The notes under the pieces: generated by a model | Told to the model about the DNA's origin: nothing | Databases searched by the model: none | The model's input: the letters and a program-made list of their open reading frames with translations, nothing else | Assembly: GCA_963728475.1 (NCBI GenBank) | Contig: CAVSKL010000003.1 | Coordinates: forward strand, 558,001-622,000 | Length of the DNA: 64,000 nt | Direction of reading: 5' to 3' | Origin: CAVSKL01 sp963728475 [NCBI: Candidatus Eiseniibacteriota bacterium] | Lineage (GTDB): Bacteria > Eisenbacteria > RBG-16-71-46 > JABDJR01 | Made by a program: the position numbers and the translations under genes | Part shown: one piece after another, positions 1-64,000 of the stretch | Numbering within the stretch: position 1 is the first letter of the stretch | Layout: each line of letters starts with the position of its first letter

Positions 1-1
1 C

Positions 2-70
2 CGGGCGTTGGTGCCGGCGGGGGGGCGGGCCGGCTCCGACCTCTTCCTCCAGCTCCACCTCTGGAACTGA
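2..70 (+). CDS. possible 3' end of a protein cut by the window start
   Basis: Reading from base 2 gives an open stretch of 22 codons ending at TGA 68-70, with the C-terminal residues GSDLFLQLHLWN. A final run of alternating hydrophobic and polar residues is typical of the last strand of an outer-membrane barrel, but the fragment is too short to identify. It is included because the next gene starts downstream of it on the same strand. Confidence 0.25.
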   Translation, partial: RALVPAGGRAGSDLFLQLHLWN

Positions 71-220
71 ATCCACGGGAATAGGGGCCGGGCCGGCGGG
101 GTAGCCTCTGCATTCATGGAATTCGTGTTCAATGCTATGCTCGTCACTCCGGTGGGCCCTGGCCCGGCTCCCGTTCTTCACGCTCCGGCGGCGAATTCGG
201 CCGGAGAGAGAGGCCATGCC

Positions 221-580
221 ATGAAGGTCGAGATCGGCCCAGATCCCGAGCTGGAGACCGCGCTTCTCTGCCGCCCCACCGGGCGGCTGGAGGCCTCGGA
301 AGTGGGCGCGTTCTGGGAGGCGGTGACCGCGCAGCTGGCCCCCGGCCGTCCTTCCGTTCTTCTGGACATGGGCGGCGTCCAGAGCGTGAGCAGCTCGGGG
401 CTCGGGGTCATCGTGCGGCTCCTCGGCCGGGTCCGGGAGCTGAACGGCTCGCTGGCGATCTTCGGCTGCGCGCCGCGGGTCTGCGCGATCCTCCACGTGG
501 TGCGGCTGGGTCCGGTGCTCAATCTGTCGCAGACGCCGGCGGAGGCCCGCGAAAAGCTGACCGCGGCCGGGATCGCCTGA
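221..580 (+). CDS. STAS-domain protein (anti-sigma factor antagonist type)
   Basis: The 119-residue product is a single STAS domain, the fold of SpoIIAA/RsbV proteins that bind anti-sigma kinases in partner-switching control. The phosphoacceptor region is visible at about residues 46-58 as LLDMGGVQSVSSSGLGVIV, with serines where the regulatory Ser lies, followed by the conserved small-residue helix. I chose ATG 221 because a GGAGAGAGAGG ribosome site lies at 203-213. An upstream in-frame ATG at 116 would add 35 residues unlike any STAS N-terminus and has no such site. No kinase or sigma factor gene is adjacent, so its partner must be encoded elsewhere. Confidence 0.85.
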   Translation: MKVEIGPDPELETALLCRPTGRLEASEVGAFWEAVTAQLAPGRPSVLLDMGGVQSVSSSGLGVIVRLLGRVRELNGSLAIFGCAPRVCAILHVVRLGPVLNLSQTPAEAREKLTAAGIA

Positions 581-664
581 GTCGCGCCGGTTTCGTGGTC
601 GTGGCGCGGGCGCGCGCCTGCCCGCGGGCCGGCGCCCCGGAGCCCGCGTCCCGGAGCCGAGGCC

Positions 665-1456
665 CTACGGCGTGGGCGGGGTGAACGCCGTCTCGTCCAC
701 CGTGGAAGAGAGGGTCACCACCGGGAACACGATGCTGGCATCGGCGTTCTCCCCCTGCTGGACCTTCCGTTCGGAGAGCTTGATCCCGCCCCCCACGCCC
801 TTCCAGTCCTCCCAGGCGAAGGCGCTGGGCGGGCCGCTCCCGCGGTTGCCTTCCTTGTCCTGGAGGATGAACTCCCAGCGCTCCATGAGATGGCTGGTCT
901 TCGACACGAAGCCCCAGTAGTGGTCGTTGGAGGTCAGCCCCACCCCGTTCCCGAAGGTGAGCTCGACCACGTCGTAGTCGTTTCCATTCACCGTCTTGGT
1001 GCCGTCGTAGGCCAGGTTCACCCCGTCGTCCAGCCACTTCCAGGGCATGAGCAGCCAGTAGGAATCGTTGATGTATTCCCCGTAGGCCTGCTCCAGGTAC
1101 TGATCCGACTCGGTGCCGGTGACCTCGTTCCCGGAGAGCCAGACCCGGCCCTTGCGGTCGTTCACGTTGAACAGCGCCACCAGGTCGCGGCCGTCCTTGG
1201 TCGTGGCCTCGAGCCGGTATCGCCCCGTCCACCGGTCCCATCGATGCGTGCGGCTGACCAGGGTCTTGCCCCCCCGGACTACGGTGAAGGTGAAGGTGAG
1301 CATGCGCTGGGCCTGATAGCTGTCCTTGCCACCCATCGCCTGCATCATGTTCTCGGCGACCTCCACCGCCTGGGGGTCCTTGTCGGCTCGGGCGGAGCGG
1401 GGGGCCGCCGCCGCCAGGCCGGCCACGGCCAGCACCACGATTGTCTTCAGGGTCAT
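665..1456 (-). CDS. exported LolA-like (outer-membrane lipoprotein-sorting type) protein
   Basis: The 263-residue protein has a clear signal peptide (cleavage near ARA at residues 22-24) and a mature part rich in short beta strands. After a helix (about residues 30-42, AENMMQAMGGKDSY) come alternating strands containing RTHRWDRWTGRYRLE and SYWLLMPWKWLDDGV. This matches the half-barrel of the outer membrane lipoprotein-sorting/LolA-like superfamily, and I infer a periplasmic lipid- or lipoprotein-handling role. It lies 11 bp downstream of the universal stress protein gene and is probably co-transcribed with it. An upstream extension of the reading frame into that gene is an artefact of high GC. 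The exact function is unknown. Confidence 0.7.
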   Translation of the reverse strand: MTLKTIVVLAVAGLAAAAPRSARADKDPQAVEVAENMMQAMGGKDSYQAQRMLTFTFTVVRGGKTLVSRTHRWDRWTGRYRLEATTKDGRDLVALFNVNDRKGRVWLSGNEVTGTESDQYLEQAYGEYINDSYWLLMPWKWLDDGVNLAYDGTKTVNGNDYDVVELTFGNGVGLTSNDHYWGFVSKTSHLMERWEFILQDKEGNRGSGPPSAFAWEDWKGVGGGIKLSERKVQQGENADASIVFPVVTLSSTVDETAFTPPTP

Positions 1457-1467
1457 GAGAACGTCTC

Positions 1468-1923
1468 CTATTGTGCGCGGGCCGGGGCCGGGCGCACGGT
1501 GAGAACCGGGCAGGGAGCATGGCGCACCACCCGCTCGGTGACGCTGCCGAAGAGCACCCGCGAAAGGCCGCCCCGCCCGTGGGTGGCGATCACGATCAGG
1601 TCGGCGTGGTTGTCCTTGGCCGATTTCACGATCTCGTCGGACGGGGAACCCACGCGTACGTGAGGCGCCACCTTCACGTCGGGGAACACCCGGGCGGTGA
1701 TCTCGGACAGGTGCGCCTTGGCCTCGTCCACCAGCGTGCCCCGCCTCGCCTGGTACTCCTGCTCCGCCAGCCACCACGGAACGTCCTGGGGACGCTCCAG
1801 GGCGTGAACGAGGTGGATCTCGGCGCCGAAGCGCTGGGCCAGCGCCCGGGCGTAGTGGAGCGCCTCCTCGGCGAACGGCGAGAAATCAGTAGGGGCCAGA
1901 ATCGTCCTGAAGTTGATCTCCAT
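1468..1923 (-). CDS. universal stress protein (UspA family)
   Basis: The 151-residue cytoplasmic protein is a single Usp domain. It opens with the strand and loop NFRTILAPTDFSPFAEEAL and carries the ATP-binding signature near the C-terminus, THGRGGLSRVLFGSVTERV (the G-x2-G-x9-G-S pattern), followed by CPVLTVR. The ATG at 1923 is preceded by AAGGAGG at the right distance. Family members bind ATP and support survival under starvation or oxidative stress. It heads a two-gene unit with the exported LolA-like protein and is divergent from the metal-uptake operon. Confidence 0.93.
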   Translation of the reverse strand: MEINFRTILAPTDFSPFAEEALHYARALAQRFGAEIHLVHALERPQDVPWWLAEQEYQARRGTLVDEAKAHLSEITARVFPDVKVAPHVRVGSPSDEIVKSAKDNHADLIVIATHGRGGLSRVLFGSVTERVVRHAPCPVLTVRPAPARAQ

Positions 1924-2121
1924 ACGGCCTCCTTGTCCGGACCGGGCTCGTCGGGGGTCTCCGGGTGAGACTAGCCCCCGCATCCCGCTCCGGCAAGCCG
2001 GCCGGCCGGGCGCGCCCGGATCTGCGCGACGCGCCTCTTCCAGTGGACGGGCAGGGCGGGCGTTTCGTACGGAACCCGGCGAGGGGGATTTCCGCCTTGG
2101 TGCGCCCCCGCGGCGGGGTCT

Positions 2122-2466
2122 ATGATCCTGCTCATGTATTTCGGCGCGTTCGGTCGCGGGCGGTGGCATACCGCCGGGCCCGGCCGGTGGGCTCGGGCCT
2201 CGGTGGCGCTGCTCTTCCTGGCCGCCCTCCTGTTCGCGGGCGGGGTCGAGGCGATGGGCATCCATCATCACGATCCCACCGCCCCCGACTCCCGGTGCCT
2301 GGTCTGCCGGGTGGCGGCGAACTACGCCGGCCCGATCCCGGTCACCGTCACCGGGGTGCCGGTGGATCTGCCCGAGACGCGATACGTCTCCCCGTACCGT
2401 GCCGAAGTCCTCATTGACGCCCCCCACCTCGCCGTCCTCCGGCTCCGCGCCCCTCCCACCGCCTGA
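2122..2466 (+). CDS. small membrane-anchored His/Cys-motif protein
   Basis: The 114-residue product has one strongly hydrophobic segment at about residues 27-43 (signal anchor or signal peptide). This is followed by a short metal-ligand-like stretch, IHHHDPTAPDSRCLVCRVA, with three histidines and a CxxC. It lies upstream of and in the same direction as the porin, metal-binding protein and permease genes, so I infer a periplasmic role in metal handling. No family name can be assigned with confidence. ATG 2134 is an alternative start four codons in. Confidence 0.6.
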   Translation: MILLMYFGAFGRGRWHTAGPGRWARASVALLFLAALLFAGGVEAMGIHHHDPTAPDSRCLVCRVAANYAGPIPVTVTGVPVDLPETRYVSPYRAEVLIDAPHLAVLRLRAPPTA

Positions 2467-2634
2467 TCCCCGCCACGAACTCACCTACCGTCGTTCGCGC
2501 CTTCCGGGCCTGACCGCGCCCGCTCGCGCGTCCGGCGGCGTCGCACCGGTGCAGGCGGCCCGGACGGGCCCAGGTGCCCGCTCCCGCCGGTCGCCTTCCC
2601 GGGGCCCGGATACCCGTTGGGAGGTTCGCTTCGA

Positions 2635-3723
2635 ATGAAACGCCTCGCTATCGCCTGTGCGCTCCTCGCTTCGGCGTGGACGGCTCTGCCGGCGTCCCCG
2701 CAAACGCGCTCCATCTACTCCAACCTGGCGAACCCCGCGATCGGGTTCAATGCGCTCTTTCTCGACCAGGTCGCTCCCGATCTCGACCAGCCTTACGGGC
2801 CGCGGTTCCAGGAGTCCGAGATGAGCCTGATCTCGGTGGTGGACCCCTACTGGCTGCTCGAGGCCAACATCGTGTTCGCCCCGGACGGGGTGGACCCGGA
2901 GGAGGTGTGGGCCCGCACCTCCAGCATCCCCGGCATCCAGCTCAAGCTGGGCAAGATCCGCGCTTCCTTCGGCAAGCACGGCCAGCTCCACACCCACGCC
3001 TTCCCGTTCGTGCAGGCCCCGGTGATCATGGCCAACACCATCGGGGAGGAAGGGTTCAAGGACGCGGGGCTGGAAGCGTCCTGGCTGACCCCGCTCCCGT
3101 GGTACGCGGAGGTCATCGCCGGGGCCTATCAGGCCGAGGCCCCCGACGACGAGAACCCGCTCGACTTCGGCTCCCCGGCCCACGGCAACATCCCCTATCT
3201 GGGCCGCCTCAAGAACGTGTTCGATCTCAACGACGAGACCACCGTGGAGGTGGGGGTTTCGGCGCTCCGCGGTCTGGGGGAGGACGGGCATCCCCACGCC
3301 GCCTACGGCGCCGACCTCACCGTGCGGAACGTCCCGCTCCGCAATTCCAACCGGCGCGGCTGGATCGTTCAGGCCGAGTACCTGGAAAAGGGGACCTACG
3401 CCGCCGGCTATCGCCGCGAAGCCCACGGCGGCTACCTCTCCTTCCAGGACCGGCTGGCGCAGCGGTGGTGGGCGGGGGTGCGGGCCGAGCAGGCCAGGGA
3501 CAGCTTCACCGACGTCCTGGTGGACGACGCCGGCGATCCGGTGGCGGGCAAGGTCACCCGGGCCTCGGTCAACGTCGCTTGGACCCCCACGGAGTTTTCG
3601 TTCGTGCGGCTCGAGTACAGCTACGCCAAGGCGGACGGCGGATCCGGCTTCAAGCCCAAGGACCAGCGGCTGATGGTGCAGATGGACTACACCGTCGGCT
3701 ATCACCCCGCTCATGCGTACTGA
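2635..3723 (+). CDS. porin-like outer-membrane beta-barrel protein of the metal-uptake operon
   Basis: The 362-residue protein starts at ATG 2635, ten bases after TTGGGAGG. It has a signal peptide (cleavage near ALPASPQ, residues 19-25) and then repeated amphipathic strands such as QLKLGKIRASFGKHG, GWIVQAEYLEKGTYAAGY and FSFVRLEYSYAKADG, ending on aromatic-rich strands. That is the pattern of a diffusive or selective porin. Comparable barrels are often found beside zinc/manganese ABC transporters. It ends upstream of the binding-protein gene, so I infer passage of metal across the outer membrane. No TonB box or plug domain is evident. Confidence 0.75.
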   Translation: MKRLAIACALLASAWTALPASPQTRSIYSNLANPAIGFNALFLDQVAPDLDQPYGPRFQESEMSLISVVDPYWLLEANIVFAPDGVDPEEVWARTSSIPGIQLKLGKIRASFGKHGQLHTHAFPFVQAPVIMANTIGEEGFKDAGLEASWLTPLPWYAEVIAGAYQAEAPDDENPLDFGSPAHGNIPYLGRLKNVFDLNDETTVEVGVSALRGLGEDGHPHAAYGADLTVRNVPLRNSNRRGWIVQAEYLEKGTYAAGYRREAHGGYLSFQDRLAQRWWAGVRAEQARDSFTDVLVDDAGDPVAGKVTRASVNVAWTPTEFSFVRLEYSYAKADGGSGFKPKDQRLMVQMDYTVGYHPAHAY

Positions 3724-3787
3724 GGCGGCGGCCGTGACCCAAGCGACCGGCCTTCCGGTTCAGACCCGCATCCATTCGGAGGTTTCC

Positions 3788-4705
3788 ATGAGAGCACTTT
3801 CCCGTTGTCTTTCGATCACCCTCCTGGCGCTCGCGGCGGCCTCGCCCGCGCTGGCCGATCTCCGGGTGGCCACCTCTCTCAGCGACCTGGCCTCGGTGGC
3901 CCAGTTCGTGGGCGGGGATCACGTCAAGGCCCGGAGCCTATGCGCGGGCTACGAGGACCCGCACTTCGTTCCCGCCAAGCCCAGCCTGATGAAGGAGATC
4001 CAGCACGCCGACGTGTTCGTGTCGGTAGGCCTGGAGCTGGACGGAGGGTGGCTCCCGCTGGTCCTGCCCGGGAGCCGGAATCCAAAGATCCAGCCAGGGC
4101 GGCCCGGCTTCGTCGACGCGTCCGACGGCGTCAACGTGCTCGAGAAGCCGGTGGGGACGGTGAGCCGCGCCGAAGGCGACATCCATCCTCTCGGCAATCC
4201 GCACTACTACTGCGATCCCGGGAACCTGAAGGTGGTGGCCGACCACCTGGCCCAGGTGTTCACCAAGCTCGATCCCGGCAATGCCAAGGACTACTTCGCC
4301 AACGCCAAGGCGTTCGACGCCCGGATCGACTCCTCCCTGGTGAAGTGGGAGGCGGAGCTGGCCCCCTACCAGGGACAGCCGGTGGTCACCTACCACAAGA
4401 ACTTCGTCTACTTCGCCGACCGCTTCGGGCTGAAGATCTTCGGCCACGTCGAGGAGAAGCCGGGCATCCCTCCCAGCCCCCGGCACATCGCGGAGCTGGC
4501 GGAGGCCATGAAGGGGGCGGGGGTCAAGGTCGTTCTCTACCAGCCGTACTACAAGGCCGACGTCAGCAACGGACTGGCCCAGAAGGCCGGCGGGGTCGCG
4601 GTGGAGATCGCCACCGAGGCCGGCGGCCTCCCCGGCACCGACGACGTCTTCTCCAAGTTCGACGTCCTGGTCTCGTCCATCGCCAAGGCCCTGTCGGGAA
4701 AGTGA
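3788..4705 (+). CDS. metal ABC transporter substrate-binding protein (ZnuA/PsaA cluster)
   Basis: The 305-residue periplasmic protein has a cleaved signal peptide (ALA at about residue 23). It carries the histidine ligands of cluster A-I metal receptors: H59 in the DPHF motif, H139 in GNPHYY and H203 in TYHKNF, plus an acidic residue near D285 in GTDD. A three-His plus Asp/Glu site fits Zn or Mn; the metal cannot be decided by eye. The His-rich loop of many zinc-specific ZnuA proteins is absent. The start is ATG 3788 with GGAGGT just upstream. It is followed after 10 bp by the permease gene. Confidence 0.92.
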   Translation: MRALSRCLSITLLALAAASPALADLRVATSLSDLASVAQFVGGDHVKARSLCAGYEDPHFVPAKPSLMKEIQHADVFVSVGLELDGGWLPLVLPGSRNPKIQPGRPGFVDASDGVNVLEKPVGTVSRAEGDIHPLGNPHYYCDPGNLKVVADHLAQVFTKLDPGNAKDYFANAKAFDARIDSSLVKWEAELAPYQGQPVVTYHKNFVYFADRFGLKIFGHVEEKPGIPPSPRHIAELAEAMKGAGVKVVLYQPYYKADVSNGLAQKAGGVAVEIATEAGGLPGTDDVFSKFDVLVSSIAKALSGK

Positions 4706-4715
4706 GGTAACCCCC

Positions 4716-5603
4716 ATGGAATTCATCGCCGTGATGGCCCTGCCGCTCCTGGCCTGCCTGCTTCTCGTCCTGATCCTTCCCTCCCTCGGCCAGCACGTGC
4801 TGGCCCGGGGGGTCATTTTCGTGGACCTGGCCCTGGCTCAGATCGCGGCCCTGGGAGGAAGCGTCGCCTTCCTCCTCGGGGCGGAGCCTCACGACCCCAG
4901 CATGTACTTCTGGTCCTTCGGGTTCACCATCCTGGGGGCGGCGCTCTTCAGCTTCCTGTGGGACCGGAACCATTCGGTGCTCCAGGAGGCGTTCATCGGG
5001 ATCTCCTTCGCCCTGGCCACCGCGGCCACCCTCCTTCTGCTCGCCAACGCCCCGCACGGGGCGGAGCACGTGCAGGGAACGCTGAGCGGAGAGGCGCTGG
5101 GGTGGGTAGCCTGGAGGGACATCGTGATCATGGCCGGCCTCTATGCCGTCGTCGGAGCTTTCCTGTACTTCAACCGGAAGAAGCTGGCCCTGTGTTCCGA
5201 GAATCCGAAGGAAGCGCGGCGCCGGGGGCTGTCGGTCAAGAAGTGGGATTTTCTCTTCTACGTCGCCTTCGGGCTGGCCGTCACCAGCGCGGTGAGGGCG
5301 TCGGGAGTCCTGGCCGTCTTCTCGTACCTGATCGTCCCCTTGGTGGTCTCGACGCTCCTGGGCCGGCACGGCCGGTCGCGGCTCCTCACCGCCTGGGGGA
5401 TCGCGGTGGTGATCTCGGTCCTGGGCGCGGTGCTCTCGTACAACCGCGACTGGCCGATGGGAGCGACCATCGTGTGCCTGTTCGGGGTCACGGTGGCGGT
5501 GGTGTCGCTGTCGGTGCGTTTCCGGAACGTGGACGCCGAGGAGGGGGCGGAACGGCCCGCGCCGCTGGAACCCCGGACCGCGAACTCGCCCGGGGGGGAC
5601 TGA
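4716..5603 (+). CDS. metal ABC transporter permease (ZnuB/ABC-3 family)
   Basis: The 295-residue protein is almost entirely hydrophobic, with about eight transmembrane segments from residue 2 to about 270 and a short polar tail. The segment QHVLARGVIFVDLALAQIAA near residues 26-45 and the late SGVLAVFSYLIVPLV segment are typical of ABC-3 permeases. It would form the membrane channel for the binding protein encoded 10 bp upstream. The usual third component, a ZnuC-type ATPase, is not encoded before or after it: the next gene converges from the other strand. Confidence 0.9.
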   Translation: MEFIAVMALPLLACLLLVLILPSLGQHVLARGVIFVDLALAQIAALGGSVAFLLGAEPHDPSMYFWSFGFTILGAALFSFLWDRNHSVLQEAFIGISFALATAATLLLLANAPHGAEHVQGTLSGEALGWVAWRDIVIMAGLYAVVGAFLYFNRKKLALCSENPKEARRRGLSVKKWDFLFYVAFGLAVTSAVRASGVLAVFSYLIVPLVVSTLLGRHGRSRLLTAWGIAVVISVLGAVLSYNRDWPMGATIVCLFGVTVAVVSLSVRFRNVDAEEGAERPAPLEPRTANSPGGD

Positions 5604-5617
5604 GGGAGGACGGGGGC

Positions 5618-5648
5618 GGGGCGCCCCGGGTAACCCCCGGAGCGCCCC
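5618..5648. terminator. imperfect GC-rich hairpin between convergent genes
   Basis: GGGGCGC at 5618-5624 and its complement at 5642-5648 flank an inner CCGGG/CCCGG pairing with one mismatch and a short loop. It sits in the 61-bp gap between the permease gene and the convergent MopE-repeat gene and could terminate both. There is no clear T-run on either side. Confidence 0.4.
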
Positions 5649-5664
5649 CAGACCGGTCCCGAGG

Positions 5665-7347
5665 CTACTTCAAGAGCACCAGTCGTCCGCTCCGGACCGC
5701 GTCGCCGGCGACCAGGCGCACGTAGTAGATGCCGGCGGGAAGGGCGACCCCGCCGCCGTCCCGGCCGTCCCAGGTCACCCGGTGGAGGCCGGCGGCCAGC
5801 GACCCGGAGGCCAGGACCCGCACCTGCTTCCCGGTGGCGCTGAAGATCCGGAGGTCCACCCGGGCCCCGGAGCCGGGAAGCTCGAAGGCGATGCTGGTGG
5901 CGGAGCGGAAGGGGTTGGGGACCCCCGCCCGCAGCACCGGCCCCGGCACGTCCGGGCGCTCGCCCACGCCGGTCACCGCCACCGGCGACGCGGGGGCGCT
6001 CTCGTTCCCGTTGAAGTCCACCGCGGTCACCTTGTAGTAGGTCTCGGAGCCGTCCGGGGAGGGATCGGTCCACGAGAGCGCGGTGGTGGCGTCGACCCGG
6101 GTCGACGGAGAGGGGATGAACGAGGCGTCGGCGCTCCGGTAGATGCGATAACCGGCGAGGTCGGCGTCGGCGACCTCGTCCCACGACAACGCGAAGGTCC
6201 CCGAGGCATAGGCGGCGGACAGGTTGGCGGGGGCGGCCGGGCTCAGGTTGTCCACCGAGTAGCCGCTGTCGGGGACGCTGTCGTAGTACGTGGTGGGGGT
6301 TGCGGTGAACGCGCGGAGGAAGAAGGTGGACCAGCAGACCCCCACGTCGTTGGAGTCGCAGAGGGTGGGGACCACGGTCTGGTAGACGGTCTCGCCGGTG
6401 GCGGGAACGCTCAGCACGTAGTCCCAGTCCCCGGGCGGGGTGGCCGCCGCCCCCAGCACCCCGGGAGCGAGCCCGGCCTGCACCTTCCGGTATATGCCGT
6501 ACCCGGTGATCGGGGTGGGCGAGCCGGGGGCATCGCCGGGATGGGGGGACCAGCGTACCCGCACCTGGCGGCCCTGATCGTTCCCGACGTCGGCCACCGC
6601 CAGGATATCGAAGCTCAGCCCCTCGTCCACCTGGCCGTCGCAGTCGTTATCCACCCCGTCGAGGAGTTCGGGTGCGCCCGGGTAGACGTCGGCGCGGGAA
6701 TCGTCGCAGTCGGTGTCGTCGGACACGTATCCCGGCGGCGGCGAACAGGCCAGGACGGTGACGCCGGCGTCGCCATAGCCGTCGGCGTCGGCATCCGCGT
6801 AGTAGGCCTGGCCGCCGGCGGCGTTGTCGTCCGTGATGCCGTTACAGTCGTCGTCGATGCCGTTACAGACCTCGGTCGCGCCGGGGTGCACCGCGGGATC
6901 GGTATCGTCGCAGTCGGTGTCGTCGGACACGTATCCCGGCGGCGGCGAACAGGCCAGGACGGTGGCGCCGGCGTCGCCATAGCCGTCGGCGTCGGCGTCC
7001 GCGTAGTAGGCCTGGCCGCCGGCGGCGTTGTCGTCCGTGATGCCGTTACAGTCGTCGTCGATGCCGTTGCAGACCTCGGTCGCGCCGGGATGGACGTTGG
7101 GATTGGTGTCGTCGCAATCGAGACCTCCGCAAGCGGCGTCGGTGTAACCGTCCGCGTCGGCGTCGGGGCAGACTTCCGGCGCGCTGGTGGAATCCGGTGG
7201 GGCTGCCGGGAGGGGGCCGGAGAATCCTCGGGCCGCAGCGGGGGGAGTGGGGCCGGCGGCCGCCGGGGCCGGACCGAGGCCGGCCGATACGAGGATGGGC
7301 AGGGCGAGGAGGAAAGCAACGGTGCAGGCGAAAGGCGATCGACGCAT
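5665..7347 (-). CDS. secreted MopE-type metal-binding-repeat protein with FnIII-like and FlgD-like sorting domains
   Basis: The 560-residue protein has a signal peptide, a low-complexity Ala/Pro linker, then about three Asp/Cys-rich motifs of the putative metal-binding (MopE) type at about residues 58-245, with cores such as DADADGYGDA and DCDDTDPAVHPGATEVCNGI. Fibronectin-III-like sheets follow (about 250-460), with AYRIYRSADA-type strands. The end is a FlgD-like sorting domain at about 475-560 (PNPF, FSATGKQVRVL, WDGRDGGG, GIYYVRL). I infer an exported calcium- or copper-binding surface protein. ATG 7347 is preceded by GGAGG. Two of the repeats are nearly identical in DNA. Confidence 0.85.
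   Translation of the reverse strand: MRRSPFACTVAFLLALPILVSAGLGPAPAAAGPTPPAAARGFSGPLPAAPPDSTSAPEVCPDADADGYTDAACGGLDCDDTNPNVHPGATEVCNGIDDDCNGITDDNAAGGQAYYADADADGYGDAGATVLACSPPPGYVSDDTDCDDTDPAVHPGATEVCNGIDDDCNGITDDNAAGGQAYYADADADGYGDAGVTVLACSPPPGYVSDDTDCDDSRADVYPGAPELLDGVDNDCDGQVDEGLSFDILAVADVGNDQGRQVRVRWSPHPGDAPGSPTPITGYGIYRKVQAGLAPGVLGAAATPPGDWDYVLSVPATGETVYQTVVPTLCDSNDVGVCWSTFFLRAFTATPTTYYDSVPDSGYSVDNLSPAAPANLSAAYASGTFALSWDEVADADLAGYRIYRSADASFIPSPSTRVDATTALSWTDPSPDGSETYYKVTAVDFNGNESAPASPVAVTGVGERPDVPGPVLRAGVPNPFRSATSIAFELPGSGARVDLRIFSATGKQVRVLASGSLAAGLHRVTWDGRDGGGVALPAGIYYVRLVAGDAVRSGRLVLLK
6703..7110. repeat. two near-identical tandem 204-bp repeats inside the MopE-type gene
   Basis: Landmark blocks recur exactly 204 bp apart: the same bases appear at 6721 and 6925, and again at about 6753 and 6957. 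Each unit encodes 68 residues. The copies differ at only a few bases over most of their length, notably GTG versus GCG codons giving V/A in the DAGxTVLAC segment. This indicates recent in-frame duplication or gene conversion. Confidence 0.9.
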
Positions 7348-7399
7348 GGCGTGCCTCCGTCCGATCGAGGTCCGGGAATAGAGGAGTTTCGGATGGGAA

Positions 7400-7429
7400 A
7401 TATTAGCAAAGAGTCAGGACATACTGCAA
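7400..7429 (-). promoter_or_regulatory. candidate sigma70-type promoter of the MopE-repeat gene
   Basis: On the minus strand TTGCAG (7424-7429) is followed after 18 bp by TAATAT (7400-7405), in a short AT-rich patch upstream of the ATG at 7347. The predicted transcript would have a leader of about 45 bases. Confidence 0.55.
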
Positions 7430-7514
7430 TAAATTGGATTTGCAGCACCTACCCCATCCGCCGGAGACCACCGAAGGTCCCGGTCAACCGCCCGGACCCG
7501 CGGCGCGGGGGGCG

Positions 7515-8429
7515 CTACTCCATGGGGAAGGCCGCCTCCAGCCGGGAGAGAGTGTCCCACTGCTCCTCGACCATCCGCCGCGCCGCCTCCACGTCCACCG
7601 TGCCCTTGCGGAAGCGGCCCTGCTTCCCGAAGTACTCCTCGAGCGGGGTGCCGTCGGGTTGGGCGTTGATGCGGTAGCGGCGGCCGCCGAACACCTCGTA
7701 GAGCGGGAAGAGGCCGCTCGCCACCGCCAGCCGCACCAGCTCCACGCTCTCCGCCGGTTCGGATTTCCAGCCGGTGGGGCAGGGGGAATGAATGAGGAGG
7801 AAGCGGAAGCCGCGGATCGACCGCGCGGTCTCGATCTTCCGGAAGAAGTCCTCGCGATCGGCCAGGGACAAGGTGGCCGCGTACGGCACCCGGTGGGCGG
7901 CCATGATCGCCATCATGTCCTTCTTCGGCTCCAGCTTTCCCGTGGGGGTGGTGCTGGTCACCGCCCCCGCCGGGGTCGCGCTCGAGCGCTGCCCGCCGGT
8001 GTTGCCGTAGATCTCGTTGTCGTAGCAGATGTAGATGATGTCCTCGTTCCGCTCCGCCGCCGCCGAGATCGTGGCCATGCCGATGTCGTAAGTGCCGCCG
8101 TCGCCGGCCCAGCAGATCGTCTCCCCCGGGTCGCCGTTCATGAGCTGGACCGCGCGCAGGCCGCTGGCCACCGCCGCCGACGAGGCGAAGGTGGTGGCCA
8201 CCACCGGCACCCCGTAGGCCGAGGTGGGGAACGCCCCCGCGGTCACGATGCCGCAACAGGCGGGAATGGCCAGGGTGACCGGGGTCTTTCCCATGGCCGC
8301 CTCCAGCCAGTGATGGGCCAGGGACATGCCGCACCCCGCGCAGTTGGTATTGCCGGGCCGGAGCAGGTAGTCCGCGAGTTCCTCGGGGCTTCGCGGCGCC
8401 GCCTTCCGGGTGTCGTCCACCGTGCTCAT
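7515..8429 (-). CDS. porB: pyruvate:ferredoxin oxidoreductase beta subunit (TPP-binding)
   Basis: The 304-residue subunit carries the thiamine-diphosphate domain of 2-oxoacid:ferredoxin oxidoreductases: GDGGTYDIGM for Mg-TPP binding and YDNEIYGNTGGQ downstream. The cysteines expected to hold its [4Fe-4S] cluster are present as NCAGCG, ACCG and HSPCPTGW. The start is ATG 8429, whose first bases overlap the TGA of porA (ATGA), so the two are translationally coupled. The reaction is pyruvate plus CoA plus oxidised ferredoxin to acetyl-CoA and CO2, or the reverse. Confidence 0.95.
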   Translation of the reverse strand: MSTVDDTRKAAPRSPEELADYLLRPGNTNCAGCGMSLAHHWLEAAMGKTPVTLAIPACCGIVTAGAFPTSAYGVPVVATTFASSAAVASGLRAVQLMNGDPGETICWAGDGGTYDIGMATISAAAERNEDIIYICYDNEIYGNTGGQRSSATPAGAVTSTTPTGKLEPKKDMMAIMAAHRVPYAATLSLADREDFFRKIETARSIRGFRFLLIHSPCPTGWKSEPAESVELVRLAVASGLFPLYEVFGGRRYRINAQPDGTPLEEYFGKQGRFRKGTVDVEAARRMVEEQWDTLSRLEAAFPME

Positions 8430-9598
8430 ACCGCCACCCCTTTCCACGCCGGCTCCCCGGCGCGCTCACGCCCGGCCAGGTCGTCGATGATCTCGTCGAT
8501 CATGGGTCCGGTGACGTCCCCGCCCCCGAGACCCACCAGGTAGTCCTGAAGCAGGAGATCCGCGCGCTCCCGCACCGACACCGCGACCTCCTGCCAGAAG
8601 ATCCCGCCGGAACCGGGCGAGTGGTCACGGTCGAGCACCCCCACCCGCTTCGCCCCGGCCAGGGCCCGGGCCACCTCCTCCCGCGGGAACGGCCGGAACA
8701 TCTTGAGCTTCAGGAGCCCCACCTTCTCGCCCCGCGCCCGCCGGGCCCGGACCGCGTCGCGCGCGGTCGAAGCGAGGGTGTTGGTGGCCACCAGCACCGT
8801 GTCCGCGTCCTCGAGGCCGAACCCGGTGACCGCTCCGTCCGGAACGCGCCCGAACACCGTCTGGAACTCGCGCCGGGCCTCCTCCAGGACCGGGGGGACG
8901 GCCTCCATCGCCTGCTGAAGCTCCCAGCGGTGGCCCGAGGTCTGGTCGGGCCAGCTGAGCCCGCCCACGGTGGCCGGGTGGGCATGGTCGAGCTTGTGGG
9001 GAAGGTCCAGGTCCGGGAGGTAGCGGTCCACCTGCTCCTGTTCGGGCAGGTCCACCCCCGCCGAGGTATGGGAGATGATGAACCCGTCGTAGGCCACGAT
9101 CGCGGGCAGGAGCACCCGGCGGTCCTCGGCCACCCGGAAGGCGAGGAGGATGGAGTCGGCCACGTCCTGGTGCGACTCGCAGTAGAACTGGAGCCAGGCC
9201 GCGTCCCGCAGCGCCAGGCTGTCGCCCTGGTCGGCCCAGATGTTCCAGGGCGGGCCCAGGGTGCGGTTCACCGCGATCAGCACCGTCGGGAGCCGGTAGT
9301 AGCCCGCGTTGAACACGTTCTCGGTCATGTAGGCGAGTCCGTTGGACGAGCTGGCGGTGAAGGTCCGCGCTCCCTCCAGCGCCGCCCCGATGCACACCGC
9401 CATCGCGCTGTGCTCGGACTCCACCGGAATGACCGTTCCCTTGGTGAAGGGGAAGGCGCGGAGCACCTCCACCACCTCGGTCTGGGGGGTGATGGGATAG
9501 GCGCCGGCCGCGCAGCCCCGGGCGCCGCGGTTCGCCTCGCCCGCCAGCCCCAGCACGTGGCCGGCGACGTGGTTACCGGTGACGAGTTTCCTGGTCAT
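8426..9598 (-). CDS. porA: pyruvate:ferredoxin oxidoreductase alpha subunit
   Basis: The 390-residue protein has the PorA signature AYPITPQTEVVE near residue 32, which contacts the TPP pyrimidine, and the VESEHSAM segment that follows it. The C-terminal half has the KLKMFRPFP and VGVLDRDHSPGSGG motifs of the family's domain II. It begins 15 bp after the fused gamma subunit gene and overlaps porB by four bases. Substrate specificity for pyruvate rather than another 2-oxoacid is inferred from similarity to PorA motifs and is less certain than the family. Confidence 0.94.
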   Translation of the reverse strand: MTRKLVTGNHVAGHVLGLAGEANRGARGCAAGAYPITPQTEVVEVLRAFPFTKGTVIPVESEHSAMAVCIGAALEGARTFTASSSNGLAYMTENVFNAGYYRLPTVLIAVNRTLGPPWNIWADQGDSLALRDAAWLQFYCESHQDVADSILLAFRVAEDRRVLLPAIVAYDGFIISHTSAGVDLPEQEQVDRYLPDLDLPHKLDHAHPATVGGLSWPDQTSGHRWELQQAMEAVPPVLEEARREFQTVFGRVPDGAVTGFGLEDADTVLVATNTLASTARDAVRARRARGEKVGLLKLKMFRPFPREEVARALAGAKRVGVLDRDHSPGSGGIFWQEVAVSVRERADLLLQDYLVGLGGGDVTGPMIDEIIDDLAGRERAGEPAWKGVAV

Positions 9599-9613
9599 GA
9601 TTTCCCCCGATGG

Positions 9614-11836
9614 TCAGATCTGTTCCATGTAGACCACGCCGCGGGGGCACTCGAAGGCGCAGAGCCCGCACCCCTTGCAGAAGTCGTAGTCGAACGCGTA
9701 GGAATCCCTCTCCCGCAGCAGCACCCCCTCCGGGCAGTGCTCGCGGCAGATGTCGCACTCGTTGCAGGAGCCGCAGCTCAGACAGCGTTCCGCCTCGGAG
9801 ACCGCGGCGGCGTGATCCGGGGTCTCGGGGAAGCCGCGACGGACCTCCACGGACCCCTCCCCGAACCGCTTCTCCACCTCCAGCACCCGGCCCCGGTGGG
9901 GGGCGAGATGTTCGAAGCGGTCGAATTTCATCTCCGCTTCCGGGATCACGTCGGTTTCCGGGCCCGCGCCGAGGTCCTCCCCGGCCAGGGTCTGGTGGAT
10001 ATGCCGGGCCGCCCGGCGCCCGCTGGCAATGGCGGCGGCCACCGTGCCCTCGTTGGTGGAGAGGTCGCCGCCGGCGAAGACCGGTGCGCCCGCCAGCCCC
10101 AGGGTGACCTTGCCGTCGGTGATCGCGCTCCCCTCCGGGAAGATCGACAGGTCGCCGAACTGGCCCAGCGCCAGCACCACCCGGGTGCAGGTCACGTTGA
10201 ACTCGGCGCCGGGTCCGGAATCGGGGACCGGGCTCCGCCGGCCGCTCCCGTCCGGCTCTCCCAGCTTCATCCGCCGGCAGGTTACCGAAAGCCCCTCGTG
10301 GATCTTCTTGATCCGGGTCGGAGCCACCAGCTCGTGGAGCGCGATCCCCTCCTCCAGCGCCTCGTCGATCTCCTCGGCGATGGCGGGCATCTCGTTCCGG
10401 GTGCGCCGGTAGAGGATCTTTACCTCCCGCGCCCCCAGGCGGAGCGCGGTGCGGGCGGCGTCCATGGCGGTGTTGCCGCCTCCGATCACCAGCACCTTGT
10501 CCCCGTCCATGCGCACGCGTCCGCGGTGGGCGTCGTCGAGGAAGGTGATTCCCTGCAGGATCGAGTCCGGATCGTCCACGCCCAGGTTGAGCGCCCGCGA
10601 CTCCTGGAGACCGGTGGCCACGAACACCGCGTCGAACTCCCGGGTCAGCTCCAGAAGCTCCGGCCGGCCCACCCGGACTCCGGTCCGGGCCGCCACCCCG
10701 TGCTCCAGGATGAAGGCGATTTCGCGGTCGAGCACCTCCGGGGGAAGCCGGTAGGCGGGGATGCCGTTCCGCATCACCCCGCCCAGCTCGTCCATGGCCT
10801 CGATCACGGTGACGTCGTAGCCGAGGCGCCCCAGGGCGTAGGCGGCGGTGAGACCGCCGGGGCCGGAGCCCACGATCGCCACCCGCTCCGCGCGGGCCGC
10901 GCCGCGCTCCACCCGCGCCTTGCCGTGGTCCCCCACGTAGCGCTCCATCTCGCGGACGTTGACCGCGTCGTCCAGGTGGTTCCGGTGGCAGGCCTCCATG
11001 CAGGGAGCGGGGCAGACCCGGCCGCACACCGCGGGAAAGGGGGAAGTCCGGTGGATCACCGCCAGCGCCCGGTCGAAGTCCTTCTCGGCCACCGCGGCGG
11101 CGAAGCCGCGAACGTCGTTCCCGGCCAGGCAACCGTCGTTGCAGGGCGGGGTCCACTCCCGGCGGCGCGGCCTTTGGGTGGCCCAGGTCCCGGTCCGGAT
11201 CGCGGGCGCCGCCCCCACCGAGGGATCCAGGATGCTGGTGTAGTGAGCCAGCGGCGGAGCGGGCTCGGTCCCGGAGACGGGGGCCTGGGGCCGGCCTCCG
11301 GTGGCCACCGCGTCGTAGGCGCTCCGGGCGGCGGCGAGGTTCGGTCCCCCGAACCTGTAGTCGGTGATCGCAATCTCGGCCGCCTCGTACGGCAGCCCGA
11401 GGATCCGCGCGGCGGCGCCCAGGAGCGTGGTGTTGACGATGGGGGTGGCGCGGGTCCCGAGCTTGTTGCCGACGGCGATCCCGGTGGCGTCCACGGTGGC
11501 GATCCGGTAGCCGGGAAAGTCGTCCGCGAAGGTTTGGGGCGGTTCCGCGCTGTTGAGGAGGATCCACCCGCCCGGCTTCAACCCGGCGGCGATCCGCGGA
11601 CCGATGAGGCTCCGGTCGAGCACGATCACGTGGTCCGGCCGGTAGATCTGGTTCCGGTTGGTGATCTCGGTGTCGTCCACGCGCACGAAGGCGTTCAAGG
11701 GCGCGCCCGAACGCTCGGCGGCGTAGACCCCGAACGCCTGGACGAACTTGCCGCGGAGAAAGTAGGCGTTGGCGATGAGCTTGGCCAACGTGACCCCTCC
11801 CTGGCCGCCGCGCCCGAAGATGACGATCTCCATCAT
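9614..11836 (-). CDS. fusion of PorG-type gamma subunit, GltD-like NAD(P)H:flavin oxidoreductase and 2x[4Fe-4S] ferredoxin
   Basis: The 740-residue polypeptide joins three modules. Residues 1 to about 175 are a PorG domain (IFGRGGQGGVTLAKL, ERSGAPLNAFVRV). Residues about 205-640 are a glutamate-synthase-small-subunit type flavoprotein, with N-terminal cysteines (CNDGCLAGN, CGRVCPAPCMEAC), an FAD fold (VAIVGSGPGG from V319) and an NAD(P) fold (VLVIGGGNTA from V448). Residues about 685-740 are a PorD-like ferredoxin (CLSCGSCNECDIC and CKGCGLCAFECP). It supplies the gamma and delta subunits missing as separate genes. The flavoprotein suggests direct coupling of pyruvate chemistry to NAD(P)H. ATG 11833 is an equally possible start. 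Confidence 0.9.
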   Translation of the reverse strand: MMEIVIFGRGGQGGVTLAKLIANAYFLRGKFVQAFGVYAAERSGAPLNAFVRVDDTEITNRNQIYRPDHVIVLDRSLIGPRIAAGLKPGGWILLNSAEPPQTFADDFPGYRIATVDATGIAVGNKLGTRATPIVNTTLLGAAARILGLPYEAAEIAITDYRFGGPNLAAARSAYDAVATGGRPQAPVSGTEPAPPLAHYTSILDPSVGAAPAIRTGTWATQRPRRREWTPPCNDGCLAGNDVRGFAAAVAEKDFDRALAVIHRTSPFPAVCGRVCPAPCMEACHRNHLDDAVNVREMERYVGDHGKARVERGAARAERVAIVGSGPGGLTAAYALGRLGYDVTVIEAMDELGGVMRNGIPAYRLPPEVLDREIAFILEHGVAARTGVRVGRPELLELTREFDAVFVATGLQESRALNLGVDDPDSILQGITFLDDAHRGRVRMDGDKVLVIGGGNTAMDAARTALRLGAREVKILYRRTRNEMPAIAEEIDEALEEGIALHELVAPTRIKKIHEGLSVTCRRMKLGEPDGSGRRSPVPDSGPGAEFNVTCTRVVLALGQFGDLSIFPEGSAITDGKVTLGLAGAPVFAGGDLSTNEGTVAAAIASGRRAARHIHQTLAGEDLGAGPETDVIPEAEMKFDRFEHLAPHRGRVLEVEKRFGEGSVEVRRGFPETPDHAAAVSEAERCLSCGSCNECDICREHCPEGVLLRERDSYAFDYDFCKGCGLCAFECPRGVVYMEQI

Positions 11837-12401
11837 GAGCTACCCCGCTTTCTGGCGCCCGCCCGTTCCCGTCCACGGATCCGGGGAAGCCGGCCGCCGC
11901 TCGACACGTCCACGATTCGCCGCGACCGGGTCGCGACACTCGCCGCGGATCCCGAGGCGCGGGATCGCATCCGGCCTGGGGGTCTGCCGGGCCGGAGCCG
12001 GTTGTCGTCGCGCGGGGACCAAGGGGGGGAGGAGGCGAACCGGGGAGGAACAGGTCCGGCCGAGACGGCTGACAAATCCCGCGCGACGCCGGCCAGCTGC
12101 ATGCAAATCCTCCCTGGGGTCGTCCCAGGCCACTATATGGGCAGGGAACGGCGCGGGTCGGGGGTGATTAGGCAGTTACAAATAATGAAGAGCGGCCCGG
12201 TCCCGAATCGCCGCCGGGAAAGGCGCGGCGTCCTTCGGGGCCGGGCCCGCCCATCGGGGCCGGGCGCAAGTGGCGGCGGTGCCGGGAGTTGAGCTTCAAG
12301 TCCGCGGGGGGGAGAGGTGGGTGGGGAGGCGGGTTTCCCCCGCCGTCCCCCCCGTCAACGTCCTGGATGCGCGGCGGTGCCGGACCCGTCTCCGGGAACG
12401 G
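11837..12401. other. non-coding leader/promoter region upstream of the por operon
   Basis: This 565-bp stretch lies between the methyltransferase stop and the por operon. On the minus strand it holds a TATAGT box (12132-12137). An AGGGAGG ribosome site then precedes ATG 12102, which opens an 89-codon Arg-rich frame ending in a TGA that overlaps the fusion gene's ATG. An AT-richer patch lies at 12160-12190. The frame's codon use is less GC3-rich than in real genes here, so I do not call it a protein. Confidence 0.5.
12132..12137 (-). promoter_or_regulatory. candidate -10 element for the por operon
   Basis: The minus strand reads TATAGT here, the best -10 match in the region upstream of the por operon. 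No convincing -35 lies 16-18 bp upstream. Transcription from here would give a leader of about 290 bases before the fusion gene. Confidence 0.35.
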
Positions 12402-13301
12402 TCAGACGATCCCGACCACGTAGCCCACCCAGCCCTCCTGGTTCTCGAAGAAGGTCCGGCGGCGGAACACGCCGTCGGCTTCGTCTTCCTCGTCGTCCCA
12501 GCCCTCCAGGTAGACCTCGGCCGACCGGAACCCTGCTTCGAGCATGATCTCCTGGAGCTCGGGAAGCGTCCACAACCGCCAGTCGTAGGTGAAGGCGCGC
12601 TTGATCTTGGTGCCGTCGGAGAACTTGAAGTGGATGTGGCAGAGGATGTCGTGGTTCACGATGTTGAACTCGGCCTGGTCCCATACGTAGGTGAAACGGG
12701 GGAGCCGGGTCCCGTCCGGCGCCTCGCCCCCCACGATGGGGCGGTCTTCCTCCTCGGCGTCCATGGCGCTGGTGCCCCCGAAGGCGTCGACCACGAACAG
12801 GCCATCGCCGGTGAGCGACTCGCGCACGCTGCGGAAGTAGCGGCCCAGGGCCTCGCGAGTCTTGAACACCTGGTAGGAGAAGTTGAGCGCGGCCACCAGC
12901 TCCACCTTGGGCTCGCGCACGTCGAGCACGTTCTCGCAGAGGAGGGTGAGGCGCTCGGCCTCCGGCCCCAGGCGGGAGACGTGGTGCTCGATCCCCCAGT
13001 CCAGGGTGGGGCGGTGGAGATCCACCCCCCAGGCGCGGTTCTCGCGGTTCCGCCGCAGGAATTCACAGGCCAGGGCCGCGGTTCCGCAGAAGTCCTCGCG
13101 CAGGAGGCGATAGGGACGCTTGCGTTTCTTCTTGAACACGCGGTGAAAGAAGTCGAGGTCCGCCTCCACGCATTGCACCGAGGCCTCGTAGAGGATGTGT
13201 TTGTCCGCGGTGGCGGCGGTGAGGCGCGCCCGCGTCCTTCTCTTCTTCCTGCCGGGGGTGGCGGACTCGTTCTGGCGGCCGGAGGCGTGCTTCTTGCCCA
13301 T
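12402..13301 (-). CDS. class I SAM-dependent methyltransferase
   Basis: The 299-residue protein has a basic N-terminal tail (to about residue 25) and then a Rossmann methyltransferase: motif I is seen as LREDFCGTAALACEF, followed by the acidic strand end WGVDLHRPTLDWG. Later come VELVAALNFSYQVF and GDGLFVVDAFGG (motif IV region). The C-terminus is acidic then aromatic (EGWDDEEDEADG). I chose ATG 13301 because AAAGGA lies just upstream; the longer frame adds 37 Arg/Pro-rich residues. The substrate is unknown, and nothing nearby suggests one. Confidence 0.82.
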   Translation of the reverse strand: MGKKHASGRQNESATPGRKKRRTRARLTAATADKHILYEASVQCVEADLDFFHRVFKKKRKRPYRLLREDFCGTAALACEFLRRNRENRAWGVDLHRPTLDWGIEHHVSRLGPEAERLTLLCENVLDVREPKVELVAALNFSYQVFKTREALGRYFRSVRESLTGDGLFVVDAFGGTSAMDAEEEDRPIVGGEAPDGTRLPRFTYVWDQAEFNIVNHDILCHIHFKFSDGTKIKRAFTYDWRLWTLPELQEIMLEAGFRSAEVYLEGWDDEEDEADGVFRRRTFFENQEGWVGYVVGIV

Positions 13302-13561
13302 CGTTTCCTTTTCATGATCTCGGGTGGCGGCGGCCGGGCCGCGGCGAGATCGGCGGCCGCGGCGAGGATCGGCCGGGGAGTTTAACGGGGCCGGGCCCCG
13401 GGGGAAACCCAAGGAAGTCCGGCGGCCGGCGGCGGGTAGAAGGTTCCGGGCGCCGAAGGTCCCGGCGCTTCTGCCAAACTTCTGCCATGGCCGGGGAGTA
13501 GGCTGATGCCGCCGCCCCCTCGGGGCAGTCGCGCCGCGCGCGAGGAGGATTCACCGCCGCC

Positions 13562-14467
13562 ATGTACGTATCGAGCCGGCCCCGGTGGGCCGTTTCCGCC
13601 GCCTGCCTGGTTCTCGTGATCTCCGGTTGTGGGGGGGAGACCCTCCGGTCGGAGCCGCCGCCCGCCGGGATCAGGATCGACGGGGACCCTTCCGAGTGGG
13701 CGGGGAGGATGGTCTCCGAGAAGAAGCCCGAGGGGAGCCTGGGGGTGGCCAACGACGGCCGCTATCTCTACCTCTGCCTCGCCTCCACCGATCCCACCGT
13801 CCCCCGCCGGATCCTCGGATCGGGGCTCACGGTGTGGTTCGACCCCAAGGGGGGCGGCGACCACGTGTTGGGGATCCGCTACCCGGTGGGGCTGGCCGGG
13901 GAGCGAGGCGGCCCGCCGCCCGGGGACGCCGCGGGGGACGCGCCCGAAGGGTTCGGGGGCTACGGCGGCTCGCCCGCCGACTCCGGGGACACCCACCGCG
14001 AGCGCGTCCGCCGGCGGATGGAGGACATGATGGAGGCCCTGGAGGTGGTGACCGCCGACGGGCCGCTCCGCCAGACCGTGGAGGGTGCCGCCGCCGAGGG
14101 CATCCTGGCCCGCGCCGGATGGATCGACTCCACCTTCGTGTACGAGCTCCGGGTTCCCCTGGCCCGGTCCGGCGCCATCCCCTTCGCGGTGGGGGCGGAG
14201 CCGGGGACGACGATCGGGCTGGGGCTCGAGACCGCCGCGCCCCGGCATCCGCGGTTCGGAGGCATGCGCCCCGGGGGCGGGGAAGGAGACGAGGGACCGG
14301 AGGGCGGTGCCGGCGGGTTCGGCGGTGGGCGCCGCGGAGGTTTCGGGGGAGGGCGCCGGGGCGGCGCCGGCGGACCCGGCCGGTTCGGGCGGGGCCCGGC
14401 GGAGCCGATCAAGCTCTGGCTCAAGGTGGCGCTGGCGCCCGGCGACACCAGCGCGGTCCCGCGCTAG
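13562..14467 (+). CDS. lipoprotein with CBM9-like/DOMON-type sensor domain and Gly-Arg-rich tail
   Basis: The 301-residue protein has a signal peptide ending in a lipobox, LVISGC, so it is predicted to be lipid-anchored at about residue 23. Residues 38-115 look like a CBM9-type sandwich (IDGDPSEWAGRM, ANDGRYLYLCLAS, GLTVWFDPKGGG). A low-complexity Gly/Arg tail (FGGGRRGGFGGGRRGG) runs from about 245 to 280, before a last strand. Its stop codon overlaps that of the convergent permease gene within a CTAG. The function is unknown; carbohydrate binding is only a fold-level suggestion. Confidence 0.75.
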   Translation: MYVSSRPRWAVSAACLVLVISGCGGETLRSEPPPAGIRIDGDPSEWAGRMVSEKKPEGSLGVANDGRYLYLCLASTDPTVPRRILGSGLTVWFDPKGGGDHVLGIRYPVGLAGERGGPPPGDAAGDAPEGFGGYGGSPADSGDTHRERVRRRMEDMMEALEVVTADGPLRQTVEGAAAEGILARAGWIDSTFVYELRVPLARSGAIPFAVGAEPGTTIGLGLETAAPRHPRFGGMRPGGGEGDEGPEGGAGGFGGGRRGGFGGGRRGGAGGPGRFGRGPAEPIKLWLKVALAPGDTSAVPR

Positions 14468-15837
14468 CGGGCGGCCGGGAGGCGCCGCCCCCGCTCCCAC
14501 AGGAAGTAAACCGGGACCGCCGCCGCCAGGATGCCGAGCCCGATGAGGGAATCGACCGTGCTCTCGCGGATGAGCTGGACGAGGAGACCGGCCGCCACCA
14601 CCAGATAGATCAGCGGAGGGAGCGGGTAGAACGGCACCCGGAAGGGGCGGGGGTGGTCCGGCCGGCGCACCCGGTGGAGGATCACCGAGCCGATGATGAA
14701 CACGAACCAGAGGGTGGCCACGAACACGAAGTAGCGGATGATGCTCTCGAAGGTGCCGACCAGCGCGTAGATCGCGGAGATGATGCCCACCGCGGCCAGC
14801 GCGGCGGCGGGGGTGCCCCGCCGCGGGTGGACCCGGCCCACCACCGACAGGAACAGCCCGTCCCGGGCGATGGCGTAGAACACCCGGGAGGCGGCGATGA
14901 TCATGGCCATCACACTTCCCAGGGTGGAGACCAGAACCAGCGCGGTGACGAACGCGGTCCCCCCCCGCCCGAAGACCCGCGCCGCCACGTCCACCGCCAC
15001 CGCGTCCGAGCGCCGCACTCCCTCCACCCCCAGCACGTAGACGTAGGCCAGGTTGGTGAGAAGATAGATCGCCGTGACCCCCAGGGTTCCGATGAGGAGC
15101 GCCCGCGCCACGTCGCGCTTCCGGTCCCGGGTCTCCCCGGCCAGGGTGGGGCCGTCGGCCCAGCCCTCGTAGGTCCAGATGACCGCGGTGAGCGCCAGCG
15201 CCGCGCCTCCCGCCGACCACCCTCCCGGCGGCGCCTGCCAGAGCGGGGCCAGGTTGGCGGCGGCGCCCCGCCGGGCCAGGAGCGCCACCCCGAACACCGC
15301 GATGAGCGCCAGCACCTTGCTCGCGGTGAAGAGCTTGAGCGTCCATGCCCCCAGCCGCACCCCCAGGACGTTGAGCCCGGCCAGGACCAGGCAGAGCGCG
15401 GCGGCGACCACGGGCCGGGCGGGCTCCGGAACCGGGACCACCCGCGCCAGGTACGCGGTGAACACCACCGCCACCGCCGCGATCGACGCCGGGTAGGTGA
15501 CCAGGAGCTCGCTCCACCCGAACACGAAGGCGGGCAGCCGCCCGTAGCCCTCGCGGAGGAAGACGTAGGCGCCCCCGGTCTTCGGGAACATGGACGAGAG
15601 CTCCGCGTAGCAGAGCGCACCGCAGAGGGCGAGGAGCCCGCCCAGGGCCCAGATCGCCAGCATCGGCCCGGTGGAGGGAAGGGCTCCGGCCACCAGCGGC
15701 GGTGTCGCGAAGATCCCCGAGCCGATGATCACCCCCACGATCAACGCGGCCGCGTCCCAGGTCCCCAGCACGCGCCGAAGCTCGCGCTGGGGCGGGTGGG
15801 CGCCGCCGGCCGGCCCGGTTCGGATGTGGGCGCTCAT
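14464..15837 (-). CDS. APC-superfamily amino-acid permease
   Basis: The 457-residue protein has about twelve transmembrane segments. The family signature lies in the first helix, IVGVIIGSGIFATPP (about residues 33-47), and the SSMFPKTGGAYVFLREGYG segment follows the third. EGWADGPTLAGETRDRKRDVARAL is the conserved region after helix 6 that carries the substrate/proton site. It would import an amino acid with protons or act as an exchanger. The start at ATG 15837 keeps the usual short N-terminus; an upstream in-frame ATG at 15888 adds 17 residues. Confidence 0.9.
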   Translation of the reverse strand: MSAHIRTGPAGGAHPPQRELRRVLGTWDAAALIVGVIIGSGIFATPPLVAGALPSTGPMLAIWALGGLLALCGALCYAELSSMFPKTGGAYVFLREGYGRLPAFVFGWSELLVTYPASIAAVAVVFTAYLARVVPVPEPARPVVAAALCLVLAGLNVLGVRLGAWTLKLFTASKVLALIAVFGVALLARRGAAANLAPLWQAPPGGWSAGGAALALTAVIWTYEGWADGPTLAGETRDRKRDVARALLIGTLGVTAIYLLTNLAYVYVLGVEGVRRSDAVAVDVAARVFGRGGTAFVTALVLVSTLGSVMAMIIAASRVFYAIARDGLFLSVVGRVHPRRGTPAAALAAVGIISAIYALVGTFESIIRYFVFVATLWFVFIIGSVILHRVRRPDHPRPFRVPFYPLPPLIYLVVAAGLLVQLIRESTVDSLIGLGILAAAVPVYFLWERGRRLPAAR

Positions 15838-15975
15838 GGGCGCGGATGGTAGCAGAGGGCGCGATTTCCCGGCGCCGGTGCCGCCCACGCCGAGGCCCCG
15901 CCGGTGGGCGCCGGCGGGGCCTCGGAGGGTTGCGGTGCGATGGGTCGCGGCGCCGCCGCCGCTACCCGGAGGACT

Positions 15976-18030
15976 CTAGGAGGCGCCCTGGTTCAACCAC
16001 CGGCGAAAGGAGTCGAATCCGTAGGGCCGGCCCAGGAAGTGCTCCACCAGGTCGGCGGCGTCCTCGGTTCCGCCCGGTTCCAGCACGTCCTTGCGGTACT
16101 CGGCGGCCACGGTGGGGTCGAGCAGGTTCCGGTGGTCGAACTTGCTGAACATGTCCTTGGCGATGACCAGCGACCACATGTAGGTGTAGTACATGGCCGA
16201 GTAGCCTTCGAGATGGCCGAAGGAGGCGACCATGTGCGTGCCGGGCTCGTAGGGGAAGGAGCTGTACTTCGCCTGCAGCTCCGGCACCATCGCGTCCAGG
16301 TCCACCTGGTCCGGGGGCCGGTTGTGGGCGTCGAGCGAGATCGCCGAGTAGAAGTTCTGCTGGCGCACGTAGAGGCCGTTTCCGAAATCCCGTGCCCGGC
16401 GAAGCTTGGCCACCAGCTCCGTGGGGATGGGTTCCCCGGTCTTGAAGTTGCGGGCGAAGGTGGCGAGCACGCCCGGGTCCTGGGCCCACTCTTCCAGCAT
16501 TTGGGACGGGGCCTCCACGAAGTCCCACTCGGTGGCGATTCCGGACAGGCCCGCCCAGTGATGGTCGCCCGCGAACAGGTTGTGAAGCAGGTGGCCGAAC
16601 TCGTGGAGGAAGGTGGTGACGTCGTCGTACTCCATGAGCGCGGGACCGTCGCCGCTTCCCCCCGGGAGGTTGCAGACCAGGGCCGCTTCCGGGATCTGGC
16701 GTCCCGCGACCCCCACCCGGATCGGGAATGCGGCGGCGTGGCTGAACTTGCCGTCGCGGGGGTGGAGGTCCAGGTAGAACCGTCCGATGACCTTGCCCCC
16801 GTCGAGCATCTCGTAGCAGTCGACCGAGGGATCCCATACCTCGGCGCCGGCCACCTTGCGGTAGGTCACGCCGAACATCCGGGAGGTGACGTCGAGGATC
16901 CCCTGCTGGACCGCGGGAAAGTCGAAGTACTTCCGAAGCTCCTGAGAGTCGAAGTCGTACTGCTCCTTCTTCACCAGCTCCTGGTAGTAGCTCTTCTCCC
17001 AGTCCGCGACCACGGTGGCCGAGGGATCGTCCTTCTGCTTGCGGGCCAGCAGCATGGCGTAGTCGTGGTCCGCGCGCTCCCGGCAGGCGGCGTCGAGCTT
17101 CTCGATGAACGCCTCCACGTCGGCGGCGGAGCCCGACATCTTGTCCTCGGTGACGTAGTCGGCCCAGTTGTCGTAGCCCAGGAGCCCCGCCAGCTCCGCG
17201 CGCTTGGCCAGGATCTGCTTCAGAACCTCCCGGTTGGCCGGATAGGCCCGGTTGGTGAACTCGTGGTAAAGGCGCTCCCGGGCCGCGCCGCTCCCGGCGT
17301 AGGTCATGAAGGGGATGTAGTCCGGGTACTCGGTGGTGATCCTGATCTTGCCGGTGGAATCGGGCTGGTGCGCGCTCACGTAGTCGGCGGGAAGCCCGTC
17401 CAGATCGGCCGCGGAGTCCAGGTAGATCCAGCGGGTCCCCTCCCGGATGTTCCGCTCGAAGTCCTGGCCGAGCTTCACCAGGTCGTTCTGGAGGGCCTCG
17501 ATCCGCTTCCGGGTGGCTTCGTCCTTGTCCACCCCCGACCGGCGGTAGTCGCGGAGCGTGCGGGCGTAGAGCCGGTCGGCGAGCCGGCCGGCGCCGGTGG
17601 TGTCCATCGCGGCCAGTGCGTCGTACACCCCCCGGTTCAGCGAGAGAGCGTTGCCGAACGCCTCCACGTCCCGGCTCGCCTTCTCCGCGGCCTCGCGCAC
17701 CGCCTTGTCCGGGTGTACGTTCTCCATCAGGTTGGACTTGCTTCCCGCCGCGTCGAGCTCGATCTGCAGGTCGTTCCAGGTCTCGAGGGTGTTGGCCTCC
17801 GTCCGCGGGCCCTTCACCGCCAGGAGCTGATCGAGGAGAGCCTGCGCCCGGTCCAGGTGCCCCTGGATCTCGGCGGTGAGGGCCTGGGTGCCGGCGTCGC
17901 CCGGCTGCGCGGCGGCGGCCGGTACCGATCCGGGCCCGGCCATCATGGCCGTCCCCAGGGCGAGGGCGGCCGCGCCCCCGGCCAGAAACCCGCGTGGGCT
18001 CCGAAAAGTGCGAAAAGGGCGTGTTCTCAT
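15976..18030 (-). CDS. exported M3-family zinc metallopeptidase (thimet oligopeptidase/Dcp type)
   Basis: The 684-residue protein has a long signal sequence (through about residue 42, PAAAAQP). It carries the M3 active site H476-EFGH-480 followed by FVEAPSQ, in which E506 is the third zinc ligand. The middle domain shows YPDYIPFMTYAGSG and GRFYLDLHPRDGKFSH, and the C-terminal part has the YYTYMWSLVIAKDMFSKF helix of the family. M3 enzymes cut short peptides inside a channel; here the export signal implies periplasmic peptide trimming. ATG 18030 has GGAGA upstream. The frame continues far upstream only because of high GC. Confidence 0.93.
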   Translation of the reverse strand: MRTRPFRTFRSPRGFLAGGAAALALGTAMMAGPGSVPAAAAQPGDAGTQALTAEIQGHLDRAQALLDQLLAVKGPRTEANTLETWNDLQIELDAAGSKSNLMENVHPDKAVREAAEKASRDVEAFGNALSLNRGVYDALAAMDTTGAGRLADRLYARTLRDYRRSGVDKDEATRKRIEALQNDLVKLGQDFERNIREGTRWIYLDSAADLDGLPADYVSAHQPDSTGKIRITTEYPDYIPFMTYAGSGAARERLYHEFTNRAYPANREVLKQILAKRAELAGLLGYDNWADYVTEDKMSGSAADVEAFIEKLDAACRERADHDYAMLLARKQKDDPSATVVADWEKSYYQELVKKEQYDFDSQELRKYFDFPAVQQGILDVTSRMFGVTYRKVAGAEVWDPSVDCYEMLDGGKVIGRFYLDLHPRDGKFSHAAAFPIRVGVAGRQIPEAALVCNLPGGSGDGPALMEYDDVTTFLHEFGHLLHNLFAGDHHWAGLSGIATEWDFVEAPSQMLEEWAQDPGVLATFARNFKTGEPIPTELVAKLRRARDFGNGLYVRQQNFYSAISLDAHNRPPDQVDLDAMVPELQAKYSSFPYEPGTHMVASFGHLEGYSAMYYTYMWSLVIAKDMFSKFDHRNLLDPTVAAEYRKDVLEPGGTEDAADLVEHFLGRPYGFDSFRRWLNQGAS

Positions 18031-18104
18031 GCTGTCTCCGAAGAGGGGTTGGTTGACGGGCCGGATGAACTCGCGAGGACGCTTCGAGGAGTTCGCAGTA
18101 TAGC

Positions 18105-19631
18105 CTACGGAAGCAGCACCACGCGAGCCGAGACCCGGGGGGCGCCTCCCCGGCGCAGATAGTACACGCCGGGAGGGGCGGCCCGTCCCTCCCCGTCGCG
18201 TCCGTCCCACCGGACCGAGGCCTCGGCGGAAGCGCCGGAAAGCGTGCGGATTCTCCTCCCGGCCACGTCGAACACCTCCACCCGGTAGGGGCCCGAGGAC
18301 GCGGGCCCCACGGTGATCTCCACCCCGGCACCGCCGGCGCGGAACGGGTTGGGGGCGGCGCGGACGGGGGCAGGTCCCGCCTCCGGGACCGAGGTCACCA
18401 CGCCGGTGTAGGCGATCCGGTGCAGTTCGCCCGGGAACTGCTTGACGTACCAGATCGCGCCGTCGGGCCCTTCGTTCATGTCGCCGATTCCGGCGAGCCC
18501 GGTGCCCCAGTCGGAGGCGTTCGGCTGCCCCGGCACCGGGTCGAGCGCCGACCACGAGCCGTTGACCCGCTTCGCCGCCCGCACAAAGCCCTCGTAGTAC
18601 TCCGCGTAAAACACCACCCCGTCGTAGGAGCCGGGGAAGGTGCGGGGGCCGCCCGCCACCGGATGGTAGTAGGGCCCGCCGATGATCGCCTCCGAACCGC
18701 CGCCGTGCGGGTAGTAGGCGATGGGTTCCACGAAGGTCTGCGAGCCGGATCCGCCGGGCTCGGGGCACACGCTCACCGCGATCGTGGCCGGCCCCTCGCG
18801 CCAGGGCCAGCCGAAGTCGTCCCCGGCCGTTCCCTCGTCCATCTCCTCCCAGGTGTTCTCGCCCACGTCGCCGATGTAGAGCCGGCCGGTGGGGGCGTCG
18901 ATGTGGAAGCGGAAAGGATTGCGGAGGCCGTAGCAGTAGATGAGCCCGGCGTTGGCGTTCGCGCCCACGAAGGGATTCCCGGCCGGGGTGATGGCGGCGC
19001 GGGAAGGCGGGCCGCCCGCCCCGGCGGGGAGTCCGGAGACGTCCACGCGGAGGATGCACCCCTGGAGCGAGGTGGTGTCCTGCGCCTCGCACCGGTCGGC
19101 GTCGTCCCCCAGGCTCAGGTAAAGGAAGCCGTCGGGGCCGAACCGCAAGGTGCCGCCGTTGTGGTTGCTGGCGTTGTCGGGCATGTCGGTGATGATGTCG
19201 TAGCGGTCGCCCAGGGAGATCGCGGTGGAGGCGGAGTCGGCGAGGCTCCCGCTCGCGGTCATGCGGATCAGGTAGTTCACGTTGCCCGGGGTGCGGGTGA
19301 AATAGAGGTAGAGGTAGGGGCGGGCGGGCCAGCCGGGGTCGACGGCGATCCCCAGGAGACCCCGCTCTCCGCCCGAGGTGTTGACGTCGGGAAGAGTGGT
19401 GAGCGGGGTCGCGGCCACCGTTCCCTGCGCGACCAGGCGCACCTCGGCCGTGATCTGCTCGGTGACCAGGATCCGCCCGTCGGGGAGGAAGGCGAAGCTG
19501 GTGGGCTGGCTGAGCCCGCCGGCGACCAGCTGGTCGGCGAAATCGGTGGGGAGCGCGGCGCGGCCGGGAGCGGGCCAGGCGATCGCGACGAGTCCCGCGG
19601 CCACGGCGAGGGCTCGAATCGGGGCGGGCAT
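18105..19631 (-). CDS. secreted PQQ-dependent sugar dehydrogenase-like beta-propeller with FlgD-like sorting domain
   Basis: The 508-residue protein has a signal peptide, then a six-bladed propeller of the glucose/sorbosone dehydrogenase (GSDH) type: [57 protein letters not shown] and [10 protein letters not shown] are its characteristic stretches. The catalytic His is expected in the NHNGG segment. Residues about 425-508 form the FlgD-like domain ([33 protein letters not shown]) shared with other exported proteins here. I infer secretion through the same route; the substrate and PQQ binding are untested. Confidence 0.88.
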
Positions 19632-19785
19632 GGGGCACCTCCGATGGTTTCTGTTTCCAAGCGATTGTGCGATAATGAGTTGTCCGGCAGGACGGGCGTC
19701 CGAAGGGAGGCCGGTGCCCCGCCGGCAACGTCATCATCCCTCATCCGAGGCCCCGGCGCCACTCCCGCCCGGAAGCGCTTTGCGC

Positions 19786-19791
19786 TATGCT
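19786..19791 (+). promoter_or_regulatory. candidate -10 box upstream of infA
   Basis: TATGCT lies here, within TGCGCTATGCTAGATC. It is the best plus-strand -10 match in the gap between the sugar-dehydrogenase-like gene and infA. No clear -35 is seen. The predicted leader to the AUC start at 19903 is about 105 bases. Confidence 0.35.
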
Positions 19792-19902
19792 AGATCGGCT
19801 CGCGCCCCCGCCCCTTGCGGACCGGACGCGATGCCGGCACCGGGCCCACACCGGCCCGGGGAGATCGGGCTCCAGCGGGGCCGCCACAAGGAGGAGTTCG
19901 CC

Positions 19903-20214
19903 ATCGCGAAGAAACGCAGCAAGATTCGTTCGAAACGGCGGAAGCGAAAGCAGAGCAGCAAGACCGCCGGAACCACCACCACGTCCACCGGTCCGGCGCA
20001 GCGGCCCGACGCGGTGGTGGTGGAAGGGATCGTCATCGACAGCCTGCCCAACGCCCGGTTCAAGGTGCGGATGGAGAACGGGCACGAAATCCTGGCCCAC
20101 ATCTCGGGGAAGATGCGCAAGCACTTCATCAGGATCCTGAACGGGGACAAGGTGACGGTCGAGCTGTCCCCCTACGACCTCACCCGCGGCCGCATCACCT
20201 ATCGTTACAAGTAG
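19903..20214 (+). CDS. infA: translation initiation factor IF-1, probably initiated at AUC
   Basis: The last 70 residues are a complete IF-1 OB fold: [37 protein letters not shown] and [18 protein letters not shown] match the family closely. In front is a basic Lys/Arg tail of about 30 residues. AAGGAGG at 19888-19894 is followed by eight bases and then ATC GCG AAG AAA, where family members read M-A-K-K or M-A-K-E. There is no ATG, GTG or TTG between the ATG at 19831 and this point. I call the ATC the start; the alternative is ATG 19831, which lacks a ribosome site and adds 24 unrelated residues. Confidence 0.85.
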
Positions 20215-20342
20215 CCTTCCCGCGGGACCCTTCGCCCGGCCGCCGGCGCGCTCCGCTCCCGCGGGGGACTCTTCCCTCCCTTCCGGCGTCCATATCATTG
20301 CGAGGCAATGGGTTGTCCCGGGCGGGGAAGCCGTTCCGGGCT

Positions 20343-20358
20343 GAAAGTGTATACTTTC
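20343..20358 (+). promoter_or_regulatory. palindrome over the -10 box of the Fe-S carrier gene
   Basis: GAAAGT (20343-20348) and ACTTTC (20353-20358) form a perfect inverted repeat around GTAT. The -10 element TATACT (20350-20355) sits inside it, about 50 bases before the ATG at 20407. A repressor bound here would block polymerase, so this is a candidate operator. Which regulator is not known. Confidence 0.5.
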
Positions 20359-20406
20359 GGTCGGATATCCGGGGCGTTCCCGCCCCCCATCGCAAGGAGT
20401 CGTCAC

Positions 20407-20751
20407 ATGGCCCAGGCCCAAGCCGAAATCGTCCACGTCACCGACGCCGCCCAGGCCGAAGCGCGCCGCCTGCTTTCCGAGGAAACGGCTGAAGGGTTGG
20501 GGCTCCGCCTCGGAGTGCGGGGCGGAGGCTGCTCGGGGCTCTCCTACGAGCTGGAGTTCACCCGCCAGGAACCCGGCGACACCGTGATGGAGCTTCCGGC
20601 GGGGCTCCGCGTCTTCGTGGATCCCAAGAGCCTTCTCTACCTCAAGGGCGTAACCGTGGACTACCGGGCGGGACTCTCCGGGAGGGGCTTCACCTTCCAG
20701 AACCCGAACGCGCAGAACACCTGCGGTTGCGGGGAATCCTTCTCCGTGTGA
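20407..20751 (+). CDS. A-type iron-sulfur carrier (IscA/ErpA/SufA family)
   Basis: The 114-residue protein has the three conserved cysteines of HesB/IscA proteins: C42 in GGGCSGLSY, and C106 and C108 in the terminal TCGCGESF. The family carries [2Fe-2S] or [4Fe-4S] clusters to client enzymes. ATG 20407 has AAGGAG seven bases upstream. Its stop codon overlaps the GTG start of the YgfZ-TPR gene, a coupling that fits the known joint action of A-type carriers and YgfZ/IBA57 in [4Fe-4S] assembly. Many clients could exist here, the por enzymes among them. Confidence 0.94.
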   Translation: MAQAQAEIVHVTDAAQAEARRLLSEETAEGLGLRLGVRGGGCSGLSYELEFTRQEPGDTVMELPAGLRVFVDPKSLLYLKGVTVDYRAGLSGRGFTFQNPNAQNTCGCGESFSV

Positions 20752-22499
20752 CCGCGCCCGATCCCCGGTGCTCCCACGCCCCGGCCGAAGTGCGGGCCCT
20801 CCGCGCGCGGGCGGGGCTTTCCGTATCCGCGGTCGCGGCGGTCGCGGAGATCACCGGCCCCGACGGAGCCTCCTTCCTCGACGCCCAGCTTCCGGCGGCG
20901 GTGGCCGCGGTGCCGGTGGGGGACGGCGTCCACACCGCCTACCTGGATCGCAAGGGACGCATCACCCACCAGGTCACCCTCCTGAACCTGGGCGGATCCT
21001 TTCTGGCCCTGGCCGGGCCGCCGGCGCTGGCCCCCTTCCTGGAGAAGCTCGAGGCCTTCCACTTCCGGGAGCGCGTGGAATTCCGCGACCTTTCCCGGGA
21101 ACTTCTGGTATGGGAACTCCACGGCCCCGAGGCGCCCTCGATCCTGGCCGCGGCGAGCGGGGAGCGGCCGGAGTACGAGCCGTTCCGCCACCGCGAGCTG
21201 ACGGTGGGGGGAGCGGCGGTGCGCTTCGCCGCCGATCCCTGGACCGGGGACGTGGGGGGAAGGCTCATCCTCCCCCGCGCCTCCGCCGGCGCGGTGCGGG
21301 AGGGGCTGGAGGCGGCCGCCGCTCCCGGGGAGCTGGCCGCGCTCTCCCTCGAGGCCCTGGAGATCCTCCGGGTGGAGGGGGGGCGTCCCCGGGTGGGCGT
21401 CGACACCGACCCGCGCACCCTGGTCCTGGAACTCGACCGGGAGGACATGGTCTCCCACGACAAGGGCTGCTACCTGGGGCAGGAGACGGTGGCGCGGGTC
21501 CACTCCCGGGGCCACGTGAACCGGCTCCTTAGGGGCCTGGTGCTGGAAGGGGACGCGGCGCCGCCCCCGGGCACCCTGGTCCTCCTCGGCGAGGAGCCGG
21601 CGGGGGAGACCCGGAGCGCGGCGCTCTCGCCGAGCCTCCGGGCCCCGGTGGCGCTGGCTTTCCTGCGGCGCCGGGCGGCCGATCCGGGAACGGTGGTGCA
21701 CCTCCGCCTGGGGGGGCGGCACGTGGCGGCCACCGTTCGCGAGCTTCCCCTCTACCGGCCTCCGGGCCCCCGGGACCGGGCCGAGGCTCTCTATCGCGAG
21801 GGGCTGGCCGCATTCTCCGCCGACCGATACGAGGAAGCGCTCGACCGGTTCGAGCGGGCGCTCCTATTGGATCCGCGCCGCTACGACGCCTGGGAATCGG
21901 CGGGGGTGTGCCAGGACCGGCTGGGGCGGACCGGCGACGCCGCCGACACCATGCGCGCCCTCACCGAGGCCGACCCCGGGAACGTGATGGCGTGGACGAA
22001 CCTCAGCCGCTACGAGGCGGAGCGCGGGAACATCGAGGAGGCGGAGCGGATCAAGGGCCGGGTCACCTACCTGGTGTGGAAGCGGGAGATGGGGGAGCGC
22101 GAGGCCGAACGCCGCTCGGCGGAGGAGCGCGCGGCCCGGGCCCACGACCTGGAGGAGCGGATCGTTCTCTTCCGGCAGGTGCTGGAGCTCGACCCCGGAG
22201 ACGTGGTCGCCAACTTCGGCCTGGGCAAGGTGCTCCTGGACCTGGAACGTTGGGACGAAGCGGCCCCCTGCTTCGAGAAGGCGATCGCCGGACAGCCGGA
22301 CTACAGCATGGCTTTCAACCACCTCGGGACCTGCCTCGCCTGGTCGGGGCGGACGGAGGAGGCCCGCGAGATCCTCCGCCGCGGGATCGACGCCGCCGGC
22401 CTCCGGGGGGACTTCATCCCCAAGCGGGACATGGCCCGGAAGCTGCGGGAGCTGGATCCGGGCCCCGCCCCGGACGCGGCCGGGCCGGGAGCCCCGTAA
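20748..22499 (+). CDS. ygfZ: YgfZ/IBA57-type folate-binding Fe-S protein fused to a TPR domain
   Basis: The 583-residue protein begins with the GcvT-like fold of YgfZ (about residues 15-330). It holds the diagnostic KGCYLGQE at K239-E246, whose Cys is needed for YgfZ function in repair or assembly of Fe-S enzymes, followed by [11 protein letters not shown]. Residues about 343-575 are a tetratricopeptide array ([49 protein letters not shown]). YgfZ proteins are normally about 330 residues, so the TPR part is an added domain. GTG 20748 overlaps the upstream TGA; TTG 20727 is an alternative start. Confidence 0.9.
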
Positions 22500-22615
22500 G
22501 CCCTTCCGGAACAAGCGAAAGACCGCGCGCCGGTCCCGGGGAGGACGCCGCCCCCCCCTTCCGGCTTGCCCGGCGTGCCACAATGGGGGCCTCGCGTTCG
22601 CCGGAGGAGGGTCTC

Positions 22616-23401
22616 ATGCAACGCCGCGTCGTCCTCACCGTGGCCGGGTCCGATTCGGGAGGGGGAGCCGGGCTCCAGGCTGACCTGCGTACGGTGGCCG
22701 CGCTCGGAGGCTTCGGCGCCACCGCCGTGACCTGCGTGACCGCGCAGAACCTGGAGGGGGTGGATTCGGTCTTTCCCGTTCCGCCCGCCGAGGTTCTGGC
22801 CCAGATCCGGGCGGTGCTGCGGGGGTTCCGCGTGCGCGCGGTGAAGACCGGCATGCTCTACTCCCGCGGGATCATCGAGGCGGTGGCCCACGAGGCCATG
22901 CGCACCGACTTTCCGCCCCTGGTGGTGGATCCGGTGATGGCGGCGGCGAGCGGAGCCCGGTTGCTCGAACCCGGCGCCGAGGATGCCTACCGGGACGAGC
23001 TCCTTCCCCTGGCCTCGATCATCACCCCCAACCTGGACGAGGCGGGAGCGCTGCTGGGCCGCGAGATCGGCACCGAGCGGGAAATGGGCGAGGCGGCGGA
23101 AGAACTCGGCCGCACCCTGGGGGTCTCGATCTTCCTCAAGGGGGGGCATCTTCCCGGAGACCCGGTGGACTTCCTCTGGCACGAGGGGGACCTGCATTGC
23201 TGGCCCACCGACCGGGTGCACGGCGTGAACACCCACGGCAGCGGGTGCATCCTGAGCGCGGCCATCGCCACCCGGCTCGCCCTGGGCGACGCGATGGTCG
23301 CCGCCTGTTCGGAGGCGCGCCGATTCCTCCTCGACTCCTTCCGCCGGCCCGCCCGGCTGGAGGGGGGGAACGCGCTCCCCGGCATCCCCGGCCGGGACTG
23401 A
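22616..23401 (+). CDS. thiD: hydroxymethylpyrimidine/phosphomethylpyrimidine kinase
   Basis: The 261-residue enzyme is a ribokinase-fold ThiD. It has the N-terminal substrate loop [17 protein letters not shown] (about residues 10-26), [37 protein letters not shown] and the C-terminal anion-hole/ATP motif [16 protein letters not shown]. It phosphorylates HMP and HMP-phosphate in thiamine synthesis. ATG 22616 follows GGAGGAGGG by five bases. No other thi gene is near. Closely related pyridoxal kinases share the fold, but the substrate-loop sequence favours ThiD. Confidence 0.93.
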
Positions 23402-23562
23402 CCCGGGGAACCCGGCCGATTTCGACGGGAACCGCCCCCTTCCGCGCCGGGTATACCTAGCGTGGCCGCCGGCGCCTCGGCCGGGTGGCCCGGCCGGCGA
23501 AGCCGCCCCTCAGATCCCGGCTTCCGTCCAGAACTCTCTCGGGCTGTCTGGAAAGTGGTCGC

Positions 23563-24345
23563 ATGACCCCACGTACCATGTCGATGTCCGCGGTGCTGGC
23601 CGCGGCGATCCTGCTCTCACGGGGTGCGGGGATGGCGGCGGCGCAGACCGAGAACGACTCCGCGCGGCGGCCGGACATGCCGCCGGTGCCCGCGGAGCCG
23701 CTGGTCAAGACCTTCTTCTGGACCCGGAGCCCGGGAAACGCGCAGACCCCGCATACCTCCCCTCTCGATCCCGGCTGGCGGGAACACAGCTTCCACGATC
23801 ACACCCGGTACGCGGTGATCTGCGCCGGGGGGACCCAGTGCCTGCAGGCCTTCGCCGACGGCGCGGGGTCGGTGCTCTACCGGGAAACGGATCCCGTTCC
23901 CACCCCCGACCTGCATCTCACCTGGTCGTGGCGGGTGAACGAGTTTCCCCGGCACGAGAACCTCGCCTCCAAGGGCGGCGACGACCGCGCCGCCGGGGTG
24001 GTGATTCTTTACCACAAGTCGATCCTTCCCTGGAAGATCCGCGCTCTCATCTACGTGTGGAGCGACGTGCTTCCCCAGGGGACGGTGGTCCCCAGCCCGT
24101 ACGCCAAGGACGTCAAGGTGATGGTGCTCCGGACCGGGCGACGGTCGGGCTGGGTGGAGGAGGATCGCGATCTGGCCGCCGACTACCGGAGGGCCTTCGG
24201 CGAGGTGCCGGAGTCGGTGAAGGCGCTCGGGGTATATACCGACGCCGATGAGACCAAGAGCGAGGCGCGCGCCGCCTACGGTCCCCTCTATCTCTTCCGG
24301 GAGCCCGCGGGGGGGTTGGCCGCGGCAGGTGCGTCCCCGCGCTGA
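23563..24345 (+). CDS. exported DUF3047-family protein
   Basis: The 260-residue protein has a signal peptide ending near AAAQTE (about residue 30). Its body fits the DUF3047 pattern: the LHLTWSWRVNEFP strand, then GGDDRAAGVVILYH, then IYVWSDVLPQGTVVPSPY and KALGVYTDADETKSEARAAYG. The fold is likely a jelly-roll sandwich and no activity is established. ATG 23563 gives the clean signal sequence; the longer frame adds 26 Arg-rich residues. It stands alone between thiD and a convergent gene and ends before a strong terminator. Confidence 0.8.
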   Translation: MTPRTMSMSAVLAAAILLSRGAGMAAAQTENDSARRPDMPPVPAEPLVKTFFWTRSPGNAQTPHTSPLDPGWREHSFHDHTRYAVICAGGTQCLQAFADGAGSVLYRETDPVPTPDLHLTWSWRVNEFPRHENLASKGGDDRAAGVVILYHKSILPWKIRALIYVWSDVLPQGTVVPSPYAKDVKVMVLRTGRRSGWVEEDRDLAADYRRAFGEVPESVKALGVYTDADETKSEARAAYGPLYLFREPAGGLAAAGASPR

Positions 24346-24366
24346 GCGATCCCCCCCGGGAAACGA

Positions 24367-24396
24367 GGAAGGCCTGCGCGCGAGCGCGGGCCTTCC
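24367..24396. terminator. bidirectional intrinsic terminator
   Basis: A 13-bp stem (24367-24379 with 24384-24396, one G-T wobble) closes a four-base loop in the gap between convergent genes. It is followed by TTC on the plus strand and by TCGTTTCC on the minus strand. It probably ends both the DUF3047 gene and the RecA-like ATPase gene. Confidence 0.75.
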
Positions 24397-24429
24397 TTCA
24401 TCTGCGTCCGGAAGCCGGCGCCCCGATTC

Positions 24430-25137
24430 CTAATCCTCTTCCAGGAGGAGGAGGGAACGGGGGTCGAGCCTCAGGTGGAGATCCTCGACGTTGGGATTCT
24501 CGTGATCCTTGAGCAGCCGGAGCTGCACCGCGTGGTCCAGGGGCTCGAGCTGGACCACCACGTCGAACCAGCTCTCGAACCGGGCCACCGGGTTCGGGAT
24601 TCCCCGGGGATGGGTGATGGGATCCTCCCGGTGGGTGAGGGCGGAGAGCCACAGCTCCACGTTGAAGTTCCGGGCGGTGTCCCGCAGCGTGGCCACCTCC
24701 GCCTCCTCGAAGTCGGACAGGTCCACCCCGTCGACCACGATCACTTCCGGATCGAAATGGGCGTGGGTGCGATAGAACTCCACGTCCCGGGTGAGCCTCT
24801 CGGGGGTGAACTCCACCCCGCGGTAGGTGTGGATGATCCGGCAGCGCTCCACCGCCAGGCTGGTGGCGGCGGCGTCGGCGAGATGGGAGGTGCGGCGGAT
24901 CTCCTGGAAGATCTCCTCGTAGAACTCGCGAACGTGGTCCACCGAGTCCTTGTTGGACACGTGGAGCACCTTGCGCTCCCGCATGAGGTCGTCGAGCGCG
25001 ATCCCCATCAGGCACGCGGTCTTGCCCACACCGGCCCGGGACGTCACCACGCCCAGGTTGCCCTTGCCGAGGCCCCCGTGGATCGATTTCTCGAACACGC
25101 GGAGGGGGCTGCGGGCGTTCACTTCCTTGGTATACAT
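24430..25137 (-). CDS. RecA/KaiC-like P-loop ATPase linked to fusA
   Basis: The 235-residue protein has a Walker A motif SRAGVGKTA at about residues 33-41 and a Walker B strand VIVVDGVD near 133. In between lie the HVSNKDSVDHVREFYEEIF helix and a LWLSALTHRED stretch, the layout of a compact RecA-type ATPase. No DNA-binding, KaiC duplication or export signal is seen. ATG 25137 follows GGAGAGG. It starts 25 bp after the EF-G stop and is probably co-transcribed with it. Its cellular role is unknown; a link to translation is only a neighbourhood inference. Confidence 0.7.
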   Translation of the reverse strand: MYTKEVNARSPLRVFEKSIHGGLGKGNLGVVTSRAGVGKTACLMGIALDDLMRERKVLHVSNKDSVDHVREFYEEIFQEIRRTSHLADAAATSLAVERCRIIHTYRGVEFTPERLTRDVEFYRTHAHFDPEVIVVDGVDLSDFEEAEVATLRDTARNFNVELWLSALTHREDPITHPRGIPNPVARFESWFDVVVQLEPLDHAVQLRLLKDHENPNVEDLHLRLDPRSLLLLEED

Positions 25138-25162
25138 GGGTTCGCCTCTCCTCTTCCGGTCC

Positions 25163-27250
25163 TTACTTGTGCTCCGCGGCTCGCTTCTCCGCGTATCTCT
25201 TGATCAGCTCCTCGGAGATGGACTGGGGAACCGGCGCGTACCGCGAGAACTCCATGGAGAACTCGGCCTTGCCCTGGGTGACCGAGCGGAGGCCGGTGGC
25301 GTAGCCGAACATCTCCGAGAGGGGCACCTCCGCCTCGACCCGGATGAAGCCGGCGTCCTCGGTGGTGCCGATGATGATCCCCCGGCGCTGCATGAGCGTT
25401 CCCATCACGTCCCCCTGGAATTCCCCGGGAGTCTCCACCGCCACCTTCATCAGGGGCTCCAGGACCTGGGGCCTGGCCTTGGGATAGACCTCGCGGAAAG
25501 CGCCGCGGGCCGCGGCCTGGAAGGCGTTGTCCGAGGAGTCCACCGCGTGGGAGGCGCCGTCCTCCAGCACCACCTTCACTCCCACGATGGGATACCCCAC
25601 CAGGGGCCCCTTGTCCAGCACCGAGCGGAACCCCTTCTCGCAGGACGAGATGTACTCGGAGGGGATGTTGCCGCCGGTGACCTTGTTCTCGAACTCGAAC
25701 TCGCCGCTCTCCGAGGGCTCCAGGTGGCCGACCACCTTGCCGTACTGGCCGGCGCCGCCGGTCTGCTTCTTGTGCACGTAGTTGAACGGCGCCTTCTGGC
25801 TGATCGCCTCGCGATAGGCGACCTGGGGGGCGCCGGTCTCCACCTCCGCGCCGTACTCGCGGCGCATGCGCTCGATGTACACGTCGAGGTGGAGCTCGCC
25901 CATCCCCGCGATGATGGTCTCCGAGGTCTCCTCGTCGACCATGGTGCGGAAGGTGGGGTCCTCCTTGGTGAACCGCTGGAGCGCCTTGGACATGTTGGTC
26001 TTGGCCTTGTTGTCCTTGGGCTTGATCATCAGCTTCACCACCGGCTCCGGCACGTACATCGAGGTCATGGAGACCTCTACCGTGCCGTCGGTGAAGGTGT
26101 CGCCGGACGCGCAGTCCACGCCGAACAGCGCCACGATGTCCCCGGCGGTGGTGTCCTCGATGTCCTCCATGTCGGAGGCGTGCATGCGGACCAAGCGCCC
26201 TACCTTGACCCGCTTCTGGGTGCGGCTGTTGACGATGAAGTCGCCCTTCTTGAGCGTTCCCTGGTAGTTGCGCACGTAGGTGAGTTGCCCGTAGGGGCCG
26301 TCCTCGAGCTTGAACGCCAGGGCCACCAGGGGCTTCTGGGGGTCGGCGACGACCTCGAACTGCTCCTCGTTCCGCTCCAGGTCCACCGCGTAGTTGCGCA
26401 CCTCGGTGGGATCGGGAAGATAGTAGGTGACCGCGTCCAGGAGCGGTTGCACCCCCCGGTTCTTGTAGGCGGAGCCCATGAGCACCGGGCAGAGCTTCAG
26501 GGCGATCGTCCCTCTGCGGATGGCGGTACGGATCTGGTCCACGGTGGGGTTGCCCTCCAGCACCGCCTCCATGAGCTCGTCCGAGAACATGGAGACCGCG
26601 TCCAGCATCTCCTCGCGGCGGGTCTCCGCCTCCTCGCGGAGCCCGGCGGGGATCTCCTCCTCGCGCACGGTCTCGCCGCTCTCGCCGTCGAAGTAGAGAG
26701 CCTTCATGGTCACCAGATCGACCACCCCGGCCAGATCCGACTCCAGGCCGATCGGGATCTGGAGCATCGCCGGGTTCAGGCCCAGCTTTTCGCGCAGCTG
26801 TTCGGACACCCGGTAGGGGTTGGCGCCCACCCGGTCCAGCTTGTTCACGAAGGCCAGCCGCGGCACGTTGTACCGGCGCATCTGCCGGTCCACGGTGATC
26901 GACTGGGACTGCACGCCGGCCACGCCGCAGAGGACGAGGACGGCGCCGTCCAGCACCCGCAGCGACCGCTCCACCTCGATGGTGAAGTCCACGTGGCCGG
27001 GGGTGTCGATGATGTTGACGTGGTGCCCCTTCCAGGAGCAGTAGGTGGCGGCGGAGGCGATGGTGATGCCCCGCTCCCGCTCCAGATCCATGGAATCCAT
27101 GGTGGCGCCCACCCCGTCCTTGCCCCGCACCTCGTGAATGGCATGGATACGCTGGGTGTAGAAGAGCACCCGCTCGGTCAGGGTCGTCTTCCCCGAGTCG
27201 ATGTGGGCGCTGATCCCGATGTTACGTACTTTGGTCAGGTCCTTGAGCAT
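25163..27250 (-). CDS. fusA: elongation factor G of the mitochondrial EFG1/spd-EFG1 type
   Basis: The 695-residue GTPase has G1 AHIDSGKTT near residue 16, the switch region [21 protein letters not shown]3 [21 protein letters not shown] and G4 NKLD. Domains II to V follow through the C-terminal [34 protein letters not shown], the [11 protein letters not shown] insert and [19 protein letters not shown] resemble mitochondrial EFG1 and the spirochaete/planctomycete spdEFG1 more than E. coli EF-G (which reads AHIDAGKTTT). It translocates tRNA and mRNA on the ribosome. ATG 27250 has GAGGT upstream. Confidence 0.93.
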
Positions 27251-27671
27251 CTCGTGACCTCGGAATGGGCAGGGTTCAACCCCTCGGGAGGGGCAGGGAG
27301 CCGGCGGAATACGGACCGGGGCGGCGCCGCCGGGTGCGAAAAACCGATTGCAAAAAGGAACGAGAGAGTCTAGCAGACTTCCGGCACGGATCAAGCCCAA
27401 AGTGAACGGGAGCCTCCCGGAGCCGCCCCACGGTCGAAGGCGCCCGCGCGGTTCGGCCCCGGCCCCTCCCATGCTCGACCGCGGCGGGCACCGCGTCAAG
27501 GGCGGGGCCGCCGCGCGGCCGGACACCGGATGCCCCCCCGCGCCGCGCCCGCCTCTCCACGGGTGAAGGCGATCCGGGCCGTGCCGGGGCCGGGGGGACG
27601 TCGCCGGGCCGCGACACGCGAATCGCGCCCATGCCGGCGGTCCGCCGGAGCGGCGACGGGGGTGGCGCCGG
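27251..27671. other. non-coding gap with the fusA promoter
   Basis: This 421-bp stretch between the CPBP-like gene and fusA holds no supportable gene. Frames open here are Arg/Pro-rich shadows of high GC. It contains the promoter listed separately and an A-rich patch at about 27349-27371 inside the predicted leader. Confidence 0.6.
27367..27394 (-). promoter_or_regulatory. candidate sigma70-type promoter of fusA
   Basis: On the minus strand TTGATC (27389-27394) is followed after 16 bp by TAGACT (27367-27372). Transcription would begin near 27360, giving a leader of about 110 bases before the ATG at 27250. Confidence 0.55.
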
Positions 27672-28505
27672 TCAGAACGGCACCGGCGTAAACCCCGGGT
27701 AGTAGTGGTTGAAGATGGCGGAGAGGAGGAACGCGTCCACGATGAGATGAACCAGGAGGACGTAGAGGAGACCCTCCGATTCCTCGAACATGACTCCCTG
27801 GGTGAGGGCGAAGGCGTAGACCAGCGCCGGCCCGATCCCGGCGAACGCCATCCGGTAGAGGACGGAGGTGTAGATCACCGCCTGGGCGGCGTTGGCGACC
27901 CGGAAGGGGAACACGCTCCGGAGCACCGCGAAGACGGTGTTCACGAAGAAGAGCTCGTCCCAGACCCCGACGCAGTTGATGCCGATGAAAAGCCGCCAGC
28001 TCGCGTCGAGGTCGCGGGCGGCGGGGAGGTGCCACCGGGTGGGCATCCAGGGGTCGAGCCAGCGGAAGTAGAGTTCGAACGCGCCCCAGGCCAGCGGGAT
28101 CGCCAGCGCCACGTAGATCACGTCCGTCCACCGGAAACGGAGGGGGAGGAAACGATACCGGATCACCCCGCGATCGGCGCGGCGGAGGATCACCGCGGGG
28201 CCGGCCACCGCGAGGAAGAGGGGGACGCCGAGGGTCGCGAAATGGCGGTCGGCGGTGCCGGTGTTGATCGGCGCCGCGGCCAGGACCGCCACCGCCCCCA
28301 GGAGGACGCCCAGCCTCCGCCGGAACGCGGGGTCGGGATCGCGCAGGGTGAGAACGGCGGAGAGGATCCACGCGGCGGCGCCCAGGGGGTAGGAGCGAAG
28401 CGCGATCAGGAGCGCTCCGGAGGCGCAGAAGCCCACGAGCGCCGTCATCCGGGACCGGGAAACCGGCCCGGGGGGCGCGACGGCGTGGTGGAGGCGGGTG
28501 GTCAC
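27672..28505 (-). CDS. CPBP-like intramembrane protease family protein with altered motifs
   Basis: The 277-residue protein has about seven or eight transmembrane segments. The C-terminal half has the CPBP (Abi/Rce1) layout, but motif 1 reads [16 protein letters not shown] in place of the usual EExxxR. The Phe-x3-His of motif 2 is not evident (VIYTSVLY). HLIVDAF fits motif 3 (HxxxD/N). It may be an inactive or divergent member. GTG 28505 has GGGAGA upstream; an internal ATG at 28448 is the alternative start. It lies downstream of the degenerate paralogue and has no obvious partner. Confidence 0.6.
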
Positions 28506-28667
28506 TACGGGCGGCTCTCCCTGGGGGCCCCGGATCCGGACCCGGATCCGGAGGATGGAGGATACCGGGAGCGGGCGGCCGGCTCAAGCGGCACGCGGGC
28601 GCGGCGGGGAGCGGGCCCCGGCCGCCACCGGGGGCAGCGCCTCCCTTCCGAGGCCTCGGACCGGGGG

Positions 28668-29988
28668 TCAGCGTCCCGAGCGCACCACCACCAGCTTCTT
28701 CGACACGGTGGCGCCGCTGGCGGTGAACCGGTAGAAGCACACCCCTCCCGCCACCGGGCGGCCGGCGCGGTCGCGGCCGTCCCAGCGGAGGGCGGTCTCG
28801 CCGGCGGGGGCGGGGCCGTCGAAGAGGGTGCGGACCAGGCGGCCGTTGAGGTCGAAGATCTCCAGGCTCGCCCGGACCGGGGCGGCCAGGGTGAAGCGGA
28901 AGGCTCCCTCGGCACCCGCGGTGAGCGGATTGGGGGGCGCGTCGAGGAGCGCGGTCCGGAACCCCGGGGGCGGGATGTCCGGGACGCCCAGCGAAACCTT
29001 CGGCGGGCAGGGTTTCGACGGCAGGGAGCCGAAGAATCCCAGTACCTCGGCCACCCGGTCGTTCACCGCCTCGGTGCCGGCGCAGTCGGCGGCGTCGCGG
29101 CGGGCGGTCAGCGACTGGCCGTCCACCATCGTGCGCACCTCCGGGTTGCTCGGAGTAGTCGTTGGCGACGGAGGCGAACTCCACCGAGCCCTTCACCGGG
29201 CCGGAGTACCGCTCGTCGCCCTGGGGTATGCCGATGGCCGGGGAGAAGATGCCGAGGACGTCGAAGGACCGGAGCTCGGGGCAGCCGTTTCCGCGGGCGA
29301 CTTCCCCCGCGCGCGCGTCCACCGCGGCGAAGGCGCCGGTTACCGGATCCAGGCTCACGCAGTTCACCGAGTCCGCCGCGCTCCCGGCGGGGCAGTCTGC
29401 ATTCCGGAGGGTCGCGCACCGATAGCTGGTGGCGCAGCTGCTGTTCAGGAACTGGCCGGGGGACGGGCCCTCGGAGCCGCCCTCCGACGCGATCGTCTGG
29501 GCAAGGTTGTCCCCGGCCAGGTAGAGGCCGCATGCGGTGTAGTAGTCGTCGAAGCCGGATCCGGCGAGGTTGAGACACGGGAGCAGAACTTGCGCGTCCT
29601 CCTTGGTGAGGTTGAACGCGGACATCGTGCCCGAGTCCCAGACCATGTACGCGTAACCGTCCAGGAGCTGGGTGTCGGTGGCGCCGTACTGCGTGTTGAG
29701 CGGCCTTCCCAGCGAGGACTCGTGGCTGGATGGGCCTCGCACGTCGAAACGGTCCCACGGCACGTTCTCGTAGTTGTCGGATCCGCCGGGAAGGTAGGCG
29801 CGGAGGGCGGTCTCGACCACGGCCCGCACCGTGCTGCTCCCGGCGTCGTCGCCGTGATCCACGAATAGGAGGCAGTTGTTGGTGGTGTCGGGGGCCATGG
29901 ACGAGGGTTCCACCTCCATCTCGTAGTACCGGCCCCCGGTGGTGTCGGGGGTGATGAACCAGGGCCCCCCGCTCAGGTAGCGGGCCTT
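28668..29988 (-). pseudogene. truncated and frameshifted third copy of the large secreted paralogue
   Basis: From about 29988 the minus strand encodes a sequence aligned with the C-terminal half of the two intact 1120-residue neighbours. KARYLSGGPWFITPDTTGG matches KTRYVGNTVWYNAPDTTGG, and FASVANDYSEQP matches FASVVNDVSGGP. There the frame is lost: the next homologous part, VRTMVDGQSLTARRD through the FlgD-like domain to TGA 28668-28670, is in another frame, so a one-base change lies at about 29145-29152. No signal peptide or N-terminal half remains. Homology starts just after the terminator of the upstream copy. A sequencing error could explain the shift but not the missing half. Confidence 0.8.
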
Positions 29989-30032
29989 CGCGGCGTCGGC
30001 GCCGTCCCCGCGGAGGGCGGTCTTGCCGGAAA

Positions 30033-30066
30033 AATGACCGGGGGGCCGGATTGCTCCGACCCCCCG
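30033..30066 (-). terminator. intrinsic terminator after the first intact paralogue
   Basis: Read on the minus strand, GGGGGGTCGGA, loop GCAA and TCCGGCCCCCC form an 11-bp stem with one wobble. It is followed by GGTCATTTTTCC, which supplies the T-run. It lies about 80 bp after the stop at 30143 and directly before the point where the degenerate copy begins. Confidence 0.8.
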
Positions 30067-30142
30067 GGGGTTCGGCTCCGTTCCCTGGAAGGGGAAGGGA
30101 AGCCAACTCGATCCGGCGATTGCCGGGTCGGTCAACTAGCCG

Positions 30143-33100
30143 CTAGTTGCCGGTCCGCACAACCACCATCTTCTTCGCGTAGTCCTCGCCGTTGGTGTTG
30201 AGGCGGTAGAAGTAAACGCCGCTGGCCACCGGACGCGACGCGGAGTCGGTTCCGTCCCAACGGGCCACATTCACTCCCTGCTCCGCCACGCCGCTGAACA
30301 GCGTCCGCACCAGCCGCCCGTTGAGGTCGAACACGTCCAGCTTGGCCTGGCCCCGCTGGGCCACGGTGAACTGGATCGTCCCCTTGGCGCCGCTCATGAG
30401 CGGGTTGGGGGCGAAGTTCGCCAACGCGGTCTTGAAGGCGGGCTGCCGCGGGGTCACCGGGACGTCCAGACCCGCGGTCGGGTCGGAGCACGCGCTCAGG
30501 GTGCCGGTGTAACCGAAGTAGCCGAGCACTTCACGCAGGCGCTCTGCCACCGCGGGCTCCGGAGTGTTGCCCGTGGTGAACTGGCAGTTCGAGGGATCAC
30601 GGCGGTAGTGCAGCGACAGGCCGTCGAACACGGTCCGGAAGTCCGGGCCGCCGGACACGTCGTTGACCACGGACGCGAACTGGACGGTGCCCTTGGCCGG
30701 CCCGTTGTACTCCTCGTCACCGAGGGGCGTTCCGATCCCGCCGTTGAACACGCCGAGAACGTCGAACGAACGGAGCTGCGGGCACCCGTTGCCCTGGCCC
30801 AGGTGCTGCACGCTGCGGCCGCCGCTGAGGCTGCCGGCGACCGTCGCCCCCGTCACCGGATTGATGTTCATGCAGGACACGGTGTCCTGGATGCCGGAAC
30901 CCGAGGGGCAGGTCGCGTCACGCACGGTGGCGCAGTTGAACGACACGCCCATGAGGTCGTTCATCAGATGCAACGGAGCGGGACCGGCGCCGGCCACCTC
31001 GCCCGCGATCGACTGAGCGATGTCGTCGCCGTTCAGGTACAGGTTGTTGAACCCGAGACCCGGTTCGGTGAGGGTTAGCCAGGGATTGAGGATCTCGGCG
31101 TCTTCCTTGGTCACGTCGAACGCGCCCAGGTTACCCGCGTTCCAGATGATCGACTTGTAGCCCAGGGTCTGGACCACGGTGGCCCCGTACTGGGTATTCA
31201 GGGGTCGACCGAAGGAACCCTGGTCGCTGGACGGCGCCCTCACGTCCCACCGGTCCCAGGCGGTGTTCTCGAAGTTGGCGGATCCGCCCGGGATGACGCT
31301 GGCGAGCGCGCCCTCGACGAACACCTGCGCGCCGCGGCCGTCGAAGTGGTCGACGTACAGCACGCAGTTGAACGAGGAGTCCGCGGCCATCGAGGAAGGC
31401 AGAACCTCCATCTCCTGATACACGCCGCCGGTGGTGTCCGGAGCGTTGTACCACACCGTGTTGCCGACGTACCGGGTCTTGAAGAACATGTTGATCCGGG
31501 TGCCGGCGGTGAACAGGTTGTCCGGGAAAATATCGTTCACGAGCCGGGTGGCCTGACCCTGCGGGTCGAGGTCGTTGGGGTCGCGAGCGGTATCGCTGGG
31601 ATTCGGACGTCCACCGGGGTTGCTCTCGTGGTAGGCGGTCATCCACTGGCCGGACGTCTTGGCGCCACCGCGCTCGGCACTGTCGCACCGGGCGGTGTAC
31701 CAGGTCTGGCCGCGGCTGGTGCCGGCGGCCTGGAGATAGCCGCTGGACAGCCAGGAGGAGAGAGCCGCCGCGTCGGTCCCGGGGCCGGGATCGATCGCGA
31801 ACTGGACCCACACCTCGGACCCGCCGCCGCCGCCGACCACCACCAGGGTGTCACCCAGGGAGGTGTTGGGCCCGGGCGGGTAGACCGGAAGGACGTTGTT
31901 GCAGTCCACCCGGCCGGGAGCGTCGAGACGAAGGGTCCCGTTCTGCGGGAAGGCGTCCTGGGGAACGTCGATGGTCCGCTGGGAGATGAACGGTGCGTTG
32001 GGGTCGCCGTACACGCCCATTCTCACGTCGTCGAACCAGGGAGTGCCGTTGGACACGCCGGTGCAGTTCGCGTAGTAGCGGCAGTAGGAAAGCACGCCGA
32101 GGGCGACGCGCACCTGCTCGGCGCCGACGTCGATCACCGAGCTGAACTCGAGAATGACCGAAGCACCCTCCGCGCCGCGGCGGCAGGTGGGCACGCCGCC
32201 GAAGTAGCGGACGAACCCGTCGGAGGTGATCGGACTGACGATCAGCTTGCCGGTGTTCGGGCAAACCTGGGGATACCACTGCGCGTCGGTCTGGACAAAC
32301 ACGTAGTTCAGGAGCGGCATTTCGAAGTAGCCGTCGAACTCGATGAATTTGCCCGGAGACCCGGCCACGCCCGCGGCCAGGAGGTCGATCCACGGTGAAA
32401 CCGCGATGTTGTCCTGGTAGAGGCCGTGGCCGCCCACCGACAGGTCCTCGAACACCAGCACCGAGTCCTGCAGGTCGCAGCCGCAGGGGGTCAGCACCGA
32501 GGGAAGCGAGGTGATGTCGGAGATGTTGGACCATTCGCCGCCGGGTCCGGCGGTCGGGGACTGGAGCGTCCAGCCGTCGTTGCCGGTCTCGAACGTTGCG
32601 CTATGGACGACGGCGCCGGTCATCGCGATGTTGTCCACCGCGAAGGCGCCGCAATTGGTCGGATTCCCGCCGTCCTCGTCCGAGGCCCCGCCGTCCGACA
32701 CCACGCAGAATTTCACGATGATGGTGGAGGCGACGCCGGGAAGGGTCACGCCGGGGGTGAGGGTGAGGTTGGCGTGGCCGCCCACGACACCGGTATAGGC
32801 CTTGGCCTCGGCGTCGTCACCCAGTCCGGTCGTGTCCACCACGACATAGGTGTAGTCCCATCCGTTCTCGGTCTCGTTCCGGTAGTCGTACTGCAGCGTG
32901 ATGTTCTGTCCGCCGCCCGGATAGGAGAACGAGTGTCCGATGCAGAGGTTCCAGCTCGTGCCGTACCCCTGTCCGGCCGCGTAGCAGAGGGCATCGGCCT
33001 CGCTCTGGAGCACGCCGGCCCAGAACGAGTAGTTGCCGCCCAGGCCCGCCGGGGTCCCGACGCAGGTGTCGGGAGCGCCCGCGAAGTCCGAGACGCCCAT

Positions 33101-33505
33101 GCGCCGGAAGTAGGGGAGCTCGCTGTACGAGTTGTCAATCCCGTACCACCCCTCCATGTAGGCATGGAGGGCACCGTTCTTGAAGGGGTTCACGAGAGGA
33201 TCGGAGTGGTTGAAGTTCGATCCCACCCCGGTGTCGAAGGTCCACATGGAGTCCTGGATGGCTTCCCACCGGCTGGAATCCGCCGCCCAGAACGTGCCGC
33301 CGAAATAGGTGGTTCCGGCCAGAGCCGAACCAAAAACCCCGACGTTACTGGTCGTCTTGGCAATGTCCAGATCGTGGGAGGGTCCCACCATCATGAACTT
33401 CTCGAACCCGGCGGACTGATCCACCGGGGTGGCAAAGGCGGCCACCGGCAGAAGCAGGGCCAGGGTAACCGCTAGCAGACACACGGAGATGCGCGCTTTG
33501 GACAT
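30143..33505 (-). CDS. large secreted protein, tandem paralogue A (1120 aa, FlgD-like C-terminus)
   Basis: The 1120-residue protein has a signal peptide (cleavage near AFATPVD, residue 25). A Cys-containing N-terminal region follows with GTTYFGGTFWAADSSRWEAIQ and LGGNYSFWAGVLQSEADALC, then MAM/jelly-roll-like parts ending in CGAFAVDNIAMTG and WIDLLAAG. A middle part carries NGTLRLDAPGRVDC and PDTTGGVYQEMEVLPSSM, and the end is a FlgD-like sorting domain (FAPNPLMSG, FDLNGRLVRTLF, WDGTDSASRPV, GVYFYRLN). I recognise no catalytic motif. An excellent ribosome site, TAGGAGGT, precedes ATG 33505. Exported or surface-anchored; function unknown. Confidence 0.9.
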   Translation of the reverse strand: MSKARISVCLLAVTLALLLPVAAFATPVDQSAGFEKFMMVGPSHDLDIAKTTSNVGVFGSALAGTTYFGGTFWAADSSRWEAIQDSMWTFDTGVGSNFNHSDPLVNPFKNGALHAYMEGWYGIDNSYSELPYFRRMGVSDFAGAPDTCVGTPAGLGGNYSFWAGVLQSEADALCYAAGQGYGTSWNLCIGHSFSYPGGGQNITLQYDYRNETENGWDYTYVVVDTTGLGDDAEAKAYTGVVGGHANLTLTPGVTLPGVASTIIVKFCVVSDGGASDEDGGNPTNCGAFAVDNIAMTGAVVHSATFETGNDGWTLQSPTAGPGGEWSNISDITSLPSVLTPCGCDLQDSVLVFEDLSVGGHGLYQDNIAVSPWIDLLAAGVAGSPGKFIEFDGYFEMPLLNYVFVQTDAQWYPQVCPNTGKLIVSPITSDGFVRYFGGVPTCRRGAEGASVILEFSSVIDVGAEQVRVALGVLSYCRYYANCTGVSNGTPWFDDVRMGVYGDPNAPFISQRTIDVPQDAFPQNGTLRLDAPGRVDCNNVLPVYPPGPNTSLGDTLVVVGGGGGSEVWVQFAIDPGPGTDAAALSSWLSSGYLQAAGTSRGQTWYTARCDSAERGGAKTSGQWMTAYHESNPGGRPNPSDTARDPNDLDPQGQATRLVNDIFPDNLFTAGTRINMFFKTRYVGNTVWYNAPDTTGGVYQEMEVLPSSMAADSSFNCVLYVDHFDGRGAQVFVEGALASVIPGGSANFENTAWDRWDVRAPSSDQGSFGRPLNTQYGATVVQTLGYKSIIWNAGNLGAFDVTKEDAEILNPWLTLTEPGLGFNNLYLNGDDIAQSIAGEVAGAGPAPLHLMNDLMGVSFNCATVRDATCPSGSGIQDTVSCMNINPVTGATVAGSLSGGRSVQHLGQGNGCPQLRSFDVLGVFNGGIGTPLGDEEYNGPAKGTVQFASVVNDVSGGPDFRTVFDGLSLHYRRDPSNCQFTTGNTPEPAVAERLREVLGYFGYTGTLSACSDPTAGLDVPVTPRQPAFKTALANFAPNPLMSGAKGTIQFTVAQRGQAKLDVFDLNGRLVRTLFSGVAEQGVNVARWDGTDSASRPVASGVYFYRLNTNGEDYAKKMVVVRTGN

Positions 33506-33556
33506 GTTGAGAATACCTCCTAAGGCAGGATGTCCAGGTACTTCACTGCCTTTGTA

Positions 33557-33585
33557 ATTATATGGGAATGGTTAGATAGTAGCCA
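33557..33585 (-). promoter_or_regulatory. promoter of paralogue A
   Basis: A perfect TATAAT (33557-33562, minus strand) stands 17 bp after a weak -35, TGGCTA (33580-33585), in a markedly AT-rich gap of about 200 bp (33506-33701). The leader would be about 45 bases, with a strong Shine-Dalgarno, suggesting high expression. Confidence 0.65.
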
Positions 33586-33701
33586 CACGAAAGCGTAAAA
33601 GTACCGATTTAGAGAAACTAATAGGATCATTTTAGTCGCCACTGCGGTGATACTTTAATCAAGATAAGCATTGAGTCTTATGCCCTCATCGGGATCGAGG
33701 T

Positions 33702-33980
33702 TCAGGGCACAACCCCGCTCACCGCGGCCACGTGGCGGTGGCCCACCGCCCGCGACTCGCGCCACAACCATCCGTCCACGAAGACTTGGAGACGGATCGC
33801 GCCCCAGCCCAGATTGTCCGCGCTTACGTAGATCCGGTCCCCGGGAAGCGCGGCGAACTCGAGGGCCCAGGGCGAGACCGCGCGGACCCTCAGCGTCCCC
33901 CCCGAAGCTCCGGTATAGGTCAAATCCAGGGAGGCGGGTCTTTCCGAATCGATCTGGTAGCGAATCCTTGGTGATGTCAT
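33702..33980 (-). CDS. small MmpS-like beta-sandwich protein between the paralogues
   Basis: The 92-residue product reads as one small sandwich: RYQIDSERPASLDLTYTGAS, WALEFAALPGDRIYVSADN, AIRLQVFVDGWLWRES and a last HRHVAAVSGVVP. This follows the strand pattern of MmpS-type accessory domains (W.+.F....GD.+Y+SA.N, then a V+VDG strand). It starts at ATG 33980, next to the terminator of paralogue B, and only a weak GGGGA lies upstream. There is no signal peptide, so it may be a remnant of a longer gene. Confidence 0.5.
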   Translation of the reverse strand: MTSPRIRYQIDSERPASLDLTYTGASGGTLRVRAVSPWALEFAALPGDRIYVSADNLGWGAIRLQVFVDGWLWRESRAVGHRHVAAVSGVVP

Positions 33981-33994
33981 GGTCCCCGAAAAGA

Positions 33995-34028
33995 CCGAGG
34001 GGTTGGAGTTTGCACTCCAACCCCTCGG
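33995..34028 (-). terminator. intrinsic terminator after the second intact paralogue
   Basis: A perfect 15-bp stem (33995-34009 with 34014-34028) closes the loop GCAA on the minus strand and runs into TCTTTTC. It lies about 40 bp after the stop at 34066. Position, loop and flanks resemble the terminator of paralogue A. Confidence 0.9.
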
Positions 34029-34065
34029 GGGTTCGGCCTATTCCCCAGGGGATGGGGAGGATAGG

Positions 34066-37000
34066 CTAGGAGCCGTTACGCACGACCACGAGCTTCTTGG
34101 AATAGTCCTCTCCGTTGGCCCGCAGACGGTAGAAGTACACGCCGCTGGCCACCGGCCGGCTCGAGGAGTCGGTGCCGTCCCAATGGACGGTGTTCACGCC
34201 CTCCCCGGCCACGCCGTCGAAGATGGTCCGCACCAGGCGGCCGTTGACGTCGAAGACGTCGACGGCGGCTTTCCCGGGCTGGGCCATGGTGAACTGCACC
34301 GTGCCCCGGGTCCCGCTCAGGAGCGGGTTGGGGGCGAAGTTCGCCAGGGCGGTCTTGAAGGCCGGCTGGCGGGGAGTGACCGGCACCGAGGTCCCGGCGG
34401 TGGGATCGGTGCAGGCGTCGATGTTGCCCGCGTACCCGAACCAGGTCAGGACCTCGCGCAGCCGCTCCTCGACCGCCGGTTCGACCGCATTGCCGGTGGT
34501 GAACGAGCAGTTCGAGGGATCCCGCCGGTAATGGACGGAGATCCCGTCCACCACCGTCTTGTAGTCGGGGCCGCCGCTCACGTCGTTGATCACCGAGGCG
34601 TAGTCGACCGTGCCCTTGACCGGGCCGTTGTACGATTCGTCCCCGACCGGAGCCCCCAACCCTCCTATGAAGGGTTGAAGCACGTCGAACGACCGTAGCT
34701 GCGGGCAACCGTTGCCCTGGGCCAGATGCTGAACGCTACGCCCGCCCGGGAGCGCCCCCGCCACGGTGGCGCCGGTGACCGGGTCCACCGGGATGCAGGC
34801 GGTGGTGTCGGCCAGCGCGTTGCTCGGAGGACACGAGGGACTCCGCACCGTTCCGCAGGTCAAGCTCACTCCCATGAAGTTGGTGAGCAGGCGTTCGGCG
34901 CTGGGCGCCGACGCCGCCTCGCGGGAGATGCTCTGGGCGATGTCGTTGCCGCTCAGGTACAGGTTGTCGAACCCCAGGCCGGGCTCGGAAAGGGTCAGCC
35001 AGGGGATCAGAATGTTTCCGTCCTCCTGCGACAGATTGACCGCGTCCAGGTTGCCGGTGTTCCACAGGATGGCCTTGTATCCCAGGACCTGGCTCACGGT
35101 GGCGCCGTACTCCGTGTTCAGCGGGCGCCCGAAGGAGCCCTGCTGGCTGTCGGGAGCGCGGACGTCGAACCGGTCCCAGGCGGTGTTCTCGGAATTGGAC
35201 GAACCGCCGGGAAGGATGCTCCCCAGCGCCGACTCGATGAAGGGTTGCGCCCCGCGGCCGTCGAAGTGGTCCACGTACAACACGCAGTTGTAGGTGGAGT
35301 CCGCGGCCATCGAGGACGGCATGACCTCCGTCTCGTACCAGGCGCCGCCCGAGGTGTCGGGATCGGTGAACCAGACGTTGCTGCCGATGTAGCGGGCCTT
35401 GTAGAAAAGGTTGACCCGCGTTCCCGGGGTGAACAGGTCGTCCGGGAAGATGTCGTTGGCCAACCGGGTGGGGCTCCCGCTCGGGGGCAGATCGTTGGGA
35501 TCCAGGTCGGTGTCCGAGCCCGAGAAGTTCGGATCGCTCTCGTGGTAGGCGGTCATCCAGACGCCGCTGTGCGGGCCGCCCGCCTCCGAGGTGTCCATCC
35601 GGGCCGAGTACCAGTCCAGACCGTTCCTATGCTCCTCGAACTGATTCTGGGCCAGCCAGGAAGCCAGCCGCGCCGAGTCGATCCTGGGTCCGGGGCGAAC
35701 GGAGAACTGGACCCGGACCTCGGAGCCGCCGGTACCGCCGCGGACGATCAGGGTGTCGCCCAGGGAGGAGCCGGCGGTCGGCGGGTAGATCGGAAGCACC
35801 TCGTTGCAGTCGATCCGGCCCGGGGCGTCGGGCCGCAGGGTGCCGTTCTCGGGGAATGCGTCCTGCGGGGTGTCCACGGTGGTGGTGGCGAGGTAGGGTG
35901 CCTCGGGGTTGCCGAACACGCCCACCCGGACGTTGTCGATCCAGGGGGTGCTGTTGGACACGCCGCTGCAGTCCGAGAAGAACCCACAATAGCTGACCAC
36001 CCCGAACGCCACCCGGAGCTGTTCCGCGCCGGGATCGATGAACGAGCCGTAGGGATCGCGCTGTCGAACCGTCCCGGTGGTGGTGCAGAGCGGGGTGTCG
36101 CCGAAGTAGGTCACGAACCCGTCGGTGGTGAAGGGGCTGAGGATCAGCTTCCCGGTGTTCGGGCAGACCTGCGGGTACCACTGCACCTCGATCAGCATGA
36201 ACACGTAGTTCAGGAAGGGCAGCTCCGTGTAGAAGCTGTACTCCAGGAACTTCCCGGGGGCGCCGACCAGATTGGCGGCCTTGAGGTCGATCCACGGCGA
36301 GACCGCCACGTTGTTTTGATCCACGTTGTGGCCGCCCAGGCTGAGATCCTCGAGCACCAGCACCGAATCCACCAGGTCGCATTCGCAATTGGTCAACGGG
36401 GCGGGAAGATCGCTCAGGCTCGCGATGTTCGACCAGTCCCCGCCGGGTCCGGCCTTCGGTGGAAGGAGCGACCATCCGCCGGCGCCGGATTCGAAATCGG
36501 AGGAACTGGAGATGCCGCCGCCGCTGAGGGCGACGTTGTCCACCGCGAACCCTCCGCACTCGGTCGGATTGAACCCGTCCTCGTCGCTGGCGCCGCTGTC
36601 GGAGACGAAGCAGAACTGGACGTCCACCGGACCGGCGTCGGATCGCATGGTGACGCCGACGGTCAGGTTCAGGTTGGCGTGACCGGACACGGTGCCGGTG
36701 TAGGCCTTGGCCTCCGCGAAGTCGCCGGCGCCGGAGGTGTCGACGAGCACGTACGTATAGTCGTACGTCGGCTCGCTATCGTTCCGGTAGTCGTACTGTA
36801 GGTTCACCGGATTCCCCGAGCCGTCGTAGTTGAACGACTGGTGGATGCAGATGTTCCAGAGGTTCCCGTAACCCTGGCCCGAGGCGTAGCACAGCTTGTC
36901 GGCTTCGGACTGCAGCACGCCGCACCAGAAGGAGTAGTTGCCGCCCAGGCCGGCCGCCGTACCCACGCAGGTATCGGGCTGGCCGGCGAAGTCGGCGATG

Positions 37001-37428
37001 CTCAACCGGCGGAAGTACGAGAGGTCGCTATAGCTGTGGTCGATGCCCACCCATCCCTCCATGTGGGCGTGGAGGGCCAGCCCGGGCGGCGCGGGATTGT
37101 TGGGTGCCCCGAACTTGTAGGGGTCCACGCTGGGGTCGCTGAAGTTGTAGTCCGACCCCACCCCGGTGTCGAAGGTCCAGGTCGAGTCCTGGATCGCCTC
37201 CCACCGGTTGGAGTCCGCGGCCCAGAAAGTGCCGCCGAAGAAGGTCGTTCCCTGGGCGGCGGACTGGAAGATCCCCCGGTCGTTCGCGGAAGAGATCCCG
37301 GGCCCCGGTTCCGTCCGATTGATCATCCGAAAGTCCGGGAGCCCATCAGCTTGGGTCGCCGGGCGTGCCCAACTCACCGCCGCCCAGGCCGCGAGCAGGA
37401 TACAGGTCATCAGCAATTTGCGATGCAT
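34066..37428 (-). CDS. large secreted protein, tandem paralogue B (1120 aa, FlgD-like C-terminus)
   Basis: This 1120-residue protein is a full-length homologue of paralogue A and, by chance or conversion, has the same length. It has a signal peptide (residues 1-21), the same opening motif GTTFFGGTFWAADSNRWEAIQ, the same LGGNYSFWCGVLQSEADKLC block, the CGGFAVDNVALSGG end of the jelly-roll part, PDTSGGAWYETEVMPSSM in the middle and the FlgD-like end (FAPNPLLSG, FDVNGRLVRTIF, WDGTDSSSRPV, GVYFYRLR). Divergence is greatest near the N-terminus. ATG 37428 follows GGAGGT. No enzyme motif is recognised. Confidence 0.9.
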   Translation of the reverse strand: MHRKLLMTCILLAAWAAVSWARPATQADGLPDFRMINRTEPGPGISSANDRGIFQSAAQGTTFFGGTFWAADSNRWEAIQDSTWTFDTGVGSDYNFSDPSVDPYKFGAPNNPAPPGLALHAHMEGWVGIDHSYSDLSYFRRLSIADFAGQPDTCVGTAAGLGGNYSFWCGVLQSEADKLCYASGQGYGNLWNICIHQSFNYDGSGNPVNLQYDYRNDSEPTYDYTYVLVDTSGAGDFAEAKAYTGTVSGHANLNLTVGVTMRSDAGPVDVQFCFVSDSGASDEDGFNPTECGGFAVDNVALSGGGISSSSDFESGAGGWSLLPPKAGPGGDWSNIASLSDLPAPLTNCECDLVDSVLVLEDLSLGGHNVDQNNVAVSPWIDLKAANLVGAPGKFLEYSFYTELPFLNYVFMLIEVQWYPQVCPNTGKLILSPFTTDGFVTYFGDTPLCTTTGTVRQRDPYGSFIDPGAEQLRVAFGVVSYCGFFSDCSGVSNSTPWIDNVRVGVFGNPEAPYLATTTVDTPQDAFPENGTLRPDAPGRIDCNEVLPIYPPTAGSSLGDTLIVRGGTGGSEVRVQFSVRPGPRIDSARLASWLAQNQFEEHRNGLDWYSARMDTSEAGGPHSGVWMTAYHESDPNFSGSDTDLDPNDLPPSGSPTRLANDIFPDDLFTPGTRVNLFYKARYIGSNVWFTDPDTSGGAWYETEVMPSSMAADSTYNCVLYVDHFDGRGAQPFIESALGSILPGGSSNSENTAWDRFDVRAPDSQQGSFGRPLNTEYGATVSQVLGYKAILWNTGNLDAVNLSQEDGNILIPWLTLSEPGLGFDNLYLSGNDIAQSISREAASAPSAERLLTNFMGVSLTCGTVRSPSCPPSNALADTTACIPVDPVTGATVAGALPGGRSVQHLAQGNGCPQLRSFDVLQPFIGGLGAPVGDESYNGPVKGTVDYASVINDVSGGPDYKTVVDGISVHYRRDPSNCSFTTGNAVEPAVEERLREVLTWFGYAGNIDACTDPTAGTSVPVTPRQPAFKTALANFAPNPLLSGTRGTVQFTMAQPGKAAVDVFDVNGRLVRTIFDGVAGEGVNTVHWDGTDSSSRPVASGVYFYRLRANGEDYSKKLVVVRNGS

Positions 37429-38179
37429 GTGTGCACCTCCAATGACGCGGTTGGTTTGGTCAGAGCGCAGAGAAAGCGTTGCGAGACGATTGGATGCCGG
37501 CCATCACCTCCTTTCCGGCGTTCGCGCCGGACGTCCTGGGTGCCTCCCGTCGAAACGGTCATGGTGCGCCGGGAGCCGCGCCTTGCCCGCGGCCCCCGGC
37601 GCGCCCGCTCCATCCCGCGATGGAGCCGGCGAATCCGGGCCCCGATGCCGAAGGGGGGATATGTGTCGCGCGTCACCGCTCCGCCCGGATCCCCGGCGAG
37701 CCCGGGCCGCAGTGGCCGTCTCGCCCTCGGGGGCCGGTCGTTTTCCGTTCGATCGGAGCCGCTGGCGCCGTCTCTGAGGGTGACGGCAGGCTTCGGCGTG
37801 ACTGAGGGAAGGTCGGAGGATGGTTCTCATTCACGCCGAGGGGGTGGAAGAGAGGAGAGAACCATCGCTACGGATAACAATATAAGCTAGATATAGTAAT
37901 GTGTCCACAAGTTTCTTGGTCAATTATATGTAAAGCCCGGAATCCCGCTCGTCAATGATCGTGATGGCTCCGCCGGTACCCCCGGTACCACCGCGGGAAG
38001 CGGGCCGGCAGGCGCTCCCCCGTTATCAAGCCGGTTCCCATCGTCGGTAACCATGTATCCACCGGGCCGCCGCCGGCTTGACAATTTCTTCACGGGCCTT
38101 GCGCGAAATCCCCCGATGGGACCACCATGGATATCCGGGGCGCCGGCGCCCCCGCCGCTTAATCAAGGAGAGAGACATC
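37429..38179. other. long divergent intergenic region, no gene supported
   Basis: These 751 bp separate paralogue B (minus) from pgi (plus). Bases 37440-37850 are GC-rich with only Arg/Pro-rich shadow frames. Bases 37864-37940 are strikingly AT-rich. On the plus strand TTGACA at 38078-38083 is a possible -35 for pgi without a matching -10. I see no RNA gene here. Confidence 0.5.
37895..37923 (-). promoter_or_regulatory. candidate promoter of paralogue B
   Basis: TTGACC (37918-37923) and ATTACT (37895-37900) are spaced 17 bp on the minus strand inside the AT-rich patch. If used, the leader would be about 460 bases, far longer than that of paralogue A. Confidence 0.35.
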
Positions 38180-39769
38180 ATGAACCCCGCCGAACTCTGG
38201 TCCCACTATCGCCGCGTGCTCTGGCTCGATCCCGAACTCGGGATCGGCGTGGACGTGAGCCGCATGGAGCTCGACGAAGAGTTCCTTTCCGGCCTCCGCC
38301 CCGGCATGGAGGCGGCCTTCCGCTCCATGCGGGCGCTGGAGGAAGGGGCGATCGCCAATCCGGACGAAGGCCGCATGGTGGGGCACTACTGGCTGCGGGC
38401 GCCGGAGACCGCCCCCGACCCCGCGATCGGCCGGGAGATCCGCGAGACCGCGGATCGTATCCGCTCCTTCGCGGCCCGGGTCCACTCCGGCGAGGTACGG
38501 CCTTCCCGGGCCCAGCGGTTTACCCGGCTTCTCTCGATCGGGATCGGGGGATCGGCCCTGGGTCCGGAGTTCGTATCCCAGGCCCTGGGCGGGCCCGGCG
38601 ACCGGCTTCAGGCCCACTTCGTGGACAACACCGATCCCGACGGCATCGACCGCACCCTGGCCGCGATCGGCGACGACCTCCCCCGTACCCTGACCGTGGT
38701 CATCTCGAAGTCGGGGGGCACCCGGGAAACCCGGAACGGCATGCTGGAGGTCGAGGCGGCCTACCGCCGGCTCGGGCTCGCCCTGGGCGCGCACGCGCTG
38801 GCGGTGACCGGCGAGGGGAGCGCGCTGGAGGAGGTCGCCCGCCGGGAGAGTTTTCTGGAGGTGTTCCCGATGTGGGACTGGATCGGAGGACGCACCTCCG
38901 AGACCTCGGCGGTGGGGCTGGTCCCGGCGGCGCTGCAGGGCCTGGCCGTCGACGAACTCCTGGACGGAGCCCGGGAGATGGACGCCCGCACCCGGGTCTG
39001 GAGGTTCGAGGAGAATCCCGCCGCGCTCCTTGCCGCGGCCTGGTACAAGGCGGGGAACGGACGGGGCGAGCGCGACATGGTGGTCCTTCCCTACAAGGAC
39101 CGGCTGCTCCTGTTCAGCCGCTATCTCCAGCAGCTGGTGATGGAGTCGCTGGGAAAGGAAAAGGACCGGGACGGCAACCCCGTCCACCAGGGGATCGTGG
39201 TCTACGGCAACAAGGGCTCCACCGACCAGCACGCGTACGTGCAGCAGCTCCGGGACGGGCCCGACAACTTCTTCGCCACCTTCATCCACGTGGCCCGGGA
39301 CCGGGACGGCGCGTCGCTGGAGGTCGAGGAGGACGCCACCGCCGGCGACTACCTGATGGGATTTTTGCTGGGGACCCGGCGCGCACTCTACGAGAAGGGA
39401 AAGCAGTCCATCACCATCACCCTCCCCGAGGTCTCCGCCCGCTCGATCGGGATGCTCATCGCGCTCTACGAGCGCGCGGTGGGTTTCTACGCGGACCTCG
39501 TCCACGTCAACGCCTACAACCAGCCCGGGGTGGAAGCGGGGAAGAAGGCGGCGGGCCGGGTGCTGGAGATCCAGCGGGGGGCGCTGAACGCGCTCCGCGC
39601 CGAGCCGGGTAGGGTGTGGAGCGCGGAAGACCTGGCGCGGCGGGTCGGCGCTCCCGACGACGCGGAGACGGTGTACCACGTGATGGAGCACGCCGCCGCC
39701 AACCCCGACCACGGGGTGGTGCGCTCGGGCGGGCCGCGGCCGGAGCAGGCGCGCTACCGGAAAGGCTAG
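38180..39769 (+). CDS. pgi: glucose-6-phosphate isomerase with extra C-terminal segment
   Basis: The 529-residue enzyme shows the sugar-phosphate isomerase core: [48 protein letters not shown] and [21 protein letters not shown], the last holding the catalytic His. It interconverts glucose-6-P and fructose-6-P. ATG 38180 follows AAGGAGAGA; the longer frame adds 34 residues without family similarity. After about residue 465 there is an extra helical part ([25 protein letters not shown]) resembling a small winged helix. It stands as a single gene facing the DUF3999 gene. Confidence 0.95.
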
Positions 39770-39893
39770 GCGCCGCTCAGGACTCGGCCGGATCCGGCGC
39801 TTGTCCGGCCCGGGACGGGCCCCCCGGGGGGCCGGCCCGGCGGACCTCTCCGGCGCGGCCGGCCGGGGCCGGAGCGGCGCGGAGTGGGAGGCG

Positions 39894-41171
39894 TCACCCC
39901 GGCGGCCGCGGACGGAACCGCAGCACGAACAGCGCCACCCCGGCCAGGAGCGCGATCATGAGCCCGGTCAGGATCCCGGGGCGCCGCCGGAGCCAGTCCA
40001 GGCCGAACCCCGGAGGGGCGTGGAGGGGGTTGGCCTCGGGCGGGCCCAGGGCGGCGGGGAGATAGCGCGGCGCCCGCTCGGCCGCGTCCTCCAGATACCA
40101 GTCCCGGGGGCCCAGGAACCGGTCCCCGTAGGCCAACCACAGCCGGGCGCCCGGCCTTGGCGGGGGAAACGTCCACCGCACCGGGATGGCGGCCACCCCG
40201 GTCACGGTGATGGGAGGGTTGGGGGGGTCGGCGCCGGAGACGGTGATCCGGATCGCATCGGTACGGACGGGATCGAAGGCGATCTCGTTTTGGACCTCTC
40301 CACGAGCGACCGGTCCCGGCTCGTCCGCGGGGAGCCGGCCGGCCACCGGGCGCCAGCCTCCACCCCGGATCCTCGACTCCACCGCGATCGGGGGCCGGGT
40401 GAGGGACTCGGGGCGGGTGAAGCGGACCGCGGTCACCGCCCGCGCGGGGCCGGTCAGTTCCAGCACTGCCCGCCAGCGCCGTCCGTCGAACCCCCGGGAG
40501 CGGACCCGGAACCGGACCTCCTCCCGGGGCACCTCCCGCTCCACCAGGGCGTACGCACGCAGCGTATCCCGGGGGGCCGCCCCGCCCCGGGGCTCCACGG
40601 TGAGTTTCAGGTACCGGTCGGGGCGCTCGACCACGGTCCTCCCGGCCCCGGGGGCCGCGGCCCCGGCCGGTTCCGGGAACGGTCCGGTGGCGTCGGGACG
40701 CCACTCCGCCCGTTCCGGGTCGGGGCCTCGGGCGGACTGCACCAAGGCCAGGTACGCCCAGGGCGGCAGCTCCACCACCACTCGCGCCGGAGGATCGGCG
40801 CCCAGGTCCAGGATCCGGGCGAAGCTCTCGCCAGAGCGGGCCCCGCCCAGGGGCGCCGCCGCCACCGGATCGAGCCGGAAGTCGTCGCGGCGGGGAGTCA
40901 GGGTGGCGAAGGGGACGGATTCGCCGGCCTCGTTCACGACCCGCACGTCCGCGAAGCCGGGCCCCGAGGCCCCGGCGAGGATCGAGTCCTCGGCCACCGC
41001 CGGCCAGCCGCCGGTCGAAGCGGCGGGGTCGGGGAGGAGGATGGGGCGCCGGAAGGGGAGCGCGCGGACGTCGCGTGAGACCTCGGCCCGCGCCGCGCCG
41101 GTCGCTCCCGCGAGAAGCGCGGCGCTCGCGAGAACTCCGGTGCACGCGAGAACCCCGGCCGCTCGTCTCAC
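39894..41171 (-). CDS. DUF3999-family exported membrane-anchored protein
   Basis: The 425-residue protein has a signal peptide at residues 1 to about 22. A beta-rich body follows with VRVVNEAGESVPF, RYLKLTVEP and IRITVSGADPPNPPITVTG (discoidin-like strands), then one transmembrane helix near the end (ILTGLMIALLAGVALFVL) and a basic tail. This is the layout of DUF3999. GTG 41171 overlaps the TGA of the DUF2339 gene by GTGA, giving coupled translation. The two families are regular neighbours in other bacteria. The role is unknown; cell-envelope function is inferred. Confidence 0.82.
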   Translation of the reverse strand: MRRAAGVLACTGVLASAALLAGATGAARAEVSRDVRALPFRRPILLPDPAASTGGWPAVAEDSILAGASGPGFADVRVVNEAGESVPFATLTPRRDDFRLDPVAAAPLGGARSGESFARILDLGADPPARVVVELPPWAYLALVQSARGPDPERAEWRPDATGPFPEPAGAAAPGAGRTVVERPDRYLKLTVEPRGGAAPRDTLRAYALVEREVPREEVRFRVRSRGFDGRRWRAVLELTGPARAVTAVRFTRPESLTRPPIAVESRIRGGGWRPVAGRLPADEPGPVARGEVQNEIAFDPVRTDAIRITVSGADPPNPPITVTGVAAIPVRWTFPPPRPGARLWLAYGDRFLGPRDWYLEDAAERAPRYLPAALGPPEANPLHAPPGFGLDWLRRRPGILTGLMIALLAGVALFVLRFRPRPPG

Positions 41172-43009
41172 GCCCGCCGCTCCCGCTGGAAGAGCACGGA
41201 GATCGCCAGCAACAGGAGCCCCACCCCCACGAACGAGGCGATCCGGTACCCCCGCTCCAGCTCCTGCAGGTCGAAGAGAAAGACCTTGAGCACGAGGACG
41301 CCGAGGACGGCCAGGCCCAGGAGCCGCACCGCGCGGTAACGGGCGAGGAAACCGGCCAGGATGAGCGCGCCGGCGTAGACCGCCCAGATGAGGGAGAGGG
41401 TGAGGAGGGCGGCCAAGTCCCGCGGCATCCCGGTGGCCAGCTCCCGGGCCCGGAACGCCGCCACCGCTTCCACCGAGATCCTCCAGAGCAAAAGCACCGC
41501 CGCCCCCAGCAGCAAGGGGGTGGCCAGCGGCCGCTCCGCCGGGACGAGCGTGTCGCGCCGCCGGGCGTAGACCAGCGAGGTCGCGGCCACCACCACCGCG
41601 ACCGCCGCCCCCGCCCAGAACCCGCCGCCGGTCAGCGGCCGGAACCCCGCGGCATGGTCCACCGCGTGGACGGTGTCGAGGGTGACCACCCGGCCGGCGG
41701 CCAGCGCGTAGACCGCGAGACCGAGCGCCCGGTGCGAGGCGCTCCGGATCCGGAAGCCGGACCACACCAGGACCGCGCCCAGGAGCGCCCACGCCAGGGT
41801 GATCCAGGCCAGGTCGAACTGGACCGGCACCGCCACCGCGGCCAGGGCGATCCCGGTGTAGTGGGTGAGGCGCACTCCGGGGAGGTCGCCCCGGCGGGCG
41901 GCGGCCGCCCGCGCTCCGGCCGCGTAGAGGAGCGCGAGCGCGGCCAGGGTTACCCCGCGGAACGCCTCGTAACCGGGACGCATGAGCCAGTACAGGAAGA
42001 CCGCGAAGGCAAGGCCGTTGACCACCGTCACCGCACCTCGGGCCACGCTCCAGAACCCGCGCCGGGGCGCGGCTAGAAGCGGCGCCCCCGCGTAGAGGAG
42101 CCAGAGCGCGCCCACTCCGGCCAGCGCCGCCCCGCGATGGGCGGGTCCGGCGGGCGAGGCCCACCAGCTTCCGACCAGGATCGCGGTGCCGAACCATCCG
42201 GTCAGGGGGAGGACCGGCCACCGGCGGCGCACGGCCACCGCCACCGCTCCCGCGTTCACCGCCACCAGGTAGGGGAGAAGGATCCGGGTGGTGTCTCCCC
42301 CCTGGTGGAGGAGCGGCGGGGTGAGGAGCGCGCCGGCCAGGGTAAGGGTCGCCACCATCCGCGAGTCCTGGCTCAGCGCCACCCACGCGCCGACGAACGC
42401 CGCCCCCAGGAGGAACGGATACACCACCGCCGCCGGCACCAGGTGATGGAAGCCGTAGGCGGCGTACGCGGCCAGAAAAAGCAACGCCACCCCGCCGCCC
42501 ACCAGCCCTTGCCCTAGAAACCGCTGGGTGCGCCGGGTGAAGAGCGTCCCCGCCGTGATGAAGAGCGCCCCCACCAGGAGCCCGGTCGCGATCTGTCCCA
42601 TCCCCGAGAAGGGGCTCTCCCCCAGGTCGTAGGCCAGGAAGAACGCGGTGCCGAAGAAGATCGCCAGCACCCCGATCCAGGTCAGCCACTGCCCGCCCAC
42701 CACCGCCTCCAGGTCGCCGGGAAGCCCGCCGCGTCCGGGCCGGCCGGCCGTGGACGCGGTTTCCTCCGGGAGCGTCGACACCGGCCGGGTCCGGGAGACG
42801 GGCGGGGGAGCGATCCCCGGAGCCGGCGGGTCGGCCGCCGAGGCCTCGGAGGCCGGAGCACGGGGGACGGGGGTCCCGAGGCGGCGCTCCAGCTCCGCGA
42901 GCCGGACCTGGGCGCGTTTCAACTCGCCGCGGGTGGTGAGCGCCAGCACCAGAGCGAGCGGCCCGATCGCGATCAAGGCCACCAGGGCGAGCACGATGAG
43001 ACCGATCAT
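41168..43009 (-). CDS. DUF2339-family polytopic membrane protein
   Basis: The 613-residue protein begins with one transmembrane helix and a coiled coil (RGELKRAQVRLAELERRLG), then a Pro/Ala-rich linker. The family signature GGQWLTWIGVLAIFFGTAFFLAY is at about residues 104-126, and around twenty hydrophobic segments run to the end. DUF2339 proteins are of unknown function and are usually paired with DUF3999, as here. The last stretch, LGVLVLKVFLFDLQELERGYRI, is the conserved C-terminal motif. It is probably an operon with the downstream gene. Confidence 0.88.
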   Translation of the reverse strand: MIGLIVLALVALIAIGPLALVLALTTRGELKRAQVRLAELERRLGTPVPRAPASEASAADPPAPGIAPPPVSRTRPVSTLPEETASTAGRPGRGGLPGDLEAVVGGQWLTWIGVLAIFFGTAFFLAYDLGESPFSGMGQIATGLLVGALFITAGTLFTRRTQRFLGQGLVGGGVALLFLAAYAAYGFHHLVPAAVVYPFLLGAAFVGAWVALSQDSRMVATLTLAGALLTPPLLHQGGDTTRILLPYLVAVNAGAVAVAVRRRWPVLPLTGWFGTAILVGSWWASPAGPAHRGAALAGVGALWLLYAGAPLLAAPRRGFWSVARGAVTVVNGLAFAVFLYWLMRPGYEAFRGVTLAALALLYAAGARAAAARRGDLPGVRLTHYTGIALAAVAVPVQFDLAWITLAWALLGAVLVWSGFRIRSASHRALGLAVYALAAGRVVTLDTVHAVDHAAGFRPLTGGGFWAGAAVAVVVAATSLVYARRRDTLVPAERPLATPLLLGAAVLLLWRISVEAVAAFRARELATGMPRDLAALLTLSLIWAVYAGALILAGFLARYRAVRLLGLAVLGVLVLKVFLFDLQELERGYRIASFVGVGLLLLAISVLFQRERRA

Positions 43010-43069
43010 GGCGGGAGCCTACCTTGTGCCCGGGCGGTAGGCCAAGGGCGGGAGGCCGCCGGTGGGCGT

Positions 43070-43960
43070 CTAGCGAAGGAAGAGGAGGGCCACCCCGGCC
43101 ACCGCCGCCAGCGCGCCCAGCGCGGCGCGACGGCTCACCCGCTCCTTGTGGATCCCGATGACCAGGGGAAGGACGAGCACCGGGGTGAGCGCCATGAGGG
43201 TGGCGGCGATTCCGGCCTTGGTGAGCCGGACCGAGACCAGCGAGAGCCACACCCCGAACACCGGCCCCAGGAAGGTGGCGCCGAGGGTGGCGTAGCGGGC
43301 CACCGGGTTCCGGATGATCACCCCCAGCTTACGGTTCCGGCCGGTGGCGGTGCCGAGCACCCAGATTCCGGCGGTGGCGGCGGCCATGCGGATGGCGGTG
43401 GCGGGAAGCGGGTCCACCGCATTCGCCATGCCGACCTTGGACAGGACCAGGCCCAGCGCCTGGGCCAGCGCCGCCGCCGAGCCGAGGACCGCCCCGCGGA
43501 TCCGGTGGCCCCGGGCGGTCGTGGCCGGACTCCGCTCCAGCACCACCCAGGCCACCCCTCCCAGGATGAGCGCCATGGCCAGGAGCGCCTCCGGCCGCAG
43601 GGTCTCGTGGAGGAGCGGCACCGCCAGGAGCGCGGCGAACGGGGGGGCCAGAGTCATGAACAGAGTGGAGAGCCGGGGGCCGATGTCGACCAGGGCGCCG
43701 AAGTAGGCCCAGTCCCCCAGGGTGAGCCCGATCAAGCCGCTCACCGCCAGCACCGCCACGTCCCGGCCGGTGGCCGCCGGCGCCCAGGCGGTTCCCCGGG
43801 TGACGAGCAGGATCAGCGACAACGCGATCAGGGCGAGGGTGATTCGCGCCTGGTTGAGCGCCAGGCCTCCGGCGCGCCGGGCTGCCGCGGCGAAGAGAAG
43901 CGACCCGGCGGCCCAGAAGGCGGCGGTGGTGAGGGCGGCGAGTTCCCCGAGATAGGGCAT
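43070..43960 (-). CDS. EamA/DMT-superfamily transporter
   Basis: The 296-residue protein has ten predicted transmembrane helices in two EamA repeats: residues about 5-135 (GDWAYFGALVDIGPRLS, LLAVPLLHETLRPEALLAMALI) and 150-295 (KAGIAATLMALTPVLVLPLV, ERVSRRAALGALAAVAGVALLF). Family members export amino acids or other small metabolites. ATG 43960 starts directly in the first helix. It lies 60 bp upstream of the DUF2339 gene on the same strand and could be co-transcribed. Confidence 0.9.
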   Translation of the reverse strand: MPYLGELAALTTAAFWAAGSLLFAAAARRAGGLALNQARITLALIALSLILLVTRGTAWAPAATGRDVAVLAVSGLIGLTLGDWAYFGALVDIGPRLSTLFMTLAPPFAALLAVPLLHETLRPEALLAMALILGGVAWVVLERSPATTARGHRIRGAVLGSAAALAQALGLVLSKVGMANAVDPLPATAIRMAAATAGIWVLGTATGRNRKLGVIIRNPVARYATLGATFLGPVFGVWLSLVSVRLTKAGIAATLMALTPVLVLPLVIGIHKERVSRRAALGALAAVAGVALLFLR

Positions 43961-44070
43961 GGGTTGGTCTGTTCATTCCCTCTGATGGCCGGGGGGCGGA
44001 AGTGGCGGAGAGGATAGGGATCCCCTCGCGCGCCCGCAACCGTTCGCGCCGGCCGGGTTTAGTGGCAAAC

Positions 44071-44100
44071 TTGACAAAATTGCTGTCATTTCCGTACTTC
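44071..44100 (+). promoter_or_regulatory. candidate promoter with embedded inverted repeat
   Basis: A consensus -35 TTGACA (44071-44076) is followed after 18 bp by a poor -10, TACTTC (44095-44100). TGACA (44072-44076) and TGTCA (44084-44088) form a small inverted repeat covering the -35 and spacer, a possible operator. The next gene starts at 44222. Confidence 0.4.
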
Positions 44101-44221
44101 TCGGCTATTCTTCACGTGGGCGGCCGCCGCCGGGCCGTCATCCGGTCCCGCCCACAGCCTTCCACCCCCGGAAGGCTTCGATCCTCCGCACCCTGGTTAC
44201 CGGCTTCAAAGGAGATCTTTC

Positions 44222-45067
44222 ATGATGCCACGGTCAATTCATCCCCGGATCCCGCTTCCCGTTGCGCTCCGGCCGGTCGCGGCCGTCCTCGTGCTGCTGG
44301 CCCTCGGATTCGCCGCGGTCCCCGGAGCCCAGGCGGGCTCCATCTTCCTCACCGGCCACGATCCCGACTTCCACGCCAGCCTGGGCACCAACGCGGCCGG
44401 CGCCCGCGCGATCAACAACGCCGCCATCGACTTCATCCGGGACCCCGGTTTCAATCCCTACACGGTCATCGCCCCCAAGTTCCTGTTCGTGGAGTCGAGC
44501 ATCGCCCCTCCCCCCGGCCACACCGTGGGGAAGAACGGGATCGTGGCCAGCGGATACGTCGAGGGCGTCGACTTCGACCATCACGACGCCTCCAGCCTCG
44601 CCGCCGCCCTCAACCAGCTGGGCCAGCCCGGCGGGTACTGCGCGCTGGTCATCGCCTCGGACTTCGGCGGCATCCTCACCCAGGCGGAACTCGACATCCT
44701 GAACGCCCACCAGTCGCAGATCGGAACCTTCCTCAACAGCGGGGGCGGGCTCTACGCGATGTCCGAGGGGAACTCCGGCGCCCATCTCACTCCGTCCGGG
44801 GGGCACTACGCGTTCATCCCCACCGTGGTCTCGGCGGCAAGCGTGGATCAGAGCGAGACCGGGTTCACCGTGACCCCGTTCGGGGCGGGGCTGGGGCTGA
44901 CCGACCCCGACGTGAACGGTAACGCCTCCCACGTGGTCTTCACCTCCATCGCCGGCCTGAGCGTGGTGGATACGGACGCCGCCGGGCGCATCCTGTCCAT
45001 CGCGGGGCGGGAGCAGGTGGTTCCGGTGCGGGCAAGCAGCTGGGGCGGGATCAAGATCCGGTACTGA
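44222..45067 (+). CDS. exported protein of unknown function (amidotransferase-like fold possible)
   Basis: The 281-residue protein has a signal peptide ending near GAQAGS (residue 38). The mature part alternates strands and helices (IFLTGHDPDFHASLG, CALVIASDFGGILTQAELDIL, IGTFLNSGGGLYAMSEG), which resembles a class I glutamine-amidotransferase or ThuA-like fold. No catalytic Cys-His pair is evident. AAAGGAG precedes ATG 44222. It lacks the FlgD-like tail seen on other exported proteins here. The function is unknown. Confidence 0.65.
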   Translation: MMPRSIHPRIPLPVALRPVAAVLVLLALGFAAVPGAQAGSIFLTGHDPDFHASLGTNAAGARAINNAAIDFIRDPGFNPYTVIAPKFLFVESSIAPPPGHTVGKNGIVASGYVEGVDFDHHDASSLAAALNQLGQPGGYCALVIASDFGGILTQAELDILNAHQSQIGTFLNSGGGLYAMSEGNSGAHLTPSGGHYAFIPTVVSAASVDQSETGFTVTPFGAGLGLTDPDVNGNASHVVFTSIAGLSVVDTDAAGRILSIAGREQVVPVRASSWGGIKIRY

Positions 45068-45225
45068 GTGGGCCCGGTGATGGTGCGGGCCGGGGTGCGG
45101 CGCCGAGCGCCGCGCCCCGGGCCCGCCACGCCCTCCGATGGAGCCGCCTGGTCCGGGCGCCCCCGGCTCCGAGCCGGGCGGCCGGAGCCGGTTCCCGTCG
45201 CCTCCGGGGGGAACCCCTCCGGCGC

Positions 45226-46266
45226 CTACTCCCCGGCCGAGCCCTCGGCCGTCACCGGCACGTCCATCCCGGCCCGGCCGAGCACCGCTTCGATCGCCTT
45301 CAACGTCCGCGACCGGCTCTCGCCCGCTTCCATCCGCACCGCCACCCCCTCCTTGCCCAGGGTCCAGCGGGCGGCGAGGCGCGCGTCGTTGAACACCAGG
45401 CCCTGATCGATGTTCCCGCCGTGGTAGCGCGTCTTGTAGGCGGTGAGGAAGGGATCGCCGGGGGGCACCACCGAGACCCCCCGCATCTGGGTCTTGCGGA
45501 CGTGGACCAGCGCTTCCAGGTCCTTGGGCTTGAGGAACGACGGGATCTCCTCGCCCTCCATCAGCGCCTCGTCCACCCGGTGCTTGGCCATGAGCTTGCG
45601 GGCGGCGGCCACGGTGACCCCCAGCCAAGCCGCGAGGTCAGCGGCGTCCACCGGGCCGTAGGAGGTGAGATAACGCCCCACCAGCGAGTGGAACTCGCGC
45701 GCGGGCTCGATGACCTTCTGGAGCCAGTCCTCGGTCCAGACGAACACCGCCTGCTGGCCGTCCCCTTCCTTCCAGACGATGTGTCCGGCCTGGGCCGCCT
45801 CCCTCAGCATGAAGAGCCGGGTGGTGGCGTCGCCGATGGCGTCGCGGAGGGCGTCGCGGGAGATCTCGACCGGACAAAGCCGTTTGAGGAGCCGGAGCCG
45901 GGCGGTGGTGGAGAGGTTGGATCGGGCATCCAGGAAGCGGCGCCAGCGGGGGGCGGTGACCCCGGCCGCGGCGAGATAGACGTCGAGTTCGGGGGTGGGG
46001 AGGATCTGGAGCGCCCCCCGGACTCCCCAGGTCCGGACCAGACCGCGCTTCTCCTGAAGCGACTTCAGAAGCAGGTCGGGGGTGTAGTCGGGAAGCCGCG
46101 CGGCCAGGACCAGATGGGCCTGATCCAGCCGGTCGGAACGGATCCCCCCGAGGGCGCCGACCAGGGCCGCCGGGCCTTTCTTCTTGAGAAAGGCGTCGCC
46201 GAGGAGGCCGGTTTCGAACGCGACGCGGGTGAAGACCTGTTGGGGAGTGACCAGCCGGGCGGGCAC
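45226..46266 (-). CDS. AlkZ-like winged-helix DNA-binding protein (possible DNA glycosylase)
   Basis: The 346-residue protein follows the HTH_42/AlkZ pattern: an N-terminal helical part (RLVTPQQVFTRVAF), then EKRGLVRTWGVRGALQILPTPELDVYL, where the family's stretch upstream of the winged helices lies, then YLTSYGPVDAADLAAWLGV and a last VVPPGDPFLTAYKTRYH block. AlkZ proteins unhook DNA crosslinks or excise alkylated bases; the catalytic QxQ motif is not certain here (GALQIL). GTG 46266 with AAGGAGG four bases upstream is preferred over TTG 46320. Confidence 0.78.
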   Translation of the reverse strand: MPARLVTPQQVFTRVAFETGLLGDAFLKKKGPAALVGALGGIRSDRLDQAHLVLAARLPDYTPDLLLKSLQEKRGLVRTWGVRGALQILPTPELDVYLAAAGVTAPRWRRFLDARSNLSTTARLRLLKRLCPVEISRDALRDAIGDATTRLFMLREAAQAGHIVWKEGDGQQAVFVWTEDWLQKVIEPAREFHSLVGRYLTSYGPVDAADLAAWLGVTVAAARKLMAKHRVDEALMEGEEIPSFLKPKDLEALVHVRKTQMRGVSVVPPGDPFLTAYKTRYHGGNIDQGLVFNDARLAARWTLGKEGVAVRMEAGESRSRTLKAIEAVLGRAGMDVPVTAEGSAGE

Positions 46267-46423
46267 TGCGCCTCCTTCCCTGTCGGCGAACGTCGGGTTC
46301 GCGCCGGGCTCGGATGCCAAAACTCATTCAACGATATGGAGGTACGGTACACGGCGACCGGCCGGTTGGGAATCCCCCAATGCCGCCGGCGCGGGGGGGT
46401 GCAAGCGGATCCTTCTCCTGGAG

Positions 46424-46429
46424 TATATT
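46424..46429 (+). promoter_or_regulatory. candidate -10 box of the phosphofructokinase gene
   Basis: TATATT at this position lies about 50 bases before the TTG start at 46478 in the gap divergent from the AlkZ-like gene. No good -35 is present 16-18 bp upstream. Confidence 0.4.
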
Positions 46430-46477
46430 CAGGGGAACCATGCCCGCCCACCGGGCGGCTTTTCGGAGGCTTTGAGC

Positions 46478-47827
46478 TTGTTTCAAGACACCCACGATCA
46501 TCGCGGCAAGACCCTGGCCATCCTGGTGGGGGGGGGGCCCGCCCCGGGCATCAACGGAGTGATCCGCTCGGTGACCATCCAGGCCATCAATTCCGGGCTC
46601 CGGGTCCTCGGTCTGTACGACGGCTATCAATGGCTGGCGGAGGGCGACTCCAGCCGGCACGTCGAGCTCCGGATCGACGACGTATCCCGGATCCACTACG
46701 ACGGAGGCTCCTTCCTTCGCACCTCCCGCGCCAATCCCGCGGCCAGCGAGGAGCGCCTCGAGGCCACGGTGCGCGCGCTGTCGGAGCTGGGCGTGGACTT
46801 CCTGGTCACCATCGGAGGCGACGACACCGCCACCAGCGCCATGAAGATCGACCGCCTGGCGGGGCCTCAGCTCGAGGTCGCCCACGTGCCGAAGACGATC
46901 GACAACGACCTTCCCCTCCCCGGGCACATGCCGACCTTCGGCTACGAGACGGCGCGGCACTTCGGGGTGGGCATCACCCAGTCGATCATCGTGGACGCGC
47001 AGACCACCACCCGCTGGTACTTCCTGGTCTCCATGGGACGCAAGGCCGGCCACCTGGCCCTGGGAATCGGCAAGGCGGCGGGCGCGACCCTTACCATCAT
47101 CGGCGAGGAGTTCCGGACCGAGAAGATCTCGCTTCAGACCCTCTGCGACATGCTCGAGGGCTCGATCATCAAGCGCATGGCCATGGGGCGGCCGTTCGGG
47201 GTCGCGGTGCTGGCCGAGGGGCTCTCGGAGCGGCTGGACCCCGAGGAACTGGCGAGGCACACCGAGATCGAACGCGACGCCCACGGCAACATCCGCTACT
47301 CCGAGATCGAGCTGGGGCGGATGCTCAAGAACGAGGTCCGCCGCCGCCTGAAGGAACGCGGCATCAACATCACCATCGTGGACAAGGACATCGGCTACGA
47401 GCTCCGCTGCGCCGATCCGATCCCGTTCGACCTGGAGTACACCCAGGATCTGGGGTACGCGGCGGTGCAGTTCCTGCTCTCCGGCGGCACCGGATCGATC
47501 GTGACCATCGATCGCGGGCGGCTCATCCCCATCCCCTTCGGGGAGATGCTGGACGAGCGCACCGGCAAGGCGCGGATCCGCGAGGTGGACGTGGACAGCG
47601 ATTCCTACCGGGTGGCCCGCCACTACATGATCCGGCTCTCCGGGGAGGACTTCGCCGACCCCAAGACCATGGCCCGGCTGGCCACGATCGGAAAGCTCAC
47701 CCCGCAGGAGTTCGAGGCGCGCTTCCACTACCTGATCAACGACCCGCCGGTCCGGGTGGACCCGGGGAGGGCGGCCGCGGGCGGCGAGGAGCGGCAAAAG
47801 TCCAAGGCCGGAGGCGGCCGGGGGTAG
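46478..47827 (+). CDS. pfp: 6-phosphofructokinase, pyrophosphate-dependent type predicted
   Basis: The 449-residue enzyme has the PFK fold from LAILVGGGPAPGINGVIRS to GTGSIVTIDRGRLIPIPF. The phosphoryl-donor residues are of the PPi class: IGGDDT with D115-D116 where ATP enzymes have GGDGS, and PKTIDNDLP with K139 where ATP enzymes have PGTIDND. It would make fructose-1,6-bisphosphate reversibly, using PPi. TTG 46478 is chosen because CGGAGG lies eight bases upstream and no ATG precedes the fold. Length fits group II PFPs better than the 320-residue bacterial ATP-PFK. Confidence 0.88.
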   Translation: MFQDTHDHRGKTLAILVGGGPAPGINGVIRSVTIQAINSGLRVLGLYDGYQWLAEGDSSRHVELRIDDVSRIHYDGGSFLRTSRANPAASEERLEATVRALSELGVDFLVTIGGDDTATSAMKIDRLAGPQLEVAHVPKTIDNDLPLPGHMPTFGYETARHFGVGITQSIIVDAQTTTRWYFLVSMGRKAGHLALGIGKAAGATLTIIGEEFRTEKISLQTLCDMLEGSIIKRMAMGRPFGVAVLAEGLSERLDPEELARHTEIERDAHGNIRYSEIELGRMLKNEVRRRLKERGINITIVDKDIGYELRCADPIPFDLEYTQDLGYAAVQFLLSGGTGSIVTIDRGRLIPIPFGEMLDERTGKARIREVDVDSDSYRVARHYMIRLSGEDFADPKTMARLATIGKLTPQEFEARFHYLINDPPVRVDPGRAAAGGEERQKSKAGGGRG

Positions 47828-47884
47828 CGCCGGGGTTCCCGGTTCGCTTCCGGGGGCGCCGGGGTTCCCGGTTCACTTCCGGGG
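47827..47884. repeat. two tandem copies of a 29-bp unit
   Basis: The block starting GCGCCGGGGTTCCCGGTTC occurs at 47827 and again at 47856 with one base changed (GCTTCC versus ACTTCC). A partial, diverged third copy follows at about 47888. It fills the gap between the phosphofructokinase and GNAT genes. Confidence 0.7.
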
Positions 47885-47952
47885 GTGGCGCCGAGATTGC
47901 AGGTTCACGGCCGGCGGCGCCGTTCGCGCCGCGCGGGAGGATCGATCCGCCG

Positions 47953-48438
47953 GTGATCGTCGTCCGCCCCGGGTCGCCGGAAGACGGCGGCTGGATCCAC
48001 GAGGTCTTGAAGCGCGCCTGGGGCTCCACCCAGCAGGTCACCCGCGGGCGAATCGTGGACGCGTCGGCGCTCCCGGCCCTGGTGGCGTGCCGGGGCAAGG
48101 AGTGCGTGGGGCTCCTCACCTACCGTCCCGATCCGGCGTCGTGGGAAATCGTGACCCTGAACAGCCTCCAGGAGGGAGCCGGGGTGGGCGCCGCGCTGGT
48201 GGCCGCGGTGCGCGACGCCGCTCGCGCCGCCGGGTGCCGGCGGCTCTGGCTCGTCACCTCCAACGACAACCTGGAGGCGCTCCGGTTCTGGCAGAAGCGC
48301 GGCTTCCGCCTGGTCGCGGTCCATTCCGGCGCGGTGGACCGCTCGCGCGAGCTCAAACCGGAGATCCCCCGCGTGGGGAGGCAAGGCATCCCCATCCGGG
48401 ACGAGATCGAGCTGGAGGACGCGCCGCCGGGAGCGTGA
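47953..48438 (+). CDS. GNAT-family N-acetyltransferase
   Basis: The 161-residue protein is a single GNAT domain. The acetyl-CoA loop region reads NSLQEGAGVGAALVAAVRDAA (about residues 74-94), followed by the CRRLWLVTSNDN strand and ALRFWQKRGFRLVAVH, the typical C-terminal part. The substrate is unknown. I use GTG 47953, twelve bases after GGGAGG; no ATG is available before the first strand. It lies between pfp and a secreted protein gene, without a clear operon link. Confidence 0.8.
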   Translation: MIVVRPGSPEDGGWIHEVLKRAWGSTQQVTRGRIVDASALPALVACRGKECVGLLTYRPDPASWEIVTLNSLQEGAGVGAALVAAVRDAARAAGCRRLWLVTSNDNLEALRFWQKRGFRLVAVHSGAVDRSRELKPEIPRVGRQGIPIRDEIELEDAPPGA

Positions 48439-48524
48439 TTCCCCCCCCGGATCGTGGTACTCTCGACCTGCTTCCGATCACGCCGCCTCCCGCCGGCAGG
48501 CTTCCCCGTCCGGGGAGAAGTTCC

Positions 48525-49991
48525 ATGCCGCGCTTTCCGCTTCGCATCCTGCTGTTCGCATTCCTATCGTTTCTACCGGCCGGACCGGGGGCCGGCGCCG
48601 CCGCCGCCGGCGAGCCGCCGCCGGGCCTCCAGTCCGACCCCGCGCTCGCCGCCGGCGGAGCGCTCCTCTATGCGGCCTGGACCGACGGGCGCGATCCCGG
48701 GACCAGCCGCCTCTACTGGACCCGGCTCGCCGCCGGGGTTCCCGACTCCGCCGCCTCGCCGGCCACGCCGGCCGGCTCGAACGAGTTGCACGCCGCCACC
48801 GCCGCCGGCTCCGGGTGGGCGCTGGCGGCGTGGGAGAGCTGGGACGCCGACGGCGGGGTGCGCCTCGCCGCCGCCACCCTCCCCGCGAGCGGGCCGCCCC
48901 GGTTGCTCGATCCGGTCACCGTCACCGCCGGCCTGGGGCCGGTGCACCGCCCCGCCGCCGCCCTCGGCGGCGGGACCGCGATCCTGGTCTGGGAGGACGA
49001 GCGATCCGGGGTCGCGCGCCTCCGCTACGCCCGGTGGGACCGCGACGCCGGGCTTCTCGATCCCGAAGGGACCGCGTTCACCGCCGGTGCCGCCGAACAG
49101 CGATGGGTGTCGGCGGCGGCCGGCGGTTCCGGGTTCCTTGCCGTCTGGTCCGAGGCCCGGCCCGACGGCTCCTGGCGGGTGAAGGCGCAGATCCTGGACG
49201 CCGCCGGGGCGCCGGCGGGGGCGCCGGCGGACCTCTCCGGCCCCCTCGCCTTCGGCCCCGCCACCGGCACCGCCTTCTCCGGCGACCGGTACCTGGCGGT
49301 GTGGCGGGGAGCCGGCGCGGGCGGGGGAGACCTCTACGGCCGGTTCGTGAGCCCGGCCGGCGCGCCCCTCGGTCCGGGCCCGTTCCTTGTCGCGGCCTCG
49401 GCGGACCTTCTCTACTCTCCCCGCCCGGCCGGCTGCCCCGGCGGGTTCGCGCTCCTCTGGACCGCGTCGGGAAGCGCGGGACGGTGCCTTCGCCGCGCGA
49501 CGATGGATACCGCGGGCACGGTCCGGCCGGAGGGGGGGGTCGCTCTCACCGATCCCCTGGACTACGTCGCCGAGGCCTCGGAGGCGGTGCGTGGATCCAC
49601 GGTGACCACGGCGTGGCGGCTCCCGCTGCCCGCCGACGACGACGACCTCATGGCCGCCGCCTTCGCCGCCGGGGACAGCATCGCCGCCCCGGCCGCCGTC
49701 CCGTTCACGGTGGTCCCGGGCCCGGAAGTGAGCGCGGCGCCCGGGATCTCGCCGCCCCCCGCGATCCGGGCGGTTCCCAACCCCTTCCGGACCGGCGTGC
49801 GCCTGGCCGGTGCGTCGATGGGGATCCGGATTTACGACATGTCCGGTCGTCTGATCCGCGCCCTGCCCGCGGCCGGCGAAAGCGGGGTCCGTTGGGACGG
49901 CCGCGACACCCGGGGCCGCCCGGTCCCACCGGGGGTGTATCTGGCGCGCGGCTCCGGAGATGCCGCGGTGCGGCTGGTCCGGCTCCCGTGA
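48525..49991 (+). CDS. secreted repeat protein with FlgD-like sorting domain
   Basis: The 488-residue protein has a signal peptide (through about residue 28) and a series of similar beta-blades containing AAW or AVW motifs: LLYAAWTDGRDPGTSRLYWTR, ALAAWESWDADGGVRLA, AILVWEDERSGVARLRYARW, FLAVWSEARPDGSWRVKAQ and LAVWRGAGAGGGDLY. This suggests a beta-propeller of about six blades. The end is FlgD-like (PNPFRTGV, IYDMSGRLIRAL, WDGRDTRGRPV, GVYLARGS). ATG 48525 has GGGGAGAAG just upstream. No enzyme motif is seen. Confidence 0.8.
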   Translation: MPRFPLRILLFAFLSFLPAGPGAGAAAAGEPPPGLQSDPALAAGGALLYAAWTDGRDPGTSRLYWTRLAAGVPDSAASPATPAGSNELHAATAAGSGWALAAWESWDADGGVRLAAATLPASGPPRLLDPVTVTAGLGPVHRPAAALGGGTAILVWEDERSGVARLRYARWDRDAGLLDPEGTAFTAGAAEQRWVSAAAGGSGFLAVWSEARPDGSWRVKAQILDAAGAPAGAPADLSGPLAFGPATGTAFSGDRYLAVWRGAGAGGGDLYGRFVSPAGAPLGPGPFLVAASADLLYSPRPAGCPGGFALLWTASGSAGRCLRRATMDTAGTVRPEGGVALTDPLDYVAEASEAVRGSTVTTAWRLPLPADDDDLMAAAFAAGDSIAAPAAVPFTVVPGPEVSAAPGISPPPAIRAVPNPFRTGVRLAGASMGIRIYDMSGRLIRALPAAGESGVRWDGRDTRGRPVPPGVYLARGSGDAAVRLVRLP

Positions 49992-50068
49992 CCCGGCCGC
50001 GCCCCTCCGGCCCCCTGCCCTCGCGTGCCTGATCTCACCCCTCCTTCCCGCGCCGGTGAACGGATCGG

Positions 50069-50098
50069 GGCCCCGGCCTCCGCCGGGGCCTCGTTTTT
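50069..50098 (+). terminator. intrinsic terminator after the propeller-like gene
   Basis: GGCCCCGGC (50069-50077) and GCCGGGGCC (50082-50090) form a perfect 9-bp stem with a four-base loop. TCGTTTTTCT follows. Confidence 0.9.
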
Positions 50099-50122
50099 CT
50101 GGAGCCGAAACCCTATTTTGTG

Positions 50123-50128
50123 TACAAT
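50123..50128 (+). promoter_or_regulatory. candidate -10 box of the nuclease-like gene
   Basis: TACAAT lies in a short AT-rich patch directly after the upstream terminator, about 115 bases before ATG 50244. No convincing -35 is present. Confidence 0.45.
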
Positions 50129-50243
50129 TAACCAGTTAGGACCCCGTTCCCCGGGGTTTCGCATTACAAGGATGGCATCCTTTTCCCCCGGTACGGACCT
50201 CGGGCGCGGTTCCGATGGGCGGAGAAGAAAGGTACAAGGACCC

Positions 50244-52244
50244 ATGCGACGTTCCCCCCGTCTCCGGCGCCTTCGGGCCGCTTTCTGCCTTCTGTTTCCG
50301 CTGGCCGCGATCCTCGCCGCCGTTCCCGCGCAGGCGTTCCGGATCGTGGCCTACAACTGCCTCGACTACGACAACCTGGCTTCTACCCGCGATCCCGCCT
50401 TCCGCACCGTGTTGAGCGGCATCTCCAACATCGACGTGCTGGCGGTGGAAGAGATGACCCACCAGTCCTCGATCACCAACTTCCTCAACAACGTCCTGAA
50501 CGTGGTGGAGCCGGGCCAGTGGGCGGCGGCGCCGTACTATGACGACCCCTCCTCCAACTTCAACCCCGGGCTCTTCTACCGCACGTCGGCGGTCACCTTT
50601 GTCTCGAGCGACACCCTGGGGAATACTCCCCGGAGCATTCCCTACTACACGCTCCGGCCCAAGCCCTACACTTCGGGCGAGGCCTCGTTCGTGATCTTCG
50701 TCTGCCACCTGAAGGCCAGCGACACCAGCACCGACGCTCAAACCCGTTACGAGGAGGCGACCCGCATCCGGAACCGGATGAACTCCTTCCCGGCCGGCAC
50801 CAACATGATGGTGGTGGGCGACCTCAACCTCTACACCTCGAGCGAACAGGCCTATCAGAAACTCCTGGGATCCGAGGCCAACAACATCGGGCGGCTCCAG
50901 GACCCCATCAATACCCCGGGGAGCTGGCACAACAGCGCCACCTACGCCCCCATCCACACCCAGAGCACCCGGACGGGGTATCTGAACCCCAACGACGGCG
51001 GCTCCACCGGCGGGATGGACGATCGCTTCGACTTCATCCTGCCCACCTATTCGCTCGCCGATGGGCAGAAGCTGGACCAGCTCTCCTCGACCTATATCTC
51101 GTACGGGAACGACGGGCAGCACTTCAATCTCAACATCAACGACTCGCCGACCAACTCGGCGGTGGGACAGACCATCGCCGACGCGCTCCAGCGGGCTTCG
51201 GACCACCTGCCGGTGCGTCTCGACTTCCAGGTGCCGGCGATCGTGAGCGCCGACGCCTCGCTCACCTTCGGCACCGTGATCGTGGGGGCCACCGCCCAGC
51301 AAACGCTCCACGTGAGCAACGGCGCTTCCGCCCCCGCGGACATCCTGGACTACACGCTGGCCGGGCCCACCGGTTTCACCGCTCCGGGCGGCACCTTCCA
51401 CGCCACCGCCGGCGCCGGAAGCAACGACCATACCGTGACCATGGCCACCGCCTCGGCGGGGGTGAAGAGCGGGAACCTGGCCATCGCCAGCGACGATGTG
51501 GATCATCCGACCACCGACGTCCCCTTGAGCGGCACCGTGTTGCGGCATGCGGTGCCCTCGCTCAGCGCGTTGAGCCCGGTGTCGTCGACGAACCTGGACT
51601 TCGGCGCCCACGACGAGGGCGGCTTCGTCCCCGGGGACGTGGGCGTGGCCAATTACGGTTACGACTCGCTCCAGGCGCTCCTCAACGTCTACGACGCGAG
51701 CATCACCGGCGGCGACGGGCGCTTCTCGGTCTCCGGCGGCTTCACCGCCTCCGACGTGGGGGGGACCGCGGCGGGCTACCAGATCATCTTCGACGACTCC
51801 GGGGCCTCGCGGTCGGCCGACACCACCTACACCGCGACCCTGACCTTCTCCACCCGCGACCAGCAGGGGCTGGCCGGGGCGGCGAACCAGCCGGATCTCA
51901 CCGTGAACCTGAGCGCCACCGTGAACGGAACCGGCCAGACCGGGATCGGGGACGAGCCCCGGCCGGTGGTGACCGCGCTCCGCGCCAACCATCCCAACCC
52001 GTTCCTGGCCGCCACCAGCATCCGGTTCGACCTGGCCCGGAGCACCGTGGTCCGGCTCTCGGTGTTCGACATCCAGGGGCGGCCGGTCCGCACGCTGGTG
52101 AACGGGACCCTGGGCGCCGGATCGCACGACCTGGCCTGGGACGGCCGGACCGGCTCCGGCCGCGCCGCCGGACCCGGGATCTACTTTTACCGCCTCGAGA
52201 CGCCGGAGTACACGGCCACCCAGCGGATGGTCAAGCTCCGCTGA
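50244..52244 (+). CDS. secreted endonuclease/exonuclease/phosphatase-fold protein with FlgD-like sorting domain
   Basis: The 666-residue protein has a signal peptide (through AQA, about residue 33). An EEP-fold domain follows at about 34-340: RIVAYNCLDYDN at the start, VLAVEEM with the metal-binding Glu, VIFVCHLKA, MMVVGDLNLYTSSE (Asp-Asn pair), DDRFDFILP and SDHLPVRLDF with the catalytic His. Two Ig-like sheets (ASH-type, LTFGTVIVGATAQQTLHVSN) follow at about 345-570, then the FlgD-like end. I predict an exported nuclease or phosphodiesterase. ATG 50244 has AAGGA upstream. Confidence 0.87.
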   Translation: MRRSPRLRRLRAAFCLLFPLAAILAAVPAQAFRIVAYNCLDYDNLASTRDPAFRTVLSGISNIDVLAVEEMTHQSSITNFLNNVLNVVEPGQWAAAPYYDDPSSNFNPGLFYRTSAVTFVSSDTLGNTPRSIPYYTLRPKPYTSGEASFVIFVCHLKASDTSTDAQTRYEEATRIRNRMNSFPAGTNMMVVGDLNLYTSSEQAYQKLLGSEANNIGRLQDPINTPGSWHNSATYAPIHTQSTRTGYLNPNDGGSTGGMDDRFDFILPTYSLADGQKLDQLSSTYISYGNDGQHFNLNINDSPTNSAVGQTIADALQRASDHLPVRLDFQVPAIVSADASLTFGTVIVGATAQQTLHVSNGASAPADILDYTLAGPTGFTAPGGTFHATAGAGSNDHTVTMATASAGVKSGNLAIASDDVDHPTTDVPLSGTVLRHAVPSLSALSPVSSTNLDFGAHDEGGFVPGDVGVANYGYDSLQALLNVYDASITGGDGRFSVSGGFTASDVGGTAAGYQIIFDDSGASRSADTTYTATLTFSTRDQQGLAGAANQPDLTVNLSATVNGTGQTGIGDEPRPVVTALRANHPNPFLAATSIRFDLARSTVVRLSVFDIQGRPVRTLVNGTLGAGSHDLAWDGRTGSGRAAGPGIYFYRLETPEYTATQRMVKLR

Positions 52245-52260
52245 GGCAAGCGATTGTGCT

Positions 52261-52292
52261 CTTCCCGCCCGCCCTTCACGGCGGGCGGGAAG
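52261..52292 (+). terminator. hairpin terminator after the nuclease-like gene
   Basis: A perfect 13-bp stem (52261-52273 with 52280-52292) closes a six-base loop 17 bp after the stop codon. Only a short TT follows, so release efficiency is uncertain. Confidence 0.7.
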
Positions 52293-52326
52293 CCTTGCCC
52301 CCGTCCCGTGGTAGCCTTGTAGCCGT

Positions 52327-53325
52327 ATGAACCGCTCTTACGACCGGAACATCAATCCCGGGATCCAGCGCCGGCTCCGGGAGTTCCTCTCCCAGGACGT
52401 GATCCGCGATCTCCACCGCCGAAGCGCGTGGAAGCATTTCGCCCTGGTCGCCCAGCAGGTCGTGCTCCTGGTCGCGATCGCGGTGGTGTGCTACCGCGTC
52501 CCTTCTCCGTGGGTGTGGGTGCCGCTGGCCGCCCTCCAGGGTTTCGTGATCCTCTCCTTCATCATCCTTCTCCACGAGCAGGTGCATAACCTCATCTTCG
52601 CGCGCCGCCGGCCGGGCTGGGAGCGGGCGATGGGGCTCTTCTACGCCCTCCCGAGCGCGATCTCCGCCAGCCAGTTCAAGCGCTGGCACCTGGACCACCA
52701 CAGCGAGCTGGGCACCGAGGACGATGATCCCAAGCGCGCCTACCTCACTCCCAAGCGGGTGGCCCGATGGTACAAGGCGCTCTATCTCACCCCGGCGCTC
52801 TTCGTGATCTATTCCGTGGCCTCGGCCAAGGCGGCACGGCGCTACCCGGCGCCGCTCCGGCGCACGATCGGCCTGGAAAAGGCGGCGGTGATGGGGCTCC
52901 ACCTGGGGTTCGCGGCCTGGCTCTGGATCCAAGGCGGGTTCTGGCTCTGGTTCCGGGTCCACGGAGCGCCGCTCTTCCTCGCCTTTCCGGTGGCGTTCAT
53001 GCTCAACCGCCTGGGCCAGCACTACGCGGTGGATCCGCGCGACCCCGCCAAGTGGGCCACCCTGGTCCGGGGGCACTGGTTCTGGAACTGGATCTTCGTC
53101 TACTCCAACTTCCATCTGGAGCACCACTACCTGGTGGGGGTGCCGTGCTATCACCTCCCCGAGCTCCAGCGGCGGCTGTGGCCGTTCTACGAGAGCATCG
53201 GGGCCCGCCCCCTGGGTTACGGCGAGATCCTCTATCAGTGGTTCGTCAGGAACCGGGTGCCGCACACCAACTGGACCGGGGACGAGGAGGCCGCCGTTCC
53301 CGTCCCCGCGCCCGCCGCCCGCTGA
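52327..53325 (+). CDS. membrane fatty-acid desaturase family protein
   Basis: The 332-residue membrane protein has the three histidine boxes of the di-iron desaturase family: H83-EQVH, H121-LDHH and H263-LEHH, plus an extra His in RLGQHYA. Four or so transmembrane segments sit between them. Members introduce double bonds into acyl chains or modify carotenoids; the substrate cannot be told. ATG 52327 starts it. The next gene, an ABC-F ATPase, begins 19 bp after its stop. Confidence 0.88.
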   Translation: MNRSYDRNINPGIQRRLREFLSQDVIRDLHRRSAWKHFALVAQQVVLLVAIAVVCYRVPSPWVWVPLAALQGFVILSFIILLHEQVHNLIFARRRPGWERAMGLFYALPSAISASQFKRWHLDHHSELGTEDDDPKRAYLTPKRVARWYKALYLTPALFVIYSVASAKAARRYPAPLRRTIGLEKAAVMGLHLGFAAWLWIQGGFWLWFRVHGAPLFLAFPVAFMLNRLGQHYAVDPRDPAKWATLVRGHWFWNWIFVYSNFHLEHHYLVGVPCYHLPELQRRLWPFYESIGARPLGYGEILYQWFVRNRVPHTNWTGDEEAAVPVPAPAAR

Positions 53326-53344
53326 ACCGGCGCCTCTCCCCGTC

Positions 53345-55294
53345 ATGATCCGTTTGAACGGTGTCCGCGTCGCCATCGGCCCCCGCGTCCTGTTCGAGGA
53401 CGTGAACTGGGTGATCGCTCCCGGCGACCGCTGCGCCCTGGTCGGGCCCAACGGCGCCGGCAAGACCACGTTGATACGGGTGGCGCTGGGGGATCAGCAG
53501 CCCGAGGCCGGCATCCGCACCGTCTCCCGGGACTCCCGGGTGGGCTATCTTCCGCAGGAGGCGGCCGAGCGCTTCGACGGCACCGTGCTCGACCGCGCCC
53601 TGGCCGGGTTCAGCGAGCTCTTCGCCATGGAACGGGAGCAGACCGAAATCCATGAGCGGCTCTCCGGCGTCTCGCCCCAGGATCCCGATCTGGAAGGGCT
53701 TCTCCACCGGGCGGGAGAGATCCAGCACGCGTTGGAACATCGCGACGTCCACGCCCTGGAGCCGCGGGCGCGGCGGATCCTTTCCGGCCTGGGATTCACG
53801 ACCGGGGACCAGGACCGGCCCCTGGCCTCTTTCTCCGGCGGCTGGCGGATGCGGGCGGCGCTGGCCGCGCTCCTCATGCAGGACCCAACCGCCTTGTTCC
53901 TGGACGAACCCACCAACCACCTGGACCTGCCCGCCATGGAATGGCTGGAGGAATACCTGGGGGGGTTCGAGGGGGCCCTGGTGGTGGTCTCCCACGACCG
54001 GGTTTTCCTGGACCGGGTGGCGGGGGAGGTGCGCGAGCTGGATTCGGGGCGCCTCAACACCTATGCCATGGGGTTTACCGCCTATCTGGATGAAAAAGAG
54101 GAACGGCGGGGACGGATGGAGTCGGAGAACCTCCAGACCGCGAAAAAGATCGCCCAGCTCCAGCGGTTCGTGGACCGGTTCGGGGCCAAGAACACCAAGG
54201 CCACCCAGGCCGCGAGCAAGAAGAAGCAGATCGAGCGCCTGGCCGCCGGCCGCCACGTGGTGCCGCGCCGGGCCAAGGGCATCCACTTCACCTTCCCGCC
54301 GCCCCCCCGGCCGGGCCGGGTGCTGGTGCGGGCGTCCGGCGCGGCCTTCGGCTACGACGAGCGGGACGTGTTCAGGGACGCCGAGGTCACGGTGGAGCGC
54401 GGGGACAAGGTGGCCATCGTCGGGGCCAACGGGGCGGGGAAGACCACGCTTCTCCGCATGCTGGCCGGCCAGCTCCCCCCGCGGGCGGGGGAGCGGGAGG
54501 AGGGGGACCTCACCCGCTCCGCCTATTTCGCCCAGCACGCGGCGGAGACCCTCGATCCCCGCGACACCGTGCTCGAGACCCTGGATCGCGAGGCGTCCGA
54601 AGCCTGGCGTCCCAAGCTCCGGGGGCTCCTCGGGAGCTTCCTCTTCACCGGTGACGACGTGTTCAAGCCGTGCGGGGTGCTTTCGGGCGGGGAGCGCCAG
54701 CGCGTGGCGCTCTGCCGGATGCTGCTCCAGCCCGCCAACCTTCTCCTCCTGGACGAGCCCACTCACCACCTCGACCTGGGTGGGAAGGAAGTCCTGGAAG
54801 AGGCGCTGGTCCAGTTCGCGGGGGCGGTGGTGGTGGTGACCCACGACCGCTCGCTCATGACCCGGGTGGCCACCCGGGTGGTCGAGGTCTCCGGGGGCCG
54901 TGTCACCGTCTACCCCGGGGGCTACGACGAGTACGAGGAGGCGCGGGCGCGGAGGGCGGCGGCGGAGGCGGGCGCCGCGGAACCGCCGTCCGAGGCCTCG
55001 GAGCCGGAGGGGGCGGACCCGGAGGCGGCGCGGGAGGCCGGCCGCCGGAACCGGAACGCGGGGAAGCGCGAGGAGCGCCGTCGCGACGCGGAGCGCCGGC
55101 GGCGGGAGGAGGCGCTGGCGGGGCTGGAGGCGGAGATCCGGGCCGCCGAGGGGGAGGTGGCCGGGCTGGAGGCGCGCCTCGCCGACCCCGGACTGTATGC
55201 GGACGGCGGCCCCGAGGCCGCGGACCTGGTGCGCGAGTACGAGGCGCGCAAGGCCGAGCTGGACGCCCTCTGGCGGAGAATGGAAGAGCCGTAG
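53345..55294 (+). CDS. ABC-F family ATPase (Uup/YheS-like)
   Basis: The 649-residue soluble protein has two ABC cassettes. The first has Walker A GPNGAGKTT near residue 34, signature SGGWRMR and Walker B ALFLDEPTNHLD. The second has GANGAGKTT near 360, SGGERQR and LLLLDEPTHHLD. The linker between them is the basic helical arm (NTKATQAASKKKQIERLAAG). The C-terminus, from about 545, is a charged coiled coil of the Uup type. ABC-F proteins act on the ribosome and have no membrane domain. The annotation as ribosome factor is family knowledge. Confidence 0.94.
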   Translation: MIRLNGVRVAIGPRVLFEDVNWVIAPGDRCALVGPNGAGKTTLIRVALGDQQPEAGIRTVSRDSRVGYLPQEAAERFDGTVLDRALAGFSELFAMEREQTEIHERLSGVSPQDPDLEGLLHRAGEIQHALEHRDVHALEPRARRILSGLGFTTGDQDRPLASFSGGWRMRAALAALLMQDPTALFLDEPTNHLDLPAMEWLEEYLGGFEGALVVVSHDRVFLDRVAGEVRELDSGRLNTYAMGFTAYLDEKEERRGRMESENLQTAKKIAQLQRFVDRFGAKNTKATQAASKKKQIERLAAGRHVVPRRAKGIHFTFPPPPRPGRVLVRASGAAFGYDERDVFRDAEVTVERGDKVAIVGANGAGKTTLLRMLAGQLPPRAGEREEGDLTRSAYFAQHAAETLDPRDTVLETLDREASEAWRPKLRGLLGSFLFTGDDVFKPCGVLSGGERQRVALCRMLLQPANLLLLDEPTHHLDLGGKEVLEEALVQFAGAVVVVTHDRSLMTRVATRVVEVSGGRVTVYPGGYDEYEEARARRAAAEAGAAEPPSEASEPEGADPEAAREAGRRNRNAGKREERRRDAERRRREEALAGLEAEIRAAEGEVAGLEARLADPGLYADGGPEAADLVREYEARKAELDALWRRMEEP

Positions 55295-55320
55295 CCCCGG
55301 CTTGCGCGGTGGGGGCGGCG

Positions 55321-55412
55321 GGTGGCGTTGAAGCCGGGCCTGAGGCGGGTGGCAGGTGCGGGCGGGTGGCAGGTCCGGGCGGGTGGCGTTGAAGCCGGCT
55401 CTGAGGCGGGTG
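55321..55412. repeat. degenerate 61-bp tandem repeat upstream of the DoxX gene
   Basis: GGTGGCGTTGAAGCCGG starts at 55321 and again at 55382, with shorter GGGCGGGTGGCAGGT units between. The stretch occupies the gap between the ABC-F and DoxX genes and has no gene in it. Confidence 0.65.
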
Positions 55413-55501
55413 GCGCCGGAGCGGAGGGCGCGGTATCTTCGGTACGGGGGGAAGCGCCTCGCCTCTCCCCAGCTCCACATCGTCCGAGATGGAGGAAGCT
55501 C

Positions 55502-55555
55502 ATGACCGGGATGCATGCCCCCGGCGTCGCCCGGCTCCGGTGGGGAAGGCCGTGA
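55502..55555 (+). CDS. 17-codon leader ORF coupled to the DoxX gene
   Basis: GGAGG (55491-55495) stands six bases before ATG 55502, which opens a 17-codon frame starting MTGMHAPGV. Its TGA (55553-55555) overlaps the GTG start of the DoxX gene as GTGA. Ribosomes loaded here could reinitiate on the DoxX gene. The peptide itself matches nothing I know. Confidence 0.35.
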   Translation: MTGMHAPGVARLRWGRP

Positions 55556-55980
55556 CCGGGGGGGGCCCACTCGCGGCCTGGCGCGCCCGGGAGTCCGAGG
55601 TCCGCAGCCTGCTCCGGATCGGGGCCGCGCTCATCTTTCTCTCGGCGGGCACCATGAAGCTTTTCGCGGTGCCGGTGGGGGTGCCGCCGGCCGGCGGCCA
55701 CGTTCCGTACTTCTCCGAGGTGGGGCTGGCCGGCCTCCTGGAACTGGTGGGCGGGTTCCTCCTGGTGCTCGGCCTCTTCACCCGGCCGGTGGCGTTCGTG
55801 CTGGCGGTGGAGATGGCGGTGGCCTACTTCCAGGTGCACTTCCGGCAGGGGTTCTGGACGGTGGGCAACGGCGGCATGCCCGCCGCGCTGTTCGCGCTCG
55901 TCTGGCTCTATTTTTCCGTCGCGGGGGCGGGTCGCTGGAGCCTCGACGCGCTCCGCCGGCGACCGGCCCGGGTCGGCTAG
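55552..55980 (+). CDS. DoxX-family membrane protein
   Basis: The 142-residue protein has four transmembrane helices: LRIGAALIFLSAGTMKLF at about residues 21-38 is the DoxX signature helix, then GLAGLLELVGGFLLVLGLF, VAFVLAVEMAVAYFQVHF and ALFALVWLYFSVAGAG. HVPYFSEVGLAG and GNGGMPAALFA are typical loops. The family is linked to redox and thiosulfate processes in some species, but no role can be fixed here. GTG 55552 has GGGGAAGG upstream; ATG 55489 in the same frame is the alternative start. Confidence 0.85.
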   Translation: MTGGGPLAAWRARESEVRSLLRIGAALIFLSAGTMKLFAVPVGVPPAGGHVPYFSEVGLAGLLELVGGFLLVLGLFTRPVAFVLAVEMAVAYFQVHFRQGFWTVGNGGMPAALFALVWLYFSVAGAGRWSLDALRRRPARVG

Positions 55981-55990
55981 CTTCAGGGGG

Positions 55991-56080
55991 CTTCACCGAG
56001 GGCCCGGGGCAGATCCGCCTTCGGCCCGAAGCACTTCGCCGAGGGCGCGAGGCGGCTCGGCCCGAAACAGTTCACCGTGG
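55991..56080. repeat. degenerate direct repeats
   Basis: CTTCACCGAGGGC, CTTCGCCGAGGGC and GTTCACCGTGGGC recur at 55991, 56034 and 56070, with CGGCCCGAA before the last two. They fill most of the gap between the DoxX and YCII genes. No gene is seen. Confidence 0.45.
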
Positions 56081-56207
56081 GCGCCCTCGCGCCCCGAAAA
56101 GAATCGTCCCGGCCTGTTGATTCCCGCCGCCCCGTTCGCCGCAGCGGTGAGAGACGGGACCGGCCGGCACCGTGATCGATTCGATCCCACCTCAAAGGAG
56201 ACCGACG

Positions 56208-56639
56208 ATGCGCGTCATGGTGATGGTCAAGGCCACTCGGGAATCGGAGGCGGGCGGGCTGCCCGACGAGAAGCTCCTGTCCGACATGGGGAAGTTCAAC
56301 GAGGAACTGGTGAAGGCGGGGGTGATGCTGGCGGGGGAGGGGCTCCACGCCTCCTTGGAGGGGAAGCGGGTGAAGTTCGACGGCCCGGAGCGGACGGTGA
56401 TCGATGGCCCGTTCGCCGAAACCAAGGAACTCGTCGCGGGCTTCTGGCTCTGGCAGGTCCGCGACATGGACGAAGCGGTGGAGTGGGTGAAGCGATGCCC
56501 CAACCCCTTCCACGGCCCGTCCGAGATCGAAATCCGGCCGGTGTTCGAGGCCGAGGACTTCGGCGAGAGCTTCACTCCCGAACTTCGCGAACAGGAGGAG
56601 CGGCTGCGGGCCGAGGTGAAGCGGAAGGCCGAGCAGTAG
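56208..56639 (+). CDS. YCII-related (DGPF-domain) protein
   Basis: The 143-residue protein is a single YCII/DGPF domain: it opens MRVMVMVKAT and carries the family motif DGPFAETKELVAGFW at about residues 65-79, then MDEAVEWVKRCP and IEIRPVFE. The C-terminus adds a charged helix. These small ferredoxin-fold proteins are often found beside ECF41-type sigma factors, but none is encoded here. ATG 56208 with AAAGGAG seven bases upstream is the start. Confidence 0.92.
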   Translation: MRVMVMVKATRESEAGGLPDEKLLSDMGKFNEELVKAGVMLAGEGLHASLEGKRVKFDGPERTVIDGPFAETKELVAGFWLWQVRDMDEAVEWVKRCPNPFHGPSEIEIRPVFEAEDFGESFTPELREQEERLRAEVKRKAEQ

Positions 56640-56925
56640 CGCAGGGCGGAACCGGCGACCGGCCGGGCGCTCGAGACGGTGTGGCGGATGGGGTCCGAGG
56701 CTGGGGTTCGCGAAATGTCACCGGCGATGGGCCGGCCGCGGCGCCCGCCCGTCCTTCCGCCGCTCAAGTCGAACAGAAATAGGGACCCGGGTCCCTAATC
56801 CCGGGGCGGACCGGACGAACCCCGGCTACGGGGAGGGCGGGCTCGCGCGGTACATCTCGAACCGGCGGCTCCGGGGCCGGGCGCGATCGCCGTCGCGGCC
56901 CGCGCACCGCCCCCCGACCGGGGGG

Positions 56926-58299
56926 TCAGGCCCGCCCGGCATCGGGCGCAGGCCCACCGGGCGGAGGCTCAACGCGGTCGCGTGCCTGGAGTCCGGCCAG
57001 CACCGAGCCGGCCCGGATCCTGAGCCACACCGTCTGAAGCACGTTCCCCACCATCATCGCCGCCAGCCCCACGTAGATCCCGGTCACCGGCGACCACTTT
57101 ACCGCCGCCGCGAGGATCAGCACTGCGGCGGCGAGGTACACCGCCACCGACTCGGTGATGCCGCGCGTCCGCCGGGCGTGGACGAGCGCCCCCTGGTACC
57201 AGCTCTGAAGCGCGGTGAGCCCGGGGATGAGGAGCGGAATCCAGATCGCGCTCACCGCCAGCCGCGACAGCCGCACCGAGAGACCGGACACGGTGTGGAA
57301 CCAGAACCACCCGAACGGGGTCGCCGCCACCAGAGCCAGGATCAGGGTGAGGGCGCCGGCCAGGACCAGCGAGAAGCGGAAGAGCGGCCGCGCCGAGCGC
57401 GGCTCCTCCACCAGCGCCACCGCGACCTCGTTATAGGCCAGCCCCAGCGCCCGGAGTCCGAAGGTGATCCCGTTGATCACCGGCCACACCGCGAGCGACG
57501 CCAGCGCTTCGGGAAGGCGGCTGACCGCCGCGCTCAGGAGCGGCAATGCGGTAAGGGTGAGGAGCGGGGTCAGCGCCAGCGGCCCGTAGAACCGGAGGAA
57601 CGGCGGCAAGCGGAGCGGCTCCGCCGCCGGAGGGGCATGGCGGAGAGGGCCGCGGAGCACCGGCCGCACCGCCCAGCCGATGAACGAGGCCTCGGAGACG
57701 ACCCCTACCGCCACCGCGACGGTGCCGATCACGATCCCCGAAACGTGTCCCACCAGGTATCCCGCGGCCAGCACGCTGAAGTTCGTGCCCAGCCGCACCG
57801 CGGTTCCCACCCCCACCGTCCGCGAGCGGCCGAAGCGGATGAGCACGCCCTGGTGGAACCGGCGGTAGGCGATGGAGCCGGTCCACGGAGTCATGATGAT
57901 GAGCCCCACCCGGGCGGGCCCGAGCACCGCCGGGGGGACGCCGATCAGCCGGCCGGCCACCAGGCCGTAGAGCGGGGTGAGGGCGATGGCGAGGTGAATG
58001 AGCGTGAGGCCGGCGGCCGACCAGGCCATGAACCGCCGCAGCCAGCGGTAGGACTCGAAGTCGCGCGCGAGCGCCACCGAGGCCGCGAGCAGCATGATGA
58101 TGGGCGCCTCCACCAAGAGCGCCAGGGGGAAGACCACCCCGCCGTAGGCGGCAAGGCTCACCTCGGGATGGACGAGCCGGGCCATGACCGCGCTCACCGC
58201 GGGAAGCTCGAAGCCCATCATGAGCCAGCTCGCGGCCAGCGGCCACCAGGTCGAGAGGATGCGGCGGTAGGTGAGTTGTCCGTTCAAGGCGGGGAGCAT
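56926..58299 (-). CDS. polytopic membrane protein, MATE- or ANK-like
   Basis: The 457-residue protein has about twelve hydrophobic segments. The layout, with STWWPLAASWLMMGFELPAV at the start and YQGALVHARRTRGITESVAVYLAAAVL late, resembles the MATE/polysaccharide-flippase superfamily and especially the progressive-ankylosis (ANK) group. Its substrate is unknown. The C-terminal tail is Pro/Gly-rich. ATG 58299 begins directly before the first helix. It lies on the same strand as the sarcosine-oxidase-like gene, 150 bp downstream of it, across a tandem repeat. Confidence 0.65.
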   Translation of the reverse strand: MLPALNGQLTYRRILSTWWPLAASWLMMGFELPAVSAVMARLVHPEVSLAAYGGVVFPLALLVEAPIIMLLAASVALARDFESYRWLRRFMAWSAAGLTLIHLAIALTPLYGLVAGRLIGVPPAVLGPARVGLIIMTPWTGSIAYRRFHQGVLIRFGRSRTVGVGTAVRLGTNFSVLAAGYLVGHVSGIVIGTVAVAVGVVSEASFIGWAVRPVLRGPLRHAPPAAEPLRLPPFLRFYGPLALTPLLTLTALPLLSAAVSRLPEALASLAVWPVINGITFGLRALGLAYNEVAVALVEEPRSARPLFRFSLVLAGALTLILALVAATPFGWFWFHTVSGLSVRLSRLAVSAIWIPLLIPGLTALQSWYQGALVHARRTRGITESVAVYLAAAVLILAAAVKWSPVTGIYVGLAAMMVGNVLQTVWLRIRAGSVLAGLQARDRVEPPPGGPAPDAGRA

Positions 58300-58330
58300 A
58301 CACGGCGGGCGCCGCGAGGCGCCATCCGGC

Positions 58331-58390
58331 GCACCGCACGGCTATCCGGCGCACCGCACGGCTATCCGGCGCGGCGCACGGCTATCCGGC
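58331..58390. repeat. 20-bp tandem repeat, three units
   Basis: GCACCGCACGGCTATCCGGC occurs at 58331 and 58351. A third unit with two changes (GCGGCGCACGGCTATCCGGC) is at 58371 and a partial unit lies on each side. It lies between the MATE/ANK-like gene and the oxidase gene. Confidence 0.85.
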
Positions 58391-58449
58391 GCGCCCTCCG
58401 GCGGAGCCGGGCGGCGCGGGCCGGCCGCGGGGCGCGTCCTCCCGCGGGA

Positions 58450-59610
58450 TCAGACCGCCGGAAACGCGAACCGCGCCCGCTCGGCCTCGAAGGCCTCGAT
58501 TCCGGTCGCTCCGTCCAGGGCCAGCCGGGCGAGAATGCGCCCGGTGAGCGGACCGAACTTGAAGCCGTGGCCCGAGAACCCCGCGCCCACCACGACCCGG
58601 GGCTCGCCCGGCACCCGGTCCAGGGTGAAGTCCTCGGCCGGCGCGTTGGTGTAGAGGCAGGTCTCGGCGGCGATCCGCTCCGGCGCGGGGCCGGTGAAGA
58701 GCCGCGCCGCGAACCCGTCGAGTTCGCGGAGCGCGGCCTCCGACGGCGCGCGGTCGCCGTCGGGGTCGTCGGACTCGCGCCCGGCGATGGCATGGCGCGC
58801 GGCCTTCACCCCCTCGCGGCCGAACTCGGGAAGGCCGTAGTAGAAGTCGTCGTTGTCCCGGCCCAGGTACGCCCACACCGGGAACCGCTCCGGGAGCATC
58901 GCCCGCGGATCCCCGGGCAGGCGGTAGTACCCCACGTGCTGGCGCTTCACCGAGAGCCGGTGCGCGAGCCCGGGCAGGAGCCGCGCCGTCCACGGCCCCG
59001 CGGCCACGATCACCCGGTCGGCTTCCAGAGCGCCCCGCCGCGTCCGGAGCGCCAGCCTCGCGCCCCGCGGTTCGATCTCCGTCACCCGGCATTGCTCGCG
59101 GACGTCCACTCCGGCCTGCCGGCAGAGCCGGAGGAGCGCGTCCAGGACGGCGCGGGCCGCGATCACCCCGGCGGTGCGGTCGTGGAGGACCGCCGCCGCG
59201 CCGCCGAACCGGAACGCGGGGAAACGGCGCGAGGCCTCGGCGGGGGAGAGACGGTCCACCTCCTCGGGGAAGGCGCCCATGGCCCGGTCGTAGGGCTCGA
59301 AGATGCCGCCCGGAGGGCCGAAGAAGATCCCGCCGTGGCGGTGAACAAGCGTTCGCTCCGAGTCGCGCTCCAGCCTCGGCCAGTCCTCCGCGTTGGCCTC
59401 CCGCATGAGCCGCGCGTAGACCGCCTCGCCGTAGGTGGTGCGGGTGATCCGGGCCGCTCCGTGGGAGCTTCCGCGGTCGTGGCCGATCCGAAAGCGTTCC
59501 AGCAGGATGACGCGCGCCGCGCCCAGACGGCGGGCCTGCCAGGCGGCGGCGAGGCCGGCCAGCCCGGCCCCGACGACCGCGATCTGGGGGCGGGTGCTCA
59601 CGCGCGACAT
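58450..59610 (-). CDS. monomeric sarcosine oxidase/N-methyl-amino-acid oxidase family protein
   Basis: The 386-residue flavoprotein starts with an FAD fold (VVGAGLAGLAAAWQ from about residue 12). It then has RGSSHGAARITR, VIVAAGPWTARLLP, CLYTN and GFSGHGFKFGP, all hallmarks of the MSOX/MTOX group. C318 in CLYTN is in the place of the cysteine that binds FAD covalently (C315 in Bacillus MSOX). It would oxidise an N-methyl amino acid to the amine, formaldehyde and H2O2. The substrate is not decided. ATG 59610. Confidence 0.9.
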   Translation of the reverse strand: MSRVSTRPQIAVVGAGLAGLAAAWQARRLGAARVILLERFRIGHDRGSSHGAARITRTTYGEAVYARLMREANAEDWPRLERDSERTLVHRHGGIFFGPPGGIFEPYDRAMGAFPEEVDRLSPAEASRRFPAFRFGGAAAVLHDRTAGVIAARAVLDALLRLCRQAGVDVREQCRVTEIEPRGARLALRTRRGALEADRVIVAAGPWTARLLPGLAHRLSVKRQHVGYYRLPGDPRAMLPERFPVWAYLGRDNDDFYYGLPEFGREGVKAARHAIAGRESDDPDGDRAPSEAALRELDGFAARLFTGPAPERIAAETCLYTNAPAEDFTLDRVPGEPRVVVGAGFSGHGFKFGPLTGRILARLALDGATGIEAFEAERARFAFPAV

Positions 59611-59713
59611 CGCGGAAGGCTACGGTGCGCCCCGCCGGGAGTCAAACCCTGAGGGGACTGCCGGCGCAGCTCCATCGCCGTAGCGGGTTTCCAGATGGAA
59701 TCCGACCAGCGAG

Positions 59714-59737
59714 AACTCCCAAGTTCATGTGGGAGTT
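59714..59737. other. inverted repeat upstream of the oxidase gene
   Basis: AACTCCC (59714-59720) and GGGAGTT (59731-59737) are perfect inverted arms ten bases apart in the gap between the divergent oxidase and asparagine synthetase genes, about 105 bases before the oxidase start. It could be an operator or an RNA hairpin. Confidence 0.35.
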
Positions 59738-59747
59738 TATGATACCC

Positions 59748-59800
59748 GGGAACGCGGAGGAAACGGGGAGGGAACGCGGCGGGAACGCGGAGGGAACGCG
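59748..59800. repeat. iterated GGGAACGCG units
   Basis: GGGAACGCG recurs at 59748, 59770, 59781 and 59792, spaced 22, 11 and 11 bp. This is a simple 11-bp tandem repeat in the divergent intergenic region 59611-59949, which otherwise holds no gene. Confidence 0.6.
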
Positions 59801-59837
59801 ACGGCCCGGCCGCCTCCGGCTCGCGCGCGGGACCGCG

Positions 59838-59846
59838 TGATATAGT
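59838..59846 (+). promoter_or_regulatory. extended -10 promoter of asnB
   Basis: TGATATAGT fits an extended -10 (TGnTATAAT-like), with TATAGT at 59841-59846, about 100 bases before ATG 59950. An extended -10 does not need a good -35, and none is seen. Confidence 0.55.
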
Positions 59847-59949
59847 TGGCGCCTCATGAGCACCCGGGAGCCCCATCAGCCGTGACGCTTCGCCTCGCCG
59901 GATCCCCCGCGCGCCCCGCTTTCTCCGCCACCCCCCGACCGGCCTGACC

Positions 59950-61872
59950 ATGTGCGGCATCGCCGGATTCTTCGACCCCCGCCACCGCTTCGCCGGCGAC
60001 CCGCCCGGGCGTCTCGCCGCCAGGATGGCCGACACCATCGCCCACCGCGGACCCGACGACCACGGGGTCTGGGCCGACCCGGAAGCCGGGGTGGCGCTCG
60101 GCCACCGCCGGCTTTCCATCGTGGACCTCTCGCCGGCCGGCGGTCAGCCCATGACCGACGCCGGCGGCCGTTTCCACGTGGTCTATAACGGCGAGATCTA
60201 CAACCACGGCGAGATCCGGCGCGACCTCCAGGGCCGGGGGGTGCGGTTCCGAGGCCACTCCGACACCGAGGTGCTCCTCGCCGGCATCGCCGCCTGGGGC
60301 CTCGTGCCCACCCTGAGGCGCGCGGTCGGCATGTTCGCCTTCGCCCTCTGGGACGCCGCCGACCGCTCGCTCACCCTTGCCCGCGACCGGTTGGGGATCA
60401 AACCCCTCTACGCGGGCTGGCAGAACGGGGTGCTCCTGTTCGGCTCGGAACTCAAGAGCCTCCGGGCCCATCCCGCCTTCGCCGGCGAGATCGACCGCGG
60501 CGCCCTCGCCCTCTACGCCCGCCACAGCTACGTGCCCTGCCCGTACTCCATCTACCGCGGGATCGAGAAGCTCCCCCCCGGGACCACGCTCACCATGTCC
60601 CGGGACGCCGCGCCGGGGCCGCTCGCCCCCGTCCGCTTCTGGGACCTGCACGAGGTGGCGGAGCGCGGCCTCCGCGAGCCCTTCCGTGGCACCGAGGAGG
60701 ACGCGGTCAACGAACTGGACCGGCTGCTCCGCGACGCGGTGGCCCTCCGCATGGAAGCCGACGTGCCGGTCGGCGCCTTCCTCTCCGGTGGCGTCGATTC
60801 CTCCACCGTGGTCGCGCTCATGCAGGCGCAGAGCCCGGGCCGGGTCCGCACCTTCAGCATCGGCTACGAGGAGCCCGGCTACAACGAGGCGCCCTACGCG
60901 AAGGAGGTGGCGGCGCATCTCGGCACCGATCACCGCGAGCAGATCGTCACTGCCGAGGAGGCGATGGCGGTGATCCCGCGGCTCCCCGCGCTCTACGACG
61001 AGCCGTTCGCGGACTCGTCGCAGATCCCCACCTTCCTGGTATCCGCGCTCGCGCGCCGCGAGGTCACGGTGAGCCTTTCCGGGGACGGCGGGGACGAACT
61101 CTTCGGCGGCTACCGCCGGTACGCGTACACCCGGGAGGTGTGGCGGCAAATCGCGCGCGTGCCTTCCCCGCTGCGCGCGGCGGCGGCGGGAGCGGTGGGC
61201 CTGGTCGCGCCCCGGCGAAGCGACACCCGGCTCCAGCGGCGGCTCCGCACCTTCTCCCGGACCGCCGGTCAGGGGGACGGGCGCGGGGTCTACTGCTGGC
61301 TCCACGGCCACTGGCGCGACCCGTCCGAGGTGGTGGTGGGGGGCGGGGAGCCCGAGACCCTGTTTAACCGGCCCGCGGCGTGGCCTCGTAGCGGGTCGCT
61401 CCTGGAGTCCATGATGTTCATCGACGCCGTCACCTATCTGCCCGACGACATCCTGGTCAAGGTGGACCGGGCGAGCATGGCGGTGAGCCTGGAGGCGCGG
61501 GTGCCGGTGCTGGACCACCGGCTGGTGGAGTTCACTTGGTCGCTCCCGCCGGCGTTGAAGTTCCGCGACGGCCGGGAGAAGCCGCTCCTGCGCCGGGTGC
61601 TGGACCGCTACGTGCCGGCGCCGCTCATCGACCGCCCCAAGGTGGGGTTCAGCGTTCCCATCGACGCCTGGCTCCGGGGGCCGCTGCGCGGATGGGCCGA
61701 GGAACTCCTGGACGAGGGGCGCCTCCGCCGGGAGGGCTACTTCCACCCCGGGCCGGTGCGCCGGAAGTGGGCCGAGCACCTCGCCGGGACCCAGAGCTGG
61801 CACCACCACCTGTGGGACGTGCTCATGTTCCAGGCCTGGCTGGAGGCGTCGGCGGCTCCGGTTCCACGCTGA
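59950..61872 (+). CDS. asnB: glutamine-hydrolysing asparagine synthetase
   Basis: The 640-residue enzyme has the class II glutaminase domain, with Cys2 as nucleophile after Met removal (MCGIAGFFD), HRGPDDHG, GHRRLSIVDLSPAGGQPM and NGEIYNHGEIR. A synthetase domain follows with the PP-loop SGGVDSSTVV from about residue 279 and SGDGGDELFGGYRRY. It would convert aspartate to asparagine using glutamine and ATP. Members of this size are also found in polysaccharide or exosortase clusters, but no such genes are near. Single gene with its own promoter. Confidence 0.94.
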   Translation: MCGIAGFFDPRHRFAGDPPGRLAARMADTIAHRGPDDHGVWADPEAGVALGHRRLSIVDLSPAGGQPMTDAGGRFHVVYNGEIYNHGEIRRDLQGRGVRFRGHSDTEVLLAGIAAWGLVPTLRRAVGMFAFALWDAADRSLTLARDRLGIKPLYAGWQNGVLLFGSELKSLRAHPAFAGEIDRGALALYARHSYVPCPYSIYRGIEKLPPGTTLTMSRDAAPGPLAPVRFWDLHEVAERGLREPFRGTEEDAVNELDRLLRDAVALRMEADVPVGAFLSGGVDSSTVVALMQAQSPGRVRTFSIGYEEPGYNEAPYAKEVAAHLGTDHREQIVTAEEAMAVIPRLPALYDEPFADSSQIPTFLVSALARREVTVSLSGDGGDELFGGYRRYAYTREVWRQIARVPSPLRAAAAGAVGLVAPRRSDTRLQRRLRTFSRTAGQGDGRGVYCWLHGHWRDPSEVVVGGGEPETLFNRPAAWPRSGSLLESMMFIDAVTYLPDDILVKVDRASMAVSLEARVPVLDHRLVEFTWSLPPALKFRDGREKPLLRRVLDRYVPAPLIDRPKVGFSVPIDAWLRGPLRGWAEELLDEGRLRREGYFHPGPVRRKWAEHLAGTQSWHHHLWDVLMFQAWLEASAAPVPR

Positions 61873-61899
61873 TCTCCCGGCGGGCCGCCCGGCCGCCGC

Positions 61900-62358
61900 T
61901 CAATCGTCTTCGGAGCCGCCGGGGAAGAGCGGGTTGGGGCCGGTCCGCTTCCGCTTGAATTGCACGAGCCCGTCGGCGAGCTTGTCCAACCGCTCCTCCT
62001 GCTTCTTGAGCGCGCTCCCGGAGGAGAAGAGGTCGCGCAGCGTCTCCTCTTCCTTCTTCTTCTGGGCCGAGAACCGGCGGAGCTCCTCGTCCACCCCGGC
62101 CGCGGTCTCGCCGCGGGGGAGTTTCTCCAGGGCGAGGTGGTCGCGGATCTCGACCCGCGACTCGAACGGTCCCTTGAGCATCCGCACGATCCCCTCGCGC
62201 TCGAGCGAGGCGGCCAGCACCCCGGCCCACTCGCGGGAGACCCCCACCAGGTCCGCCGCCTCCTCCACCGTGGGGGGACGGCCCTGGTTCCGCGCGGTGA
62301 GGACGCGGACCGCCGCCACCAGGAGGTGGCCCTCGTTGTAGCCGGCGCGGACTTCCAT
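61900..62358 (-). CDS. small winged-helix-like protein of unknown function
   Basis: The 152-residue protein begins with a helical part like a winged helix (HLLVAAVRVLTARNQGRPPTVEEAADLVGVSREWAGVL), where TVEEAADLVGVSREW looks like helix-turn-helix. A wing-like LEREGIVRMLKGPFESRVEI follows, then a charged coiled coil (about residues 95-135). DNA binding is suggested but not proven. ATG 62358 is used; GTG 62364 two codons earlier is possible. It converges with asnB, and a 23-bp repeat tract lies between it and the next gene. Confidence 0.7.
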   Translation of the reverse strand: MEVRAGYNEGHLLVAAVRVLTARNQGRPPTVEEAADLVGVSREWAGVLAASLEREGIVRMLKGPFESRVEIRDHLALEKLPRGETAAGVDEELRRFSAQKKKEEETLRDLFSSGSALKKQEERLDKLADGLVQFKRKRTGPNPLFPGGSEDD

Positions 62359-62420
62359 GGCCACGATTGTAGACCCGCAGGCGCGCCCGAGGAAGCGCCG
62401 GGACGGCCCGGCCCCGGAAC

Positions 62421-62527
62421 CCGGGAGCGCCCGGCTCAGAACCCCGGGAGCGCCCGGCTCAGAACTCCGGGAGCGCCCGGCTCAGAGCCCCGGGAGCGCC
62501 CGGGTCAGAACCCCAGGAGCGCCCGCG
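62421..62527. repeat. 23-bp tandem repeat, about five units, reaching into the amidohydrolase 3' end
   Basis: CCGGGAGCGCCCGGCTCAGA with three more variable bases repeats at 62421, 62444, 62467, 62490 and, more diverged, 62513. The last unit encodes the C-terminus of the amidohydrolase (stop at 62505-62507). Each unit carries the stop-codon complement TCA, so the 3' end of the gene seems to have been copied outward. Confidence 0.85.
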
Positions 62528-63425
62528 TGTTCCCCCCCAGGATCCGCCCGCGGTCGGCGGCGGAGACCCCGGCCTCGTCCAGCGCCCGGGCCTGCTCCGC
62601 AAACAGGTCCGCACGCCAGCCTCGGGGGAAGATGCTGGAGTCGGTGCCGAAGTGGATGCGCCCGGCCCCCACCACCTCCAGCGCCCGGCGGAACACGCCG
62701 GCCAGGGTGAGCCGGCCCGGGTGGAGCCGCATCCAGGAGTTGCTGCTGGAGGTGTCCAGCGACACGTTGGGCCGCCCGGCGGCCAGCTCCAGGGTCTCCT
62801 CGAAGTAACCGCCTCCGAAGTGGGGGATCACGAACCGGATCTCGGGATGGCGCCCGGCCGCATCCCGGAGCCGCGCCGGAGTGGCGAAGCCGATGTCGAA
62901 GTCCGAAGGAAGCTCCAAGAGGTCCCGCACCTGCACCCGCAGCGTCCCCATGTGGGTGATGAGCGGGAGCCCCAAGCGCTCCACCGCGGCGTAGAAGGGC
63001 TCCACGAGCGCGCTCGAGAGGTCGTAGCGGTGCATGGCGGGGAAGAGAACCAGCCCCTTTACCCCGAAGCGCCCGGCCAGTTCCTCCACCCGCGCCACCG
63101 CATCGGCGGCGACGGGGTTCACCAGGCAGAAGGGCACCAAGCGTCCACCCGAGGCCTCGGCGCCGGCCGCGACCGAGCCCATCTCCTCCGGAAGACTGGC
63201 GAAGGTCACCATCCGCTCCACCCCGTGGCGGTCCATCTCGGCGGTCCAGCGGCGGGCGTGCTCCTCGGGCGAGCCGGAGGGGACCTCGATCCCGGCCGCG
63301 CGGAGCCGCGCGTAACCCGGTTCCACCTTTCCCCCGGAACCGGCGCTCGCGGCCAGGATCCGGAAGAAGTCGGGGCCGAAGAAGTGGGTGTGGACGTCGA
63401 ACACACCGCCGGGAGCCGTGGTCAC
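62505..63425 (-). CDS. amidohydrolase-family (Amidohydro_2) TIM-barrel protein
   Basis: The 306-residue protein has the metal-site motif VFDVHTHFFG at the start and LGLPLITHMG, with the next His, in the middle. RFVIPHFGGGYF and RIHFGTDSSIFP follow, the last holding the expected Asp. This is the amidohydrolase_2 layout of decarboxylases and lactonases; the substrate is unknown. GTG 63425 has GGAGG eight bases upstream and starts two bases after the TauE stop. ATG 63440, overlapping that gene, lacks a site. Probably an operon with the TauE gene. Confidence 0.85.
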   Translation of the reverse strand: MTTAPGGVFDVHTHFFGPDFFRILAASAGSGGKVEPGYARLRAAGIEVPSGSPEEHARRWTAEMDRHGVERMVTFASLPEEMGSVAAGAEASGGRLVPFCLVNPVAADAVARVEELAGRFGVKGLVLFPAMHRYDLSSALVEPFYAAVERLGLPLITHMGTLRVQVRDLLELPSDFDIGFATPARLRDAAGRHPEIRFVIPHFGGGYFEETLELAAGRPNVSLDTSSSNSWMRLHPGRLTLAGVFRRALEVVGAGRIHFGTDSSIFPRGWRADLFAEQARALDEAGVSAADRGRILGGNTRALLGF

Positions 63426-63426
63426 G

Positions 63427-64000
63427 TCAGGAACCTCCATGGCCGAGCCAGCGGCCGATGAGCTTGGGAACCCCCATGAGTTCGGCCGCGGAGACCACGA
63501 CCGCCACCGCCAGCACCACCCGCACCAGCTTCTCGCCCTTCCGCACCGCCATGTGCGCGCCCAGCCATCCTCCCCAGGTGGTGCCGAGGGCGAGGGCCAG
63601 CCCCGGCACCAGGGCCACCTTGCCGTGGGCGATGAACAACGCCAGCGCCAGCACGCTGTAGACCAGGATCAGGAACACCTTGATCAGGTTCGCCCGCACC
63701 AGGTTCAGCCCCTGCATCCCCACCAGCACGGCCAGGTAGAAGAAGCCGACACCGGCCTGGAGGAACCCTCCGTAGATCCCGATCAGGAAGTACACGGGCC
63801 AGGTCCACCAGTGGAGCTTCACCCTCACCGGACCCTCGGGCGGCTGCGGCCGGGACCGGCGAAGCAGCGGCACCAGCATCACCACCAGGATGACGCCGAT
63901 CGCGCGCTTCATGATCGCCTCGTTCAGGTTCACCGCCAGCCGCACCCCGATGTAGGCGCCGGCCACCGAGGGGATCAGGAGCAGCATGGCTTCGCGGCCG
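63427..64000 (-). CDS. TauE/SafE-family membrane exporter, N-terminus beyond the window
   Basis: The visible part (at least 190 residues, read from the right edge to TGA 63427-63429) has about six transmembrane segments. It has the TauE/SafE layout: IPSVAGAYIGVRLAVNLNEA in the first half and YFLIGIYGGFLQAGVGFFYL with the conserved GxxxG-rich second repeat, then LGTTWGGWLGAHMAV. The family exports sulfite or sulfonates or similar anions. The frame stays open to base 64000, and family length (about 250 residues) suggests some 60-70 residues are missing. Confidence 0.88.
   Translation of the reverse strand, partial: GREAMLLLIPSVAGAYIGVRLAVNLNEAIMKRAIGVILVVMLVPLLRRSRPQPPEGPVRVKLHWWTWPVYFLIGIYGGFLQAGVGFFYLAVLVGMQGLNLVRANLIKVFLILVYSVLALALFIAHGKVALVPGLALALGTTWGGWLGAHMAVRKGEKLVRVVLAVAVVVSAAELMGVPKLIGRWLGHGGS

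What the first reader, a model, noticed from the sequence alone, without database searches (positions are those of the whole stretch)
19888..19911. infA appears to start with AUC
A perfect AAGGAGG stands eight bases before ATC GCG AAG AAA, exactly where IF-1 proteins begin Met-Ala-Lys. There is no ATG, GTG or TTG in frame between this point and ATG 19831, which has no ribosome site and would add 24 unrelated residues. Seen in the sequence: the site, the spacing and the codon. Known: infC, for IF-3, uses AUU for autoregulation in E. coli. Inference: a non-canonical start in infA could couple IF-1 levels to start-codon discrimination. A single sequencing error (G read as C) would also explain it.
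Basis: partly seen in the sequence, partly recalled or inferred. Interest (0 to 1): 0.68.

Follow-up and report, generated by a model that had tools for sequence, protein, structure and literature searches.

The report
IF-1 gene starting with AUC

Summary
AAGGAGG (19888-19894) stands 8 nt before ATC 19903, with no ATG, GTG or TTG in frame back to ATG 19831. SD plus ATC alone is cheap here: GGAGG followed by ATC opening 60+ codons was counted 25 times in the window. Comparison decides. The nearest relative found, a Candidatus Eisenbacteria genome with one infA match and the same infA-erpA order, has AAGGAGG-6 nt-ATC GCT AAA, its SD in another reading frame. A sequencing error is therefore unlikely.

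Non-canonical infA starts recur. In one Actinomycetota order 30 of 30 loci read lack ATG/GTG/TTG near the IF-1 core (29 ATT, 1 ATC); 26 have none in frame at all. In Acidimicrobiia 68 of 110 loci read lack one near the core, 56 with CTG at one column. Controls: 148 of 148 infA genes in three other phyla, and every rpmJ and rpsM located, use ATG, GTG or TTG. infC, by best SD, mostly starts ATT, ATC or ATA in Eisenbacteria and Acidimicrobiia.

Best reading: infA is under infC-like start-codon control by IF3 (with IF1). The start is supported by comparison; regulation is inferred.

The parts
19888..19894 (+). Shine-Dalgarno AAGGAGG
   Evidence: the same 7-mer precedes ATC in the relative L113 at 6 nt spacing
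19903..19905 (+). proposed AUC start codon of infA
   Evidence: ATC in the same column of L113; TTG one column on in L114 and L115 when 20 upstream codons are included
19903..20214 (+). infA, 103-codon IF-1 with stop TAG
   Evidence: TIGR00008 116.7 bits, PF01176 95.5 bits
19903..20007 (+). basic N-terminal extension, about 35 residues, before the IF-1 OB-fold core
   Evidence: match to TIGR00008 begins at residue 36; loosely alignable to L113, L114, L115
20008..20211 (+). IF-1 core
   Evidence: best segment 91% identical to the nearest relative
19831..19833 (+). upstream in-frame ATG, rejected as start
   Evidence: no SD scored for it; upstream peptide not conserved
20014..20022 (+). three in-frame GTG codons at the edge of the core, rejected as start
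   Evidence: no SD seen by eye before them (not scored by script); a start there would delete the extension
20308..20751 (+). ErpA/IscA-type Fe-S protein ORF next to infA; its likely ATG is near 20407 (inferred from the translation)
   Evidence: PF01521, TIGR00049; directly follows infA in G001 too

Best explanation
infA in this genome starts at AUC 19903, read by the initiator fMet-tRNA and carried by a full SD. Because IF3, acting with IF1, destabilises initiation on codons other than AUG, GUG and UUG, translation of infA should fall when initiation factors are plentiful and rise when they are scarce, as is known for infC. Since infC in the same phylum also seems to start with AUU or AUC, one discrimination step would set IF-1 and IF-3 together. 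The start site is supported by comparison; the feedback is inferred.
For: Start site: AAGGAGG-8-ATC with no canonical codon nearby. Nearest relative L113/G001 has AAGGAGG-6-ATC; 8 versus 6 nt puts the SD in different reading frames, so it is kept as DNA and not as codons. With 20 upstream codons included, the two ATC codons fall in one column and the peptides agree from there (IAK) but not before. G001 has one infA match and the same infA-erpA order. L114 and L115 start with TTG behind AAGGAG at nearly the same column. Recurrence: order of G210, 30 of 30 loci read without a canonical codon within 6 residues of the core (29 ATT, 1 ATC), 26 with none in frame back to the stop. Acidimicrobiia: 68 of 110 loci read, 56 of them CTG at one column; 31 of 110 have none in frame at all; of the 56, 34 have GGAG and 17 AGGTG at SD distance. 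Eisenbacteria G036: CTG, none in frame. Specificity: 0 of 148 in three other phyla; rpmJ and rpsM canonical wherever located. infC by best SD: Eisenbacteria 16 ATT, 11 ATC of 30; Acidimicrobiia 16 ATC, 13 ATA of 30. Print: IF3 represses starts other than ATG, GTG, TTG and its own ATT/ATC gene (PMC5472188, passages); IF1 and IF3 act as quality-control checkpoints (PMC13345285, passages).
Against: Only one other member of this AUC clade was found. The window frame and the G001 frame are open further upstream (ATG 19831; GTG 11 codons before ATC), so the AUC start itself is not forced by a stop codon. Most Eisenbacteria infA (37 of 40 loci including the window) have ATG, GTG or TTG. SD+ATC is common by chance. 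In the ATT order 6 of 30 loci have no exact SD match of 4 or more. No unusual leader structure in the window (z -0.57 and 0.75). No expression, proteomic or ribosome-profiling data. How IF1 discriminates is called unclear in print, and its effect on AUC was not tested. For CUG: a review lists only AUG, GUG and UUG as the codons spared by IF3 (PMC4611024, passage) without naming CUG, and one study saw no reporter expression from CUG in chloroplasts or E. coli (PMC9845219, passage).
Confidence: 0.6

Rival explanations
1. AUC start is real but only lowers IF-1 output constitutively; there is no feedback. A weak start with a strong SD simply fixes a low level.
For: Weak but canonical starts are common for infA in this phylum (TTG 14, GTG 7, ATG 8 of the 29 loci with a canonical codon near the core) and for rpsM (GTG 15, TTG 12, ATG 2 of 29). 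Chloroplast infA uses UUG, and changing it to AUG is reported to raise translation 300-fold (PMC9845219 citing Hirose 1999, passages).
Against: If only weakness were wanted, UUG would do; in whole groups AUU/AUC or CUG is seen instead, while rpmJ and rpsM in the same loci are always AUG, GUG or UUG where located.
Confidence: 0.28
2. Translation starts at ATG 19831 and adds 24 residues; ATC is an ordinary isoleucine.
For: ATG 19831 is in frame with no stop between.
Against: No SD scored; the relative has no ATG there and the peptides before ATC differ (KEEFA versus IRRLV).
Confidence: 0.06
3. Sequencing or assembly error: the true codon is ATG.
For: One base would do it; reads were not available.
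Against: An independent, divergent genome has ATC at the same place; other groups show AUU or CUG in dozens of genomes.
Confidence: 0.04
4. Initiation at GTG 20014/20017/20020, giving a short IF-1 without the extension.
For: GTG codons lie in frame at the edge of the core.
Against: No SD visible; the SD-ATC pair is conserved instead.
Confidence: 0.02

Closest known systems
infC (IF-3) with AUU/AUC start, autoregulated by IF3 (PMC5472188, passages)
   Same: Gene of an initiation factor, strong SD, start codon outside AUG/GUG/UUG; in the same phylum infC itself, by best SD, starts ATT or ATC in 27 of 30 loci
   Different: Here the product is IF-1; the discriminator shown in print is IF3, so control would be cross-regulation by IF3 plus a possible contribution of IF1; not shown experimentally
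Streptomyces sigR with GTC start repressed by IF3 (PMC5472188, passages)
   Same: Non-canonical start, misannotated in databases, in an actinobacterium
   Different: sigR encodes a sigma factor; its repression by IF3 was shown with infC mutants and overexpression
Chloroplast infA with UUG start (PMC9845219, passages, citing Hirose 1999)
   Same: IF-1 gene with a weak start that limits expression
   Different: UUG belongs to the canonical class in bacteria; plastid, not bacterial
E. coli infA (PMC6511841, passages)
   Same: IF-1; the three factors are kept about equimolar
   Different: Control described there is at promoters, mRNA half-life and cold-shock translational bias; no non-canonical start is mentioned in the passages seen

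Membership tests
bacterial IF-1 (infA, TIGR00008) | score over the curated cut-off along the OB-fold core | tested here: met
   116.7 bits against 61.15, model positions 3-69
bacterial IF-1 (infA, TIGR00008) | sole copy in the genome, hence the working factor | tested here: inconclusive
   no genome held for the window; nearest relative G001 has one match, completeness unknown
gene with an IF3-discriminated start (infC kind) | start codon other than AUG, GUG, UUG at the SD-defined site | tested here: met
   ATC with AAGGAGG in window and L113
gene with an IF3-discriminated start (infC kind) | no canonical alternative start in frame | tested here: inconclusive
   window and G001 frames are open upstream; in other groups there is none in frame: 31 of 110 Acidimicrobiia loci, 26 of 30 in the order of G210
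gene with an IF3-discriminated start (infC kind) | expression falls with IF3 and rises when ATC is changed to ATG | not testable with these tools
   needs reporters and strains
gene with an IF3-discriminated start (infC kind) | negative feedback of the product on its own translation | not testable with these tools
   needs IF-1 titration

The most novel reading that the evidence does not exclude
In several bacterial lineages infA and infC both carry start codons that the IF3/IF1 checkpoint rejects, so one discrimination step feeds back on both genes and holds IF-1 and IF-3 in ratio: a built-in stoichiometry control not reported for infA in E. coli in the passages seen.
Probability: 0.45. Interest if true: 0.85.

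Novelty: new variant of a known kind. Interest (0 to 1): 0.76.

Why it matters
Few bacterial genes are well known to start outside AUG/GUG/UUG; in E. coli infC and pcnB are the two AUU cases (PMC9410913, passage). Finding the same device on infA in several lineages would extend it to a second initiation factor. It also offers a testable answer to how the factors stay near equimolar although their genes lie apart, which a study in E. coli calls not obvious (PMC6511841, passages). In practice, gene callers that allow only ATG, GTG and TTG could truncate, extend or miss infA in these groups (inference); such misannotation is reported for infC and sigR (PMC5472188, passages).

Tried and rejected
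Tried without result: whole genome of the window (none held); a KaiC-like neighbour as lineage probe (40 pattern matches, no relative); Rfam and tRNA scans of the window (nothing); promoter scan around infA (none); RNA folding of the leader (no better than shuffles); viral contigs for closer relatives (22 loci, best 63% identity; all 22 have a canonical infA start).

Considered and rejected: ATG 19831, GTG 20014, sequencing error, a decayed paralogue (best segment 91% identical to the relative, one match there). Structure prediction was not used because the question is the start codon.

Cautions on counts. Acidimicrobiia: 110 of the 147 listed matches were read. The 37 not read include 24 from a small-genome group (picked out by E-value and size) in which all 8 loci read have TTG, so 68 of 110 overstates the share in the class; if all 37 were canonical it would be 68 of 147. 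Actinomycetota sample: 69 loci read; 55 canonical near the core, 6 ATT with none in frame, 8 with a canonical codon only further up, mostly N-terminal extensions. Control phyla: 49, 49 and 50 loci read, of 100, 95 and 74 genomes with a match. The 6-residue rule counts three Acidimicrobiia (L338, L340, L341) with ATC and an in-frame ATG or TTG 7 residues up as non-canonical, which is doubtful, and one (L297) with ATG and CTG two codons apart as canonical. Seven Acidimicrobiia show GTA, GTC or GTT in the start column, an unproven start. G011 was scored by its inner GTG although its ATG 29 residues up is likelier. Control genes were found by sequence patterns, so loci without a pattern match were dropped (for example rpmJ was found in 66 of 110 Acidimicrobiia loci). 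For infC the start was taken as the codon with the best SD, so some may be wrong. In one search the sequences were given from their proposed starts, which forces the first column; one search repeats it with upstream codons. The number of independent origins was not determined.

Literature: searched full texts with infA, IF1 or infC together with non-canonical, CUG, AUU, alternative or non-AUG starts; AUC with infA was not a search term, and several lists were cut. No bacterial infA with such a start was seen in the listings or in the passages read. Subscription journals are mostly not held; arXiv 2008.10758 (genes preferring non-AUG starts) was seen only as a reference.

Full report
What is there. 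Window 19888-19894 reads AAGGAGG, followed by 8 nt and ATC GCG AAG AAA; the frame ends at TAG 20212-20214. The 103-codon product is IF-1 (TIGR00008 116.7 bits; Pfam 95.5 bits). The family match starts at residue 36, after a basic, Lys/Arg-rich extension. The nearest in-frame ATG, GTG or TTG upstream is ATG 19831, 24 codons up, with no SD scored. The next gene is an ErpA/IscA-type Fe-S protein.

Is it more than chance? Not from SD plus ATC alone. In this 71% GC window GGAGG followed 4-10 nt later by ATC opening at least 60 codons was counted 25 times, against 15 times with ATG. What matters is that this pair stands at the head of a known gene that has no other plausible start, and that it is conserved.

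The relative. The genome-contig scan with the IF-1 protein put a Candidatus Eisenbacteria record first, 91% identical over residues 29-102 of the query (L001, the same stretch as L113). It reads AAGGAGG-CTCGTT-ATC GCT AAA, its genome has one infA match, and erpA follows infA there as well; its ErpA is the closest among the 35 of 47 genomes with a match (65% identity, next 55%). The spacer is 6 nt against 8, so the SD falls in different frames in the two genomes: AAG GAG GAG TTC GCC ATC against ATA AGG AGG CTC GTT ATC. In the DNA alignment of the two the inner gaps before ATC are 3, 2, 7 and 5 columns and those between ATC and the core 6 and 3; this fits coding from ATC on but is a small sample. 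With 20 upstream codons included, both ATC codons fall in one column. Two further genomes (L114, L115) have TTG behind AAGGAG one column on.

The phylum. infA was found in 39 of 47 held genomes, once each. With the window, 40 loci: 37 have an ATG, GTG or TTG start, two ATC (window, G001) and one CTG (G036, no canonical codon in frame back to the stop). The AUC start is therefore a feature of a small group, known from two members.

Recurrence elsewhere. Of 79 of the 80 loci (without L001), 25 have no ATG, GTG or TTG within 6 residues of the core: 24 CTG and one ATC, 12 of the 25 with none in frame at all; most bear Acidimicrobiia or Actinomycetota titles. I sampled further. Acidimicrobiia (142 of 148 genomes with infA; 110 of 147 matches read): 68 loci lack a canonical codon near the core, 56 of these with CTG at one column; 31 of 110 have none in frame back to the stop. 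Of the 56, 34 have GGAG and 17 AGGTG at SD distance. A small-genome group was read thinly, and all 8 of its loci read have TTG, so the share in the class is lower than 68 of 110. Actinomycetota at large (147 of 149 genomes with infA, 69 loci read): 55 canonical, 6 ATT with none in frame, 8 with a canonical codon only further up. The order of one of the ATT genomes (a match in 35 of 35 genomes, 30 loci read): 30 of 30 without a canonical codon near the core, 29 ATT and 1 ATC, 26 with none in frame at all; 6 of the 30 have no exact SD match. The ATT-to-ATC exchange and the CTG/GTA/ATC mix suggest that the codon class, not one codon, is kept; this is inference.

Controls. In the phyla of G055, G054 and G057, 49 of 49, 49 of 49 and 50 of 50 loci read have ATG, GTG or TTG within 6 residues of the core. 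rpmJ and rpsM, read at the column fixed by their N-terminal motif so that any codon could appear, were canonical in every locus where they were found: rpmJ 17, 58, 78, 66 and rpsM 29, 57, 78, 85 in Eisenbacteria, Actinomycetota, loci and Acidimicrobiia; rpmJ 29 and rpsM 18 in the ATT order; also in the control phyla. All 22 viral IF-1 genes were canonical. So the method and the genomes do not produce non-canonical starts in general.

infC as positive control. By best SD, infC starts ATT 16, ATC 11, GTG 2, undecided 1 of 30 loci in Eisenbacteria, and ATC 16, ATA 13, TTG 1 of 30 in Acidimicrobiia. These lineages thus appear to use such codons on the gene where they are known to work.

Mechanism. 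[quoted passage not shown] infC starts ATT in E. coli and ATC in Streptomyces and is autoregulated (PMC5472188, passages). AUG, GUG and UUG are described as the codons not discriminated by IF3 (PMC4611024, passages). IF1 and IF3 act together as checkpoints, while how IF1 does so is called unclear (PMC13345285, passages). That CUG is discriminated by IF3 is recalled, not from a call; one study saw no expression from CUG in E. coli or chloroplasts (PMC9845219, passage). From this follows the proposal: infA with AUC, AUU or CUG is repressed when IF3 (and perhaps IF1) is ample and released when it is scarce, tying IF-1 to IF-3. In E. coli the factors are about equimolar and the way this is held is described as not obvious (PMC6511841, passages). 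Shown by comparison: gene, SD, codon, conservation, recurrence, specificity. Inferred: initiation at the codon in cells, IF3/IF1 dependence, feedback. Constitutive weakness is the main rival.

Novelty. No bacterial infA with an AUC, AUU or CUG start was seen in the searches listed (several lists were cut); the nearest is chloroplast infA with UUG (PMC9845219, passages). The device is known from infC, so this is a new variant of a known kind.

Noticed in passing
window 19903-20007; L113, L112, L114, L115, L117-L122: IF-1 of one group of Eisenbacteria carries a Lys/Arg-rich N-terminal tail of about 26-35 residues. It recalls the basic N-terminal tail of eIF1A, which contacts tRNAi, mRNA or 18S rRNA in the closed complex (PMC5756025, start of abstract in the listing); no relation was tested.
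   Followed up: partly
L210, L220, L222, L224, L232, L270, L271: A subgroup of Acidimicrobiia has GTA, GTC or GTT where sisters have the CTG start of infA; the start is unclear and may be even less canonical.
   Followed up: partly
L080 (Acidimicrobiaceae UBA10347): infA frame closed 15 codons upstream of the core with ATC ATC GCT at the usual start place and no ATG, GTG or TTG in frame: a second AUC case outside Eisenbacteria, with only a weak SD.
   Followed up: partly
L561-L590: infC in Acidimicrobiia seems to start with ATA nearly as often as with ATC (13 and 16 of 30 by best SD).
   Followed up: no
window 30143-33505 and 34066-37428: Two neighbouring 1120-residue ORFs on the minus strand share a similar stretch near their starts (FGGTFWAADS.RWEAIQDS), apparently a tandem pair.
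   Followed up: no
window 24430-25137 (-): KaiC/AAA-like 235-residue protein (matches below curated cut-offs) for which the pattern scan of genome contigs confirmed no relative.
   Followed up: no
window 20727-22499: One ORF joins a GCV_T folate-binding domain to TPR repeats.
   Followed up: no
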